From an uncultured Desulfosoma sp. (GTDB taxonomy: Bacteria > Desulfobacterota > Syntrophobacteria > Syntrophobacterales > DSM-9756), in the NCBI GenBank assembly GCA_937960435.1, contig CALGPN010000004.1:1-56240 (forward strand): 56,240 nucleotides of DNA, given 5' to 3'. The notes beneath the pieces are model-generated. The model saw only the letters and a list, made by a program, of their open reading frames with translations. It did no database searches and was not told the DNA's origin. This document shows positions 1 to 56,240 of the stretch, piece by piece. A program made the position numbers and the translations under genes. Each line of letters begins with the position of its first letter. The stretch's first letter is position 1.

Positions 1-1085
1 AGGCATAGATCCGCAGGGTGCGTGGAAACCGTCGACGCCTTTTCCCGTGTTGCTCGTCGTCCGGCAGCCAGAGACCATAGCCAGAACAAGACCAGGACCC
101 CCCCCGTAATCCATCCGAACGGATCGGGGCCCGATTCCGGAACCGAACCGCTCCCGAGGCCCAGGGGCATGCGGAAAACCTCGAAAAGCCGATTCATGGC
201 CCATCCCATGACGAGCGAGCACCCAGCGATGCTCAAAAGATAGAATGTTGTGGCCGCTTTTCCCCAAAAGCGGTAAAGCACGGTGACGGTCGCCGCATTG
301 GTGGCGGGACCGGCAAGGAGAAACACCAGGGCCGCTCCCGGCGACAGCCCCTTGGCGATAAGCACCGCTGCGATGGGCGTGGAAGCGCTGGCGCAGACAT
401 AGAGGGGAACGCCCACAAGGAGCATGAGAAGCATGGAGCGACCTTCGTGAGCGAAGAGCCTTTGCGTGAAATCCTCGGGGACAAGAGCTGCAATCGTTCC
501 GGAAATAAGTATTCCAAGGAAAAGCCAGCCGCCCACGTCCCGAAGCAAATCCCCGAAAGCGTAACGGCATCCGTCCCAAAGGCGCCGAGGCCACGCAGCC
601 CTCTGAAGATCGTCCGTAGAAGCGGCACAAATGTTGGGACCGCCAGGGAGCGCCCTGTCTGATGCGGGACGGTCGGGAAGTCGGTCGATCAGGATCCCTG
701 TGACGATGGCGGTGAAGAAGGCGGCGACAGGACGCATCAGCGTGAAAACCGGGCCGAGAAGGCCATAGGTGACAGCCATGGAATCCACACCCGTTTCAGG
801 GACCGAAACAAGAAACGCGGCCGAAGCGCCCTTTCTGGCCCCCTGGTTTCGAAGATCCACCGCCACGGGAAGAACGCCGCAGGAGCACACAGGAAGTGGA
901 ATACCCAGCAGGGACGCTTTGACGATGGAGCCCAAACCGCGACCGCCTAGGTGCCGCTTGACGGCGCTCTGAGGGAAAAACGCTCGGACGCAGCCTGCCG
1001 CGGCGAGCCCAAACAGCACATAAGGCGCCGATTCCGCAAGAATCCGAAAGCTTTGCCAAAGAGCCTCGCTCAAGAGCTCGATCAC
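1..1085 (-). CDS. SO_0444-type (DUF318/YraQ-like) permease, 3' end cut by window edge
   Basis: Polytopic inner-membrane permease of the family annotated as SO_0444 Cu/Zn efflux transporters; function is from family knowledge, not shown here. The chosen start is GTG at 1085, giving V-I-E-L-L-S-E-A-L-W, which matches the usual family N-terminus. A GGAG sequence lies about 10 nt upstream. The hallmark segment PLPVCSCGVLPVAV follows the first helix, then a PETGVDSMAVTYGLLGP segment. A second hydrophobic half carries PLYVCASASTPIAAVLIAKG. The reading frame stays open to base 1, so the C-terminus is missing. The CSCG and CAS cysteines in the membrane are the likely metal-contact residues (inference). 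Confidence 0.8.
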   Translation of the reverse strand, partial: MIELLSEALWQSFRILAESAPYVLFGLAAAGCVRAFFPQSAVKRHLGGRGLGSIVKASLLGIPLPVCSCGVLPVAVDLRNQGARKGASAAFLVSVPETGVDSMAVTYGLLGPVFTLMRPVAAFFTAIVTGILIDRLPDRPASDRALPGGPNICAASTDDLQRAAWPRRLWDGCRYAFGDLLRDVGGWLFLGILISGTIAALVPEDFTQRLFAHEGRSMLLMLLVGVPLYVCASASTPIAAVLIAKGLSPGAALVFLLAGPATNAATVTVLYRFWGKAATTFYLLSIAGCSLVMGWAMNRLFEVFRMPLGLGSGSVPESGPDPFGWITGGVLVLFWLWSLAAGRRATREKASTVSTHPADLC

Positions 1086-1118
1086 TGTCTTACCACTCCG
1101 CAGTCGTCAAAAAACCCG

Positions 1119-1220
1119 TCATGCCGCACAAGATGAGCCACCGTGCAGCTTGCCGACGTCTTTCCCGGCCAAGTCCGGCATGAGAGCGTTCATCAGGACG
1201 ATTCTCTCCAACAAAATCAT
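1119..1220 (-). CDS. possible 33-residue peptide upstream of the permease
   Basis: A short frame starting MILLERIVLMNALM and ending GGSSCAA, with a GGGGG sequence about 5 nt before its ATG. It sits between the methyltransferase gene and the permease start on the same strand. I recognise no family. It may be a leader peptide or simply a chance frame. Confidence 0.25.
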   Translation of the reverse strand: MILLERIVLMNALMPDLAGKDVGKLHGGSSCAA

Positions 1221-1276
1221 GGAGCCCCCGCAGCGTTCAGCAAATTCTCAGGCCCCTGAGCGTCATCGTTCGGCGT

Positions 1277-1298
1277 CCCGGGGCGCTTTCGCCCCGGG
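1277..1298 (-). terminator. strong GC hairpin after the methyltransferase gene
   Basis: Perfect 9-bp stem cccggggcg/cgccccggg with a 4-nt loop, starting 9 nt beyond the methyltransferase stop codon. On the minus strand the loop reads AAAG. There is no U-tract, so it may be a 3'-end stabiliser or a weak terminator rather than a classical intrinsic one. Confidence 0.45.
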
Positions 1299-1307
1299 GT
1301 CGGACTC

Positions 1308-2363
1308 TTAGTCCTCTTCCACGATGCTCTCTTTGAGGGCCCGAAGGTTGGGCACGGGCACCGGCAGAAGCACATCGCGATCGGGATTGTACATCATGCG
1401 GTAGGAAAAACCACGGTTGCCCTGAGATTCCATCACGCCCCAGCCCCTGAGCAAATAAGGGCACGCGTCGTTAAAACAGATGTACATGAACTCGTTGTCC
1501 CATTCGGTGAAGGGAGTTTGCGGAATTTTCCATTTTTTCATCCGTTCGCCGCAGTGAGGACACTGCAGTGTTTTTTTCACCTGCCGCTTTCTTTCCTCGA
1601 ACTCACTCGGAGAAACCGGAGCTCCCGCACTGAGAATGGGCACGCGCCTTTTTCGACGTCCCTGAGGGGCCCCCTTCTTTTCGGCCCACATGGCGTAGAT
1701 CGGGTCGCTGGGGATCCCCAAATGGGCGTACTTGTCGTCGGCCGGACGGGGTTTACCTTTGGAGACGACGAGCTGGGTTTCCCCGAAATCCGGCACGCTC
1801 TTGAAGAAATCCTCCACGAGGATGATGCGTTCCTCTTCGGTGCTTTCCTTCCACACCTTGACGGCTTTCTGCGGGAACATACGGTTGGAAAAGATGACCA
1901 GCAGCATGCCGCCGGGCTTTAACACCCGTGCCGTCTCAGCGAAAACCTGGAAAGGCCGTGTCATGTAGTCCACGGATACGGTGTTCAGGACCACATCGAA
2001 GGTGTTGTCCCCAAAGGGCAGCGTCGGGTCTGCGTTGATATCGTGAAGAATGTAGCGGGTGAGGGCCTTGTTGGATTTGAGCTCGTTTTCATTGAGACCC
2101 AGTCCCACCACTTCGGCGGCGGGAACACTTTCCGGGATGTGGGAATCCCACCCTGCCATGAGATCCAGGATCACCGGACGATCCTCGATGATGAGCGTCC
2201 CGATGATCTGTTCCACAGTGTCCAAAGCCGTGCGATCCAAATGGGAAACGAAGCGGTCGGTCTTGTAAAAAATCGTGTCGTCCGTTTCGTCGAGCCTCTG
2301 GAAAGCGTCCTCACTGTAAACCCACTGATGCACCTTTTCCTGAATTGCGTTTCGTCCTGCCAT
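1308..2363 (-). CDS. SAM-dependent methyltransferase fused to a C-terminal ogr/Delta-like zinc ribbon
   Basis: Residues about 60-200 form a class I methyltransferase-like core: an atypical motif I ILDLMAGWDSH (65-75), then a strand ending LPFGDNTFDVVLNTVSVDYM and the post-motif ARVLKPGGMLLVIFSNRMFP. Residues about 265-310 form a Cys4 zinc ribbon (C268, C271, C296, C301; CPHCGERM and CFNDACPY). That ribbon resembles the small ogr/Delta-like zinc-finger proteins common in sulfate-reducing deltaproteobacteria, where it is usually a separate protein. The start is supported by AAAGGAG 8 nt upstream. Substrate unknown. Motif I lacks the canonical GxGxG, so activity is not certain. Length is 351 residues. 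Confidence 0.8.
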   Translation of the reverse strand: MAGRNAIQEKVHQWVYSEDAFQRLDETDDTIFYKTDRFVSHLDRTALDTVEQIIGTLIIEDRPVILDLMAGWDSHIPESVPAAEVVGLGLNENELKSNKALTRYILHDINADPTLPFGDNTFDVVLNTVSVDYMTRPFQVFAETARVLKPGGMLLVIFSNRMFPQKAVKVWKESTEEERIILVEDFFKSVPDFGETQLVVSKGKPRPADDKYAHLGIPSDPIYAMWAEKKGAPQGRRKRRVPILSAGAPVSPSEFEERKRQVKKTLQCPHCGERMKKWKIPQTPFTEWDNEFMYICFNDACPYLLRGWGVMESQGNRGFSYRMMYNPDRDVLLPVPVPNLRALKESIVEED

Positions 2364-2482
2364 GCTGAGCTCCTTTCATTGGGCGGGCACAAACCTGTCG
2401 GGGTTTTGTCCCGGACCAAAGGAAAGCACCCGGGCCCGGCAAATCAAGGGGAGCCCAAAGGGGGGAGAATGGTAGGATGCCG

Positions 2483-2926
2483 TCACGGATTCGAGGCGAC
2501 TTCGACGTGGGTCGCCTTTTCCGGACCGTCGAGAAGAAGGAAAGACAGGACTTTCACCGCAATGACGGCCGACTGAGGATGATCCAACAGGCCGGAAATC
2601 TGGGGATGCCTATGGCGAAGAAGCCGACGGACATTTTCTTCTTTCATTTTGTCCTCCAGCGGCATGAAAAGCCCCTCGACCGTGAGGGATTGGATGAGCG
2701 ATCGATCGTGGGCGTTTTGGAGGCGGCTGTCCACAAGGAGGCTTACGCGGGGATTTTCCAGCATATTACGAAACTTGGTGGTGTCTTGGCGAGTGGCCAT
2801 ATAGACGGTAAGCCCGTCTTCTTCCGTCACGTAGGCCATGAGGGAACAATGGGGCTTTTGATTTCGGCATGTGGCGAGAACGCCCATATCGTTGGCTTTG
2901 AGGAGCGCGATCATTTTTTCCAGCAT
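2483..2926 (-). CDS. pyridoxamine 5'-phosphate oxidase-like flavin-binding protein
   Basis: 147 residues beginning MLEKMIALLKANDMGVLATC. The frame stays open upstream, but this ATG follows an AAGGGAAAG stretch and matches the family N-terminus. The pattern 'L..MGVLATC.NQKPHCSLMAYV' followed by 'VYMATRQDTTKFRNMLENPRVSLLVDSR' is typical of the split-barrel PNPOx-like family, whose members bind FMN or F420 and reduce or oxidise small molecules. Cytoplasmic. The substrate cannot be told from sequence. It lies immediately downstream of the decayed restriction locus and may be unrelated to it. Confidence 0.8.
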   Translation of the reverse strand: MLEKMIALLKANDMGVLATCRNQKPHCSLMAYVTEEDGLTVYMATRQDTTKFRNMLENPRVSLLVDSRLQNAHDRSLIQSLTVEGLFMPLEDKMKEENVRRLLRHRHPQISGLLDHPQSAVIAVKVLSFLLLDGPEKATHVEVASNP

Positions 2927-2984
2927 TTCTTTCCCTTTCTCGAAGAAGTTATTCGAAATGTTTATCGGCTTCCCGTCATGATTC

Positions 2985-3473
2985 TCATGGGTCCACAGTC
3001 CCTTTTTCGCCAGAATCCTGGGTCGCCTTCTTGCGGCACTGCCGGACGAACTCACCACCGTCGCTTGGACTCTCGATCCCTACCCGTTCGGCAAGGGGCA
3101 CTTCCACCAGCCAGATGACCGTCTCCAGCGCTACCGAGCGGCAGAAGTAAAACCACTGCGTCTCGAACTCCTCCGTGTCGCGCCGGTATTGCAGCAGGCG
3201 TTTGGCCATGCTGGTCACACCTTGATAACCAACTTTGCTCAAGGCTTTGAGACCACGTCGGATTTCACTGACCGGCGCGATCTCAGCCAAAATACCAAAA
3301 TCATCAAACGACTTGGAAGCAAGTGTGGCCGCCACGTGGCACGCCGGGCGGCGGACTTCCAACAGATCTAAAGTGCGTGTCTCTTGGTCGTAGCGCCGGT
3401 GGCGGTGCGGTTCGTCGTGCGGCAAGGTGATTCTGAGGCGGTCGATGGTGGTATGCGCCGGTATGTCTTCCAT
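2985..3473 (-). pseudogene. N-terminal remnant of a restriction-type DEAD/DEAH helicase
   Basis: A 162-residue frame starting at the ATG in GGTTGATGG, overlapping the DUF2283 stop (TGATG). It matches my memory of the N-terminal region of type III restriction-like helicases: 'EIRRGLKALSKVGYQGVTSM', 'WFYFCRSVALETVIWLVEV', 'AERVGIESPSDGGEF'. In intact relatives the next segment is the Walker A, approximately C-x-K-MATGSGKT. Here it reads CRKKATQDSGEKGTVDP and stops. The protein is therefore cut exactly where the ATPase core should begin, and no later helicase motif follows in any frame before the flavin-protein gene. I regard it as a non-functional fragment. Confidence 0.7.
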
Positions 3474-3686
3474 CAACCGGTTTGCGGCACCGACTCGAAC
3501 AAGACCCTCCGCACATCCACCGCCGGGGCACGCTTGGAAAGGTATAAGGATTTCGATGCCGACCACCCGATCTTGGTCATCGTAATCCACAATAATGCCC
3601 GGCGAGATTTCCTCCGACCAGCTTGCCGGTGTTTCAGTTAGAGTGAGATACAGCGCATCGGCTCGTTGGTCCACTTTCAGTTTCAT
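3473..3686 (-). pseudogene. DUF2283 protein with a one-base frameshift
   Basis: Starts MKLKVDQRADALYLTLTE and continues EISPGIIVDYDDQDRVVGIEIL, a clear DUF2283 signature. At about 3543-3548 the frame changes. With one extra base ignored, the family-like ending YLSKRAPAVDVRRVLFESV is restored and finishes at the TGA overlapping the helicase ATG. The span of 214 nt equals 71 codons plus one base, which fits a single insertion. Without correction the frame reads through into the helicase remnant as an artificial 233-residue fusion. DUF2283 proteins are small and often sit beside restriction or toxin-antitoxin genes. Confidence 0.7.
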
Positions 3687-3746
3687 GGAATCCTCCCTCT
3701 TCGGTCAAAGAAGACCGTGACCACCACGGGCGGATTTTTCTTGGCA

Positions 3747-4007
3747 TTACGGAATCCATGCGGCCTTGCTCCGGAAGGGCCATAACCTTCCAATGCCCAG
3801 GTTATCCACGATCTTAACAGCGATGCATCTGTGCTCACGCGTCTCCTGGGACAACGACAATGTCCCCCAGCAGACAAGGAATCACTCCGGGTCAATTTCG
3901 GCTCCAAAGTCGCCGGTCAATTTTGCCCAGGCTTCACTGTCGCCGGCCATCGGGAAGAAAACCTGCTGAGGATCGATGCTGCGGCCCTTATCATCGGTAT
4001 CGAGAAT
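3747..4007 (-). pseudogene. C-terminal remnant of a site-specific DNA methyltransferase
   Basis: An 87-codon stretch interrupted by one in-frame TGA (3882-3884). The first part reads DTDDKGRSIDPQQVFFPM and AGDSEAWAKLTGDFGAEIDPE. After the stop the same frame continues GTLSLSQETREHRCIAVKIV then DNLGIG. This resembles the C-terminus of adenine methyltransferases that pair with type III-like restriction helicases (memory of 'GTVSLPF... IAVKIVDDRGIE'). Its position upstream of DUF2283 and the helicase remnant, on the same strand, supports this. The 5' catalytic part is absent. Confidence 0.5.
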
Positions 4008-4040
4008 TCACAGTTATTTTATCATGGAGTCTAAAATCTT

Positions 4041-4511
4041 TTGACTAAATTCCAAGAATTAGAAACATGCTCCCTTTTCCAAAGGCTTTGGCGAAAAACT
4101 ACCTCAAAGAATGCAAAAGCGCCCGGGAAGATCGAAAGCAGCGTCGCGAAGGCAGTCGGGATTTTCAAAGAGAATCCATCCCATCCTGAGCAGATCTTCC
4201 AGAGGGTTCGCCTAGATGTGGGAGAGACGTCGGCAAGGCCCCTACCTGAGTTGATGAAAGCCAAACTGGCTCGTTTTCTCAGACGGAAGCCTTACGAGAG
4301 GGAAGAGCTTGAAGAGCCGGAGCCGAGAACGACCGATCACTGCAGCGGCCTCGCCTTTTTCGAAGATGATGTTGACATTCGGCGGTCGGCGAGGCACCTA
4401 TGGCACAAGAAAAAGTCCCGACCGCAGCGCCTGGAGCAAGGAGTTTACCTGTGCCTCCATAAGGCGCTGCGGGCCAATCTTTCACCCCCCTTTCGCAAAG
4501 GAGGCCGAGCC
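4041..4511 (+). mobile_element. possible degraded mutator-type transposase remnant
   Basis: A plus-strand frame from 4041 (MTKFQELETCSLFQRLW) reaches a segment 'GIFKENPSHPEQIFQRVRLD', then 'LPELMKAKLARFLRRKPYER'. The latter is reminiscent of the N-terminal region of IS256/mutator transposases (E-L-x-x-F-L-G-R-x-P-Y-E-R). No DDE catalytic region follows; from about 4330 the frame has no recognisable homology and runs into the TRAP binding-protein start. I see no terminal inverted repeats. Weak call. The rest of this 470-bp stretch holds nothing I recognise. Confidence 0.3.
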
Positions 4512-5530
4512 ATGAAAAAGAAGGTGCTCTTCGTGCTGTTGGCGGGCTTTGCCATTGTGTGCCTCACGCCTTATGCCCATGGGCCGGTCCGTATAAAGAC
4601 GAATACAAGATGAGCATCGTCGTCGGGCCCAAGGGGCCGTGGGGCGAAGGGGCTCAAAAATTCGCCGATCTCGTTCGAGAACGAACCCAAGGGCGCATCA
4701 ACATCAAATGTTATTTTGCGGGTGCGCTCTTCGCCGGAAAGCAGACCAACGAATTCATGCTCATGCGCCAGGGGGTCATCGACTTTGCCTTGGCCTCCAC
4801 CATCAACTGGTCGCCCCAGGTGCCGTCCCTCAATCTCTTCGCCCTTCCCTTCTTTTTTGAAAACTACCAGCAGCTGGATGCCGTCAAAAACGGCCCTCCG
4901 GGACAGGAACTCTTCCGCCAGATCGAAGAAAAGGGTGTGGTGCCCTTGGCCTGGGGGGAAAACGGTTTTCGTGAGATCACCAACCGTCTGCGGTCGGTAA
5001 AGTCTCCCGCCGACCTCCAAGGGTTGAAAGTGCGCGTCGTAGGCTCACCCATTTTCATCGACACCTTCAGGGCCTTGGAAGCGAACCCCATCAACATGAA
5101 TTGGGGCGAAGCCCAAACGGCGTTTCAGCAGGGCACGGTGGACGGTCAGGAAAATCCCGTCAATGCCGTGATCATCCCCTACCAGCTGTGGCAAGTGCAC
5201 AAATACATCAGCATTTGGCACTACGCCATCGACCCGCTCATTTTGGGGGCAAGCCAGGAGACCTGGAAAACCTTTTCGCCGGAAGATCAAGCCGTTTTGA
5301 AGCAGGCGGCTTTGGACGCCTGCGCCTGGGAAGTGCAGCAGGCGCGTCAGGGTCTGGAAGGCGACATGGCCGCCCTGCAGACCTTGCGGCAAAACGGCAT
5401 GGAGGTGACGGTTTTCTCGCCGGAGATGCGGGCCGCCTTTCTGGAAAAGACGCGCTCCGTCTACAATGATTGGAAGGAAAAGATCGGTTCGGATCTCGTC
5501 ACCCAGGCGGAAAAAATCCTCGGGCGATAG
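4512..5530 (+). CDS. dctP: TRAP transporter substrate-binding protein (DctP family), frameshift in the signal peptide
   Basis: Periplasmic solute-binding component of TRAP transporter 1. The ATG at 4512 follows AAGGAGG with ideal spacing and encodes a textbook signal peptide (MKKKVLFVLLAGFAIVCL, then TPYAHG). That frame hits a stop soon after. The mature protein (YKDEYKMSIVVGPKGPWGEG onward, about 310 residues) continues in another frame. The span is 1,019 nt, so one base appears missing near 4580-4595 (GGGCCGGTCCG). The mature part is intact: FAGALFAGKQTNEFMLMRQG, the conserved GLKVRVVGSP and NPINMNWGEAQTAFQQGTVD segments. If the frameshift is real, export is lost. Sequencing error or recent mutation are both possible. 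Confidence 0.85.
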
Positions 5531-5555
5531 ATCGGATGAGGGAGAATTCGAACCC

Positions 5556-6053
5556 ATGAACGCGGCCCGCCTTGGTCGGCTTGGTTGGCTGAATTGGCTT
5601 CGGGACCACTTGGAAGAGGGCCTCTGCGCTTTCCTTCTGCTGCTCATGGCCGTCGTTGCCTTCGTCAACGTGGTGGTTCGCTACGGGACGAATTACTCCT
5701 TTGCCTTCGTCGAAGAGGTGGAAGTGAGCGCACTCGTCTATCTCACCGTGTTCGGCGCGGCGGCGGCCTTCCGAAGGGGTCTTCACCTGGGGATGCAATT
5801 TTTCTTCGTCCGGTTCCCCGCGCCCGTGCGGCGCGTCGTGCTGGTCTTCTCCATGACCCTCACGCTTCTTGTGTTCGGCACTTTGGCCTACTACGGCATC
5901 TTCCAAATCGCCGACGAAATCGCGCTGCGCACCACGTCCGAAGCCCTTCAAGTGCCCCAATGGACCTACACCTCGGCCGTTCCTTTGGGAAGCGCTGCGG
6001 TGATCGCAAGAGCTCTGCAGCGCACGGCGGTTCTGTGGCGCGACGCCGCCTAG
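5556..6053 (+). CDS. dctQ: TRAP transporter small permease (DctQ)
   Basis: 165 residues with four predicted transmembrane helices. The DctQ signature is visible in AFVNVVVRYGTNYSFAFVEE (helix 1 to Arg-Tyr loop) and GLHLGMQFFFVRFPAPVRRV. It pairs with DctM to form the membrane part of TRAP transporter 1, driven by an ion gradient. The start at 5556 is preferred over the longer open frame because it follows the dctP stop by 25 nt, with GAGGGAG upstream and a short basic N-terminus. Confidence 0.88.
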   Translation: MNAARLGRLGWLNWLRDHLEEGLCAFLLLLMAVVAFVNVVVRYGTNYSFAFVEEVEVSALVYLTVFGAAAAFRRGLHLGMQFFFVRFPAPVRRVVLVFSMTLTLLVFGTLAYYGIFQIADEIALRTTSEALQVPQWTYTSAVPLGSAAVIARALQRTAVLWRDAA

Positions 6054-6063
6054 AGGACCCCCT

Positions 6064-7353
6064 ATGGACCCTTCGTTTTGGCTCTTTTTCGCTTTCCTGG
6101 TGCTCCTCTTCTTGGGCGTCCCCATCGCCGTGGCCTTGGGCGCTGTGGCCGTTTTCATGATCTGGCACTTCCACTTGGGGATCCCCGTGGTGTCGTCCAA
6201 TTTCTATGCGGGCATCGCCAAACATCCGCTTTTGGCCATTCCCTTCTTCATCCTCGCGGGGATGATTCTGGAACGGTGCGGCGTTTCCCAACGCTTGGTG
6301 AACCTGGCCGCCTTGCTGGTGGGGTCCATTCCGGGAGGCCTGGCCATCGTGGCGGTTCTGGTGTGCGTCTTCTTCGGCGGGGTGAGCGGCTCGGGCCCCG
6401 CGGATGCCGCGGCCATGGGAGCCGTCCTTATCCCCGCCATGGCTCGGAAAAACTACGGCAAGGACTTCAGCGCCGCGCTGATCGCCGCCGGGGGATCCAC
6501 CGCCATCGTCGTCCCGCCGAGCATCGCCTTCATCCTCTACGGGGTCATCACCACGACGTCCGTGCCCGCACTTTTTGCCGCAGGCGTCTTTCCCGGCGTG
6601 CTGGCCGGTCTTTCGCTCATCCTCCCGGCCTACTGGATCTCCAAACGTCGCGGCTATGTCGGTGAAAAACGCGGCACCTTCAAAGAAATCGTCCACGCCT
6701 TTAAGGAAGCTTTCTGGGGCCTTGCCGCGCCCGTGGTCATCTTGGGGGGCATTTACGGAGGCGTTTTCACCGCCACGGAAGCGGCCGTGATCGCCGTGTT
6801 TTACGGCCTCTTTCTCGGCTTCGTCGTCTATCGGACGCTGAGCCTGAAAAGTTTTTATCAGATCCTTGTGGATGCCGCTCTTTCCTCTTCCGTCGTCCTC
6901 TTGATTGTCGCTCTGGCCGGCTTGTACAGTTGGGCGGGATCCACCCTCGGGGTGATGGAAAAGATCGCCGCATCCCTACTCACCCTTTCCCACAATCCCG
7001 CCGTCGTGTTGCTCCTCGTCAACATCCTTCTCTTTATCGCCGGAATGCTTCTGGACGCCATATCCATCTACTACGTTTTCCTTCCCATTCTGCTTCCCGT
7101 CATGGCCCATTTCGGCTGGGACCCCCTCTGGTTCGGGGTTCTCATGACCCTCAACTTGGCCATCGGGCAGTTCACGCCCCCCGTGGCGGTCAACCTCTAC
7201 GTGACCACCAACTTGGCGGGCATTCCCCTGGAAAAAGCTTCCTTGGCGACGCTTCCCTTTATTGCGGCCATGGCCTTGGCGCTTCTCATGGTCGCCCTGT
7301 TTCCGGCACTCAGCCTCTGGCTGCCCAAACTCTGGGGCTTGTACGGATCGTAA
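6064..7353 (+). CDS. dctM: TRAP transporter large permease (DctM)
   Basis: 429 residues with about 12 membrane segments. Typical family features are LGVPIAVALGAVAVFMIW near the N-terminus, PFFILAGMILERCGVSQRLV, SGSGPADAAAMGAVLIPAM and the conserved GQFTPPVAVNLYVTTNLAGI near the C-terminus. It catalyses ion-coupled uptake of the solute delivered by the upstream binding protein. It begins 10 nt after dctQ, with GAGGA upstream. Substrate class (organic acid or sugar acid) cannot be decided from sequence. Confidence 0.9.
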   Translation: MDPSFWLFFAFLVLLFLGVPIAVALGAVAVFMIWHFHLGIPVVSSNFYAGIAKHPLLAIPFFILAGMILERCGVSQRLVNLAALLVGSIPGGLAIVAVLVCVFFGGVSGSGPADAAAMGAVLIPAMARKNYGKDFSAALIAAGGSTAIVVPPSIAFILYGVITTTSVPALFAAGVFPGVLAGLSLILPAYWISKRRGYVGEKRGTFKEIVHAFKEAFWGLAAPVVILGGIYGGVFTATEAAVIAVFYGLFLGFVVYRTLSLKSFYQILVDAALSSSVVLLIVALAGLYSWAGSTLGVMEKIAASLLTLSHNPAVVLLLVNILLFIAGMLLDAISIYYVFLPILLPVMAHFGWDPLWFGVLMTLNLAIGQFTPPVAVNLYVTTNLAGIPLEKASLATLPFIAAMALALLMVALFPALSLWLPKLWGLYGS

Positions 7354-7383
7354 ACCTTCGGCGAAGATCGTGTGAGCGCTTTC

Positions 7384-8901
7384 ATGAGCAAGACCCACGT
7401 TCCGGCGGAACGCATCCAACCTGTCAACGAAAAGCCCGTGCGTCGGGATGGCCGTTACGTCCTCTATTGGATGACGGCGTATCGGAGACTCTCGTGGAAT
7501 TTCGCTTTGGACCGCGCCGTCGAATGGGCCCTGGATCTGGGAAAGCCTTTGGTGATCTTGGAGGCCTTACGCGCGGGCTACCCATGGGCCTGCGATCGAT
7601 TTCACACCTTCATCCTCCAAGGGATGAGGGAAAACAACGCCCTGTGCCGGCAAACCCACGCCTTGTACTACCCTTACCTGGAAAAAAGTCCCGGGGAAGG
7701 GAAAGGCCTTCTGGACGCCTTGGGCCGTGACGCGTGCGTCGTCGTCACCGACGATTTCCCCGCTTTCTTCCTCCCTCACATGGTGGATGCGGCGGGGAAG
7801 AAGCTGGCGGTGCTACTGGAAAAGGTGGACGGAAACGGTCTCCTTCCCCTGGAAGCCGGCGGAAAAGCCTTCGCGACGGCCTTCGCCTTCCGACGCTACC
7901 TCCAAAAGGTCCTGAGAAACCACGTGGATCATCGTCCGCAGGAAAACCCTTTGGCACACCTGCCGGCCCGAGCCCCGTTGGATCTTTCAAAGATCGCCGA
8001 ACGATGGCCGCCATGCACCCCCGAGGACTTCGACGACATTGCCGGTGTGGTTTCCGCCTTGCCCATCGACCACCGTGTCGGGGCTTGTGCGCTCGCTGGG
8101 GGAACGCGTGCGGCCCGGGAGCGTCTCCATGAGTTTCTCTCCCGGAACCTCGCCCGCTATGCCGTCGATCGCAACCATCCCGACGAAGACGCCTCAAGCG
8201 GCCTTTCTCCCTACTTGCATTTCGGGCACATCGGATCTCACGAAGTTTTTTCGGCCGTCGCCGACCACGAAGCTTGGTCGTCGGAAAAGCTCTCCGCGCG
8301 GGACACGGGATCCCGTCAAGGCTGGTGGGGCATGAGCGAAGGGGCTGAAGCGTTTTTGGATCAGCTGATCACGTGGCGGGAACTCGGCTTCAACATGTGC
8401 CGTTTTGAACCGCGATACGACGCCTATACGTCTCTTCCTCCCTGGGCTCTGGAAACCTTGGAGAGGCACGTCGCCGATCCCCGACCGTTTCTTTACAGCC
8501 TCGAGGACTTCGAAAACGCCCGGACGCACGACCCCGTCTGGAACGCCGCCCAGAGGCAGCTTGTCCAAGAAGGGGTGATCCATAATTATCTTCGCATGTT
8601 ATGGGGAAAAAAGATCCTGCACTGGACGGCCTCCCCGCAGGAGGCTTTGCGGATCATGATCGAGTTAAACAACAAATACGGGCTGGACGGACGGGACCCC
8701 AATTCCTATACCGGCATCTTCTGGATTCTCGGCCGCTACGACAGGCCTTGGGGCCCCGAACGCCCCGTGTTCGGGAAAATCCGCTACATGTCCTCTCAAA
8801 GCACCCTCCGAAAAATCCGCATGAACGAGTACCTCGCTCGGTTCGGGAACGATGGGGCTATTCCCGTGACTCATGGGCGACGGCGGAATAGTAGGCCTTG
8901 A
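7384..8901 (+). CDS. phr: class II CPD photolyase
   Basis: Light-dependent repair of cyclobutane pyrimidine dimers, with FAD as cofactor. The class II pattern is clear: VLYWMTAYRRLSWNFALDRA, VILEALRAGYPWACDRFHTF and LQGMREN in the N-terminal alpha/beta domain, and in the FAD domain SGLSPYLHFGHIGSHEVF, FLDQLITWRELGFNMCRFEP, RMLWGKKILHW, GLDGRDPNSYTGIFWILGRY and RPVFGKIRYMS. No strong ribosome site precedes either the ATG at 7384 or an in-frame GTG at 7372; I chose the ATG. It lies 30 bp after dctM. Its 3' end overlaps the convergent secreted-protein gene by 44 nt. Confidence 0.93.
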   Translation: MSKTHVPAERIQPVNEKPVRRDGRYVLYWMTAYRRLSWNFALDRAVEWALDLGKPLVILEALRAGYPWACDRFHTFILQGMRENNALCRQTHALYYPYLEKSPGEGKGLLDALGRDACVVVTDDFPAFFLPHMVDAAGKKLAVLLEKVDGNGLLPLEAGGKAFATAFAFRRYLQKVLRNHVDHRPQENPLAHLPARAPLDLSKIAERWPPCTPEDFDDIAGVVSALPIDHRVGACALAGGTRAARERLHEFLSRNLARYAVDRNHPDEDASSGLSPYLHFGHIGSHEVFSAVADHEAWSSEKLSARDTGSRQGWWGMSEGAEAFLDQLITWRELGFNMCRFEPRYDAYTSLPPWALETLERHVADPRPFLYSLEDFENARTHDPVWNAAQRQLVQEGVIHNYLRMLWGKKILHWTASPQEALRIMIELNNKYGLDGRDPNSYTGIFWILGRYDRPWGPERPVFGKIRYMSSQSTLRKIRMNEYLARFGNDGAIPVTHGRRRNSRP

Positions 8902-9196
8902 TGAGAAAGTACTTTACATGGGGCTCGGAAGGTTTAACCCGGTCCGTCTCCATGGCCTGAATCAAAAGGTCTTTGTTGGCTCGGTAGAATTCCGCCCTTT
9001 CGCGGGCCTCTTCCCCACACATTCGCAGCGCCTCGGATCGGCTGTCCACCAAATCCTTTTGCACGTCCAAACGGCTGATGTATTCTTCCACACATGCTTC
9101 GTAGGCCGCCCTCTGCGCGGGATCGGCCCGAAGCGTTATGGGGATCATCAGCATCCCCGCAATGAGTACACCAATGAGCACAATGGACTTTTTCAT
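8858..9196 (-). CDS. small exported protein of unknown function
   Basis: 112 residues starting MKKSIVLIGVLIAGMLMIPI, a signal peptide, with likely cleavage after TLRA. The mature part is helical and acidic with two cysteines (YEACVEEYISRLD and ALRMCGEEARERAEFY) that could form a disulfide, so a periplasmic location is likely. GAGGG lies 5 nt before the ATG, which rules against the longer upstream frame. It is convergent with, and overlaps, the photolyase 3' end. No family recognised. Confidence 0.6.
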   Translation of the reverse strand: MKKSIVLIGVLIAGMLMIPITLRADPAQRAAYEACVEEYISRLDVQKDLVDSRSEALRMCGEEARERAEFYRANKDLLIQAMETDRVKPSEPHVKYFLIKAYYSAVAHESRE

Positions 9197-9541
9197 GGGA
9201 CCCTCCTCGTTATGGGTTGCAGCGATAACAAAAGAAGCTTTTGTTGGTCCAAGATGGATCACAAACCATGCCGAACCCGAGCCGGTCGGGGACGAAGGGC
9301 CCCGAAGGCTCCAAAAAACGCCCGATCTGAAAGTTAAACTCAGGATATTTCATGAAATAAGATCAACGGCAGGGGACCCATCCCTCATCGGCAGCAGCCA
9401 TGCACCTCTCGGAGCGAAAACGTTCTCCCCTCCAAGCTTGTCCTCAAGGCAACTTCGTTGTCGCTACGTCAAACAAAAGAAAGTTGGAAGGTGGGGCGCC
9501 GCTGCAAAGGACGCGAGATGGAGGCACTGACAACGGCGTTA
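9197..9541. other. intergenic stretch, no gene recognised
   Basis: 345 bp between the exported-protein start and the sigma-54 activator stop, both on the minus strand. Open frames here are short, lack ribosome sites and resemble nothing known. It must contain the promoter for the exported protein, but I could not pick a convincing one. Confidence 0.5.
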
Positions 9542-11152
9542 TCAGTGTGCCAACGAGGAAGTCGATTTTTGGAAGGCATTTAATCCGTAACGCTTGATCT
9601 TTTTGGCAAGTCCATAACGGCTCAAGCCCAGACGCCGGGCCGCCTGGGTCTTGTTCCCTCCGCAGGCTTCGAGGGCCTCGGCAATGGCTTTTCTTTCCAA
9701 ATCCTGCACTTTTTGCCGGATCCCTGAACAGGGGGGGGCCCCGCGACACGCTTCCGAATAGCTGCGGATTTCCTCACTGAAGTGTTCAAGCCGCAAAAAA
9801 TTTCCCTCTTCAGCCAGCACCACGGCCTGTTCGATTTCGTTTTTCAACTGCCGGACGTTCCCCGGAAAAGGGAAACTCCTCAGGCAATGGAGCACATCCT
9901 GGTGAATCCCCCGAAGTTTTCGTCCGTAGCGCAATACCGCACGATGCATGAAATGATAGGCCAGCACTTCGATGTCTTCCGGGCGTTCACGAAGCGGTGG
10001 CAGGTGGATCCGAAAAACGTTGATTCGGTAGTACAGATCCTCTCGAAAGGTGGCGGCCGCAACCATGGCTTCCAGGTTCCTGTGGGTCGCCGTAATCAGC
10101 CGAAAATCCGCAGGACGTCCGCGGGTAGCCCCTACCGGCCGTACCTCCCCTGTTTCGATCACCCGAAGCAGGGCCTTTTGGATCCCTGGGGGCATGTCCC
10201 CGATTTCGTCTAAAAAGAGGGTTCCCGTGTGGGCTCTTTCTATAAGGCCGATCCGATCACGGTCGGCGCCGGAAAAGGATCCCCGCACGTGTCCGAAAAG
10301 CTCGGAGGCGAAAAGACTCTCGGGGATGGCTGCGCAGTTTTCCGCCACAAAAGGTCCCGCTCCGCGCGAGCTCTGCCGGTGCAACAGCTTCGCGATCAGC
10401 TCTTTGCCGGTCCCCGACTCCCCCACGAGAAGCACTGTGACATCGGAAGCTGCCGCCTTTTGGCTGATTTCCAGTACATGCTGCATTTTGGGGCTGCGCC
10501 CGATCACATCGTCGAACCCAAGCCCTTCTTCAACCAATCGCTCCAGCTTCTTCTTTTCCTGAATGACTTCCCGAAGAGCCTCCTTGCGCCTTTCGGCCGT
10601 TCTTTGGAGTCTCTTGTTGGCCTGTCTGAGTTGCTCAAAGATGAGCGATTTTTCCACAGCCACGGCGAACAAGGCCGCCGCCGCTTCCCCGATGGCGACA
10701 TCTTGGGCGTCGAATCGCCCGGAGACTTTATTGACGTACTCCATCACACCGACCACGGAGCCCTGCAAAAAAATGGGTGTGATCAGCAATTCCTTTGTCA
10801 GCAGCCCGGTTTTTTCGTCGACTTCCGAGCAATGCCGGGAATCTTTCGGGGCGTCGTGAACGATTTCGGAGGTGCCGGACAAGAACACGACACCGGCAAG
10901 GCTCCCCCTCATGGAAACCACCACCCCGGCAAGATAGGGACTATTGAACTCCGGATCATTCTCAAACCAACATAACTGCAACGAGTGCCCATCGGATGAG
11001 GGCATCCAGACGGAGACCGCATAGACATTCATGACGCGGCGCAGTTGGGGCAGGACTTCTTTTGCGAAGCCTCCGAGGTCCGTCTGGTCCTGAGAGGCTC
11101 GAGCCATGCGGGCAAGCAAGACCTTCATGTCCAAAGGCGGCTCGTACTCCAT
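9542..11152 (-). CDS. GAF-domain sigma-54-dependent transcriptional activator (Fis family)
   Basis: 536 residues. An N-terminal GAF-like sensory domain (about 25-170) is followed by a coiled-coil linker (170-210, QLRQANKRLQRTAERRKEAL). The AAA+ domain (about 215-450) has Walker A GESGTGKE (244-251) and Walker B TLFLDEIGD (311-319). A C-terminal Fis-type helix-turn-helix ends GGNKTQAARRLGLSRYGLAK. The loop that contacts sigma-54, normally GAFTGA, reads GSFSGA (291-296), so the key threonine is serine. It should activate sigma-54 promoters in response to a small ligand or redox signal. Targets are not evident nearby. Confidence 0.92.
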   Translation of the reverse strand: MEYEPPLDMKVLLARMARASQDQTDLGGFAKEVLPQLRRVMNVYAVSVWMPSSDGHSLQLCWFENDPEFNSPYLAGVVVSMRGSLAGVVFLSGTSEIVHDAPKDSRHCSEVDEKTGLLTKELLITPIFLQGSVVGVMEYVNKVSGRFDAQDVAIGEAAAALFAVAVEKSLIFEQLRQANKRLQRTAERRKEALREVIQEKKKLERLVEEGLGFDDVIGRSPKMQHVLEISQKAAASDVTVLLVGESGTGKELIAKLLHRQSSRGAGPFVAENCAAIPESLFASELFGHVRGSFSGADRDRIGLIERAHTGTLFLDEIGDMPPGIQKALLRVIETGEVRPVGATRGRPADFRLITATHRNLEAMVAAATFREDLYYRINVFRIHLPPLRERPEDIEVLAYHFMHRAVLRYGRKLRGIHQDVLHCLRSFPFPGNVRQLKNEIEQAVVLAEEGNFLRLEHFSEEIRSYSEACRGAPPCSGIRQKVQDLERKAIAEALEACGGNKTQAARRLGLSRYGLAKKIKRYGLNAFQKSTSSLAH

Positions 11153-11209
11153 GGATCTCTCCTTTTGCCTTTAGCCCGCGGGCAACCCGGATGGCGCCTT
11201 CGCGATGGA

Positions 11210-11283
11210 CAAGGAATCAAAAACAAAGCCAGATCACCAGGGAGCATCGATTATCATTTCATATACCAGGCAAGGAATCAAAA
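11210..11283. repeat. pair of 13-bp direct repeats upstream of the activator gene
   Basis: The 13-mer CAAGGAATCAAAA occurs at 11210-11222 and again at 11271-11283, 61 bp apart, in the spacer upstream of the sigma-54 activator (which starts at 11152). Exact duplication in a short spacer suggests regulator-binding sites, but no protein can be assigned. Confidence 0.4.
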
Positions 11284-11326
11284 GACACCCCCTTTCCGTT
11301 CACCGTGACCCTCGTCGGCATGGCTC

Positions 11327-11641
11327 TCACAGATCTTGTGCAAGCTGCCACACATTGAAGCGCCTGATCCTTTTCCAAAAGGATCCCGTGCCCAGCACAA
11401 CGCGCTCGAGGCCCTCGATCAGCCTGTTGAAAAGTTTGACCTGCACGCGCACCACCGTCTTTTCGATAAACTCGCGGGACAGGCCCCCTCGCTCCCCCAA
11501 AAGCGTCCCTATGGGGATTCCCGCCGGAACCACGACCCAAACGCCGGACTGAAAGGAGGGGAAAAGAGCGCCAAGCACATCCCCACCCTCCCATTCGATG
11601 CGGCAGAAGTTTTGCTCGGGCCTTTCCTTTTCAAAAACCAT
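11327..11641 (-). CDS. conserved-looking hypothetical protein
   Basis: 104 residues starting MVFEKERPEQNFCRIEWEGG, with GAGAGG 6 nt before this ATG; a longer frame upstream lacks one. The sequence alternates beta-like segments (GALFPSFQSGVWVVVPAGIP) with a basic helical C-terminus (VQVKLFNRLIEGLERVV). No signal peptide or membrane segment. Divergent from the proteasome-like gene, whose start is 79 bp away, so they may share a control region. I do not recognise the family. Confidence 0.5.
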   Translation of the reverse strand: MVFEKERPEQNFCRIEWEGGDVLGALFPSFQSGVWVVVPAGIPIGTLLGERGGLSREFIEKTVVRVQVKLFNRLIEGLERVVLGTGSFWKRIRRFNVWQLAQDL

Positions 11642-11720
11642 GACATCCTCTCTCGGAACGTGATATGGACAAGCGAACCTCGACGGTGCATCCCCCCCTC
11701 TATGGACAGAGGAGCGGCCC

Positions 11721-12359
11721 ATGACCCAGATTTTCGGCTACCATACACCTCAGACCATCCTTCTGGCCACCGACAGTTTGGCTTTGTGCCCGGACAGCGG
11801 CGGTGGTTGGGAACGAAAGGCCGTTCGAAAAATCGTCCAACTCTCCCCTTCCGTTGTCATGCTCTCGGGCGGCGCCGGCACGGGCCTGGCCCTCACCCAT
11901 CAATTTGCCGAAGCGGTCCGTTCGCAAGGGCTCTGGGATGTGGAGAGCATCTTTCCCCGGGCACTGCCTTTCGTTCGATCCCGGGCGGCGTCGGTTCCGC
12001 ACGGCCCGGACTTTTCCTCACGACCGGAGGCCTCCGAACTCGACCGATACTATATCCTCCTGGCCGGCATGTCCCTGCGTTCCGATCCGCCGACAGCTCA
12101 CTGGATGCTTCTCGGCTCCGAATCCCGCGGCAGCCCTGTGGAACGCATCGCTATCGGTCCTGCGCTCGCCATTCCCCGGCACATGGGTTTCGAAGTCCGG
12201 GTGAGCCGTTTGTCGGGATCTCGGGAAGATCTGGAGACAGCGGAAAAACTTATGGAGGAACTGCTTCGGCGTCGCGCCGAACAGACTCAGGACGCCGCGC
12301 CGCCGTTTTTCTTCATCCGCATCGACGCCGACGGCATCACCGAACGGCAAGCGTCTTAA
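11721..12359 (+). CDS. proteasome/HslV-like Ntn-hydrolase candidate
   Basis: 212 residues starting MTQIFGYHTPQTILLATDSL. After removal of the first Met, Thr becomes residue 1 and the Asp of ATDSLAL is residue 17, exactly the proteasome T1/D17 spacing. K36 in RKIVQL takes the place of K33 after a three-residue insertion. It is followed by SPSVVMLSGGAGTGLA, matching the beta-subunit 'S..I....aG...D' core. I infer an N-terminal-nucleophile fold, with possible autonomous peptidase or amidase activity. No HslU or Mpa partner is adjacent. Start supported by AGAGGA upstream. Confidence 0.65.
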   Translation: MTQIFGYHTPQTILLATDSLALCPDSGGGWERKAVRKIVQLSPSVVMLSGGAGTGLALTHQFAEAVRSQGLWDVESIFPRALPFVRSRAASVPHGPDFSSRPEASELDRYYILLAGMSLRSDPPTAHWMLLGSESRGSPVERIAIGPALAIPRHMGFEVRVSRLSGSREDLETAEKLMEELLRRRAEQTQDAAPPFFFIRIDADGITERQAS

Positions 12360-12402
12360 CCGCAGAGAAACCCCGATCATGACGCGCAGCGCGCGGCTCA
12401 CA

Positions 12403-12421
12403 GCCCGCATCGTGTGCGGGC
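12403..12421. terminator. 7-bp hairpin between convergent genes
   Basis: gcccgca/tgcgggc with a 5-nt loop in the 117-bp spacer between two convergent genes. It lacks a U-tract on either side, so terminator function is only a possibility. Confidence 0.3.
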
Positions 12422-12476
12422 CCACGCCCTGCGCTCCGGAAGAACAAGGAATTCCCGCCCCGCAAGGGAAAAGCGC

Positions 12477-12773
12477 TCAGCGGTCCTCGATCCGTTCCCC
12501 GGGCATGCGAAAGATTTCCATCCCTCGCCCGCCGAGCCTTTTTCTCAGATCTTGAAGGGATGTTCTGAGGTGTGCGCTTCCCTCGTCGGCAACGGCGACC
12601 AGCACAGCGCAATTGTACCCGGGCCAGACGGCGTTATCCATTTTGGGCACGGCGTGTGGGCCTTTCCCCAGCACCCGATCCCATTTGGTAAAACCCGTCA
12701 CGCAGCAGTGCTCGAGGGTCTCCATGACATCTTCGTCGAAGGAGGCATCATAGAAAATCCAGTACATGTCCAT
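12477..12773 (-). CDS. PG0541-family transporter-associated (PII-like) protein
   Basis: 98 residues, MDMYWIFYDASFDEDVMETL, with the family-typical CCVTGFTKWDRVLGKGPHAV and NAVWPGYNCAVLVAV segments. Members are small ferredoxin-fold, PII-like cytoplasmic proteins encoded next to RND exporters and thought to modulate them. The ATG at 12773 has GAGG at good spacing. It lies 24 nt after the RND permease stop and closes the efflux operon. Confidence 0.75.
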   Translation of the reverse strand: MDMYWIFYDASFDEDVMETLEHCCVTGFTKWDRVLGKGPHAVPKMDNAVWPGYNCAVLVAVADEGSAHLRTSLQDLRKRLGGRGMEIFRMPGERIEDR

Positions 12774-12797
12774 GCAGCACCTCAAAGGGCCGAAGGT

Positions 12798-15700
12798 TCA
12801 CGAAGTTCGGGAAGCCCGGCGGCGCTTTTCCAAGAGGTAATAAAAAGTGGGCACCACGATGAGGGTCACCGCGCTGGAAAGGCTTAAGCCTCCGAGCATG
12901 GTAATCCCGAGGGGGTTCCATGTTTCCGCGCCCACACTCGTGGAAACGGCCATGGGCAGCATGCCGAAAAAGGTGGTGAGCGTGGTCATGAGCACGGGCC
13001 GGAGCCTATTGCGGCCCGCTTGGGTGACGGCTTCGAAAAGGCCGAGGCCTCTTTTTTCCAACAGGTGAGTGTAGTCCAAGAGGACGATGGCGTTATTGAC
13101 GACGATCCCCAAGAGCATGACCACGCCCATAAAAGAAACCACCCCAAGGGTCGTTCCTGTGAAGTAAAAGGCATAGAGCACGCCGCTGACGGCAAAGGGC
13201 ACAGAAAACATGATGATGAGCGGGTCTCTCAGGTTGCCGAAAAGGGACGCCATGACCATGTACACAAGCACGATGCCCAAAACAAAGAGGATGGTCAGCT
13301 CGCGGAAAGCCTTCTGCTGCTCTTCCACATCCCCCCCGAAGGACAAGCTCACCCCTTCGGGAAGGTCCAAGGCCGCCAGTCGCTCCCGTAACTCCGCACT
13401 GGCGGAACCCAGGGAACGCCCCAAAAGATCCGCCTCCACCTTGACGATTTTTTGCCGGTTCTTGCGTTCGATTTCGATGGGCCCGCTGCCTTCCCGAAGA
13501 GTGACGAAGTTTTTGAGCTGGACCGTTCGGCCGTCCGGCAGAGGCACCGGGGACCGAAGAAGGTTTTCCAGCCGGTTTTTGTCTTCTTCGGTAAGGCGTG
13601 TAAAAATATCAAAGCTGTCTCCGGCATCGCGATAAAGGCTCGCTTCTTTGCCATAGAAAAAGTTTCGCAGGATTTCCGCCACCTGGGCCACGCGAAGCCC
13701 GAGGGATGCCGCCTTTTCTCGGTCGATCATGACCCACAGCTCGGGGCGGGGCGGCTTTTGGCTGATCTCCACATCCACAAGCCCCTCCATGGAAAGAAAG
13801 ATCTTTTCGATGCGTTCCGCCGTTCCCATGAGGACGTCCATGTCCGCCCCTTGAATCTCCAGGGAGATGGCTTTGCCGCGACCCTTAAGGATCTGGGCGA
13901 TGGGGTCCTGGGCGCTCACCATGATCCGGCTGATCCCGGGAATCTTCACAACTTCTGTGCGAAGCAGCGCCGCAATGTCTTTGGCGCTTCGATCCCTCTT
14001 GTCCCGATCCACCAATTTGAACCCGATGGACCCCACATTGGCCCCCTCTTCGAAACCCAAGGCCACTCCGATCCCTTCCTCGGACTGGCCGGCAAAAGCG
14101 TAGGAATGGCGAAATTCCTCGGGTTTGACGATCTTTTCGATGTTGTCCAAAATGGCTTCCACCACCCGGTTGGTTTCTTCGAGGCGCGTCCCTTCGGGGA
14201 GTCGAAAGTCTACGAGCACATCGCCGCTGTCCACTTCGGGCATGAAGGACGTGGAAAGAAAAGGAACCAGAGACAGACTGCTCAGGAAAAGCGCAAAGGC
14301 GAGGAAAAGGGTCGTTTTGCCGTGGTGCAAAGCCCACTGCAAACAGGTCTCATAAAATCTTTCCACGATTTGGAACGCCGCCTCGCTCTTTCGGTAAAGA
14401 GTTCCCAGAAGACCCGTGTGGCGATCCGCCTGGAAATGCCTGCGATGCAGCCATTGGGAACACAGCATCGGGGTTAAAGTCAGGGCCGTGAACAAGGACG
14501 CCATGAGGGTGACCACGACGACGAAACCCAGCTGTTTGAACATGATGCCGGCCAGGCCTGTGAGAAACATGAGCGGGACAAAGACGACCACCGTGGTCAA
14601 TGTGGAAGCCGTAATGGCCAGCCCCATTTCGCTCGCCCCAAACATGGCCGCCGATGTCCTGCGAGTTCCCCGCTCCATGTAACGGACGATGTTCTCCAAA
14701 ACGACGATCCCATTATCCACCACCATACCGGAGGCGATGGCCAAGGACATGAGGGAGATGAGATTGATGGTGTAGCCGAAAAGAAACAGGAAAATAAAGG
14801 AGAGGATCAAAGAAAAGGGGATGCTCAGGGCGATGATGAGCGCCGAACGGATCTGTCGCAGAAAAACCACGGTGACCAACACCACAAGGGCGATGCCGTA
14901 GTACAGGGTGCTGCGGAGGTTCTTGATGGAGGTGAGGATGTTTTCCGCCGTTTCCATGACGATATGGATCCGCACATCGGTGGGGAGGCTCTTTTGGATC
15001 TCCTCGATTTTCGCCCGCACTTTGCGGGACACCTCCACCGTGTTTTCGCCCGTTTGTTTTTGCAAAATGAGCACAATGGCCGGCTTGCCGTCCCCCCAGC
15101 CGTTCAGTTCCATGGGCTTGAAATCATCCTCAACCCGAGCGATGTCCCTCAGGTAAATCGGGCGACCGTCCACGAAACCCACAACCGTGCGTTCCATCTC
15201 ACGGGCGTCGGTAAACCGGGCAGGCACGCGAACGAAATATTCTTTCTGGCCGGCTTTGATACTTCCCGCCGGGACATTGACGTTTTCCGCCGCCAATACA
15301 CGGTTGACCTGTTCTAGCGAGAGCCGATATCCTTCCACCTTTTCCAAGTCGAAATAAACGTTGATTCGGCGCCTTAGGCCACCGTAGAGCTGAATGGCCC
15401 CGACGCCGGGAACCCTTTTGAGTTCATCGGAGATGCGCTTGTCCACCAGGTGGTACAGACGGGGCCAGCTGGTTTCCCCGGTCACGGTGATGAAAAAGAT
15501 AGGGGCGGTGGCGCTGCTGAACTTATAGAGCATGGGCGCTTCGGCGTCGGGCGGTAGGTCCCTTTTGGCTCGTTCCAGCCAGTCGCGGATGTCGTTGGTG
15601 GCGGTGGAAAGGTTTGTCCCCCAGTTGAATCGGCACACGACGACGGAGAGGTTGTCCAAGGACTTGGACGTCAAGGTGTCCAGGTTACTGACGGCGTTGA

Positions 15701-15911
15701 CCTGGTCTTCGATAATCTTGGTGACTTCCGTTTCCACGTCCGAGGCGCTGGCCCCCGGCCACGTAGTGAGGATCGAAACCACGGGAGGGCTGATGTCGGG
15801 GAACATGTCCACGCTGAGACGCAGAAGGGACATGATCCCGAGAAGAAGTCCTGCGAGGAGCATCATGAGGGTGGCCACGGGTTGTCGAACGGCAAATTCG
15901 GGCAGTCGCAT
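12798..15911 (-). CDS. RND (HAE1/AcrB-type) efflux permease
   Basis: 1,037 residues, the usual length. N-terminal MRLPEFAVRQPVATLMMLLA, then PDISPPVVSILTTWPGASAS and VETEVTKIIEDQVNAV in the first periplasmic porter region. Twelve membrane helices are expected. The proton-relay helix 4 reads GMVVDNGIVVLENIVRYMER, with one of the two AcrB aspartates replaced by Asn, as seen in many relatives. It is the proton-driven inner-membrane pump of a tripartite exporter with the adaptor and outer-membrane genes upstream. Substrate is unknown; the lack of the CusA Met pattern argues against a heavy-metal pump. Confidence 0.93.
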   Translation of the reverse strand: MRLPEFAVRQPVATLMMLLAGLLLGIMSLLRLSVDMFPDISPPVVSILTTWPGASASDVETEVTKIIEDQVNAVSNLDTLTSKSLDNLSVVVCRFNWGTNLSTATNDIRDWLERAKRDLPPDAEAPMLYKFSSATAPIFFITVTGETSWPRLYHLVDKRISDELKRVPGVGAIQLYGGLRRRINVYFDLEKVEGYRLSLEQVNRVLAAENVNVPAGSIKAGQKEYFVRVPARFTDAREMERTVVGFVDGRPIYLRDIARVEDDFKPMELNGWGDGKPAIVLILQKQTGENTVEVSRKVRAKIEEIQKSLPTDVRIHIVMETAENILTSIKNLRSTLYYGIALVVLVTVVFLRQIRSALIIALSIPFSLILSFIFLFLFGYTINLISLMSLAIASGMVVDNGIVVLENIVRYMERGTRRTSAAMFGASEMGLAITASTLTTVVVFVPLMFLTGLAGIMFKQLGFVVVVTLMASLFTALTLTPMLCSQWLHRRHFQADRHTGLLGTLYRKSEAAFQIVERFYETCLQWALHHGKTTLFLAFALFLSSLSLVPFLSTSFMPEVDSGDVLVDFRLPEGTRLEETNRVVEAILDNIEKIVKPEEFRHSYAFAGQSEEGIGVALGFEEGANVGSIGFKLVDRDKRDRSAKDIAALLRTEVVKIPGISRIMVSAQDPIAQILKGRGKAISLEIQGADMDVLMGTAERIEKIFLSMEGLVDVEISQKPPRPELWVMIDREKAASLGLRVAQVAEILRNFFYGKEASLYRDAGDSFDIFTRLTEEDKNRLENLLRSPVPLPDGRTVQLKNFVTLREGSGPIEIERKNRQKIVKVEADLLGRSLGSASAELRERLAALDLPEGVSLSFGGDVEEQQKAFRELTILFVLGIVLVYMVMASLFGNLRDPLIIMFSVPFAVSGVLYAFYFTGTTLGVVSFMGVVMLLGIVVNNAIVLLDYTHLLEKRGLGLFEAVTQAGRNRLRPVLMTTLTTFFGMLPMAVSTSVGAETWNPLGITMLGGLSLSSAVTLIVVPTFYYLLEKRRRASRTS

Positions 15912-15991
15912 TTTTCGTCGGTCTCACACGCAAGAGAGATAAAGCGCTCAGGATTCCCGGTTGAAACGCCGCCTGAAATGAAAACGGTCGC

Positions 15992-17116
15992 TCAAGCGTC
16001 CCCCAATTCGTTGACCTCCACGGGTGAGCCGTCCACGACGCGGTTTTGGCCCCGCACAATCACACGGTCTCCGGGGCGAAGCCCTTCCTGTACTTCCACC
16101 AACGTTTCCTGTTCGGTCCCGAGCCGCACATTGCGCATCCGCGCTTTGCCTTCTTCGACCACGAAAACGTAAGGCTGTCCCGTGCCGGGCATACGCACCA
16201 GGGCGTCTCGATCCACCACAAGGGTTTCCCGCATGGTCAGCGGAATGGTCACACGGGCGAACATCCCCGAGCGCAGGCTGAGATCCGCGTTCGGCACGTG
16301 CAATTCGGCCATGGCCGTGCGGGTTCGAGGGTCCAAAACCGGTGAGACCACGGCGACGGTTCCCTCAAACACTCGATCGGGATAAGCGTCCAGGCGGCAC
16401 ATCCCTTTCATGCCGGGGCGCATCAGGACGAATTCTTTTTCCGGCACATGAAAAACCACCTTTAAAACCGTTTCGTCAGTGATTCGCACAATGGGCCTTT
16501 TGGTGTCCGTCAAGTTTCCAGGGTCCACGTAGCGTTCCGCAAGGACGCCTCGAATGGGGGAACGCAAAAAGAAATCGCGATGGATTTCTTGAAGCGCTTT
16601 CAGCGCCGCTTGGGCTTCCGCAAGGCGTGCTTGGGCCGCGCGGTGTTCCGCCTGAATATGGTCCACACGTTGTTTGGCGACAGCCTTTTCGCGGTAAAGC
16701 CCTTCGAACCGCGCCCGATCCTTTTCCAGAAGCTCCACTTGGGTCCGTGCCGCCCTCACCGCCGCTTCGGCTTGCTGCAGACGGGCCGCCACTTCCGCAT
16801 CATCCAATTGGACCACCAGGGCATGATCATCAACAAATTGACCGCGTTCAAAAAACACGTGCCGAACCTTTTTCCCCGGCACAGCGGGATAGAGGTAAAC
16901 ATCCTGCAAGGGAATAAGATCCCCTGTGGTCTTCAAGGATTCTTCGACCGTGGCGACACGGGCGGTGCGGACCGCGACGGGCACTACCGTGGTGACTTCT
17001 TTGGTCTCCGAAACCCGGGTGCGCCATCGCATCACTTGAAATGCGCTCACCACAAGGAGGGCCGCCGCGACGCCCAGGGCGAGCACCATGATTCCGCGCC
17101 GCGTCGGTTTCTCCAT
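15992..17116 (-). CDS. RND periplasmic adaptor (membrane-fusion protein)
   Basis: 374 residues from MEKPTRRGIMVLALGVAAAL, chosen because GGAGG lies 8 nt upstream; in-frame ATGs at 17131 and 17137 are alternatives. One N-terminal membrane anchor is followed by a lipoyl-like half (VYLYPAVPGKKVRHVFFERG QFVD), a long coiled coil (AAVRAARTQVELLEKDRARF), the second lipoyl half and beta-barrel (PIRGVLAERYVDPGNLTD), and a C-terminal membrane-proximal domain. It bridges the RND pump and the outer-membrane channel. It starts 27 nt after the TolC-like gene. Confidence 0.9.
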   Translation of the reverse strand: MEKPTRRGIMVLALGVAAALLVVSAFQVMRWRTRVSETKEVTTVVPVAVRTARVATVEESLKTTGDLIPLQDVYLYPAVPGKKVRHVFFERGQFVDDHALVVQLDDAEVAARLQQAEAAVRAARTQVELLEKDRARFEGLYREKAVAKQRVDHIQAEHRAAQARLAEAQAALKALQEIHRDFFLRSPIRGVLAERYVDPGNLTDTKRPIVRITDETVLKVVFHVPEKEFVLMRPGMKGMCRLDAYPDRVFEGTVAVVSPVLDPRTRTAMAELHVPNADLSLRSGMFARVTIPLTMRETLVVDRDALVRMPGTGQPYVFVVEEGKARMRNVRLGTEQETLVEVQEGLRPGDRVIVRGQNRVVDGSPVEVNELGDA

Positions 17117-17142
17117 CGGCTTTTCCTCCATGCCCATCCCCC

Positions 17143-18507
17143 TTAGTCGAGCCGACGGCGGCCGACGGCTCGTTCCAATTCCGCCTGGGCCATATGCCGG
17201 CCGTAGAGTGCGGCGTAATAGTTGGCTTCGGCCTGCGTGAGATAGGTCCGGGCGTCGAGCACCTCGGTGACCGTCGTCACCTGCTGTTGATACTGCAACC
17301 GGGTCATCCTCAAGTTCTCCGCGGCCTGATCCAAGGCCTTCCGAGCCGTCTGGATGTTCTCTTCGGCCACCTGCACATCGCTCAAGGCGGCTTTCACCTC
17401 AAGGCGCACGCTGTTTTCGATGTCGGCCAGCCTTTCTTCCAGGGCCTTTAACGAAGCACGCCGGCCACGCACTTGAGACTGGGTTTTGCCCCATTCGAAA
17501 ACCGACCAATCCAAACGGACCCCCAGGGCCGCCGTGTCCGGATTGCGATAGTCGTTTTCATCCCCTAGGGGATCCTTGCCCGTTCTTTCGTAGGAACCCA
17601 CGGCAAAAACCTTGGGGTAGAACTCGCTGGCCGCCAAGCGCACCGCTTCCGCCGCCTTTTGCACCTCCAGCCGCAGCATGTTCAGTTCCGGCCGGGACTT
17701 CACGGCCTCGGCGGCAAGCTCTTCCAGCGTTTGAACCGTTCCGGAAAAAACGGCAGCGTCGTGCAGCCGTAAGGGTCGGGAGAGATCTCGGCCCATCAAG
17801 CGGTTCAAATCGGCCGAGGCGATTTCCACGTCCTTTTGCCTTCGCACTTGCACCTGCTGGGCCTGCGCCAAGGCCACTTGGGACTTCAGCACGTCGTTAA
17901 AAGGAATCAGCCCCTGGTTGTAGAAGCGCCGCGTATCTTCAAGGTGCGCCGTAAGTTGCTGCACTTCCTCTTTGGCCACCTCAAGGTAACGCTGAGCCAG
18001 CAGCACTCGATAATAAGCCGTCTTGACATGTTTGATGACATTCAAAACGGCCATTTCTTTTTGCACCTGAGAAACCGCCACATCCAGCGAGGCGATCTTC
18101 TTTTTTGTGGACAGGGCGTAGCCTGTAAAAAGCGGCTGGGTCAGGGTCACATCCCAGGTGTAGGTGCCCCGGTGCCCCATGTTTACCTGCTGAACGCCCA
18201 TGTTGGTTCGAAAGATGGCGTAAGGGTTGTCCTCGAGCCGAAAGTATTGGTATCCGGCCTTAAGGGAAGGTTTCATGGCGGCCATAGCGCTCTTTTCTTC
18301 GGCCGCCGCCGCCTTCTCCAGTTCCTCGGCTTCTCGAATCAAATGATGGTTGGTCAAGGCCTCTTGGAGCGCCTGGTCCAAGGTCAGCGGCACCGTCGAC
18401 GGCTCGTCGGCGCCGTGGATCGGGAGAGAACCCCCGACGAGGAAAACGACAAAAAGACTTGCCCAAACCCCTACCCTCAGCCTTGGAAAAGACGCCTTTC
18501 CCTTCAT
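17143..18507 (-). CDS. TolC-family outer-membrane efflux protein
   Basis: 454 residues. Start at MKGKASFPRLRVGVWASLFV with GAGGGAAG upstream; a signal peptide ends near PIHGAD. The two-fold repeated TolC helical pattern is present: LTLDQALQEALTNHHLIREA, later KTAYYRVLLAQRYLEVAKEE and in the second half VEVKAALSDVQVAEENIQTA-like segments and LRMTRLQYQQQVTTVTEVLD. It forms the trimeric outer-membrane duct and is the first gene of the four-gene efflux operon. Confidence 0.9.
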   Translation of the reverse strand: MKGKASFPRLRVGVWASLFVVFLVGGSLPIHGADEPSTVPLTLDQALQEALTNHHLIREAEELEKAAAAEEKSAMAAMKPSLKAGYQYFRLEDNPYAIFRTNMGVQQVNMGHRGTYTWDVTLTQPLFTGYALSTKKKIASLDVAVSQVQKEMAVLNVIKHVKTAYYRVLLAQRYLEVAKEEVQQLTAHLEDTRRFYNQGLIPFNDVLKSQVALAQAQQVQVRRQKDVEIASADLNRLMGRDLSRPLRLHDAAVFSGTVQTLEELAAEAVKSRPELNMLRLEVQKAAEAVRLAASEFYPKVFAVGSYERTGKDPLGDENDYRNPDTAALGVRLDWSVFEWGKTQSQVRGRRASLKALEERLADIENSVRLEVKAALSDVQVAEENIQTARKALDQAAENLRMTRLQYQQQVTTVTEVLDARTYLTQAEANYYAALYGRHMAQAELERAVGRRRLD

Positions 18508-18837
18508 GGAGCTTCCCTCATCGGTCAAGCCGATCCCGTCAAACCGCCTCCGCCGCGCGCGGAGGGGCGAACCAGGCTGTTTCATGAACTATTTTGTGCG
18601 AGCCGTCAACGCCAACAAAGGCGCCGTGAGCATCCGGGCGCTTCGGACAGGGTTTCTTGAGGGCTTCGCCGCGGTTTTCCCCGCCGATGGCGCAGAAGCC
18701 GCCTTTGACAAAACGCCGCTGCGCCAGCCACCTCATGGGGGTTCCCCACGAGCCGAGCTCCGCCGAGAAGACCCGTCGGCGGACATTCGACAAACGGCTC
18801 ACGGCGCAACGGCGGAAGGGACGCTCTATTTTTTGCT
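18508..18837. other. intergenic region upstream of the efflux operon
   Basis: 330 bp. A minus-strand frame here (RRFVKGGFCAIGGENRGEAL and onward) has no ribosome site and no family I know, so I do not call it. The efflux-operon promoter should lie in this stretch but no good hexamer pair was found. Confidence 0.4.
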
Positions 18838-18867
18838 TTGACTTTCGGCGGGCTCATTGTATATAGA
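18838..18867 (+). promoter_or_regulatory. candidate sigma-70 promoter for the small-protein leader
   Basis: TTGACT at 18838-18843, then an 18-nt spacer and TATAGA at 18862-18867 (or TATATA at 18860 with 16 nt). It is the only AT-rich box in several hundred bases and points toward the two small genes at 19050 and 19203. A second weaker pair (TTGACG at 18970, TTATTT at 18992) follows. Confidence 0.45.
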
Positions 18868-19003
18868 ATTGATTCCATACGTCGTGTCACAGACCGAGCC
18901 TCTTGGGCATGGGATTGCACGGCATGATTCAAAAAGGCTTTCGCTCCCCCCGAGATCTTCAAAAAACCCTTGACGTCCTTTCGACCTTAGGTTATTTACC
19001 TCC

Positions 19004-19027
19004 GCCCTCGCCGAGGGCCCTCTTTTT
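19004..19027 (+). terminator. hairpin plus U-tract in the leader: possible attenuator
   Basis: Stem gccct/agggc around CGCCG, then CCTCTTTTT. It lies about 140 nt downstream of the candidate promoter and 23 nt before the first small ORF, an arrangement seen in transcription-attenuation leaders. The stem is short, so confidence is limited. Confidence 0.35.
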
Positions 19028-19049
19028 AATCTGAGCGTGGAGGATTTTT

Positions 19050-19130
19050 ATGGACATGGCGTGCTGGGCCATCGCCGCCGCAGGTTTTCTTCTTTTGGGA
19101 ATGTTGTGCAAACGAACCACCGGGAGGTGA
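19050..19130 (+). CDS. 26-residue single-helix membrane peptide
   Basis: MDMACWAIAAAGFLLLGMLC followed by KRTTGR. GGAGG lies 5-6 nt before the ATG, a strong translation signal. The peptide is one hydrophobic helix with a basic tail, so it should sit in the inner membrane with the tail inside. No homolog recognised. It is 72 nt upstream of the Cys-rich protein on the same strand, probably in one transcript. Confidence 0.45.
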   Translation: MDMACWAIAAAGFLLLGMLCKRTTGR

Positions 19131-19202
19131 ACCACACCGCATTGATGGGGCACGGTGCAATCCACCCCGAAATCGACGAAGGGATGACAGGAGGTCCTGA
19201 AT

Positions 19203-19385
19203 ATGCGACAGGCATCGCAACGATGCGCCGCTTCTGTTCCTCAACCGATCCCCAATCCCGTAAAGTGTAAGGAAGGAAAAGGGCTGCGCAATTTCGATTG
19301 CACCTATTACGACGAGTGTTTGGACAAGGCCGCCAAGGGCATGTGGAGCGGCTTCACTTGCGAAAAGTGCGCTTATTTTCAATAA
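19203..19385 (+). CDS. small Cys-rich protein typical of sulfate-reducing deltaproteobacteria
   Basis: 60 residues; AGGAGG 8 nt before the ATG. The C-terminal two-thirds hold VKCKEGKGLRNFDCTYYDEC and then WSGFTCEKCAYFQ, with cysteines spaced to bind zinc or an iron-sulfur cluster (C-x10-C-x5-C, then C-x2-C). I recall similar short 'CKEGKGLRNFDC.YY..CL' proteins in Desulfobacterota genomes without known function. Cytoplasmic. A clear intrinsic terminator follows 26 nt after the stop. Confidence 0.75.
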   Translation: MRQASQRCAASVPQPIPNPVKCKEGKGLRNFDCTYYDECLDKAAKGMWSGFTCEKCAYFQ

Positions 19386-19410
19386 GTCTGTGAGACTTCG
19401 CCTGATGGAA

Positions 19411-19440
19411 AAACCCGCTGCGATTGCGGCGGGTTTTTTT
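19411..19440 (+). terminator. intrinsic terminator after the Cys-rich protein gene
   Basis: aaacccgc (19411-19418) pairs with gcgggttt (19429-19436), followed by a T-run to 19440. A classical hairpin with U-tract. Confidence 0.85.
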
Positions 19441-19559
19441 GTGCCCGATCCGGATCCGGCACTGGAGTTCCCTTGGACGCCTGTGTTTTTTCAGGTTATG
19501 GTAGGCGGCGTTGACCGTCGAGCCCCAATGCGTAAACCCTCGAGAGGGAGGAGCGCGCC

Positions 19560-20489
19560 ATGAAAGTACTTGTCACCGGAGCTTCGGGCTTTGTGGGCAC
19601 CCAACTCTGTCGGCGACTCGTGGATCGTGGTGATGAGGTCACAGGCGTGGATCATGCGCCTCGGCCAAACCCATCCTTGCCTACCCAGGTGCACTATATT
19701 TCGGCCGATACGACTCAACCGGGCCCCTGGCAGCAGGCCGTCGCCGATCAGGATGTGATCGTCAACCTGGCCGGCGCCTCCATTTTCCGCCGCTGGACCG
19801 CCAAATCGAAAGAACTTATCTACAACTCCCGAATCTTGACCACCCGCAACGTGGTGGACGCCATTCCCCAGGGGAGCGGCCTCACGCTTTTGAGCACCTC
19901 GGCTGTGGGCTATTACGGCTCTCAAGGCGACGCCAGCTTGACGGAAGATGCGCCGCCTGGGACCGGATTCCTGGCGTCTGTGTGCGCGGACTGGGAGGCC
20001 GCGGCCTTTCAAGCCCGCGCCAAAGGAGCCCGTGTCGTCTGCACTCGCTTCGGCATTGTTCTCGGCAAAACGGGTGGGGCCTTGGGACAAATGATCCCGG
20101 CCTTCAAGCGGTTCGTCGGCGGCCCTCTGGGCGACGGGCGTCAGTGGTTTTCTTGGATCCACATGGAGGATCTCCTCGGCGCCATGGTATTCGTCATGGA
20201 GAATAAAGAAGTGGAGGGGCCGGTGAATTTCTGCGCCCCCAACCCGGTTCGGAATGAAACCCTGGCCCATGTCCTGGGCAGACTTCTCCATCGGCCGAGT
20301 TTCCTCAAAACCCCAGCCTTCGCCCTCAAGCTCGCCTTGGGCGAATTTGGCTCAGTGCTCCTTGAAGGACAGCGGGTTTTCCCCGCCGTGCTTTTGCGTC
20401 ACGGCTACAGATTTCGGTATCCGGAAATCGAAGCGGCCTTGGCCGAGGTCCTCGGCGTGCCGGCCCCCAAAGCCGCTTCACGGGTGTAA
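19560..20489 (+). CDS. TIGR01777-family NAD(P)-binding sugar-epimerase-like protein
   Basis: 309 residues. Rossmann signature MKVLVTGASGFVGTQLCRRL (GxxGxxG), then DVIVNLAGASIFRRWTAKSK, a SDR39U1-type hallmark. The TSAVGYYG motif carries the catalytic Tyr (STSAVGYYGSQGD), and W-F-S-W-I-H-M-E-D-L is the conserved C-terminal segment. Extended short-chain dehydrogenase fold, cytoplasmic; the reaction of this subfamily is not established. GGGAGGAG precedes the ATG. The last 12 nt overlap the convergent hutH gene. Confidence 0.88.
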   Translation: MKVLVTGASGFVGTQLCRRLVDRGDEVTGVDHAPRPNPSLPTQVHYISADTTQPGPWQQAVADQDVIVNLAGASIFRRWTAKSKELIYNSRILTTRNVVDAIPQGSGLTLLSTSAVGYYGSQGDASLTEDAPPGTGFLASVCADWEAAAFQARAKGARVVCTRFGIVLGKTGGALGQMIPAFKRFVGGPLGDGRQWFSWIHMEDLLGAMVFVMENKEVEGPVNFCAPNPVRNETLAHVLGRLLHRPSFLKTPAFALKLALGEFGSVLLEGQRVFPAVLLRHGYRFRYPEIEAALAEVLGVPAPKAASRV

Positions 20490-22007
20490 AGGGCCCACTT
20501 CGGCCTCCACAGCTCGGACCAGATCGCCGCGTCGGATCAGTTCCGTCATGGCGCGGATATCGGGGGCAAGCACCCGGTCTTTTTCCAGATGGGAAACCCG
20601 GCGGCGGATGCAACGGTACGCCGCCAGGGTTCCCGCTCCAGGTTTCATATTGGTGAAAAGGTCCAAAGCCTGGGCCCCGCACAGCAGTTCCACGGCCAGA
20701 ACGGTTTCCACATTGCGCACGATATCCCGGCACTTGCGGGCTGCAAAGGTTCCCATGCTCACATGATCTTCCTTGTTGGCCGACGTGGGAATGGAATCCA
20801 CGGAGGCAGGGTGGGCCAGCGTCTTGTTTTCCGAAACCAAAGCCGCCGCCGTGTATTGGGCGATCATGAACCCGGAATGGAGGCCCCCCTGGGAAACTAA
20901 AAAGGCCGGAAGGCCGCTCAGCTGGGGATTGACCAGCCTCTCTATGCGCCGCTCTGAGATGTCCGCGAGTTCAGCTAAGGCAATGGCCAGAAAATCCAAA
21001 GCCAAGGCCACCGGCTGGCCGTGGAAGTTGCCGCCCAGGAGAAATTCGCCGCCGTCGGCAAAAATCAACGGATTGTTGGTGGACGCGTTCATCTCCCTTT
21101 CCATGACCTCCCGGCAGTAGGCGATGGCGTCTTTGGACGCCCCGTGCACCTGAGGCGAACAGCGCAGGGTATAGGCATCCTGCACCCGGGAACAGTCTTT
21201 ATGGGATGAGATGATTTCACTGTTATGGGTAATGCGCCGCATATTGTGGGCCGCTTTGGCTTGACCCGGGTGCGGCCGTACCCGGTGAATCCTTGGGTCG
21301 AACTCCATGCGGCTGCCCATGAGCACTTCAAGGCTCACGGAGGCGGCGATATCGGCCGTTTTGGAGAGGTTTTCGGCGTCGTGGACGGCCAAAGCCCCCA
21401 GAGCCGTCATGAGCTGGGTGCCGTTTACCAAAGCCAGCCCCTCCCCCGCTTCCAACTCCAAAGGTTCCAGACCGAGACGCCTTAATAGCTCGCCACCGTC
21501 CAGTCTCTGCCCTCGGTAAAACACCTCCCCAAGGCCGATGAGGGGCAAAGCCATGTGGGCCAGGGGCGCGAGATCGCCGCTGGCGCCGACGGAGCCCTTC
21601 TCGGGAATGACCGGCACGATGTTCGCGTTCAAAAAGTCGCGCAACCTTAAAGCCGTCTCCCATCGAATGCCGGAATGGCCGCGCGCCAGATCCTTGAGCC
21701 GCAGGGCCATCAAGGCGCGGACCTCCTCTTCCGAAAGTTCCGGCCCGACCCCGGCGGCATGACTCATGAGAATGTTGCGCTGCAGTGCTTTTACGTCCGC
21801 TTGGGGAATGAGCACATCACTCAAGGCCCCGAAACCTGTCGTGATGCCGTAGATGATGCGCCCTTGGGCGACCCAGGAATCCACAAGAGCCCGGGCTTCC
21901 AGGATGCGCCGGCGGGCCGCCTCGCTAAAGTCTACCGTGGCTTTGTCCCGGGCGACGGCGACCAGATCTTCCAGGGTGAAACCGTCTTTATCCAAGATCA
22001 CTTTCAT
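20478..22007 (-). CDS. hutH: histidine ammonia-lyase
   Basis: 509 residues, the standard length. It deaminates L-histidine to urocanate. The self-made MIO cofactor comes from A142-S143-G144 in GSVGASGDLAPLAHMALPLI. Other family marks are YGITTGFGALSD with the catalytic Tyr53, NGTQLMTALGALAVHDAENL, RVQDAYTLRCSPQVHGASKD and STNNPLIF. A much longer open frame exists upstream, but MKVILDKDGF is the family start and the extension is a shadow of the neighbouring transporter gene. No hutU, hutI or hutF is present, so the rest of the pathway, if any, is elsewhere. Confidence 0.95.
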   Translation of the reverse strand: MKVILDKDGFTLEDLVAVARDKATVDFSEAARRRILEARALVDSWVAQGRIIYGITTGFGALSDVLIPQADVKALQRNILMSHAAGVGPELSEEEVRALMALRLKDLARGHSGIRWETALRLRDFLNANIVPVIPEKGSVGASGDLAPLAHMALPLIGLGEVFYRGQRLDGGELLRRLGLEPLELEAGEGLALVNGTQLMTALGALAVHDAENLSKTADIAASVSLEVLMGSRMEFDPRIHRVRPHPGQAKAAHNMRRITHNSEIISSHKDCSRVQDAYTLRCSPQVHGASKDAIAYCREVMEREMNASTNNPLIFADGGEFLLGGNFHGQPVALALDFLAIALAELADISERRIERLVNPQLSGLPAFLVSQGGLHSGFMIAQYTAAALVSENKTLAHPASVDSIPTSANKEDHVSMGTFAARKCRDIVRNVETVLAVELLCGAQALDLFTNMKPGAGTLAAYRCIRRRVSHLEKDRVLAPDIRAMTELIRRGDLVRAVEAEVGPLHP

Positions 22008-22018
22008 GGGCGATTCTT

Positions 22019-23059
22019 TCACTTCCCGCTGACGTTCGACCGCCGCGGGCTCTTGAGAAAACTCAGCACGAAGCCGTCCATGAGGAGATGGAGCACGTGA
22101 TGGCACAGGCACAGCACCAGGGCTTGGCCGTACTGCGGGAAGAGTGCCGTTTGGAGGAGCACCGAAAGGGGCAGGGTTTTCTGCCCGCCCATGAAGATCA
22201 CGGCTTCTCGCCTCCCTGGTGGAAGGTGGAACATTCGTGTGAAGGCAAAGGCCGCCAGGAGGAGCCCGCCGTGGAAAATGATGCACAGGGCGAGGACTTG
22301 GGGCATCCGGTCCAGCCCGTGGACGATCGTGGTCCGGGAGCCGCAAAGAGCGATCCAGACCACAAAGATTACAAGGATTGTGTTGAGCGCGCCCGGGCTT
22401 GGGCATTTGGGGTTCTGGAAAACGGCCGAAAGCGGCCGCCGGAGCGCTGTACCCAGGCCCAAGGGAATTAAGACCAACACGGCCAAGGTGCCCATGAGAG
22501 CGCTTTTGTCCAGAGCGACGGCGGAAAAGGTGCCGGCACCGGCCGCAAGAGCCTTGAGAAGATGCGGCGTCGCCAACACGGCGGCCGCATTGGCCACGAT
22601 CGTGATGAGGAGGGCCGTTGCGGCATTTCCCCCTGCGCTTTGCGTCATGACCACTCCACTGCTTAGCGTGGTGGGCATGGAGGCCACCAGAAACAGGCCC
22701 ACCGCAAGCCCCGGATCCATCGGCCACTGAACCAGGGTATGGGCCCACAGGGGCGCGATGACAAAAATGAGGGCCAGAGCGCTCACGAAGGCCTTGAAGT
22801 CCAGGAGTCCGTGGAGGAGGGTTTCTTTTTCCAAGGCGACCCCAGAAAAAAAGAAAATGGCCGCGATGACAAAATCCGGACCGTGGTGCGCTTTCAACCA
22901 AAGGCCCCAGTGGACGGTCATTTCCGTCCCGTCCGCAAGGGTTGCCGTCGTGACGAGCAGGAGCCCTGCCGTAAAGCCGTGACGCTGGAGGAACCCCCGA
23001 AGGCTGCTGCGCTGCGCCCGGAATACAGGCGGCGTAAGCTTTTTCACTTCCTCGGTCAC
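22019..23059 (-). CDS. SBF/bile-acid:sodium symporter-like transporter
   Basis: 346 residues, GTG start, about nine membrane helices. The patterns PTTLSSGVVMTQSAGGNAAT and FMGGQKTLPLSVLLQTALFP match the SBF-like CPA-family (DUF4137/RCH1-type) symporters, which have discontinuous helices around such motifs. It ends 11 nt before hutH on the same strand, so the two are almost certainly co-transcribed. That hints, by inference only, at import of histidine or export of urocanate. Confidence 0.8.
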   Translation of the reverse strand: MTEEVKKLTPPVFRAQRSSLRGFLQRHGFTAGLLLVTTATLADGTEMTVHWGLWLKAHHGPDFVIAAIFFFSGVALEKETLLHGLLDFKAFVSALALIFVIAPLWAHTLVQWPMDPGLAVGLFLVASMPTTLSSGVVMTQSAGGNAATALLITIVANAAAVLATPHLLKALAAGAGTFSAVALDKSALMGTLAVLVLIPLGLGTALRRPLSAVFQNPKCPSPGALNTILVIFVVWIALCGSRTTIVHGLDRMPQVLALCIIFHGGLLLAAFAFTRMFHLPPGRREAVIFMGGQKTLPLSVLLQTALFPQYGQALVLCLCHHVLHLLMDGFVLSFLKSPRRSNVSGK

Positions 23060-23452
23060 GACGTCCCCCTTGGCGGCGTGTGCCGCCGGCCTGCGTCGCT
23101 GGTTTTTTCCAATCCCAAAGCCGAAACCCGTCGAGTGATCCTTGCTTTCCTGTATAGGTCACTGCTCAACAAACAGTCCAGACTTGAATTTCCGGCCCCT
23201 TTCGAGTAATGAGGCCGATGTGTGTCACGAAAAGCCCGCAGTGCGAGCGCTTTTGCGTCGCCGAAAGGGTGAGCCGGATTCGCCTCAGCACCGACAGCAC
23301 CGTCCTTTTCGCCTTGGCCGCTCTCCGTCCACTCGGCTCACCTCACGCCGCCCCGCCTGTTCCTCACCCGCTCTTTCCCGAAAAGTGGGAAAGTGCGCTC
23401 GGGGGCGACCATCGTCTACAGGGTATGCGAGCTTGTTCTGAGGAGCTGTCCC
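23060..23452. other. divergent intergenic region
   Basis: 393 bp between the transporter gene (minus) and the gamma-glutamyltransferase (plus). A plus-strand frame from 23209 (MRPMCVTKSPQCERFCVAER) has no ribosome site and overlaps the next start; not called. Promoters for both directions must lie here, but none stands out. Confidence 0.4.
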
Positions 23453-25216
23453 ATGCGAACGTTCGGGAATACGGATGAACCACGCTTCGACTTTCAACCT
23501 GCCATGGGCTTTCATGGCGCCGCCGCCACCGAGCATTATCTGTCCGCCCAGGCCGCCATCGATGTGATGAAATCCGGCGGCAACGCGTTCGATGCCGCTG
23601 CCGCGGCGACGTTTGTGGAGGGTTTGGTCAATCCCCACATGTTCACCTTGGGCGGCGAGTGCCCCATGGTGCTTTATGCGGCCGAGACGGATTCGGTGGT
23701 GGTCGTCAACGGGAACACGGAAGCCCCCGCCGCCGCGTCCTTGGAAAACTCTCGCCGCCGCGGCCTTCGCCTCATCCCGCCCCAGGGAATGGCGGCGGCG
23801 GGCGTCCCCGCCGCCGTGGCTTCCCTACTCGATATGCTCCACCGTTACGGCCGAATGCCCCTCCAGGACGTCCTGGCCCCGGCTCGACAACTGGCCGCCG
23901 ACGGATTCCCGGTCCATGAAGGGCTTCTGGCCATGCCCCGATTCGGGATTCACGACAACGCCGCCCTGTTTCAAAAAGAATGGCCCGCGTCCGCCCGTCT
24001 CTATCTGACCCCCGACGGTCACCCTCCGTCACGCGGCGCTCGACTTGTCAATCCGGCCTACGCCTGCGTGATGGACTTTCTCGCCGATACCGCCCGTCGC
24101 TGCGGCGAAGATCGAAAGGCCGGGATCCAAGCCGCCCGAGACGCTTTCTACAAAGGGGACATGGCGAGGGAAATCGAGAAGTTCGTTCAGCAAAGGGATG
24201 GTTTTCTCACGCGTTCCGATTGCGCTGCCTATGAAACCCTGTTCGAAAAACCGGTGAGCGTCACGTTTCGAAACACGGAGGTTTTCAAGTGCGGCCCTTG
24301 GTCTCAGGGCCCGGTCTTTTTGCAGATCCTTCGGCTCCTGGAAGGATTCGATCTCAACAGCATGGGGCGACTTTCCGCACCATATCTGCACACTTGGGTG
24401 GAAGCGGCCAAACTGGCGTTTGCGGATCGGGAGCAATACTACGCCGATCCCCGATTTGTGGATGTCCCCCTCGAGGCGCTCCTCAGCGCCTCCTACGCCC
24501 GGCTTCGCCAAAGCCTCATCGACCCCAATCGGGCCAGCCGTTCCCATCGTCCCGGGGATCCTCGAAACGGCAAAGCCCTGCTTTCCCCCGAAGCCGTTTT
24601 CCGGTGGGAAGGATGGGGCTACGGCACGGTCCATGTGGCCGTTGCCGACGCTTCCGGCAACATGGCCGCCCTCACGCCGAGCGGCGGCTGGATTTCCGGA
24701 AACGAGGTCGTCCCCTCGCTGGGTTTTCCCTTAGGCACGCGTTTACAAACCTTTTATCTCGATCCCGCTCATCCCAACGTGTTGAGCCCCCGGAAACGAC
24801 CACGGACGACCCTTACACCGTCTCTTGCCTACCGCGACGGGACCCCGTGGATGGCCTTCGGGACCATGGGCGGGGACCAACAGGATCAATGGACGCTGCA
24901 GTTTTTCTTGAACCGGGTTGTGTTCGGCATGGATGTGTCGGAAGCCATCGAAGCGCCCAAGGTGTGCTCCGACCACTTCCCCGGGACCTTTCACCCCCAT
25001 GACGCCTATCCGGGGCGACTGCGCGTGGAGTCGAGGATTCCCGAAGAAACGCGCCGAGCTCTGGAGGCCCTGGGGCATCAGGTGGTCGTGGAACCGCCGT
25101 GGAGCTTGGGGTTTATCTGCGCCGTCTCGAGGGAACCTGACGGGTTGTGGGTTGCCGGGGCAGATCCTCGAGGCCATCGCGCCGTCGTGTTTCCATCGTG
25201 CGCTTTGGCGTGGTGA
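23453..25216 (+). CDS. gamma-glutamyltransferase-family Ntn-hydrolase
   Basis: 587 residues from MRTFGN, with GAGGAG 8 nt upstream. N-terminal landmarks are AATEHYLSAQAAIDVMKSGG NAFDAAAAA and FTLGGECPMVLY. The autoprocessing nucleophile should be T392 in GYGTVHVAVADASGNMAALT, followed by the SGGW and GSRP-equivalent region (PRKRPRTTLTPSLAYRDG). The usual TTH reads TVH. There is no signal peptide, so it is probably cytoplasmic, unlike classical glutathione-degrading GGT. Relatives cleave various gamma-glutamyl or acyl-amide compounds. It lies 38 bp before TRAP transporter 2, suggesting that it processes an imported substrate. Confidence 0.88.
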   Translation: MRTFGNTDEPRFDFQPAMGFHGAAATEHYLSAQAAIDVMKSGGNAFDAAAAATFVEGLVNPHMFTLGGECPMVLYAAETDSVVVVNGNTEAPAAASLENSRRRGLRLIPPQGMAAAGVPAAVASLLDMLHRYGRMPLQDVLAPARQLAADGFPVHEGLLAMPRFGIHDNAALFQKEWPASARLYLTPDGHPPSRGARLVNPAYACVMDFLADTARRCGEDRKAGIQAARDAFYKGDMAREIEKFVQQRDGFLTRSDCAAYETLFEKPVSVTFRNTEVFKCGPWSQGPVFLQILRLLEGFDLNSMGRLSAPYLHTWVEAAKLAFADREQYYADPRFVDVPLEALLSASYARLRQSLIDPNRASRSHRPGDPRNGKALLSPEAVFRWEGWGYGTVHVAVADASGNMAALTPSGGWISGNEVVPSLGFPLGTRLQTFYLDPAHPNVLSPRKRPRTTLTPSLAYRDGTPWMAFGTMGGDQQDQWTLQFFLNRVVFGMDVSEAIEAPKVCSDHFPGTFHPHDAYPGRLRVESRIPEETRRALEALGHQVVVEPPWSLGFICAVSREPDGLWVAGADPRGHRAVVFPSCALAW

Positions 25217-25254
25217 TTTTCACCTCTTCAGACGCAAGGAGGAAGACACCCCTT

Positions 25255-25797
25255 ATGGAAACGCTTGAGAAGCTTTGCAACCGGCTGGACGCCGTCAACC
25301 GAACCATCGGGCGCGGCATATCCTATGTGGCGCTCCTCATGGTCGTGGTCGTGACGGTGGACGTCATCATGCGCTACGTCTTCAAGAAAACATTCGTTTT
25401 CGTCCAAGAACTGGAATGGCACCTCTTCGGGCTCCTTTTTCTGGTCGGGGCAGGATACACGCTTCTCTACGACGCCCATGTTCGGGTGGACGTCTTCTAC
25501 CAGCGTTTGTCCCCCAAAGCCCAGGCGTGGATCAACTTTCTCGGGTGCGTGCTTTTTCTTTTTCCCGGCTGTTACCTCATCATCGCCACCTCATGGAATT
25601 TCGTCGCCGCCTCATGGGCCGTCCAAGAAGGCTCGCCGGACCCCGGGGGCCTTCCGGCCCGCTACGTCATTAAGGCCATGATCCCTCTGGGTTTCGCCCT
25701 AATCGCCATCCAGGGAATTCCCATGGCCCTCAGGAACCTGATGGTTCTCATGGGAAAATCTCCGGTTCGTGACAACACCGCGAAAGGGGGACACTGA
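25255..25797 (+). CDS. dctQ: TRAP transporter small permease (DctQ), system 2
   Basis: 180 residues from METLEKLCNRLDAVNRTIGR. AAGGAGGA lies upstream of this ATG; longer frames have none. Four helices with the family loop VTVDVIMRYVFKKTFVFVQE and LEWHLFGLLFLVGAGYTLLY DAHVRVDVFYQRLS. It belongs to the larger DctQ type that partners TakP-like binding proteins. Its TGA overlaps the dctM ATG (TGATG), so translation is coupled. Confidence 0.88.
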   Translation: METLEKLCNRLDAVNRTIGRGISYVALLMVVVVTVDVIMRYVFKKTFVFVQELEWHLFGLLFLVGAGYTLLYDAHVRVDVFYQRLSPKAQAWINFLGCVLFLFPGCYLIIATSWNFVAASWAVQEGSPDPGGLPARYVIKAMIPLGFALIAIQGIPMALRNLMVLMGKSPVRDNTAKGGH

Positions 25798-27113
25798 TGG
25801 AATCCTTGCCGGGAATCATGTTCCTTGCGCTGACCGTTCTGCTCATGTTCGGTTTTCCCGTCGCCTTCACTCTTTTGGGAACGGCGCTCTTTTTCGGGCT
25901 TTACGGCTTCGGCTGGAATTTTTTCAATCTGGTGCCGCTTCGCATCTGGGGTGTGATCACCAATTTCACCCTCCTGGCGGTGCCGCTTTTCGTGTTCATG
26001 GGCGTCATGCTCGAACGCTCGGGCATTGCGGAAGAGCTTTTGGAAACCATGGCGCTGCTTTTCGGGAGGCTCCGGGGCGGCTTGGCCGTCTCCGTCGTGG
26101 TGGTGGGCGCTCTTCTCGGCGCCTCCACAGGGATCGTGGGGGCCACGGTGGTCACCATGGGGCTGTTGAGTCTTCCTACCATGTTGCGCAGAGGCTATCA
26201 GCCGGAATTGGCCACGGGAACCATTTCCGCTTCAGGAACCCTGGGGCAGATCATCCCGCCCAGCATCGTGCTCGTGCTCTTGGGCGACATTATCGGGGTA
26301 CCCGTGGGCGATCTTTTTGTCGGTGCGGTCATCCCCGGGCTCGTGTTGGTGGTGCTCTACATCATCTACATCCTCATTGTGGCACGCCTCAAACCCGCCT
26401 GGGCGCCGCTCATCCCTATCGAAGAGTGGCGGGAAATCGTGGGCGCGGGCCTTTTCAAACGGCTTGCCCGGGCCCTCGTTCCGCCCTTGGTGCTTATGGT
26501 GAGCGTTTTGGGTTCCATCTTCGCCGGGATCGCCTCCCCTACCGAGGCCGCCGCGGTCGGGGCCACAGGGGCCATTGTGCTCGCCGCCTTCAACAAGAAA
26601 CTGACTCCGGACGTTGTCACCCAGGTCATGCAAACGACAACGCGGCTCACCTGCATGGTCTTCATCATTTTGGTCGGGGCCGGGGCTTTCGGGTTGGTGT
26701 TTCGAGGCCTTGGCGGGGATCATTGGGTGCGGAACATTCTCACACACATCCCCTACGGCAAATGGGGCGTGTTGTTCATCTGCATGACAATTGTTTTCAT
26801 TATCGGCTTCTTCTTGGATTTCATCGAAATCACGTTCATCCACATCCCGGTTCTTGCGCCGATCATGAAGGAACTAGGGTTTGATCCCCTGTGGTTCGCC
26901 ATTCTTTTCGCCGTGAATCTGCAGACGTCATTCATGACGCCGCCTTTCGGGTTTTCGCTTTTTTATCTCAAAGGCGTGGCGCCGCCCGAAATCACTACGG
27001 GCCATATCTACCGGGGAATTGTCGCCTTCGTGATCCTGCAGCTTATGGGGTTACTCACCGTGGTGCTTTATCCGCCTTTGGCCACCTGGCTTCCCCACAG
27101 GCTTCTGCGCTAA
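25797..27113 (+). CDS. dctM: TRAP transporter large permease (DctM), system 2
   Basis: 438 residues with about 12 helices. Recognisable segments: LMFGFPVAFTLLGTALFFGL, PLFVFMGVMLERSGIAEELL, GALLGASTGIVGATVVTMGL, SGTLGQIIPPSIVLVLLGDI and near the end NLQTSFMTPPFGFSLFYLKG. It carries out ion-coupled transport of the substrate bound by the binding protein on the opposite strand. The stop is separated from that convergent gene by a terminator hairpin. Confidence 0.9.
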   Translation: MESLPGIMFLALTVLLMFGFPVAFTLLGTALFFGLYGFGWNFFNLVPLRIWGVITNFTLLAVPLFVFMGVMLERSGIAEELLETMALLFGRLRGGLAVSVVVVGALLGASTGIVGATVVTMGLLSLPTMLRRGYQPELATGTISASGTLGQIIPPSIVLVLLGDIIGVPVGDLFVGAVIPGLVLVVLYIIYILIVARLKPAWAPLIPIEEWREIVGAGLFKRLARALVPPLVLMVSVLGSIFAGIASPTEAAAVGATGAIVLAAFNKKLTPDVVTQVMQTTTRLTCMVFIILVGAGAFGLVFRGLGGDHWVRNILTHIPYGKWGVLFICMTIVFIIGFFLDFIEITFIHIPVLAPIMKELGFDPLWFAILFAVNLQTSFMTPPFGFSLFYLKGVAPPEITTGHIYRGIVAFVILQLMGLLTVVLYPPLATWLPHRLLR

Positions 27114-27140
27114 AAAAACGAGCCCGCGCCATGCGGGCTC
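27113..27140 (-). terminator. intrinsic terminator for the minus-strand TRAP binding protein
   Basis: gagcccgc (27120-27127) and gcgggctc (27133-27140) around a 5-nt loop. On the minus strand the hairpin is followed by a run of seven T. On the plus strand the A-run precedes it, so it works mainly for dctP, though the stem could also slow plus-strand transcription. Confidence 0.8.
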
Positions 27141-27160
27141 GGTTCAACAGCTTTCAGGGA

Positions 27161-28261
27161 TTAGGCACCGATCTTGGCGGCGATGAGGTCGTAGTAAGCC
27201 TTTTCAGAAACCGTTCCCCATGGTCCGAGCTTTGCCTTAAAAGCTTTGAAAGCTTCATGGACTTTCCGCGCCATGGGATCCTTGTTGGCTTCCTCCTCGA
27301 TGGCCTCCTCGGAAAGCTTCCGCAGCGCATCCAAAACCTGATCCGGGAATCGCACCAGCTGGACCTTGTGCTCCTTGACCAAGGTCTCCAAAGCCGCTCC
27401 GTTTTGCGCCTCAAACTCGCACAAGCTCCAGAGGTTCGTCTCCATGGCCACGGCATCCAAAATCGCTTGGAGATCTTTCGGGAGCGATTCGTAGGCTTTC
27501 TTGTTGAAGATCACTTCCAGCGTCGTCCCCGGTTCATGCCAACCCGGGTAGTAGTAGTACTTGGCGGCTTGGTAGAAGCCCATGCGCAGGTCGTGCAACG
27601 GCCCGACCCATTCCGTCGCGTCGATCACACCGCGTTCCAGAGACGTATAGATTTCGCCCCCGGCCAAAAGCACCACGGTCCCTCCGGCCTTGGCGACGAC
27701 TTTGCCGCCCAGGCCCGGGATCCGCATCTTCAGGCCTTTAAAGTCGTCGATGGTTTCAATCTTCTTGTTGAACCAGCCGCCCATCTGGACACCGGTGTTG
27801 CCCTGGGGCCTCGGAATGACGTTGAATGGGGCATAGACTTCTTCCCACAGTTTCAGGCCTCCTCCGGAGTAAAACCAGGCGTTGATTCCCTGAGGGTTGA
27901 ATCCGAAGGGCACCGCGGAAAACCATTGGGCCGCGGGGGTCTTGCCCGCCCAATAGTAGGAGGCGCCGCTGCCGCATTCCACCGTCCCTTGGGAGACGGC
28001 GTCGAAAGTGCCCAAAGGAGGAACCAGCTCGCCGCCAGCATAGACCTGGATTTTCAGACGCCCTTCGGTGGCTTCTTCTACGCGCTTGGCGAACCTTTCC
28101 GCCCCGGTCTGGAGCACGGGCATTTGCGGCGGCCATGTGGTCACCATGCGCCATTGGTACGTTTCCCCCTTGGGCCACACATAAGGAGCATTGACCGTCG
28201 TTGCGGCCGCGGCGGCTGCCGTACCCAGTCCCACTTTCTTCATGAATGACCTTCTGTCCAT
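27161..28261 (-). CDS. dctP: TRAP transporter substrate-binding protein with Tat signal (TakP-like), system 2
   Basis: 366 residues from MDRRSFMKKVGLGTAAAAAA, a twin-arginine signal. AAAGGAGG stands 5-6 nt before the ATG. The mature domain has YQWRMVTTWPPQMPVLQTGA, LKIQVYAGGELVPPLGTFDA, GLKMRIPGLGGKVVAKAGGT, LERGVIDATEWVGPLHDLRM and YYYYPGWHEPGTTLEVIFNK. These match the TakP/DctP7 group that binds 2-oxoacids or lactate as metal complexes (family knowledge). It is unusual in being convergent with its presumed permease genes. Confidence 0.9.
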   Translation of the reverse strand: MDRRSFMKKVGLGTAAAAAATTVNAPYVWPKGETYQWRMVTTWPPQMPVLQTGAERFAKRVEEATEGRLKIQVYAGGELVPPLGTFDAVSQGTVECGSGASYYWAGKTPAAQWFSAVPFGFNPQGINAWFYSGGGLKLWEEVYAPFNVIPRPQGNTGVQMGGWFNKKIETIDDFKGLKMRIPGLGGKVVAKAGGTVVLLAGGEIYTSLERGVIDATEWVGPLHDLRMGFYQAAKYYYYPGWHEPGTTLEVIFNKKAYESLPKDLQAILDAVAMETNLWSLCEFEAQNGAALETLVKEHKVQLVRFPDQVLDALRKLSEEAIEEEANKDPMARKVHEAFKAFKAKLGPWGTVSEKAYYDLIAAKIGA

Positions 28262-28526
28262 CCGATCCTCCTTTGTTTGAGTCGCCATTCACCCACACAC
28301 GGCACGAAACACCCTGCCAGGAACCGCCTCAGCCTGCACGCTCGCGCGAACGGGGAAACAAGGCAATTGGGGAGAGGAACGGGAAGCGAGCTGAAAATGC
28401 CGGAAAGCCATTTTCCTTTACCACAAGAGACTTTCCATGCAAAATATTCTTGCGGTAGGGATCTCCTTTCGATCCCTCCCTTTGGGGCGCTTCCCGGAGA
28501 GAGCACCGGTTTTCGGAGGCTTCGTC

Positions 28527-29522
28527 ATGGCTCGTCTGATCATGTTGGGCTTGGCCGCTTCGGCCTTTTTCAGCGCCACGTTCATCCTGAATCGCGCCAT
28601 GAGTCTTTCCGGCGGCCATTGGATGTGGTCGGCGCTCCTGCGCTATGTCCACATGTTCTGGATCCTCATCCTGTGGGTGATGCTGCGTCACGGCGTCAAA
28701 TATCTCGTCGAAGTCTTCGCCTTGTTCCGATCTCATGTACTCTTTTGGTTTACGGCCGGATCCATCGGATTTGGGGTGTTTTACGGCGCTTTGTGTTTCG
28801 CCGCCGACCACGCTCCTGGGTGGATTGTGGCGGCCACATGGCAGATCACGATTCTCGCGACCCCCGTCGTTCTTTGGGCGTTCAGGCGCCGGGTGCCGTA
28901 TTTCGGCGTGTTGTTTTCGGTGATCATCTTTGCGGGGATTGTTCTCGTCCACGCGGAGCAGGCGGCCCATACCCCGAATGTTCGAGAAGCACTCGCGGGG
29001 GCTCTTTTTGTTCTTCTTGCCGCCTTTGCGTATCCGACGGGAAACCAGATGCTTCATACAGCCCGTCACGGCGGTTCTCGATGGATTCCTGCCGTGACCG
29101 CCACGCATCTTCAGGACGCGCCCAGCTGCGTTCTGCTCATGACCATGGGGTCGGCCCCCTTCTGGATAATCTTGTGGGCCGTGGTCCGGCCGGACCCTCC
29201 GGAGGTCACCCAGTGGTTCCAAACCGGTTTGGTGGCCCTGTCCTCGGGGGTGGTGGCCACCTCCCTTTTCTACAAAGCCCGAAACGCTTCCCATGCCCCT
29301 TTGGCCATCGCCGCCGTGGACGCCACCCAAGCCGGGGAAGTGGTTTTTTCTCTTCTCGGAGAAATTTTTCTTCTTCACGGCGCCTGGCCCACGGCGTGGG
29401 GGTGGTGGGGGCTGGCGCTCATTGTGGGCGGTCTGGTCGGTTACGGCCTCGGCAATCCCCAGGTTCGCGTCACGACGCCCATGAGGGACCGCCATCCATC
29501 GAAAGCGCCAAGAGGTCGTTGA
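28527..29522 (+). CDS. multidrug-resistance efflux transporter family protein (DMT superfamily)
   Basis: 331 residues from MARLIMLGLAASAFFSATFI, with GGAGG 7 nt upstream. Ten helices are expected. FILNRAMSLSGGHWMWSALL, FYGALCFAADHAPGWIVAAT WQITILATPVV and AVDATQAGEVVFSLLGEIFL match the EmrE-like 'multidrug resistance efflux transporter' family (PF13536 type). Inner membrane; substrate unknown. Convergent with the Crp-type regulator. Confidence 0.8.
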   Translation: MARLIMLGLAASAFFSATFILNRAMSLSGGHWMWSALLRYVHMFWILILWVMLRHGVKYLVEVFALFRSHVLFWFTAGSIGFGVFYGALCFAADHAPGWIVAATWQITILATPVVLWAFRRRVPYFGVLFSVIIFAGIVLVHAEQAAHTPNVREALAGALFVLLAAFAYPTGNQMLHTARHGGSRWIPAVTATHLQDAPSCVLLMTMGSAPFWIILWAVVRPDPPEVTQWFQTGLVALSSGVVATSLFYKARNASHAPLAIAAVDATQAGEVVFSLLGEIFLLHGAWPTAWGWWGLALIVGGLVGYGLGNPQVRVTTPMRDRHPSKAPRGR

Positions 29523-29564
29523 AGGGCGACCATCGTCTTCTCCCAAAGGCGCCGGCCGGGCTGA

Positions 29565-30278
29565 TCAGCCGAGCTTCGCCCCCTGGGCCAAGGCTGCAAG
29601 CCCCTGCCGGTCCTTGATCTCGATGGTGCGGCCGTGCAGGGTGATGAGCCCCGAGGCAGCCATTTTGGAAAAAATGCGGGAAAGAGTCTCCGGAATGGTC
29701 CCGAGCACCGCCGCCAGTTGGGTTTTGGAAATCTCCAGCTCCACGGTGTCTCCCGAGCCGCTTTGTTCACTCATGTAGAGGAGATAGGAGGCGAGCCTTC
29801 CGGGCACCTCCTTTAGCGAAAGGCTTTCGACGAGATGGGTGAAATGGCGGAGCTTCCGGGATAGGACGGCGAGCATGGTGAGGGCCAGGCCGCTTTCTTC
29901 TTGGATGAGCCGGATAAAGCCTTCTCTGGGAATGAACAGGGCCCGCACGTCCGTCAGCGCCTCGGCGTGGGCGGGATAGGCCCCGCCCGCAAAGACGGGA
30001 ACTTCCCCCAAGATATTCCCGGCATCGAAAAGGTGAAGGATCTGTTCGCGGCCGTCAAATGACACCTTGAACACCTTGACGCGACCGGCACAGACCACAA
30101 AAAACCCGTCGGCCCTTTTTCCTTCCGAAAAGAGAACATCCCCTTTGCCATAGGAACGCTCGACGGCGATGGCCGAAAGCTTGTTCAACTGCTCAGCCGT
30201 CAGGTTCTCAAAAATGAGTCCGTGACGAAGGCATGCCGTTTTGTCGGCGGATGATCCCATCCTCGCCGAAGAGCTCAT
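29565..30278 (-). CDS. Crp/Fnr-family transcriptional regulator
   Basis: 237 residues. The cyclic-nucleotide-binding-like beta-barrel covers about 22-140 (IFENLTAEQLNKLSAIAVER, LFDAGNILGEVPVFAGGAYP), followed by the dimer helix and a winged helix about 170-225 (ISKTQLAAVLGTIPETLSRI). It lacks the N-terminal cysteine cluster of Fnr, so it does not look like an oxygen-sensing Fe-S type; ligand unknown. GGAGGG lies upstream of the ATG at 30278; an in-frame ATG at 30260 is an alternative. Confidence 0.88.
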   Translation of the reverse strand: MSSSARMGSSADKTACLRHGLIFENLTAEQLNKLSAIAVERSYGKGDVLFSEGKRADGFFVVCAGRVKVFKVSFDGREQILHLFDAGNILGEVPVFAGGAYPAHAEALTDVRALFIPREGFIRLIQEESGLALTMLAVLSRKLRHFTHLVESLSLKEVPGRLASYLLYMSEQSGSGDTVELEISKTQLAAVLGTIPETLSRIFSKMAASGLITLHGRTIEIKDRQGLAALAQGAKLG

Positions 30279-30313
30279 CCCGTGCCCTCTCCCTCCATGG
30301 CCTTTCCGTCACC

Positions 30314-30370
30314 GCCCTTCGCGTTAATGCCCTTCGCGTTAATGCCCTTCGCGTTAATGCCCTTCGCGTA
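30314..30370. repeat. 15-bp tandem repeat, 3.8 copies
   Basis: gcccttcgcgttaat is repeated perfectly at 30314, 30329 and 30344, with a partial copy at 30359-30370 that runs straight into the palindromic element. Upstream of the Crp-type regulator, which starts at 30278 on the minus strand. Confidence 0.9.
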
Positions 30371-30371
30371 G

Positions 30372-30636
30372 GTTGGGGTGAGCGAAGCGAACCCCAACAC
30401 AACATTAACCATTCGTATTCCAAGTTAACAATTTGCCAAAGCAATACCGCCCCTCTTTTGGGCACGGGCCAAGGCAACCGCTCATCAGGCCTTCGGATTC
30501 GGTAAGTTGGGGTTCGCTGCGCTCACCCCAACCTACCGGGTTAAAACACAGCGAATCTTCCCCCTGCAAAGCTAATTGTTGGGGTTCGCTGCGCTCACCC
30601 CAACCTACGGAAATCGAGCCGACGGAAATCGAGCCG
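30372..30636. repeat. three copies of a 27-bp palindromic (REP-like) element plus a short tandem duplication
   Basis: GTTGGGGTGAGCGAAGCGAA plus CCCCAAC lies at 30372-30398. The related inverted form GTTGGGGTTCGCTGCGCTCA plus CCCCAAC lies at 30506-30532 and 30578-30604, flanked by AAGTT/ACCTAC. All can fold into near-perfect hairpins. This element is widespread in bacterial intergenic DNA and gives the chance peptide WGERSEPQ when translated. At 30608-30636, cggaaatcgagccga is directly duplicated. No gene is supported in the roughly 485-bp spacer. Confidence 0.85.
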
Positions 30637-30690
30637 CGGCACATCACGGTTCCCGCACTTTTGCACCGATCGGGCGAAAGGGCTTTTATG

Positions 30691-30733
30691 GCTCAGGGCC
30701 GGGGGCAGCCTCCTGCGCCCTTCGGCCCTGAGC
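30691..30733 (-). terminator. 11-bp stem-loop downstream of the chemoreceptor gene
   Basis: gctcagggccg (30691-30701) pairs with cggccctgagc (30723-30733). The loop itself can form an inner gggc/gccc stem. It lies 31 nt past the chemoreceptor stop. No T-run on the minus strand, so it may act as an mRNA end stabiliser or a weak terminator. Confidence 0.45.
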
Positions 30734-30764
30734 GTTATCCGATTCGTGCGAAACCCTGAAAATC

Positions 30765-32390
30765 TCAAAAATCCGTGAAGGCTTCCGCGGCACCCTTCCG
30801 CCGCCCCCCGGGCTCTTTCCCCCTCAACGATGGGAAGGCTTCGGCTTCTTCAAAATCGAGATCTTTTCGCGCCGGCCCCATGGCTTTCCCGTTTCCTTTT
30901 CGGCGTTCTTTCTTCCGCTGAGGCCCGCGAGGTTCTTCCCTTTCCAAGGCCGACACCCCCACAATGGCTTGGAGTTCAGCGACATATTCTTTCATGCGTT
31001 CCGCCTGATGCAGAAGTTCGCTGGAAGCCGAAGCGGTCTCTTCGGCATGGGCGGCGTTTTGCTGCACCACCTGATCCAACTGGGAAACCGCCTTGTTGAT
31101 CTGTTCGATCCCTTCCGCCTGCTCACCGCTTGCCGCGGCGATTTCCGCCACCAGTTCGCCGATGCGCCGGCTGCCGCCGCCGACCTTGCCGAACGCGCCG
31201 TTGGCCCGGGTGACCATGGTGGAACAATCTCGAACCTTTCTCACCGTATCCTCGATGATCTCGGCCGTGTTCTTGGCCGCATCCGCAGCCCTCATGGCCA
31301 AGTTGCGCACCTCATCGGCCACAACGGCAAACCCGGCCCCCGCCTCCCCGGCCCGAGCCGCCTCCACAGCGGCGTTCAACGCCAGGAGGTTGGTCTGGAA
31401 CGCAATCTCGTCAATAGTCTTGATGATCTTTTGCGTCTCTTCGCTGGCCACGGTGATGGCATGGATAGCCTGGGTGAGATCGTTCATGGCCGCCGTCGCG
31501 TCTTCGATGTCCCGCGCCGATTCTTTGACGATGCCGTTGGCTTGGGCGGCGTTGTCCGCATTTTGCCGCGTCATGGACGCCAACTCTTCCAAAGCCGATG
31601 AGGTTTCCTCAATGGACGCCGCCTGCTGAGACGACCCCTCGGCAAGGCTCTGGCCCGCCTGGGCCACCTGATCCGCTGCAGCCGCCACCTGCTCCGATCC
31701 ACTGTGAAGCCCCTGAACAACATGATAAATCGGGCGTGTCACCGATCGGACGATCCACCAAATGGACAAGAGCCCTAAAACCAACATCCCGGCGGCGATG
31801 CCCCCGAAAACGAGTCGCATCCGGTTCGCCTGGGCCTTGACGTCATCCACATAGATGCCGCTGCCGATGACCCATCCCCAAGGCTGAAAAAGCTTCACAT
31901 AGGAGACCTTGGGCACGGGTTTGTCGAATCCCGGCTTGGGCCACAGATAATCCACGAAACCGGCCCCCTTTTCCCGGCAGACTTTTACAAACTCCACAAA
32001 GAGATGCTTGCCGTTGGGATCTTTGAAGTCGCTGAGATCCTTCCCGTCCAGTTCGGGCTTGAACGGGTGCATGATCATCACCGGTTTGAGATCGTTGATC
32101 CAAAAATAGTCTTTCTCCTGATAACGCAACGCCCGGATCTGATCCAAGGCCGCTTTCTTGGCGGCTTCCTCACTCATGGTTCCCGCTTGGGCATCCCGGG
32201 CGAACTTTTCCAGAAGCGAATAGGCCACGTCCACCACATGTTCGGTGGCGGCCCTCTTTTCCCCCATGAGGCGCGATTCCAAGGAGAAAGAAACCCAAGC
32301 GAGCACCCCCGTGAAGGCCAGCACCACAGAGACGCCGAAAAGAACGAGTTTTGTGGACAACTTTTTGTTTTTAAAACCCAATCTCCCCAT
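30765..32390 (-). CDS. methyl-accepting chemotaxis protein with sCache sensor
   Basis: 541 residues. Start [20 protein letters not shown], chosen because AAGGAGG sits 7 nt before this ATG; an ATG two codons earlier overlaps that site. An N-terminal membrane helix, a periplasmic sCache_2-like domain ([60 protein letters not shown]), a second helix near 190-210, and the cytoplasmic signalling hairpin with the highly conserved [35 protein letters not shown]. It signals to CheA/CheW encoded elsewhere. The ligand is probably a small carboxylate (family inference). Confidence 0.92.
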
Positions 32391-32500
32391 GAGCATCCCT
32401 CCTCCTTCAATACGCCACCTCAAAATTTCGCCTGTGCCTGTTTGATAATCGGAAGAGGGCGAAAGATACTTGACAAAATAATTCGTGTTTTCATCCCACT

Positions 32501-32845
32501 TCACGGCCGAAGATGCTCTGGCAGCTCATCCATACGAACATTTTCCCCGGTAAATTTGGGCTTGTAGTCCCGTACCGCATCCCGAAAGCCGTCCCGCAAA
32601 CCCCGCCAGAAATTCCTGGGCACCGGACCTCGCGTCGCCAGCATGTCCCGCTTGATTTCGGCATAGCGGCCTGGAGTCACCGACGGGTCCTTCGCCCTCC
32701 ACGCGGCGGCATCCTGAAAACCTATGACGTAACCCGCCCGGTAAATGTTGTTTTCGGCGGCCGAGACCTTGGAAGAGGCAACGAGACAAACAGCCGCCCA
32801 CACCCACACCCCCATGAGGACCTTTCTAAAATCCAACGCAATCAT
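32501..32845 (-). CDS. small exported protein of unknown function
   Basis: 114 residues from [20 protein letters not shown], a signal peptide ending near VSAAEN; GGGGGAA precedes this ATG. The mature part, [20 protein letters not shown] and [20 protein letters not shown], has a repeated 'GF.DA' pattern. No cysteines remain after cleavage. It is encoded upstream of the chemoreceptor on the same strand, 110 nt away. I do not recognise the family. Confidence 0.55.
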
Positions 32846-32881
32846 GATGATTCCCCCTTTGAATGCCTTAGCGTGAAACAC

Positions 32882-33751
32882 CTATCCGGCCAGGGCGATG
32901 ATGGCGGCGCCCGCGACCATCACGGCCGCTCCCGTGAAGCGCCATGCCAAATGCTTTTCCTTGAAAAGCCATGCCCCATAGAGCACCCCGAAGACGGCGC
33001 TGAGCCTTTTGAGCGCGATCATGTAGGCCGCCTGGGTCAAGGAAATCGCCCATACGTGCAAAACCACGTGAAGGTAATACAGCGTGCCCACAAAGATCCC
33101 TTTCAGGACCGCCGAAGGCTGGACAACGCTTCGGCGACGCAAAGCCCCCTTGCCCCAGGCCCAGCCGACCAGGAAAAAGTTTTGAAGAAGAAAAAAGAAC
33201 ATTCCGAAAAATAGTGGAGAGGAATGAAGGATGGCTTTCTTGCCGAGAACGGCGGACACACTGTAGATGAACGCCACGGCGATCATCAAAAGGGAACCCC
33301 GTTCGGTAGCGACGGCCTTAAGGGGCTGGGAAAAGCCGCCTCGGGCGGCGGGCGCGTTGAGCACATAGCCCCCGATGACAATAACGGTGATCCCCAAGAC
33401 GGCGGCCCATGAGGCTCTCTCTCCCAGAACCGCATACCCCGTAAGGACCAGGAAAGCCGGGGTGAGGGTCAGAAAGGGTACCGTGAGCGACAAGGGGGAA
33501 ACCCGTATGGCTTCCATGTACAGCACGAAGCTCAGGCAGTTGATGGGAATGGACACAACGAAGCACCACCAGAACACCGCATCCAAGGACGGGACCGAAA
33601 CGAACGGCAGGCTCAGGGCGAACAAAGGAAGGCTGTAAGCCAAGGGATAAAAGGCCATGGTCACGGCATCGCCGTCGCCGAAAAATTTTTTCGTCCAAGC
33701 GTCGGTCGACGCGGCGGCCAAAGCCGTCAGGATGGAAAGAGCGACCCACAT
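32882..33751 (-). CDS. EamA/DMT-type transporter
   Basis: 289 residues from MWVALSILTALAAASTDAWT, with AAGGTG about 10 nt upstream; longer frames overlap the divergent gene. Ten hydrophobic segments in two EamA repeats: YMEAIRVSPLSLTVPFLTLT in the first, and AISLTQAAYMIALKRLSAVF and GVLYGAWLFKEKHLAWRFTG in the second, the latter being the canonical EamA ending. Inner-membrane metabolite exporter; substrate unknown. Confidence 0.85.
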   Translation of the reverse strand: MWVALSILTALAAASTDAWTKKFFGDGDAVTMAFYPLAYSLPLFALSLPFVSVPSLDAVFWWCFVVSIPINCLSFVLYMEAIRVSPLSLTVPFLTLTPAFLVLTGYAVLGERASWAAVLGITVIVIGGYVLNAPAARGGFSQPLKAVATERGSLLMIAVAFIYSVSAVLGKKAILHSSPLFFGMFFFLLQNFFLVGWAWGKGALRRRSVVQPSAVLKGIFVGTLYYLHVVLHVWAISLTQAAYMIALKRLSAVFGVLYGAWLFKEKHLAWRFTGAAVMVAGAAIIALAG

Positions 33752-33824
33752 GGTCTCAACACCTTGATGGGACGACGGGATCCGGCCTTTTGATGGCCCT
33801 GAGACAATTTTTGAAAGGACGCCC

Positions 33825-35141
33825 ATGCAGAGCAGCGGGAAAACACCCTCCGGCCTCTCGCATCCCTCATGCCGTAAAGATGTGAAGCCCTTGAATGTCC
33901 TTTACCAGTCCGGCTCGATGCCGGAAAGTTTCATCGCCCGGCAGCCCATTTTCGACCGCCGCCTGCATGTCTACGGTTACGAAATTCTCTACCGCGCAGC
34001 CTCCCAGGACCAAGAATGCACTTTTCAAGATGGGGACCGGGCTTCCTTGTCGGTCATCCAGAACCTGTTTTTTTCCATGGGAACGGAACTCTTCACGGGA
34101 GGCCGAAAGGCTTTCGTCAACTTCACCCAGAATCTGCTCCTCGCCGACGCCCCCTATTTGTTGCCCCAGGAATGGGCCGTCATCGAGATTCTCGAGGATG
34201 TGGAACCCACCCCCGAGATACACGCCGCCTGCCGACGCCTCAAGGAACAAGGCTATCCCCTGGCTTTGGACGATTTCACTTTGCAGCAGGGCGACCAACA
34301 CTCGCTTCTCGGCCTGATCGATATCCTCAAGGTGGATTTTCGCGGGACGACCCCTGAGGATCAGGCGCGCATCGTCCAAGAAATGCGTTCGCGCGTTCCC
34401 CTTCTTCTCGCCGAAAAAACCGAAACCCGGGAAGAATTCCAAAAAGCTCTGGAAATGGGCTATAGCCTTTTCCAGGGCTATTTTTTCAGTCGACCCGTCA
34501 TCGTCCATCACAAAGATGTCCCTGTTGCCAAGATCCACGCCTTGAAACTCATCGCCGAGTTGAACCGGCCCGATCTGAACATGGAAGCAGTTCATGCCGT
34601 GGTCAAGCGTGAACCGGCTCTTGTTTACAAACTGCTCCGTTACATCAATTCCGCCTTCTTCGGGCTGCGCCACAAGGTCAATTCCATCCGGCACGCCCTG
34701 GCGCTGCTCGGCGAGCGAGAAATCCGCAAATGGGCCACGCTTACGGTTTATTCCCGCCTGACTGCCAAGCAACCTTCCGAACTCGTCAAGTTGTCCTTGG
34801 TTCGGGCCCAGTTTCTCGAACTGCTTGCGGATTGTGTGGGCATGGGGGCGGAAAGGGATCAGCTTTTCCTGATGGGGATTTTTTCCGTCATCGATACGCT
34901 TCTGGGCCGGCCTATGGTAGAGGCGGTCCAAGAAGTGCCGCTCACCGACGAGATCAAGGCGGCGCTTCTCGGGGCCGTCAATCGCTATCGAGTGCTTTAC
35001 GAGACCGCCTTGAGCTACGAGCAGGCCAAATGGGACGCGCTCTCGCGCATCAGCGCGGAACTGCGCATCGACCCCTCCGCCTTGACGGCCCGTTATCTTC
35101 AGGCCATGGAATGGACGGAGCGGGTCATTCGGGTGCAGTGA
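33825..35141 (+). CDS. EAL-HDOD (YuxH-type) signalling protein
   Basis: 438 residues. GAAAGGACG just before 33825 supports this ATG; homology begins only at MPESFIARQPIFDRRLHVYG (33918), so a shorter form is possible. The EAL-like half keeps E of YEILYR, N of FVNFTQ, E of IEILEDVE, LDDF, KVDF and the QGYFFSRP ending. Loop 6 is shortened, so c-di-GMP hydrolysis is doubtful. The HDOD half (about 240-400) has KLLRYINSAFFGLRHKVNSI and ALALLGEREIRKWATLTVYS. Such proteins coordinate c-di-GMP or motility responses. Confidence 0.9.
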   Translation: MQSSGKTPSGLSHPSCRKDVKPLNVLYQSGSMPESFIARQPIFDRRLHVYGYEILYRAASQDQECTFQDGDRASLSVIQNLFFSMGTELFTGGRKAFVNFTQNLLLADAPYLLPQEWAVIEILEDVEPTPEIHAACRRLKEQGYPLALDDFTLQQGDQHSLLGLIDILKVDFRGTTPEDQARIVQEMRSRVPLLLAEKTETREEFQKALEMGYSLFQGYFFSRPVIVHHKDVPVAKIHALKLIAELNRPDLNMEAVHAVVKREPALVYKLLRYINSAFFGLRHKVNSIRHALALLGEREIRKWATLTVYSRLTAKQPSELVKLSLVRAQFLELLADCVGMGAERDQLFLMGIFSVIDTLLGRPMVEAVQEVPLTDEIKAALLGAVNRYRVLYETALSYEQAKWDALSRISAELRIDPSALTARYLQAMEWTERVIRVQ

Positions 35142-35156
35142 CCCGTCCCCGCCTTT

Positions 35157-35993
35157 TTATTCCGGTCGATAGGCGCAGTATTCGATCCAGTTGTGCACTT
35201 CGGAAAGGAGCGAACGGTATTTTTCCTTTCCCTTGCTGTACATGATGGCGTTCTCGATGGCGATCCCGCACTGTTCGGCCACCGCCATGGCATATTCCAC
35301 TTCGTACTTGTGAAAGCGGCGCTTGTTTTCCGTAAAGATGCGCAAGCTCCCGATCACCCGATCCCGGATCACGATGGGCACGGCCAGGATGGAGCCGATG
35401 CCTTCCATAGCCGCTTCCGCGGGGTATTGCACCCGAGGGTCGTTTTGCACGTCGTAGATCTGCACGGGGGTCCCCGACGTGGTTTCGGCAATACTGCGAG
35501 CCGCATCCACGGGTCCTTTTTCCAAATATTTTTCGCTCAAACCATAAGCGGCAGCTTGGTCCAGCCGGGATTTTTCCTTGTCCAAAAGGAGCAGGGTGCA
35601 GCCTTTGGCCTGAAAGATTTTCGTCACCTCTTCCACGATGATCTGCAAAACCTTGCGGTATTCCAGCGTAGAGGTGACAGCCCGGCTGATGTTCATGAAC
35701 CCCTGGAGGTAGGGGTTCTTGAAGAGCCGCAGCATGGCCACGGAGTCTTCGTCGATTTCGCCGGCCACAAACGCTTGCCGGTGAAAACATTCCAAAGACA
35801 GCGCGGTAAACGGGCACGCTTCCAGGTCGGTCACATCTTTGATGTTCAGCGGGCAGCACCCGTCCTGCTGCACTTTTTTGGCCAAGCGATCTAGGACCAG
35901 ATCGGCCACCTGGGAATCCGAAAGGCTTTCCAAAAGGCCTTGAAGCACCAAGGTCAGTGCCTTTTGCACCTGGGGGTTGGTTTTCTTTTCCAT
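35157..35993 (-). CDS. GAF-domain protein downstream of nuoN
   Basis: 278 residues. About 1-100 is an uncharacterised helical region with CCPLNIKDVTDLEACPFTAL; about 105-255 is a GAF domain (ISRAVTSTLEYRKVLQIIVE, GCTLLLLDKEKSRLDQAAAY, GIGSILAVPIVIRDRVIGSL, VEYAMAVAEQCGIAIENAIM). It lacks any output domain, so it may be a ligand- or redox-sensing partner of another protein. AAAGGAA precedes the ATG. It lies 36 nt after nuoN on the same strand and may be the last gene of the nuo transcript. Confidence 0.85.
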   Translation of the reverse strand: MEKKTNPQVQKALTLVLQGLLESLSDSQVADLVLDRLAKKVQQDGCCPLNIKDVTDLEACPFTALSLECFHRQAFVAGEIDEDSVAMLRLFKNPYLQGFMNISRAVTSTLEYRKVLQIIVEEVTKIFQAKGCTLLLLDKEKSRLDQAAAYGLSEKYLEKGPVDAARSIAETTSGTPVQIYDVQNDPRVQYPAEAAMEGIGSILAVPIVIRDRVIGSLRIFTENKRRFHKYEVEYAMAVAEQCGIAIENAIMYSKGKEKYRSLLSEVHNWIEYCAYRPE

Positions 35994-36029
35994 GACATTT
36001 CCTTTCCGTGCCGGCTACCGGTCTCGTCT

Positions 36030-37496
36030 TCAGAACAAAACGTGCACGGCCTGTCTCGCCAGATCCCAAAAGACATGGGGCCAAATCCCCACGATGGCCG
36101 TCAAAGCCCCCGCGCCGACAAGCGCCCCTCTTTCCCCGGCGGAAAGTCGCGACGCGCCGTCGGCCGGGCCTTCCGCGGACGCTCCCTCCGCGGGCCGATA
36201 GACCACGATGACGACCCGCAGATAATAGTAGGCGGCGATCACGGAATTGATCACGGCAAGGATCACCAGCCATGTATAACCGGATTGGACGGCTGCGGAA
36301 AAGACCATGAATTTTCCCACAAAGCCCGCCGTGGGGGGGATCCCTGCGAGAGAAAAGAGGAAAAGGGCCATGAGCACCGCCAGAAACGGCGAGCGTCCCG
36401 CCAGCCCGCGAAAGTCTTCCAGCCGTTCCCCGCTTTCCTGCCGGTTTTGCACCGCCACCATCACCCCGAAGGCGCCGACGTTCATCACCGTGTAGGCCAG
36501 AAGGTAGACCAACAGCGCCGTCAGCCCCTCTTTGGAATCGGCCACCACGGCCACCAACAGGTACCCGGCATGGGCGATGCTGGAAAAGGCGAGCATCCTT
36601 TTGACGCTGTCCTGAGCCAGGGCCATGAGGTTCCCCACGGTCATGGTCACCGCCGCCAAAGCCCAGAAAAAGGCGCTCCAGTGGGGATGCACCGTGGGCA
36701 AGGCGACCCAGAAGGTTCTCACCAACGCTCCCAACACCGCCGCCTTGACGCCCACCGCCATGTAGGCCGTAATGGGTGTGGGGGCGCCTTCGTAGACGTC
36801 GGGGGTCCACAGATGAAAGGGCACCAAGGCCAGCTTGAACGCAAAGCCCGCCACAACCAACGCCGAACCGAAAAGAAGGTAACTGTTGAAGACCTTCTCG
36901 GCCTTACCCAAATGGGCCGCCATGATGCTCATGGAAAGGGAGCCAGTCGCCCCGTAAATAAAGGTCAGACCGTAGAGCAAAAACCCCGAGGCGAAGCCGC
37001 CCAGCAGAACGTACTTTAAAGCCGCCTCGTTGGCGCGCTTCTCGTGCCGAGGCATCCCCACCAGGATGTAGATGGCGATGGAAAAGATTTCCAAGCCCAG
37101 GAAGAGCATGATGAAATGCGCCGCCTGGACCATGAGGATCATCCCCGCCGTAGCGAAAAGGACCAGGGCGTAATATTCGCCGCACTCCATGCCGGAACGC
37201 CGCAGGGAATCGAAGGACACCAAGAAGACCAGCAACGCCCCCGCCATGAGCACAGCGCTGAGAAACACGCTGAATCGGTCCCAGACCACCATGCCGCTGA
37301 AAAACTCGGCCCCCGAAGGGGTCATCGCCAAAGTCCCCAGAGCACACACAGTGCCAGTGACGGCCACCGCCCCCAACTGCCCTTTTCGTCCCAAGGGCGA
37401 AAAGGCGTCCAAAAGAAGAATGACGACCCCGGTCACCGAGAGAATCAGGACGGGAAGGATGCCTTGACATTCATAAAGAACCGTGAGAGTCGACAT
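36030..37496 (-). CDS. nuoN: NADH-quinone oxidoreductase subunit N
   Basis: 488 residues, about 14 helices, an antiporter-like proton-pumping subunit. Marks: KALLGELEIFS-type segment appears as MLFLGLEIFSIAIYILVGMP, and VPFHLWTPDVYEGAPTPITA YMAVGVKAAV holds the conserved Lys and Pro. VKRMLAFSSIAHAGYLLVAV is the family signature and ALFLFSLAGIPPTAGFVGKF precedes the last helices. Final structural gene of the complex I operon. Confidence 0.95.
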   Translation of the reverse strand: MSTLTVLYECQGILPVLILSVTGVVILLLDAFSPLGRKGQLGAVAVTGTVCALGTLAMTPSGAEFFSGMVVWDRFSVFLSAVLMAGALLVFLVSFDSLRRSGMECGEYYALVLFATAGMILMVQAAHFIMLFLGLEIFSIAIYILVGMPRHEKRANEAALKYVLLGGFASGFLLYGLTFIYGATGSLSMSIMAAHLGKAEKVFNSYLLFGSALVVAGFAFKLALVPFHLWTPDVYEGAPTPITAYMAVGVKAAVLGALVRTFWVALPTVHPHWSAFFWALAAVTMTVGNLMALAQDSVKRMLAFSSIAHAGYLLVAVVADSKEGLTALLVYLLAYTVMNVGAFGVMVAVQNRQESGERLEDFRGLAGRSPFLAVLMALFLFSLAGIPPTAGFVGKFMVFSAAVQSGYTWLVILAVINSVIAAYYYLRVVIVVYRPAEGASAEGPADGASRLSAGERGALVGAGALTAIVGIWPHVFWDLARQAVHVLF

Positions 37497-37506
37497 GCAC
37501 GATGCC

Positions 37507-39075
37507 TCACTTTCCCGTGAGATGATCCCAGGCGGCGCACGCCATCGCCCATGGCGCGTTTCGCCCTTGGGCCGTTTGCACGCTCTCTTGCACCCTGCGC
37601 AGGGTATGGGCCACCGCCGGTTCGGACTTTTCCAAAAAGGTCGTGGGGGCCACGCCGATCCACACCATCATGACCACCACAGGCACAAGCAGCCCGATTT
37701 CCCGCGGGGCCAAATCCAAAAGTCCCCTATTTTCCTCATGAACCACTCTCCCATAGAACACCCGTTGGACCATCCACAGCATGTACCAGGCGGCAAGGAT
37801 GACGCCTGTGGCGCCCAAAACCGCCCACACAGGCTTCACATGAAAGGTTCCCAGAAGAATCAGAAATTCGCCCACAAAGCCGTTCAGGCCCGGCAGTCCG
37901 ATGGAGGCCAGCGTGGCGATCATGAAAAACGTGGTCAATGCCGGCACCGGCGTGGACAACCCCCCGAAGTCCGCGATCATCCGTGTGTGGCGCCTCTCAT
38001 AGAGCATGCCCACGAGGAGGAACAGGGCGCCCGTGCTCAGCCCATGGTTGATCATCTGGAGGACGCCGCCCTGAACCCCTTGCACCGTGAAACTGAAGAT
38101 GCCCAGGATCACGAAACCCAAGTGGCTGACGCTGGAAAAGGCGATGAGCCGCTTCAAGTCTTTTTGGACCAAACACATGAACGCTCCGTAGATGATCCCC
38201 ACCAGAGCCAAGGCGATCATCACCGGCATGAAAAAGACCGACGCCTCGGGAAACAGCGGCAGATTGAACCGCAAAAAGCCGTAGGTGCCCATCTTCAAAA
38301 GAACCGCCGCCAGGACCACACTGCCCACCGTGGGCGCTTCCGTATGAGCGTCGGGCAACCATGTGTGAAAAGGAAACATGGGCACCTTGATGGCAAAAGC
38401 TACCCCGAAGGCGAGGAACAACCACAGCTGCAAAGAAAACGGCAGGGGAACCTCGGCGATGTTCGTCAGGTCAAAGGACAAGGTCCCTGTGGTTCGGGCT
38501 TGATAAAAGTAAAGGACGAGAATGCCGACCAGCATGAAAACCGAGCCGGCCATGGTGTAGAGAAAGAACTTGACCGCCGCGTAAACGCGCCGCGCCGGAT
38601 GACCCCAGATGAGGATGAGCAGGGCCATGGGAATGAGCATCACTTCCCAGAAGACATAGAAGAGGACCAAGTCCAGGCTGACGAAAACCCCGAGCATCCC
38701 CGTTTGCAAAAGGAGCAGACACACGAGGAACTCTTTCAACCGGGAGCGAATGTCCGTCCAGCACGCCAGGACGCAGATGGGCCCGAGAAAGGCCGTGAGC
38801 ATCACAAGAAGCAGGCTGATCCCGTCGACACCCAGGTGGTAAGAAATCCCCAAACCGGGTATCCAGGCGTATTGTTCCTCAAATTGAAACCCCACATTCT
38901 CGGGATCAAAACCGCCGTAAACAAACAAGGCGAGAACGAAGCCGAAACCCATCACCGTCAAAGCCGTCCAGCGCTGGACCGCTTCGTTTTCCCTGTCCAC
39001 GAAAAGGAGCACGAGGACCCCCACCAAAGGGAGAAACACGAGGAAGCTCAGCAAAGGAAAGGACAAAGACTCCAT
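37507..39075 (-). CDS. nuoM: NADH-quinone oxidoreductase subunit M
   Basis: 522 residues from MESLSFPLLSFLVFLPLVGV, with AAGGA 8 nt upstream. Antiporter-like subunit with about 14 helices: YHLGVDGISLLLVMLTAFLG, FYVFWEVMLIPMALLILIWG (the key Glu), FAIKVPMFPFHTWLPDAHTE APTVGSVVLAAVLLKMGTYG, KRLIAFSSVSHLGFVILGIF. 10 nt separate its stop from nuoN. Proton translocation in the inner membrane. Confidence 0.95.
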   Translation of the reverse strand: MESLSFPLLSFLVFLPLVGVLVLLFVDRENEAVQRWTALTVMGFGFVLALFVYGGFDPENVGFQFEEQYAWIPGLGISYHLGVDGISLLLVMLTAFLGPICVLACWTDIRSRLKEFLVCLLLLQTGMLGVFVSLDLVLFYVFWEVMLIPMALLILIWGHPARRVYAAVKFFLYTMAGSVFMLVGILVLYFYQARTTGTLSFDLTNIAEVPLPFSLQLWLFLAFGVAFAIKVPMFPFHTWLPDAHTEAPTVGSVVLAAVLLKMGTYGFLRFNLPLFPEASVFFMPVMIALALVGIIYGAFMCLVQKDLKRLIAFSSVSHLGFVILGIFSFTVQGVQGGVLQMINHGLSTGALFLLVGMLYERRHTRMIADFGGLSTPVPALTTFFMIATLASIGLPGLNGFVGEFLILLGTFHVKPVWAVLGATGVILAAWYMLWMVQRVFYGRVVHEENRGLLDLAPREIGLLVPVVVMMVWIGVAPTTFLEKSEPAVAHTLRRVQESVQTAQGRNAPWAMACAAWDHLTGK

Positions 39076-39106
39076 CACACCATCCTTATGATCGAGACAG
39101 GTACTC

Positions 39107-41029
39107 TCAAAGCGCCAACACGAACAAAAGGAGCACACACGCCCCGGCCAGCACCGAAAGCGCGTAATGATGCACTAGCCCGGTTTGGATGCGGCGGACC
39201 ACGGCGCTCAGGCTGCGGAAAGCCGAGCCCGTCCCGTCCACGGCGCCGTCGATGAAGCGGCGGTCCACCCACTGGTGTGTGCTTTCCGCCGCTTGTTTCA
39301 GCGGGTTGACCACCGTGGCTTGGTAAAACTCATCCACATAGTATTTGTGGAACAACCACCGGTACGCCCGCGCAAACTTTTGCGCCGCGCGCACAGGCCG
39401 TTGAGGATCCTTCATGTACCAGCCGTAGGCGAGAAAAATACCCGCCAGAGCTACGGCGACGGAAACGCCCATGAGGGCTCCTTCCAGCCACAAGGGAGGG
39501 TGAGTCGCCCCGCCGTGGTGTCCAAGAAGTTGAGAGGCTTCATGAAAGACGGGGTCGAGGAACGCTCCGAAGACCCGGCCGCCTTCGATCCCGGGAATTT
39601 GAACCCAGCCGCCCGTCAGGGACAGGGCCGCCAGAATCATCAACGGCACGGCCATGGTCCTGGGGGCTTCATGCACGTGGTGGGCCGCATGGGGATCCAT
39701 TCGGCTCTCGCCGAAGAAGGTGAGGAAAACCAAACGGAACATATAAAAAGCCGTGAGTCCCGCGCCGCCCAGAGCCAGCCCGTAAAGGACCCAATGGCCG
39801 CTCATGAGCGTTTCGAAAAGGATCTCGTCTTTGCTGAAAAAGCCGGCGAACGGAAAAATCCCCGCGATGGCCAAAGACCCCATGACAAAGGTCGCAAAGG
39901 TCACCGGCAGTTTGGACCGCAGCCCTCCCATGCGCTGAATGTCTTGTTCCCCGGAAAGGGCGTGGATCACGCTGCCTGCCCCGAGAAAGAGCAGCGCCTT
40001 GAAAAAGGCATGGGTCATCAAGTGGAAGATGCCGGCCACAAAGGCCCCGACGCCGCATCCCAGAAACATGTAGCCAAGCTGGCTCACGGTGGAATAGGCA
40101 AGCACCCTCTTGATGTCGTTTTGCACCAGCCCGATAGAGGCCGCAAAGACGGCCGTCGTGCATCCGATCATGGCCACGAAGCCCATGGAAAAGGGGGCCA
40201 GGGCGTAAAGGACGCTGCACCGGGCGACCATGTAAACCCCGGCGGTGACCATGGTCGCCGCATGGATGAGCGCTGAGACGGGCGTGGGGCCTTCCATGGC
40301 GTCGGGAAGCCACACGTAGAGCGGGATTTGGGCGGATTTGCCCATGGCGCCGACGAAAAGCAGCAACGTGATCCCCACCACAACCGCGTCTCCCGTCGGG
40401 AACCTCACCAGGGCGGCTTCGAAAATTTCTCGGAAATTCAGCGAGCCGAACGTCCAAAAGGTGAGAAAAATGCCCAAAAGAAAGCCGAAATCCCCGATGC
40501 GATTGACGATGAAGGCCTTCTTGCCGGCATCGCTCGCCGACTGTTTTTCGTACCAAAAGCCGATCAGCAAATAGGAACACAAGCCCACACCTTCCCAGCC
40601 CACAAACATGACCAAAAGGTTATTGGCCATAACCAGCAGCAGCATGGCCGAGGCAAAAAGATTGAGGTAGGCGAAATACCGAGGGTAGCCGGGATCCTCG
40701 TGCATGTAGCCGATGGAATACACATGGATGAGAAACCCCACGCCGGTCACGACCAGGATCATGACCATGCTCAAGGGGTCGATGAGAAAAGACACATCGA
40801 CCTGAAAGTCCCCCGCGCGGATCCACGTGTAATAGACGGGTTCCCAAAATCGGCCAGTCGGCGTTTCCTGAAGGAGAATCCAAAGGAGCCTCGAGGCCGC
40901 GAGAAACGCCAACCCCATGGCGCCGCACGCAATCCAGCCCACAAATTTTTTGGGCAGACGCCGTCCCCACAACCCGTTGATGAGAAACCCGGCAAAGGGC
41001 AAAGCCGGAATGACCCACGCTGTCTCCAT
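39107..41029 (-). CDS. nuoL: NADH-quinone oxidoreductase subunit L
   Basis: 640 residues from METAWVIPALPFAGFLINGL, with AGAGG at correct spacing; a much longer open frame upstream is a shadow of nuoJ/nuoK. Contains FVGWEGVGLCSYLLIGFWYE, SAQIPLYVWLPDAMEGPTPV SALIHAATMVTAGVYMVARC, NDIKRVLAYSTVSQLGYMFL and the long C-terminal lateral helix that spans the membrane arm. The most distal pumping subunit. Confidence 0.95.
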   Translation of the reverse strand: METAWVIPALPFAGFLINGLWGRRLPKKFVGWIACGAMGLAFLAASRLLWILLQETPTGRFWEPVYYTWIRAGDFQVDVSFLIDPLSMVMILVVTGVGFLIHVYSIGYMHEDPGYPRYFAYLNLFASAMLLLVMANNLLVMFVGWEGVGLCSYLLIGFWYEKQSASDAGKKAFIVNRIGDFGFLLGIFLTFWTFGSLNFREIFEAALVRFPTGDAVVVGITLLLFVGAMGKSAQIPLYVWLPDAMEGPTPVSALIHAATMVTAGVYMVARCSVLYALAPFSMGFVAMIGCTTAVFAASIGLVQNDIKRVLAYSTVSQLGYMFLGCGVGAFVAGIFHLMTHAFFKALLFLGAGSVIHALSGEQDIQRMGGLRSKLPVTFATFVMGSLAIAGIFPFAGFFSKDEILFETLMSGHWVLYGLALGGAGLTAFYMFRLVFLTFFGESRMDPHAAHHVHEAPRTMAVPLMILAALSLTGGWVQIPGIEGGRVFGAFLDPVFHEASQLLGHHGGATHPPLWLEGALMGVSVAVALAGIFLAYGWYMKDPQRPVRAAQKFARAYRWLFHKYYVDEFYQATVVNPLKQAAESTHQWVDRRFIDGAVDGTGSAFRSLSAVVRRIQTGLVHHYALSVLAGACVLLLFVLAL

Positions 41030-41052
41030 GGCGACCTCTTTTTTTTCCTTCC

Positions 41053-41358
41053 CTAGCCCTTGAGAAGTCGGACCTCGTCCACGAAAATGGTTTTCCAGTT
41101 CCGGAAAAGGGTGACGATAATGGCCAAGCCCACGGTCACTTCCGCGGCGGCCACCACCATGACGAAAAACACGAAAAGCTGCCCGTCCAACCCTTCCAAG
41201 GCCTTGGAAAAAGCCACAAAGCTCAGGTTGCCCGCATTGAGCATCAGTTCGATGGACATGAAGATGACGATGGCGTTGCGCCGGGTGAGAACACCCAGCA
41301 CCCCGATGCCGAACAGCAGGGCGCTCACAATGAGGTAGTAGTGAACCGGAACCGCCAT
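41053..41358 (-). CDS. nuoK: NADH-quinone oxidoreductase subunit K
   Basis: 101 residues, three helices: [46 protein letters not shown] with the conserved membrane Glu, and [20 protein letters not shown] with the second Glu. Standard length. 23 nt before nuoL but 141 nt after nuoJ. Confidence 0.95.
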
Positions 41359-41400
41359 ACTCTATCCTTTCTTTCTCCGGTACCCCCCCCGTCCCGGAGG

Positions 41401-41488
41401 CCGGCCGCATCTTTCGGCCGGGGACCGACCGCAGGGGGCTCCGGCCCGCCGCCACCGGCGAGCCCAAAGCCGTCGGTGCCGCGACGGC
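41401..41488. other. two hairpins in the nuoJ-nuoK spacer
   Basis: ccggccg/cggccgg at 41401-41421 with a 7-nt loop, and ccgtcg/cgacgg at about 41471-41488. This 141-bp spacer is the largest in the nuo operon; most others are below 40 bp. Possible RNA-processing or partial-termination site; function not shown. Confidence 0.4.
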
Positions 41489-41499
41489 GGCGGACTTTT

Positions 41500-42018
41500 T
41501 TACCGGCGTTCTTTCTTGGCCAAAACGATGACGCCCACCACGGCCACCAGCAAAACCACGGACGTCACCTCAAAAGGAAGAAACGCGTGGGTAAAAAGCG
41601 CTCGACCCACCGCCCGCACGTTCCCGCCTTGGCTTTCCACCCACCCTACCCCCTGCCCCGCCGAAGGCCCCAACTGCGCCAAAGGGCTGGTGACCGCGGT
41701 CAAAGCCGCTCCCAGAAAAACCAAAATCAAGGGGGCCGCCCAGCGAAGACGCTTTCGGAACGCCGAACGGTCCTCCCCTCGAGGCTTTAAATTCAGCAGC
41801 ATGATCACAAAGAGGAACAGGACCATGACCGCGCCCGCGTACACGAGGACCTGCATGAGCGCGATGAATTCCGCCTGCATGAGCAGATACAAACCGCCCA
41901 TGGCAAAGAAGGTGACGATCAGGAAAAGCGCGCTCTTCACAGGATGGGGATGCCACACCACGGCCGCCGCGCTCACCAAGGTGATTAAGGAAAAGACCAC
42001 GAACAGAAACAGTTCCAT
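41500..42018 (-). CDS. nuoJ: NADH-quinone oxidoreductase subunit J
   Basis: 172 residues, five helices. FFAMGGLYLLMQAEFIALMQ VLVYAGAVMVLFLFVIMLLN is the family core, including the pi-bulge helix and the conserved Glu near the quinone channel. The loop of about 100-140 contains PSAGQGVGWVESQGGNVRAV. Standard order after nuoI, 20 nt apart. Confidence 0.95.
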   Translation of the reverse strand: MELFLFVVFSLITLVSAAAVVWHPHPVKSALFLIVTFFAMGGLYLLMQAEFIALMQVLVYAGAVMVLFLFVIMLLNLKPRGEDRSAFRKRLRWAAPLILVFLGAALTAVTSPLAQLGPSAGQGVGWVESQGGNVRAVGRALFTHAFLPFEVTSVVLLVAVVGVIVLAKKERR

Positions 42019-42038
42019 GGAACGGTCCTCGCCAGGTC

Positions 42039-42440
42039 CTAGTCTTGAAGAAGCTTTTCCTTGTCGTAAATCAGCGCGCGTTTCTCATACTGCGCCAGTT
42101 CGTATTTTCGGTTCAGCATGATGGCCCCTTTGGGGCATGCTTCCTGACAAAAGCCGCAAAAGATGCATCGCGTCAGGTCCACTACAAACTGTCGAGGCCG
42201 TTTCTCGTGCATGGTTTCCCCGGCTTCCGGCTCAACGGATATGGCTTTGGACGGGCACACCGTTTCGCACAGATGACAGGCCACGCACTTGATGCGACCG
42301 TTCTCATCGCGCAGGAGCCTGGGATGCCCCCGAAACCTTTCGGAAACTTCCCGCTTCTTCTCCGGGTATTGGATGGTGATGGGCTTGCGAAAAAGCTGCT
42401 CGAACGTCTTGGCAAGCCCTTTAACAAGCGGTCCCAGCAT
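42039..42440 (-). CDS. nuoI: NADH-quinone oxidoreductase subunit I (2x[4Fe-4S])
   Basis: 133 residues. Two ferredoxin motifs carry clusters N6a and N6b: C52, C55, C58, C62 (CVACHLCETVCP) and C92, C95, C98, C102 (CIFCGFCQEACP). RGHPRLLRDENGRIKCVACH is typical. It passes electrons from NuoG toward NuoB at the membrane interface. Confidence 0.95.
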   Translation of the reverse strand: MLGPLVKGLAKTFEQLFRKPITIQYPEKKREVSERFRGHPRLLRDENGRIKCVACHLCETVCPSKAISVEPEAGETMHEKRPRQFVVDLTRCIFCGFCQEACPKGAIMLNRKYELAQYEKRALIYDKEKLLQD

Positions 42441-42459
42441 GTGTTCTCCTCATCCCCCT

Positions 42460-43488
42460 TCAGCCCCAAATCATGAGAAAGCATCCCGTGGCCACCACGT
42501 TCGCCAGGGACAACGGCAATAGCACCTTCCAGCCGAAATGCATGAGCTGATCGAAGCGCACTCGAGGATAGGTGGCGCGAACCCAGATGAAGAAAAAGAC
42601 CAACGCGGCCGTCTTCAGAGCGAACCACGCCCCCGACGGGAGGTACGGCCCCTGCCACCCGCCCAAATAAAGCGTCACCGCGATGGCGCTCACGGTGATG
42701 ATGTGGGCGTATTCGGCCAACTGAAACAGGGCGAATTTCATGGAGCTGTATTCCGTGTGGTATCCGGCCACGAGCTCGTTTTCGCACTCGATGAGGTCGA
42801 AGGGCGTGCGGCAGGCTTCGGCGAACGCGGCGGTCAAAAACAGGACGAAGCCCAACGGCTGATACACCACGAAAGGCAGGCGGCTCTGGGCCTCGACGAT
42901 TTCCGTCAGCCGCATGGATCCCGCGACCATCAAGACCCCGACCACGGCCATGCCCAGGGAAAGTTCATAGCTGATCATCTGCGCCGTCACGCGGATGCCG
43001 CCCAAGAGTGAATAGCGATTGTCCGAGGCCCAGCCGCCCAGAACCACGCCGTAGGTGGAAAGCGACGATATGGCCAGAATGAACAGCACGGCCCCCGGCA
43101 AATCGGCGATTACCCCCCGGTGGATGCCGTAGACCGTCAAGTCCACCGTGCGCCCGAAGACGCTGACGGTTTCCGGAAAGATGGTGTCGGCAAAAGGGAT
43201 GGCCGCAAAGGGCGTCAAGGCCGCCACGGCCGTCACCCAAGGCGCCAGCGCGTACAGGCGGGGTTCGGAAACCGGCAGCGCGATATCTTCCTTGAAGAAG
43301 AGCTTCACCCCATCGGCGAGAGGCTGCAGCAACCCCCATGGACCCACGCGGTTGGGCCCGAGGCGAAGCTGCATGAACCCCAGGACCTTACGTTCCATGA
43401 GGGTCGCGTAGGCCACGGCCGTAAGCAGAATGAATAGAACCAGCGCTGTTTTCACAAGGGTCAAAACACCGTAGACGATCCAGTCCAT
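42460..43488 (-). CDS. nuoH: NADH-quinone oxidoreductase subunit H
   Basis: 342 residues from MDWIVYGVLTLVKTALVLFI; GAAAGG upstream favours this ATG over one at 43512. Eight helices form the quinone chamber: ERKVLGFMQLRLGPNRVGPW GLLQPLADGVKLFFKEDI, SEPRLYALAPWVTAVAALTP, FAEACRTPFDLIECENELVA GYHTEYSSMKFALF with the charged loop. Between it and nuoG lies an 84-bp spacer holding a GC hairpin with a TTCG-type loop. Confidence 0.95.
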   Translation of the reverse strand: MDWIVYGVLTLVKTALVLFILLTAVAYATLMERKVLGFMQLRLGPNRVGPWGLLQPLADGVKLFFKEDIALPVSEPRLYALAPWVTAVAALTPFAAIPFADTIFPETVSVFGRTVDLTVYGIHRGVIADLPGAVLFILAISSLSTYGVVLGGWASDNRYSLLGGIRVTAQMISYELSLGMAVVGVLMVAGSMRLTEIVEAQSRLPFVVYQPLGFVLFLTAAFAEACRTPFDLIECENELVAGYHTEYSSMKFALFQLAEYAHIITVSAIAVTLYLGGWQGPYLPSGAWFALKTAALVFFFIWVRATYPRVRFDQLMHFGWKVLLPLSLANVVATGCFLMIWG

Positions 43489-43572
43489 CGTGCCCAGCCT
43501 TTCACCAAACATGCAGGGCCGTGCCCGGCCTTGTTCTGCGATGCCCCGCGGCCTTCGGGGCCGCCCGCTCTG

Positions 43573-46257
43573 TTACCCGGCCGCTTTCTCCACGCGCACC
43601 GGAACAAGCCCGCTGCCGTCCGTCACCCGCCCGATGGGCAGGTTTTCGAAATGGGTGGAGGCCTGCACCACCCCGAAAGGCACACGCCGATCGATTCCGA
43701 CCGGGGCCTCCACAGTCCCATGGGCCGTGGTCAGCCGCACCGTGCATCCCTCGTGCAGTTCGAGCTTTTTCGCATCTTCCGGGCTCACCCACACCCCACC
43801 TTGGGGCTCCAGAGTTCGAGCCCCGGTTCCGTATCGACCGTACGTCCCCGACTGGAACAAAGACCGACTCACCATGAGCAGCATGGGAAAGGCCTCGGAA
43901 GGCTGAGGCGGCAGCTCCAACCACGGGATCACCGCGCCCAAACTGGGGTCCAACACCCGGCGCCAGCCGGCCGATCCGTACTTGGCCCGATACATGCGGT
44001 TCCACCAATACCCTTCACGGGGCATCTGCGAAAAAGGATACTGGTCGTAGTGAGGGAACAGGGCGCAGATCTCTTTGAAAATGTTTTCCGCCGACGAACA
44101 TGCCATATCCACGCCGAGACGGCGGGCCAGTTCATGGACGATCTTCCAATCGTCCCACGGGCCGTCGACGAAAACCCGTCTCTTTTGCTTTTGCACGCGA
44201 AGTTCGCCGCTGGTGAGGGTGCCTTCGCTTTCTACGGCCGTTTTCGCCGGGAAAACCACATGGGCCCGCGCCGCCGTCTCGTTGAGAAAGACTTCCTGGC
44301 ACAGGAGAAAGTCCACGTTCTGGAGCGCTTTTTCCACCACGGCCCGTGGGTAGTGGGTTCCCAACAGGTCCGTGCCCATGACCAGCAGGGCCTTGGGGGC
44401 TTCCGGCCCCTGATCGGCGGCCTCTTGTAGGATGCGCCCCAAAGGAAGTCCCGCTTCCTTGGGAACAGGCCGACCCCATAGCTTTTCCACCGCTTGCGCA
44501 TCTTCGAAGGGGATGTAACCCGGCAGCCAATAGGGGCTTACGCCCATATCCGAGCAGCCCTGGGTGTTGGCCTTTTCCGCCGTCAGATGAAGGCGCAATT
44601 TCTTTCCCAGCACCAGAAGAAGATCCGCCACATAGCACATGGCCCCGTAACCGTCCGCCAGGCCGGCCAGGTCGTAGCCCACAATCAGCGAGGGTCTTTC
44701 GGCGCTCAGGAGTTTTTGAGCGGCATAAATCATGTCTTTTCGGTCGAGCCCGGTGGTCTCCTCCACCAAAGCCCACTCGGTGGCGTCCAGCCGCTTTCGA
44801 AGCACACCCTCCCGGCGAAAATCGCCGAAGTCCCGAAGCCGTTCCCCTCCGGTTTCAAAGAGCGCTTTCAAAAGGCCCAGGACAACGAACCCCGGGCTTC
44901 CCGGGCGGCAGTAAGCGTTCCACTGAGCGGCGGAACGAAACCGGGTGCGCCGTGAGCTGATGATAAGAAGGTCACGAAGCCGCTTGTCCTTTTGCGCTTC
45001 GTTAACCCGCCAGACCAGCGGCGGCATTTCCTTCTTCACATCCGCCCCGAGCACCAAGACGGTGTCGGCTTTTTGCAGATCGTCCAAGGTGCCCAGCGCG
45101 AGCTGGAACCCGGAGACGCCGCGAATGACCCGGGGCAGGCTTTCCGTTTCGCTGCCGTAGGTCACTTTGGGACGGCCCAAAACATCTACGAGGGCCTTGA
45201 TCATGCGCTGATGGTCCAGGCTCGTGGTGGCGTCCACATGGGGCGTTCCCAAAACGGCCCGACAAAATTTCTGGAACGCATAGTTGCTTTCGTTGGTGGC
45301 GCGGGCCGACCCCACACCCGCCACGGCCTTGGGGCCATGTTGAGAGAGCACGCGACGGAGCCCCTCGGCGGCGAAATCCAAGGCCTCGTCCCAGGAAACC
45401 GGCGTCAGCCGGCCGTCCTTTCGGACGAGGGGTTCTTTCAGGCGCGCCTCTTCCTGGACGATGTTCAATCCGAACCGGCCTCGGCTGCAGATGATCCCGC
45501 CGTTGACGGGTTCCTGAAACGACGTGGTGACCCTTTTCAGTCGGCCTTTTTTCAAGTTCAGCTCGAGGTGGCACCCGCCGCCGCAATAGGGGCACACGGC
45601 CACGTCCTTTTCCAGCTGCCAGGACCGGGCGCTGTATTTGAACGTCTTGTCGATGATGGCCCCCACCGGACACATGGCGATGCACGACCCGCAGAACTCA
45701 CAGTCCATGACCGGCCCGCCCGCCGTCACCGCCGTGCGATAGCCCCGGTTATCGAAGTAAAGCGCCGCCGCCCCCACGCGGTCGCGACACACCCGGACAC
45801 ACCGTTCGCAATTGACGCACCGATCCGGATAACGTTCGATGAGCGGCGACTGGGCATCGTAGCGCGGCGTCAGCCGAGCGGCCTTGTACGGCTGTTCCTT
45901 GATCTTGAGGGCTCGGGTGAGGTTCTGCAGCTCGCATTCCCCCCCTTTGTCGCAGATCGGGCAATCCAGAGGGTGGTTGATGAGCAGCAGCTGGAGGAGC
46001 TCACGGCGGTAGTGGGTGAGCCGCTCCGATTCGGTGATAACCTCCATTTTGTCCGTGACGGGCGTGGTGCAGGCGGGCACGGGCCGCGGCGGTCCGGGTT
46101 TGACTTCCACCACACAGATGCGGCACGCCCCGATAGGGCTCAGCGCCTTGTGGTAACACAGCCTGGGGATCTCAATCCCGTTTTTGTCCGCCACTTCCAT
46201 GATGGTCATGCCCGGTTGGGCTTCCAGGGCTCTGCCGTTGATGGTCACTGTGATCAT
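43573..46257 (-). CDS. nuoG: NADH-quinone oxidoreductase subunit G (molybdopterin-type)
   Basis: 894 residues. [2Fe-2S] ligands C34, C45, C48, C63. The His-Cys3 cluster uses H95, C99, C102, C108 (NHPLDCPICDKGGEC). Two further 4Fe-4S motifs are at C147-C157 and C186-C196, and an N7-type set at C222, C225, C229, C257 (CPYCGGGC...CSRG). The rest is a molybdopterin-oxidoreductase-like domain ending in a beta-barrel. It has the full N7 set that many complex I enzymes lost. Two nt separate it from nuoD. Its presence after nuoD, rather than after nuoF, is notable. Confidence 0.94.
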   Translation of the reverse strand: MITVTINGRALEAQPGMTIMEVADKNGIEIPRLCYHKALSPIGACRICVVEVKPGPPRPVPACTTPVTDKMEVITESERLTHYRRELLQLLLINHPLDCPICDKGGECELQNLTRALKIKEQPYKAARLTPRYDAQSPLIERYPDRCVNCERCVRVCRDRVGAAALYFDNRGYRTAVTAGGPVMDCEFCGSCIAMCPVGAIIDKTFKYSARSWQLEKDVAVCPYCGGGCHLELNLKKGRLKRVTTSFQEPVNGGIICSRGRFGLNIVQEEARLKEPLVRKDGRLTPVSWDEALDFAAEGLRRVLSQHGPKAVAGVGSARATNESNYAFQKFCRAVLGTPHVDATTSLDHQRMIKALVDVLGRPKVTYGSETESLPRVIRGVSGFQLALGTLDDLQKADTVLVLGADVKKEMPPLVWRVNEAQKDKRLRDLLIISSRRTRFRSAAQWNAYCRPGSPGFVVLGLLKALFETGGERLRDFGDFRREGVLRKRLDATEWALVEETTGLDRKDMIYAAQKLLSAERPSLIVGYDLAGLADGYGAMCYVADLLLVLGKKLRLHLTAEKANTQGCSDMGVSPYWLPGYIPFEDAQAVEKLWGRPVPKEAGLPLGRILQEAADQGPEAPKALLVMGTDLLGTHYPRAVVEKALQNVDFLLCQEVFLNETAARAHVVFPAKTAVESEGTLTSGELRVQKQKRRVFVDGPWDDWKIVHELARRLGVDMACSSAENIFKEICALFPHYDQYPFSQMPREGYWWNRMYRAKYGSAGWRRVLDPSLGAVIPWLELPPQPSEAFPMLLMVSRSLFQSGTYGRYGTGARTLEPQGGVWVSPEDAKKLELHEGCTVRLTTAHGTVEAPVGIDRRVPFGVVQASTHFENLPIGRVTDGSGLVPVRVEKAAG

Positions 46258-46259
46258 CG

Positions 46260-47435
46260 CTATCGATCCACGTCCGCAAGCACGATATCAATGGTTCCGA
46301 TGAGGGCGATAAGATCCGCCAAAAGCCTGCCTTCGGCCATTTTGCTCAACACTTGCAAGTTCACGAAACTGGGTGTGCGTACCTTCACCCGAAACGGGTG
46401 AGAAGACCCATCGCTCACGATGTAAAACCCCAACTCCCCTTTGGGCGCTTCCGTGTGGTGAAAGACCTCGCCCTTGGGCGGCCGGATACCTTCTTCCACC
46501 AAAAGGAAATGCTGGATGAGGGACTCAATCTTGGTAAAAACGTCCACTTTGGGCGGGTACGCGATGGTAGGGTCGTCCACGGCGATGTCCCCGGAAGGCA
46601 AACGGTCCAGGGCTTGGAGGATGATTCGGGCGCTCTGGCGCATCTCTTCCAGCCGCACCAGATAGCGGTCGTAAGTGTCGCCGTTTTCTCCCGTAGGGAC
46701 GATGAAATCGAATTCCTCGTACCCACAGTAGGGGTCGGATCGACGCACATCCCACGCGATCCCGGAACCCCGCGCCACCGGCCCGCTCAACCCGTAGTCC
46801 AGCACCTCGTCCACGGTGAGCACACCGACGCCCTTGGTTCGCTTGATCCAGATGGGGTTTTTGGTGAGAAGCGTCTCGTAGTCCTTCATTTTTTCGGGGA
46901 ACGTGCGGCAAAACTCCCGCACCGCCTCGGTCCACCCGTTCGGGACGTCGCGAGCCACCCCGCCGATGCGGAAATAGCACGGAAACAGACGCCCCCCGGC
47001 CACCGCTTCAAAGAGGTCCATGAGCTGCTCGCGTTCCCGGAACGTGTAGAACAGCGGGGTCATGGCCCCAAGGTCGTGGGCGTGGGTGGCGAGCCAGAAA
47101 AGGTGGCTGGAGATTCGGGTCATTTCCGCAACGATCACCCGAAGATAACGGGCTCGAGGCGGGACCTCGATCCCCAGCAGCTTTTCCACCGCCAGCACGA
47201 ACCCCAAATTGTTGGCCGACCCGGCGAGATAATCGATCCGGTCCGTCAGGGGCAGACACTGGTGATAGGTCTTGGATTCCATGAGTTTTTCGATGCCTCG
47301 GTGGAGATAGCCGATGTCCGGCCGGCATCGCACGATGACCTCCCCTTCCAGTTCCACCACGACGCGCAAGACCCCGTGCGTGCTGGGGTGCTGGGGGCCC
47401 ACATTGAGGATCAAGCGTTCGGTCAGTTCACCCAT
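46260..47435 (-). CDS. nuoD: NADH-quinone oxidoreductase subunit D
   Basis: 391 residues: LILNVGPQHPSTHGVLRVVV contributes the quinone-site His; DIGYLHRGIEKLMESKTYHQ CLPLTDRIDY and the loop PLFYTFREREQLMDLFEAVA GGRLFPCYFRIGGVA follow. Homologous to NiFe-hydrogenase large subunits without the metal ligands. With NuoB it forms the quinone-reduction site. Nine nt follow the nuoC stop. Confidence 0.95.
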   Translation of the reverse strand: MGELTERLILNVGPQHPSTHGVLRVVVELEGEVIVRCRPDIGYLHRGIEKLMESKTYHQCLPLTDRIDYLAGSANNLGFVLAVEKLLGIEVPPRARYLRVIVAEMTRISSHLFWLATHAHDLGAMTPLFYTFREREQLMDLFEAVAGGRLFPCYFRIGGVARDVPNGWTEAVREFCRTFPEKMKDYETLLTKNPIWIKRTKGVGVLTVDEVLDYGLSGPVARGSGIAWDVRRSDPYCGYEEFDFIVPTGENGDTYDRYLVRLEEMRQSARIILQALDRLPSGDIAVDDPTIAYPPKVDVFTKIESLIQHFLLVEEGIRPPKGEVFHHTEAPKGELGFYIVSDGSSHPFRVKVRTPSFVNLQVLSKMAEGRLLADLIALIGTIDIVLADVDR

Positions 47436-47444
47436 GACACCGTC

Positions 47445-47927
47445 CTAATCCACATCCCAATCGGGACCTTCGGTGGGGTAGTCCTTCCGCAGAGGGTGAC
47501 CTTCCCAGGACTCGGGAAGCAAAATCCGTCGAAGATCCGGATGCCCGTCAAAATGGATGCCGAAAAGATCGAAACATTCCCGCTCGTGCCAGTTGGCCGT
47601 GGCCCACAGGGCCGTCATGGACGGCACCGACGGGGGATCGCTTTCCACCCACGTCTTGACGCGAAGCAAAGCGTTTCGCTCATGGCACCACAGATGATAA
47701 ACCACCTGAAAACGCGGGCTTCGGGGATGGAAATCCACGGCCGTGACGTCGATGAGGTACCGGAACCCCCATCGATCCCGCAGCGCCTCCATCACCTCCC
47801 CCAGGGCCTCCGACCGGACCACCACGGCCCACTGATCTCGAAAGCTCTCCCGACCCGTCACGGCACCCGCGGGCAGCCCCTCGATCACCTCTTCCACATA
47901 TGCCGTCTTCAGCGCTTCCGAACTCAC
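47445..47927 (-). CDS. nuoC: NADH-quinone oxidoreductase subunit C
   Basis: 160 residues with a GTG start that overlaps the nuoB stop (GTGA). The hallmark is [40 protein letters not shown] separate NuoC (not fused to NuoD). Peripheral-arm structural subunit. Confidence 0.95.
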
Positions 47928-48460
47928 GCCCGCACCTCCCGAAGGCCCTGGGCTTCATGGGGATCGACCACGACGGGGCCTTCTTTTCGCGTGAGGAACG
48001 GATCTTTGAGGATCTTCTCATGCAGCTTGAGGATCCCGTAGAGCAAAGCTTCCGGGCGCGGCGGGCATCCCGGCACATAGACGTCCACGGGCAGGTACCG
48101 ATCGATGCCCTGCACGACGGCGTAACTGCGGAAAATGCCCCCGGATGAGGCGCAGGCCCCCATGGCGATGACCCATTTGGGTTCGGGCATCTGTTCGTAG
48201 ATCCGCACCACCGCCGGAACCATCTTCTTGGTGACCGTGCCCGCCACGATCATGAGATCCGCCTGCCTGGGCGAGGCCCGAAAGGCTTCCATGCCGAAAC
48301 GGGCGATATCGAAACGGTTGGCCGCCGTGCAGATCATTTCAATGGCGCAGCACGCCAGACCGAAGGTGGCAGGCCACACGGACGACTTCCGCGCCCAGTT
48401 GACGAACTTTTCCAAGGTGGACGTGAGGATCTGGCTTCGGATCTGTTGTTCTAATCCCAT
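47924..48460 (-). CDS. nuoB: NADH-quinone oxidoreductase subunit B (N2 cluster)
   Basis: 178 residues from [26 protein letters not shown] lies 7 nt upstream. N2 ligands C37-C38 (GLACCAIEM), C103 (GACASSGG) and C132 ([11 protein letters not shown]). It passes electrons to quinone. Its start overlaps the nuoA end by 10 nt, implying translational coupling. Confidence 0.96.
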
Positions 48461-48807
48461 TCCAAAGCCCCCTTTCGGTAAAGATAGACGAGCCCGATGA
48501 GCAAAACGGCCGTAAAGATCAACATTTCCACGAATCCGAACCACCCCAGGTCCCGGAAGATGACCCCCCAAGGGTAGAGAAAGACCGTCTCAATATCGAA
48601 AATGATGAAGATCATGGCCAAAACGTAAAATTTTACGGGAAAGTGAATCTCCAAAGTGCCGATGGGGTCCATGCCGCATTCATAAGGGAGCATCTTCTGG
48701 CGCGTCGCCTTGCGTTCTCCGATAAGCCCCGAAAGCACAACCAGAACGCCGATCAGCGCCATGGTGACCACGAAATACAAAAGGGCCGGGAGATACATCG
48801 CCGTCAT
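48451..48807 (-). CDS. nuoA: NADH-quinone oxidoreductase subunit A
   Basis: 118 residues, three helices: [43 protein letters not shown] is the family signature, with the Cys-bearing loop and acidic second helix. AAGGAGG 8 nt before the ATG. 34 nt after nuoEF. Confidence 0.96.
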
Positions 48808-48841
48808 CGAGCGGCCTCCTTACACACCTCACCCCGATCCG

Positions 48842-50689
48842 TCACACCGGGCACACACCCACGGGGCAGGTTTTGTCCACGATATGGGCCAGGTATTCGT
48901 CTTTGAGCCGTTCAATGGTGGTTCGGACGAAAAAGATGGGGGACATGGCCAGGGCGCAGTTGGCCGTGGCCGACATGGTCTGAGCCAAGTCGATCATCAT
49001 GGGAAGATCGCTTTCCCGGCCGTCGCCCTGGGCGATGCGGGAAAGGGTCTCGTAGAGCACCCGCGTGCCGCGCCGGCACGGGGTACAAAAACCGCAGGAT
49101 TCGTGTTGGAAAAAGTGCATGATGTTCCGAACCACATCGACGACACAGGTCCTCTCGTTCATCACGAGCATGGTGCCGGAACCCAAGGCGCCGCCCTTCT
49201 TCTGCATGGACGCGTAGTCCATGACCGTATCCAGGTGTTCCGCCGTGAAAAAGCCGAAAGAAGCCCCCCCGGTTTGGCACATCTTGAAGGGGATGCCGTC
49301 TTTCATGCCGCCGCCGTACACCTCGATAAGCTCCCGCAAGGTGAGCCCCAGAGGGGCTTCCACGATCTGCGGATGGTTCACGTGGCCGCAAATCTGGTAA
49401 AGCTTCACGCCGGGAGAATCTTCAGTGCCGAAAGAGCGGTACCAGGCGGCGCCGTTTTTGATGATGGCCGGGACATTGGCCAACGTCTCCACGTTGTTAA
49501 CCACCGTGGGCATGGCCCACAGGCCGCGAACCCCCGGAAAAGGCGGCTTCACACGAGGGTTTCCTCGAAGCCCTTCGATGGATTCGATGAGCGCCGTCTC
49601 TTCGCCACACACATACGCGCCCGCCCCGGAACGAATTTCCACATCGAAGGAAAACGACGTCCCCAAAATCCGTTCCCCCAGGAAGCCCCGCTGTCGGGCC
49701 TGTTCCACGGCGCGACGCAGCCGATGCATGGACAAGGCGTATTCGCCTCGCACGTAAATAAAGCCTTTGTTGGCCCCGATGGCATAACCGGCGATGATCA
49801 AGCCTTCCACCAGCCGGTGGGGATTGCCTTCCATGATGTAGCGGTCTTTGAAGGTTCCCGGCTCGCCTTCGTCCGCATTACAGATGACGTACTTTTCCGG
49901 GGCCTTGAGCGGCAGCGTGAAGGACCATTTCATCCCGGTGGGAAAGCCCGCGCCGCCGCGCCCGCGAAGCCCGGAAGCCTTCACTTCCTCCACCACTTCC
50001 TCGGGCGTCATCCCCAAGACCACCTTGCGCAAGGCTTCGTAGCCGCCGATGGCCAGATAGTCGTCGATGTTTTCAGGGTCGATGTCCCCGACCCCTTGCA
50101 ACAAGAGCGCCCGGCGGTGGATTTCCCAATCCGTGCGCACACGCCCGCCCGAACCCGGCAACGTGCGGTAGTCCGTCACCTCGCCCCGCCGATACCGTTC
50201 GATGACATCCTCGATCTTCTCACGGGTCAGGTTCCCGAAGACGACTTCGTTGATCTGCATGGCAGGGGCGACTTCGCAGACCCCGAGGCAGGAAGAAAGC
50301 TCCAGGGTGAAGAGCCCGTCGGGTGTGGTCTGGCCTTCTTGAATCCCCAGGACGGAACGCAGCGCCTCCAGGACCGTTTCGCTTCCCAGGATGTGGCATG
50401 CCGGGGACTCGCACACCCGAATGATGAATCGGCCTCGAGGCTCCAGGGAAAACATGGTGTAAAACGTGGCGATGCCGTAAAGATAGCTCAAATGGACGTC
50501 GATCTCGTCGGCGATCCACGCCAGCACATTGGCCGGAAGCCAGTTGCCGCAGACCTGCTGGGCTTCGGTGAGCAAGGGAAGGAGCGCGCCCTTCTTGCCG
50601 CGATGGGTTTCAATGACATGCCGGAGTTGCTCGACCTCTGAAGGGCTGAGGTCTTTGGAAGGGTTTTGAAAGACCGCTGGACGCCTCAT
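48842..50689 (-). CDS. nuoEF: fused NADH-quinone oxidoreductase subunits E and F
   Basis: 615 residues from MRRPAVFQNPSKDLSPSEVE, with AAGGG 5 nt upstream. Residues 1-170 are NuoE with [2Fe-2S] ligands C93, C98, C134, C138. After a 20-residue linker, about 190-615 is NuoF: GRGGAGFPTG (243-252, FMN), NADEGEPGTFKDR (271-283, NADH), and the N3 cluster C532, C535, C538, C578 (ESCGFCTPC). It ends DKTCPVGVCPV, the junction where hydrogenase-type NuoF homologs continue into a ferredoxin domain that is absent here. It accepts electrons from NADH. First gene of the operon, an unusual position. Confidence 0.94.
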   Translation of the reverse strand: MRRPAVFQNPSKDLSPSEVEQLRHVIETHRGKKGALLPLLTEAQQVCGNWLPANVLAWIADEIDVHLSYLYGIATFYTMFSLEPRGRFIIRVCESPACHILGSETVLEALRSVLGIQEGQTTPDGLFTLELSSCLGVCEVAPAMQINEVVFGNLTREKIEDVIERYRRGEVTDYRTLPGSGGRVRTDWEIHRRALLLQGVGDIDPENIDDYLAIGGYEALRKVVLGMTPEEVVEEVKASGLRGRGGAGFPTGMKWSFTLPLKAPEKYVICNADEGEPGTFKDRYIMEGNPHRLVEGLIIAGYAIGANKGFIYVRGEYALSMHRLRRAVEQARQRGFLGERILGTSFSFDVEIRSGAGAYVCGEETALIESIEGLRGNPRVKPPFPGVRGLWAMPTVVNNVETLANVPAIIKNGAAWYRSFGTEDSPGVKLYQICGHVNHPQIVEAPLGLTLRELIEVYGGGMKDGIPFKMCQTGGASFGFFTAEHLDTVMDYASMQKKGGALGSGTMLVMNERTCVVDVVRNIMHFFQHESCGFCTPCRRGTRVLYETLSRIAQGDGRESDLPMMIDLAQTMSATANCALAMSPIFFVRTTIERLKDEYLAHIVDKTCPVGVCPV

Positions 50690-50777
50690 GGGACCCTTAC
50701 TCGCTTTCTCGTTCTTCGGAATCTTCGCGTCACACGAATCGCCATATCCGCTAGCACGGGAACCGTCCGGGTGCACA

Positions 50778-50806
50778 ACTATGGGGCAACGGCGGCCCGG
50801 TGTCAA
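50778..50806 (-). promoter_or_regulatory. sigma-70 promoter candidate for the nuo operon
   Basis: On the minus strand, perfect TTGACA (50801-50806), a 17-nt spacer and CATAGT (50778-50783, 4 of 6 matches to TATAAT). It sits about 90 bp upstream of the nuoEF start. The remaining bases of the 50690-50860 stretch hold no gene I can support. Confidence 0.6.
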
Positions 50807-50860
50807 TGAAATTCTTCACAAGGTCCCCTCGTGCCTTGTGCGTCCCCCAGAGGGCTCTTG

Positions 50861-51036
50861 CCTTCCCGCCTTCCCGCCTTCCCGCCTTCCCGCCTTCCCG
50901 CCTTCCCGACTTCCCGACTTCCCGCCTTCCCGCCTTCCCGCCTTCCCGATTTCCCGATTTCCCGATTTCCCGATTTCACGATTTCACGATTTCACGATTT
51001 CACGATTTCACGATTTCACGATTTCACGATTTCACG
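50861..51036. repeat. 22 tandem copies of an 8-bp repeat in homogeneous blocks
   Basis: Units in order: CCTTCCCG x6, ACTTCCCG x2, CCTTCCCG x3, ATTTCCCG x3, ATTTCACG x8 (176 bp, no indels). The variants are grouped in blocks, as expected from slipped-strand expansion. It separates the nuo promoter from the TPR-CAPP-cas operon. The repeat contains no stop codon in the plus frames, so the TPR gene appears to have a long proline/serine/phenylalanine-rich N-terminal extension; I treat that as an artefact because the proper ribosome site is after the repeat. Confidence 0.95.
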
Positions 51037-51141
51037 ACTCCACCCCCCCTTTGTAAATTTCGGCCTCGGGGCCGTAAGCCTTTAACAAAAACCGAAGTTT
51101 ATTGGGCCGAAAAACAGAGACTTTCGGAGGGAGGAACGATC

Positions 51142-52524
51142 ATGACGGACAAACCGACGCCGCCTGTGGTTCTTGTCCCGGCGGGATCCTCGGTGGAAGA
51201 AGAAACGCCGGAAATCAACCGAGCCGAAAAGGACGGCGCCTTTCTGGATCAGTTGGCGACCCAGGAAGTGAGCGCCCAGGAGTTGCAAAAAGCCTTCGGG
51301 CGCCTGTGGGCGGAGATCGAGACCCTGCGCGCCGAAGCTCGATGGCAGGAACTGGTGGATCTCCTCCACCCGGCGGACCAACGGTTTCCGGAACTGGTGG
51401 AGGCGGGACTGGGCCCGGCCCTTTGGGGGGAAACGGTCTTCGCCCTCTGCCACTTGAAAAGGTACGATGCGGCCTTGGATTTGGCCCGCCGGTGTGTCCG
51501 AGAATGCCCCGAGGACTATCATGCGCACGCCCGGTTGGCCTATGCGGCCTACGACAGCTTGTATGCGGCCAAAAATCGGGAGGTGGTCCTGCACCCCGAA
51601 GAACGCAAGGCGCGCATCGAACTGGCTCACAAGCACTTCGCCAAGGCCCAGGCGTTGCGCCCGGACAATGTCACCCAGTTCTACCGCCAGGGGATGCTTT
51701 ATAAAGCCGTCCAGGCCAAGCCCGAGCGGGCGTTGCCCCTTTTTCGGAGCGCGGTGAAAAACTGGGAAGCCTTGGACAATGAGCAAAAGAAGGCGCGACA
51801 CCAGGAACGGAAAAATTACGTCAAGGCTCTTTATCAATGGGCGTCGTGCCTCCTGGCTCTGGGCAACGCCAAGGAGGCTCTGGCCGTGCTCACCCGGTGC
51901 CTGGAAGAGGACGCTTCATCCGAGCATTTTTCCGTGGTGCACAAGTATTTTGCTTTGGGAAAGGTGCATCACGCTCTGGGAAACCTCGAGGAAGCCGACA
52001 AAGCTCTGAATTTTGCGGCCATCCAAGCCGATCCCGGCGATCACGATTATGTCTTCGAACTCCGGGCTCGAGTGGCGTTGGCGCAACGGCGTTTCGAGGA
52101 AGCGGAAAAAGCTTTGGGGCGCATTCCGCCGCATCGGCGCCGTCCCTACGTGCTGTGGACGGAAGCCGATGTGCTGGCGGCCCGGGGCCGCTTGGACCAG
52201 GCCAAGGGGGTGCTCAAAAAGGCCGCGGAAAAGGATCGCCGTGGCCGTCACAAGGCCTTGGTGCGCCTGGCAAAGATCGCTTTTCGAGAAAACGCCTTTG
52301 AAAAGTGCCTGCAGTATGCGCGGGAAGCGTCCGATTTTTGCCGCCAGACGTACCAAAACCCCCATGATGAGGCGCTTTTTTGGGAGGCGGCGGCCAACTT
52401 TCGGCTGGCTCGCCACAAAGAGGCATGGGAGGTGGCTAAGGGGCTGGAAGCTTTTCGGCCCCACTACCCGCACTTGGGGGAACTGAAAAAGCAAATCGCC
52501 CGAGCCCTTAACAAGAAAAAATGA
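51142..52524 (+). CDS. TPR-repeat protein, first gene of the CRISPR adaptation operon
   Basis: 460 residues from MTDKPTPPVVLVPAGSSVEE, with GGAGG 9 nt upstream. After an acidic N-terminus, successive helix pairs of TPR type fill about 90-460: LCHLKRYDAALDLARRCVRE, CLLALGNAKEALAVLTRCLE, ALGNLEEADKALNFAAIQAD, VALAQRRFEEAEKALGRIPP, VLAARGRLDQAKGVLKKAAE. No signal peptide or membrane segment, so a cytoplasmic scaffold. 44 nt before the primase-polymerase gene on the same strand. The context suggests it holds the adaptation complex together; this is inference. Confidence 0.8.
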   Translation: MTDKPTPPVVLVPAGSSVEEETPEINRAEKDGAFLDQLATQEVSAQELQKAFGRLWAEIETLRAEARWQELVDLLHPADQRFPELVEAGLGPALWGETVFALCHLKRYDAALDLARRCVRECPEDYHAHARLAYAAYDSLYAAKNREVVLHPEERKARIELAHKHFAKAQALRPDNVTQFYRQGMLYKAVQAKPERALPLFRSAVKNWEALDNEQKKARHQERKNYVKALYQWASCLLALGNAKEALAVLTRCLEEDASSEHFSVVHKYFALGKVHHALGNLEEADKALNFAAIQADPGDHDYVFELRARVALAQRRFEEAEKALGRIPPHRRRPYVLWTEADVLAARGRLDQAKGVLKKAAEKDRRGRHKALVRLAKIAFRENAFEKCLQYAREASDFCRQTYQNPHDEALFWEAAANFRLARHKEAWEVAKGLEAFRPHYPHLGELKKQIARALNKKK

Positions 52525-52568
52525 CAGGCAGCCGGTAAAAGGCCGGGCGAATCGAAAGGACACAGGCC

Positions 52569-54248
52569 ATGGATGCCGTGAAACCTCCCGTGAAATCCCA
52601 GGTCCGTGCCGCGGTGGACTATGCCTTGGTGCTTCGAAACCTGGAAAAGCGCATTGTGGAAAACCGCGACACCGACTCCATTCTCCGGATCGTGCGCCGT
52701 CCCGAGTTCTGGCAAAGGCTTTCGCCTGAAGACGCCCTGCGCTGCGCCCGACTGCTGCAAGCCGCCGGGGATGTGGCGACGGCTCTGGCCGTTTTGGAAG
52801 GGCTCACGAGCCGGGCGCCGGATTTTACGGATGCCTGGCGGGAGCGCGTGGCTTTGCTGGAAGTGCTGGGGAAAAACGCCGTCTCGGGCGGGTCCGTTGA
52901 GGCCGCATCGCACGAAGGCTTGGGGTCGAGACAGGAAGAAAAGGGTGAAACCGTCAAGAGCCCGCCGTGGGAGGAAGGGGATTTGCCCGAGGCGAAATTT
53001 CGAGAAGAGGACTTTTCGCAGGTGGAAAGCCCCTTCCATGAATGGCGCCGCAGGGAAGCGGCACTGGCGCGCTACATGGCGCTTTTTCAGGGCCGAGAGG
53101 ATTGTTTTGCGCGCCAGTGGGTGGACCGAGAAAAAGCCAGCCAGGGTTATGTGCCGGTCAGGCGCCCTTTGGAAGCCGCCGATGTGATGGAGCATCTCCA
53201 AGGCCGGAAAACCTACGGGATCTATCTCTTGCAGCAGGACAGTCGGGTGCGGCTCGGGGTCATCGATGCGGATTTGAACCTGTCTTTACGTTCTTCGGAA
53301 GCCATCGGCAAAAAGCGCGATTTGGTGCGTCGCGAGCAACGTTACCTTCTGAGTCGGCTCACGGAAATGGGTGCGGCGCGCCATCTTCCGTGTCTTGTGG
53401 AGTTCAGCGGCGGCAAGGGCTTTCATTTTTGGTTCTTTTTGGAAGAACCTTTGCCGGCGGGGCAGGTGCGACGGGTTTTGCAGTCTTTGGCCGGGGCGAT
53501 TCAGGCGGATCTTTCGTGTTTTCAGCTGGAGGTTTTCCCGAAGCAGGATCGGCTGGAAGGCAAAGGTTTGGGGAACTTGGTGAAGCTCCCATTGGGCATC
53601 CACCGCCTCACGGGCCGTCCGTCGTACTTTCTGCACACGAGGGATCGGTCTTTGGATGGGCAGCTGGCCGTTTTGGACAAGGCCCGTCGGATCCCGGTGC
53701 GGATTTTTGAGAATCAGGACACGGGCGGGGGCAAGGCCCCGGTTGTGGTGCATCCGCGCCGGGAAAAATGGGCAGCGGATTACCCGGAACTGGCGGTGCT
53801 GGAGGAGCGCTGCGCGGCTTTGGGGCAGATTCTCGTGGAATGCCGGCATCACCGGACGCTGACAGTCCGAGCGGAGAAGATTCTTCTTGGGACTGTCGGG
53901 CATTTGCCGCGGGCGAAGATCCTCTTGCACCATGTGTTCCAGGCGCTGCCGGAATACAATCCCCATTATGTGGACTATCAGCTCTCGCGGCTTCGCGGGA
54001 CCCCTTTGGGGTGCCGGAAGATCCACCGGCTCCTCGGCATGGATCGAAGTTTTTGTGACTTCGGACCCAATGTCGCCTATGGGCACCCGTTACGCCACTG
54101 GCCGGAATGGAGCGAGCCTGAGACGGCGGTGAAGGCCGAAAGGGTGGAGAATCTACGCGAGGCCTTGGACGTCCTCAAGGAAGCCCTGAGGATCGTGGAA
54201 AGGTTTTTGGATCGCGGCTCTCCGCGGGCGGGAGAAGGGGAGCGCTAA
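52569..54248 (+). CDS. CRISPR-associated primase-polymerase (CAPP, AEP superfamily)
   Basis: 559 residues; GAAAGGA upstream. About 15-100 is TPR-like (LLQAAGDVATALAVLEGLTS). About 165-360 is an archaeo-eukaryotic-primase domain of the TOTE/PrimPol type: YMALFQGREDCFARQW, motif I VIDADLN (D233, D235), motif II SGGKGFHFWFF (H286), the segment VFPKQDRLEGKGLGNLVKLP LGIH for motif III. The C-terminal region has C425-x-H-H, C482 and C496, which could bind a metal or Fe-S cluster. Published CAPPs are linked to Cas1-Cas2 and proposed to make or process DNA during spacer acquisition. Followed 26 nt later by cas1. Confidence 0.85.
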   Translation: MDAVKPPVKSQVRAAVDYALVLRNLEKRIVENRDTDSILRIVRRPEFWQRLSPEDALRCARLLQAAGDVATALAVLEGLTSRAPDFTDAWRERVALLEVLGKNAVSGGSVEAASHEGLGSRQEEKGETVKSPPWEEGDLPEAKFREEDFSQVESPFHEWRRREAALARYMALFQGREDCFARQWVDREKASQGYVPVRRPLEAADVMEHLQGRKTYGIYLLQQDSRVRLGVIDADLNLSLRSSEAIGKKRDLVRREQRYLLSRLTEMGAARHLPCLVEFSGGKGFHFWFFLEEPLPAGQVRRVLQSLAGAIQADLSCFQLEVFPKQDRLEGKGLGNLVKLPLGIHRLTGRPSYFLHTRDRSLDGQLAVLDKARRIPVRIFENQDTGGGKAPVVVHPRREKWAADYPELAVLEERCAALGQILVECRHHRTLTVRAEKILLGTVGHLPRAKILLHHVFQALPEYNPHYVDYQLSRLRGTPLGCRKIHRLLGMDRSFCDFGPNVAYGHPLRHWPEWSEPETAVKAERVENLREALDVLKEALRIVERFLDRGSPRAGEGER

Positions 54249-54274
54249 GCAGTGCCGCACGGAGGCCCCAGGCC

Positions 54275-55321
54275 ATGGATCGCTATTATGTTCTGGAACC
54301 CGGCAGTCAACTGCGCAAGCAAGGGGAAGAGCTCATCATCTGGCGGAAAAACGAACCCATCGGGAGGATTCCGCTGGAAAATCTGGAGCAGTTGGTCTTG
54401 GTGGGCACTTCGCTTAGCGGGGCGGTGATTCAGGAGCTGATGCGCCGCCGGGTGGAGACGGTGTTGTTAAGCCCTTGGGGGCATTTTCGGGGCCGGATCG
54501 TTGTGGACGAGCACAAACATGTGGCGCGCCGAAAGGCCCAGTACTTGCGTTTTAGCGACCCCAAGGAGGCGGTGCGCATTGCTCGGCGCTTTGTGGAAGC
54601 GAAGCTCAAGAATGCGGCGCGTTTTCTGTCTCGTCGGGCGGGTCAGTATGGTTCGGAGGGGCTTCGGCAGGCGGCGGGACAGATTTTGGGCCTGGCCCGC
54701 ATGGCGGCCGTGGAAGAAGACATGGAAATGGTGCGGGGGCTGGAGGGTCGTGGGGCGAACATCTACTTCGGGGTCTTTCAAGAGCTCATTCGGGTGCCGG
54801 GTTTCGCCTTCACGGGCCGGACCAAGAGACCGCCCTTGGATCCCATGAACGCTTTGTTGTCCTTTACTTACACGCTGCTCACCAACGAAGTGCTCACGGC
54901 CGTCAACATTGTGGGGCTGGACCCCTATTTGGGCACGCTTCATGCGGAGGATTACGGTCGGCCGTCCTTGGCGTGCGATCTTGTGGAGGAGTGGCGGGTG
55001 CATTTGGGGGATCGGTTGGTTTTAGGGTTGGTGAATCGGCGGGCCGTGACGCCGGAGGATTTTGTGTGGCGGGAGGTCGCGGCGGCGGACGGGGTGGATG
55101 AGGAGGACCTTCGGAGCCATCGTCCGGTGGAGATGAAGCCGAGAATCGCCCGGGCCTTTGTGGATGCCTACGAGCGGTGGATGAACTCGCCCATAAGGTG
55201 TCCTTTTGCCAACACGATGACGACCTATCGGGGGATCATTCGCAATCAGGCCCGCCGATTCCTTCGATTTCTCATGAGGGAGACGGAGGCCTACGAACCT
55301 TTTCCCTGGCCGCTTTTGTGA
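54275..55321 (+). CDS. cas1: CRISPR-associated endonuclease Cas1
   Basis: 348 residues. N-terminal beta-sandwich (YYVLEPGSQLRKQGEELIIW), a DRIP-like IPLENLEQLVLVG and SPWGHFRGRI. The alpha-helical catalytic domain has metal ligands E157 (LEGRGANIYFGVF), H223 (YLGTLHAEDYGRPSLACDLV) and D235. It integrates prespacers into the array together with Cas2. All key residues present, so it should be active. The usual fused reverse transcriptase or Cas4 is absent. Confidence 0.96.
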   Translation: MDRYYVLEPGSQLRKQGEELIIWRKNEPIGRIPLENLEQLVLVGTSLSGAVIQELMRRRVETVLLSPWGHFRGRIVVDEHKHVARRKAQYLRFSDPKEAVRIARRFVEAKLKNAARFLSRRAGQYGSEGLRQAAGQILGLARMAAVEEDMEMVRGLEGRGANIYFGVFQELIRVPGFAFTGRTKRPPLDPMNALLSFTYTLLTNEVLTAVNIVGLDPYLGTLHAEDYGRPSLACDLVEEWRVHLGDRLVLGLVNRRAVTPEDFVWREVAAADGVDEEDLRSHRPVEMKPRIARAFVDAYERWMNSPIRCPFANTMTTYRGIIRNQARRFLRFLMRETEAYEPFPWPLL

Positions 55322-55343
55322 GGGGGGGGCGGAGGAGAGCCGC

Positions 55344-55628
55344 ATGTCGTTGTTTTATGTGGTCTGTTTTGATGTCAGTGACGATCGGACGAGGTATCGT
55401 GTGGTGAAGGTGCTGAAGGGGTATGGGTATCGGGTGCAGAAGTCTGTTTTTGAGTGTCCGCGGCTTACGGAGAAAAAACTGCTGACGTTGATGGATCGTC
55501 TGGAGCGGTTGATCGATCACACGACGGACACGGTGCGGTTTTATCGACAGTGTGAGGTGTGTTTAAAGTCCTTTGAGCACGTCGGTGTGGGGACGCCGCC
55601 CAAGGCGGAAGCGTACGGGGCGACCTAG
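55344..55628 (+). CDS. cas2: CRISPR-associated protein Cas2
   Basis: 94 residues. Ferredoxin-fold start MSLFYVVCFDVSDDRTRYRV with the conserved Asp10, then VVKVLKGYGYRVQKSVFECP RLTE and the basic DTVRFYRQCEVCLKSFEHVG. It bridges two Cas1 dimers in the integration complex. 22 nt after cas1 with GGAGG upstream; last gene of the operon. Confidence 0.95.
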   Translation: MSLFYVVCFDVSDDRTRYRVVKVLKGYGYRVQKSVFECPRLTEKKLLTLMDRLERLIDHTTDTVRFYRQCEVCLKSFEHVGVGTPPKAEAYGAT

Positions 55629-56203
55629 GTTGAGGGACCGGGAAGATAAGCTGTGAGGGGATAATGCCGGCGCCCGTGTTGCGGGTAGGGGCGCAGCGCC
55701 GCTGCGCCCACCGTAGAGATATTTTGGATGGATTTTCGCACGTGCTAGGAAAGACTGAACCGGGCCTTGGTGCCATCGGCTGAGCGGCTAGGTGGTTGAG
55801 CTTAAAAAGAGCATGGTCGAAGGCCATTGAGGTGTCGTCTTGTGGTTGGGGGCGATGGGCTTGGGATGAGGGCTTGGCGGGGTTGCGGGGGGCTAATGAT
55901 GGTGCAAGATGATTGAATCGTCAGGGGTAAAGGTGTGCAGGGGTGGGGAAAGCGTATGGGGGTGTGATGGGGGAGGGGTGGGCGCATTGGCGGGTTAGAA
56001 CGCTCTTTTTGGCTATCATATTGAAGTTGTTTGAGATTCAGCTTAGGGGTCCGCCGAAAGAAAAAACACATGAGATATGAGAAACTTGACTTTGACGACG
56101 GGGCCGCTTGGAAGCATTTTGGAAGCTGTTTGGTGAACCTGAAAGGGGGGTACGCCGAAACGACGCTGGGAGCCTTGACAGGCGGTGGCGTCGCGCAGTA
56201 AGA
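55629..56203 (+). other. CRISPR leader-like non-coding region, strongly G-rich
   Basis: 575 bp between cas2 and the presumed first CRISPR repeat. No frame shows homology. From about 55845 to 55995 the plus strand is markedly G-rich, with many runs of three to six G. The distal part is AT-richer. GGGGTCCGCCGAAA (56046-56059) recurs with one mismatch as GGGGTACGCCGAAA (56147-56160). TTGACA at 56175-56180 lies 23 nt before the repeat. Confidence 0.6.
55689..55709. repeat. 9-bp perfect inverted repeat
   Basis: gggcgcagc/gctgcgccc around GCC, 60 nt after the cas2 stop, followed by ACCG without a T-run. Resembles widespread intergenic palindromes; could terminate or stabilise the cas transcript. 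Confidence 0.6.
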
Positions 56204-56239
56204 GTCCTAAGGCAGGCCCCGATCTGAGGGGATTGCGAC
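56204..56239 (+). CRISPR. probable first CRISPR repeat; array continues past the window
   Basis: 36-nt candidate beginning GTCCTAAGGCAGGCCCCGAT and ending CTGAGGGGATTGCGAC. Evidence: 36 nt is a usual repeat length, it begins GTC and ends GAC, it has an internal CCCC/GGGG stem around a 7-nt loop, it ends with the GGATTGxxAC type of 3' end common in repeats, and it lies just downstream of cas1-cas2 plus a leader-like region. Only one copy is inside the window, so repetition cannot be seen directly. Confidence 0.6.
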
Positions 56240-56240
56240 A

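What the first reader, a model, noticed from the sequence alone, without database searches (positions are those of the whole stretch)
51142..55628. Primase-coupled CRISPR adaptation module: TPR protein + CAPP + Cas1 + Cas2
Four tightly spaced plus-strand genes (gaps 44, 26 and 22 nt) put an AEP primase-polymerase and a stand-alone TPR scaffold into one operon with Cas1 and Cas2. No interference genes, Cas4 or reverse transcriptase accompany them here. Known CAPPs have been linked to adaptation, but the separate TPR protein as first gene looks like a dedicated, little-described partner. It may assemble primase and integrase so that single-stranded fragments are converted to duplex prespacers.
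Basis: partly seen in the sequence, partly recalled or inferred. Interest (0 to 1): 0.88.

Follow-up and report, generated by a model that had tools for sequence, protein, structure and literature searches.

The report
CRISPR memory-writing operon with helper protein
This is the spacer-capturing operon of an ordinary type III-A CRISPR system in a sulfate-reducing bacterium, whose primase enzyme has a dedicated but unstudied TPR partner protein.

Summary
The four genes are real: TPR protein, CRISPR-associated primase-polymerase (CAPP, class A1), Cas1, Cas2, with gaps of 44, 26 and 22 nt. They are not an isolated module. The contig ends one base after the first CRISPR repeat (56204-56239). The genome carries a type III-A csm operon on another contig, whose end holds the same kind of 8-bp tandem array as window 50860-51037; in two same-genus genomes that operon lies directly beside TPR, divergently. 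CAPP-Cas1-Cas2 is a published module (Zabrady 2021), and PADLOC already holds the TPR protein as an uncharacterised family (PDLC01172).
New here is how tight the link is. In 395 genomes of the phylum the TPR family occurs in 20, in 20 of 20 directly 5' of CAPP (CAPP: 54 of 395). In a second scan 26 of 30 loci have CAPP, some in rearranged operons. On a tree of 71 CAPPs, all 38 with a TPR gene fall in one clade of 39; the other row is cut by a contig end. So TPR looks like a third adaptation subunit of one CAPP clade. Its scaffold role and single-strand-to-duplex prespacer conversion are untested. A related clade of 19 CAPPs has lost the primase active site.

The parts
50860..51037 (.). 8-bp tandem array (TTCCCGAT-like units) between the nuo operon and the TPR gene
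   Evidence: Tandem Repeats Finder; the same kind of array is at the end of contig C24, facing cas6, and a variant at the end of contig C60, facing a NUDIX gene
51142..52524 (+). stand-alone TPR protein, 460 aa, first gene of the adaptation operon
   Evidence: PADLOC PDLC01172 568 bits; family alignment of 19; AlphaFold2 TPR solenoid, pLDDT 90.9; GGAGGGAGG upstream of the ATG
52569..54248 (+). CAPP, class A1 CRISPR-associated primase-polymerase, 559 aa: N-terminal TPR, AEP core about 166-376, C-terminal domain
   Evidence: NF040561 554 bits; AEP-TOTE; best solved relative 7nqd, Marinitoga CAPP, E 4e-33 (for the name); DxD at 233-235 and SGGKGFH at 280-286 present
54275..55321 (+). Cas1 integrase, 348 aa
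   Evidence: PF01867 284 bits; E157, H223 and D235 invariant in 63 of 63 aligned Cas1 (that these are the catalytic residues is recalled); only cas1 match of the genome
55344..55628 (+). Cas2, 94 aa
   Evidence: PF09827 80 bits; TIGR01573 above its cut-off
55629..56203 (+). probable CRISPR leader
   Evidence: lies between cas2 and the first repeat; last 120 bases only weakly like relatives: 73 matches with G211 and 70 with G316, 65 with G276, against a shuffle mean of 61.6 and maximum of 68 in 50 shuffles of the G211 leader
56204..56239 (+). first, leader-side CRISPR repeat of an array cut off by the contig end
   Evidence: GTCCTAAGGCAGGCCCCGATCTGAGGGGATTGCGAC; same length and orientation as the 36-base repeats of the arrays after cas2 in same-genus G211 and G316, of at least 97 and 93 units

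Best explanation
The operon is the adaptation (spacer-capture) module of a type III-A CRISPR-Cas system in a relative of Desulfacinum. Cas1-Cas2 integrate prespacers at the leader side of the array that begins at 56204. CAPP supplies DNA priming and synthesis, either turning single-stranded fragments into duplex prespacers or filling the gaps left by integration. The 460-aa TPR solenoid is a dedicated third subunit of this CAPP clade, most likely a scaffold that holds CAPP and Cas1-Cas2 together. Shown here: gene identity, intact catalytic motifs, linkage to an array and to an effector operon in the genome, near one-to-one co-inheritance of TPR with one CAPP clade. Inferred: physical contact, the scaffold role, the DNA substrate. 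My confidence is about 0.9 that it is a type III-A adaptation module, 0.8 that TPR works with CAPP/Cas1/Cas2, and 0.5 for a scaffold joining primase and integrase.
For: TPR family in 20 of 395 genomes of the phylum, 20 of 20 directly 5' of CAPP. In a second, pattern-based scan 26 of 30 loci hold CAPP. Membership survives changed gene order: L151 TPR-cas1-cas2-CAPP, L155 and L170 CAPP-cas2-TPR-cas1, L159 cas2-TPR-CAPP-cas1. The 38 TPR-bearing CAPPs of the tree lie in one clade of 39 (96/80 support; 0 of 500 label shuffles as low). 28 of 33 TPR-less CAPP loci in the tree had at least 1500 bases upstream of CAPP and no TPR-family ORF was labelled in any of the 33. Cas10 match in 18 of 20 TPR genomes. 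Own csm1-csm5 above curated cut-offs, cas6 above Pfam's. Catalytic motifs intact. Published: MpCAPP binds Cas1, CAPPs prime, polymerise and displace strands, and the partner Cas1-Cas2 integrates spacers (PMC8211822: abstract, section 6, passages).
Against: No interaction was tested. CAPP already has its own N-terminal TPR domain, so the extra protein may do something else. Most CAPP genomes show no TPR gene: 34 of 54, of which five were cut short upstream of CAPP. Distances correlate equally with CAPP (0.907) and Cas1 (0.921), so no partner is singled out. Four of 30 loci lack CAPP nearby (L163, L165, L168, L171); one of them, L168, shows no cas gene. Cas10 was not found in 2 of 20 TPR genomes, G105 and G349. 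Fold matches are generic TPR scaffolds.
Confidence: 0.62

Rival explanations
1. The TPR protein couples adaptation to the type III-A effector: it contacts Cas10/Csm or a signalling sensor so that spacers are taken when the effector is active, rather than bridging CAPP and Cas1.
For: 18 of 20 TPR genomes have a Cas10 match; cas6-cas10-csm genes lie divergently next to TPR in G211, G316 and G276, and one gene away in G162; CRISPR-associated Cas_APE2256-family genes lie near TPR in L163 and L054.
Against: Genes homologous to these effectors also flank TPR-less CAPPs (several named by eye), so they do not explain why the TPR gene follows one CAPP clade; effector neighbours vary while CAPP and cas1 mostly stay.
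Confidence: 0.2
2. The TPR protein is an accessory of CAPP alone (dimer control, DNA loading or folding) and does not touch Cas1-Cas2.
For: It marks a CAPP clade; in MpCAPP the fused TPR segment takes part in self-association (PMC8211822, passages); TPR pI 9.0 would allow DNA contact.
Against: TPR sits next to cas1 and is separated from CAPP by cas2 in L155 and L170, and lies beside a cas1 gene with no CAPP in L171, where the TPR frame is broken.
Confidence: 0.2
3. The window is a true effector-less adaptation module.
For: No effector gene was seen between the nuo operon and the contig end.
Against: The genome encodes cas6 and csm1-csm5 on C24, whose end carries the same kind of 8-bp array; in G211 and G316 nuo is next to the NUDIX gene and cas6 is next to TPR.
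Confidence: 0.03

Closest known systems
CAPP_A 'CAPP-TPR' operon of Marinitoga piezophila (Zabrady et al. 2021, PMC8211822)
   Same: CAPP with N-terminal TPR, AEP core and C-terminal domain upstream of cas1 and cas2; type III; NF040561 family
   Different: In M. piezophila the further operon partner named is Argonaute, and in what I saw TPR is described only as a domain of CAPP (section 6 and passages); here a separate 460-aa TPR gene leads the operon and Argonaute is not among the four genes
PADLOC family PDLC01172 'TPR'
   Same: The stand-alone protein matches over nearly its whole length, 568 bits
   Different: The model line gives a name only, 'TPR repeats containing protein'; no function or partner is stated in it
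Type III-A (Csm) CRISPR-Cas
   Same: Own genome has csm1-csm5 above cut-offs and cas6
   Different: Adaptation module has CAPP and TPR in addition to cas1-cas2; no Cas4 match
FLSHclust adaptation-linked genes (PMC10910872)
   Same: Names DNA polymerases, AEP and PrimPol among genes associated with adaptation modules (passages)
   Different: The passages seen do not describe a stand-alone TPR partner of CAPP

Membership tests
CAPP class A, type 1 (CAPP-TPR) | AEP Prim-Pol core with DxD and SGxxGxH motifs | tested here: met
CAPP class A, type 1 (CAPP-TPR) | N-terminal TPR domain and C-terminal (PriCT-like) domain | tested here: met
   TPR_14 at 56-94, 23.8 bits against a cut-off of 23.5; NF040561 matched from position 2 to 515 of 515; no separate PriCT match was reported
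CAPP class A, type 1 (CAPP-TPR) | operon with cas1 and cas2 | tested here: met
CAPP class A, type 1 (CAPP-TPR) | DNA priming and polymerase activity | not testable with these tools
   motifs intact; no biochemistry
Stand-alone CAPP-linked TPR family (PDLC01172) | near full-length profile match | tested here: met
   19-454 against 12-446 of 448, 568 bits
Stand-alone CAPP-linked TPR family (PDLC01172) | location beside CAPP | tested here: met
   this window; family-wide 20 of 20 and 26 of 30 with CAPP in the locus
Type III-A CRISPR-Cas | csm1/cas10 with csm2-csm5 in the same genome | tested here: met
Type III-A CRISPR-Cas | effector operon physically joined to this adaptation module | tested here: inconclusive
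   different contigs here; adjacent in G211 and G316, close in G162 and G276; 8-bp array at the C24 end and in the window
Cas4-linked adaptation module | Cas4 in the genome | tested here: not met
   no PF01930 match at E 0.001
Reverse-transcriptase-linked adaptation module | reverse transcriptase in the module or genome | not tested
   none among the four genes; genome not searched

The most novel reading that the evidence does not exclude
The TPR protein is a new dedicated Cas adaptation subunit: an obligatory scaffold that forms a stable TPR-CAPP-Cas1-Cas2 complex in which de novo primer synthesis and spacer integration are coupled, so that single-stranded fragments become spacers. The related clade with a dead primase core and two cas2 genes is then a sister design that has kept the CAPP fold as a structural part only.
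Probability: 0.35. Interest if true: 0.75.

Novelty: new variant of a known kind. Interest (0 to 1): 0.52.

Why it matters
Which polymerase makes or finishes spacers is still unsettled in CRISPR adaptation, and CAPP is a candidate. A partner protein that is co-inherited with one CAPP clade across sulfate reducers gives a concrete, testable third component, and a named, cultured carrier (Desulfacinum infernum DSM 9756) makes the test practical. The sister clade that lost the primase active site offers a natural control for what CAPP does besides synthesis.

Tried and rejected
Rejected: 'effector-less module' at genome level. Rejected: generic TPR protein landing here by chance. Not supported: plasmid or virus cargo: no TPR match in 72,556 plasmid records; none in viral contigs (8 stretches matched a pattern, none encoded a relative). 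CAPP matches in plasmids (31 records, 15 listed) and phages (10 records) are partial and below 33% identity in the rows shown. Open: whether the nuo-TPR junction in the window is a misassembly or a real recombination at the 8-bp array; both fit.

Led nowhere: Rfam (no match); fold search of the TPR model (generic TPR scaffolds); co-evolution correlation (all about 0.9); leader comparison (weak). Complex modelling was not possible, because the predictor folds single chains. Two papers that I recalled as likely to catalogue CRISPR accessory genes are not held, so an earlier listing of the TPR gene there cannot be excluded; PADLOC shows that the family is already catalogued. Carriers in other phyla were not tested beyond the one-pattern scan.

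Rows dropped: L101 (split CAPP), L159, L163, L165, L168, L170 and L171 were not in the CAPP tree, because no long enough CAPP ORF was read. Six of the 30 loci (L143, L146, L148, L162, L167, L169) come from genomes already counted; without them 20 of 24 have CAPP. L163 and L059 also share some exact sequence; I counted them as different genomes because their contigs differ in length. L165 has an 85-residue CAPP-like piece upstream, which I did not count as CAPP.
Full report
WHAT IS THERE. The four plus-strand ORFs are present at the stated coordinates with gaps of 44, 26 and 22 nt. The 460-aa first protein matches PADLOC PDLC01172 'TPR repeats containing protein' at 568 bits. The second matches NCBIfam NF040561 'CRISPR-associated primase-polymerase type A1' at 554 bits and Pfam AEP-TOTE; its nearest solved relative is 7nqd, E 4e-33, the Marinitoga CAPP Prim-Pol domain (named). 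It keeps DxD (VIDADL) and SGGKGFH. Cas1 and Cas2 are clear; Cas1 keeps E157, H223 and D235, invariant in 63 of 63 aligned Cas1. Cas1 is the only match in the genome.

THE SURROUNDINGS. The window is a whole contig (C4, 56240 bases). Its last 37 bases are a 36-base CRISPR repeat plus one base. The repeat has the length, orientation and most letters of those in the arrays that follow cas2 in two same-genus genomes, G211 and G316 (at least 97 and 93 units). So an array most likely starts at 56204 and the assembly breaks in it. Upstream of TPR, 50860-51037 is an 8-bp tandem array. With up to two mismatches to a three-unit pattern it occurs in this genome only here and at the start of contig C24 (17 overlapping matches); a variant ends contig C60. 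C24 reads cas6-csm1-csm2-csm3-csm4-csm5, with csm1-csm5 above NCBIfam cut-offs and cas6 above Pfam's (it was below NCBIfam's). In G211 and G316 the nuo operon (Pfam-confirmed in the window) stands next to a NUDIX gene; in G162 one further gene lies between. In G211 and G316 the cas6-cas10-csm operon, 63-85% identical to that of C24, stands divergently beside TPR; in G162 a Cas_APE2256-family gene lies between; in G276 a more distant effector (Cas10 26% identical) stands there. In this genome the NUDIX gene (C60) and cas6 (C24) both face contig ends made of the array. Either the assembler joined nuo to TPR through the repeat, or this strain recombined there. In both cases the absence of interference genes in the window does not make the system effector-less: the genome encodes a type III-A effector. 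Cas4 gave no match in the genome.

IS THE TPR PROTEIN A DEDICATED PARTNER? In 395 genomes of the phylum the family (E at most 1e-30) occurs in 20 and CAPP A1 in 54. In 20 of 20 the TPR gene is directly 5' of CAPP; the chance that all 20 fall among the 54 is 1.5e-19. Cas1 follows in 19 of 20; the exception, G295 (L061), has a second TPR copy instead. A scan of the 84,980-species collection with one conserved peptide pattern gave 30 loci, titled Desulfo-something, Syntrophobacteraceae or Deltaproteobacteria (two of the last, L149 and L151, are labelled Myxococcota); 26 of 30 hold CAPP and 25 of 30 hold cas1 or cas2. Of the four without CAPP, L165 ends inside TPR, L163 has TPR downstream of what reads like a translated CRISPR array and near a Cas_APE2256-family gene, L171 has a broken TPR frame beside cas1, and L168 has no cas gene in view but nitrogen-metabolism genes such as P-II. 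Gene order changes in L151, L155, L159 and L170 while membership stays. The phylum sample and the one-pattern scan cannot exclude carriers in other phyla; a search centred on another genome's phylum was not accepted.

ONE CLADE. A maximum-likelihood tree of 71 CAPPs puts all 38 TPR-bearing ones in one clade of 39 rows (support 96/80); the odd row, L041, has only 159 bases upstream before its contig ends, and is what raises the label changes from one to two. Of the 33 TPR-less loci in the tree, 28 had at least 1500 bases upstream of CAPP, and no TPR-family ORF was labelled in any of the 33. A quick Cas1 tree of 63 rows also needs two changes, with L041 again nested among TPR rows; its careful form was not finished. 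Distances of TPR, CAPP and Cas1 in 32 loci correlate at 0.907 (TPR-CAPP), 0.921 (TPR-Cas1) and 0.891 (CAPP-Cas1), which shows joint inheritance but not who touches whom.

HOW IT MOST LIKELY WORKS. Published work, of which I saw abstract, section 6 and passages (PMC8211822), shows that CAPPs prime and extend DNA, displace strands, bind Cas1 and act beside an integrating Cas1-Cas2. The TPR model is a confident solenoid (pLDDT 90.9, pTM 0.80) whose fold matches are general TPR proteins such as the O-GlcNAc transferase TPR domain and BBSome subunits. The protein is basic (pI 9.0), as are the other three. I therefore read it as a scaffold subunit for CAPP and Cas1-Cas2. The step from single-stranded fragment to duplex prespacer is inference. 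Rivals are coupling to the Csm effector, or a role on CAPP alone; the second is weakened by L155 and L170, where TPR adjoins cas1 and is parted from CAPP by cas2.

WHAT IS KNOWN. CAPP with cas1-cas2 is published, with TPR described there as a domain of CAPP. In eight paper searches (open-licence library only), with passages seen in PMC8211822, PMC10910872, PMC12669027, PMC8616872 and PMC10345425, I saw no account of a separate TPR partner. PADLOC nevertheless holds it as a family, so it is catalogued and not unknown. I rate it a new variant of a known kind.

A SIDE RESULT. Of the 71 CAPPs, 19 lack both DxD and SGxxGxH at the aligned places while 52 of 52 others keep both; the 19 form one clade with 100/100 support and none has the TPR gene. 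Four tested are AEP-TOTE members above cut-off, three of these also NF040561. A model of one (pLDDT 82.9) matches the Marinitoga CAPP Prim-Pol domain with target TM-scores of 0.83-0.86, so the fold seems to stay while the metal ligands are gone. Two cas2-like genes are seen in 14 of these 19 loci against 0 of the 34 phylum-scan loci with an intact CAPP; counting only loci with at least 2500 bases after CAPP it is 12 of 13 against 0 of 19.

Noticed in passing
L055:1615-3324, L087:8933-10591, L079:8902-10692 and 16 further CAPP loci: A clade of 19 CAPP-family proteins has lost both catalytic motifs of the Prim-Pol core; the one modelled keeps the fold (TM-score up to 0.86 to the Marinitoga CAPP domain).
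   Followed up: partly
L055, L070, L079, L085-L089, L091, L094, L095, L097, L099, L105: Loci of the dead-core CAPP clade mostly carry two cas2-like genes: 14 of 19, or 12 of 13 with enough sequence downstream, against 0 of 34 (0 of 19) loci with an intact CAPP. L101, with a split CAPP, also has two.
   Followed up: partly
window 50860-51037; L110 1-170; L141 about 1825-1928: The same kind of 8-bp tandem array is in the window and at the ends of contigs C24 and C60, at two places where gene order differs from same-genus relatives; misassembly or recombination.
   Followed up: partly
L061 7377-12273 (G295): TPR-CAPP followed by a second TPR-family copy and no cas1 in the stretch seen; the copy's match has one in-frame TGA.
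   Followed up: no
L168 723-2150: A TPR-family gene with no cas gene in view, beside a P-II nitrogen regulator and other genes; possible remnant or independent use.
   Followed up: no
L155, L170, L151, L159: Re-ordered adaptation operons (CAPP-cas2-TPR-cas1; TPR-cas1-cas2-CAPP-cas6; cas2-TPR-CAPP-cas1), useful for asking which partner TPR follows.
   Followed up: partly
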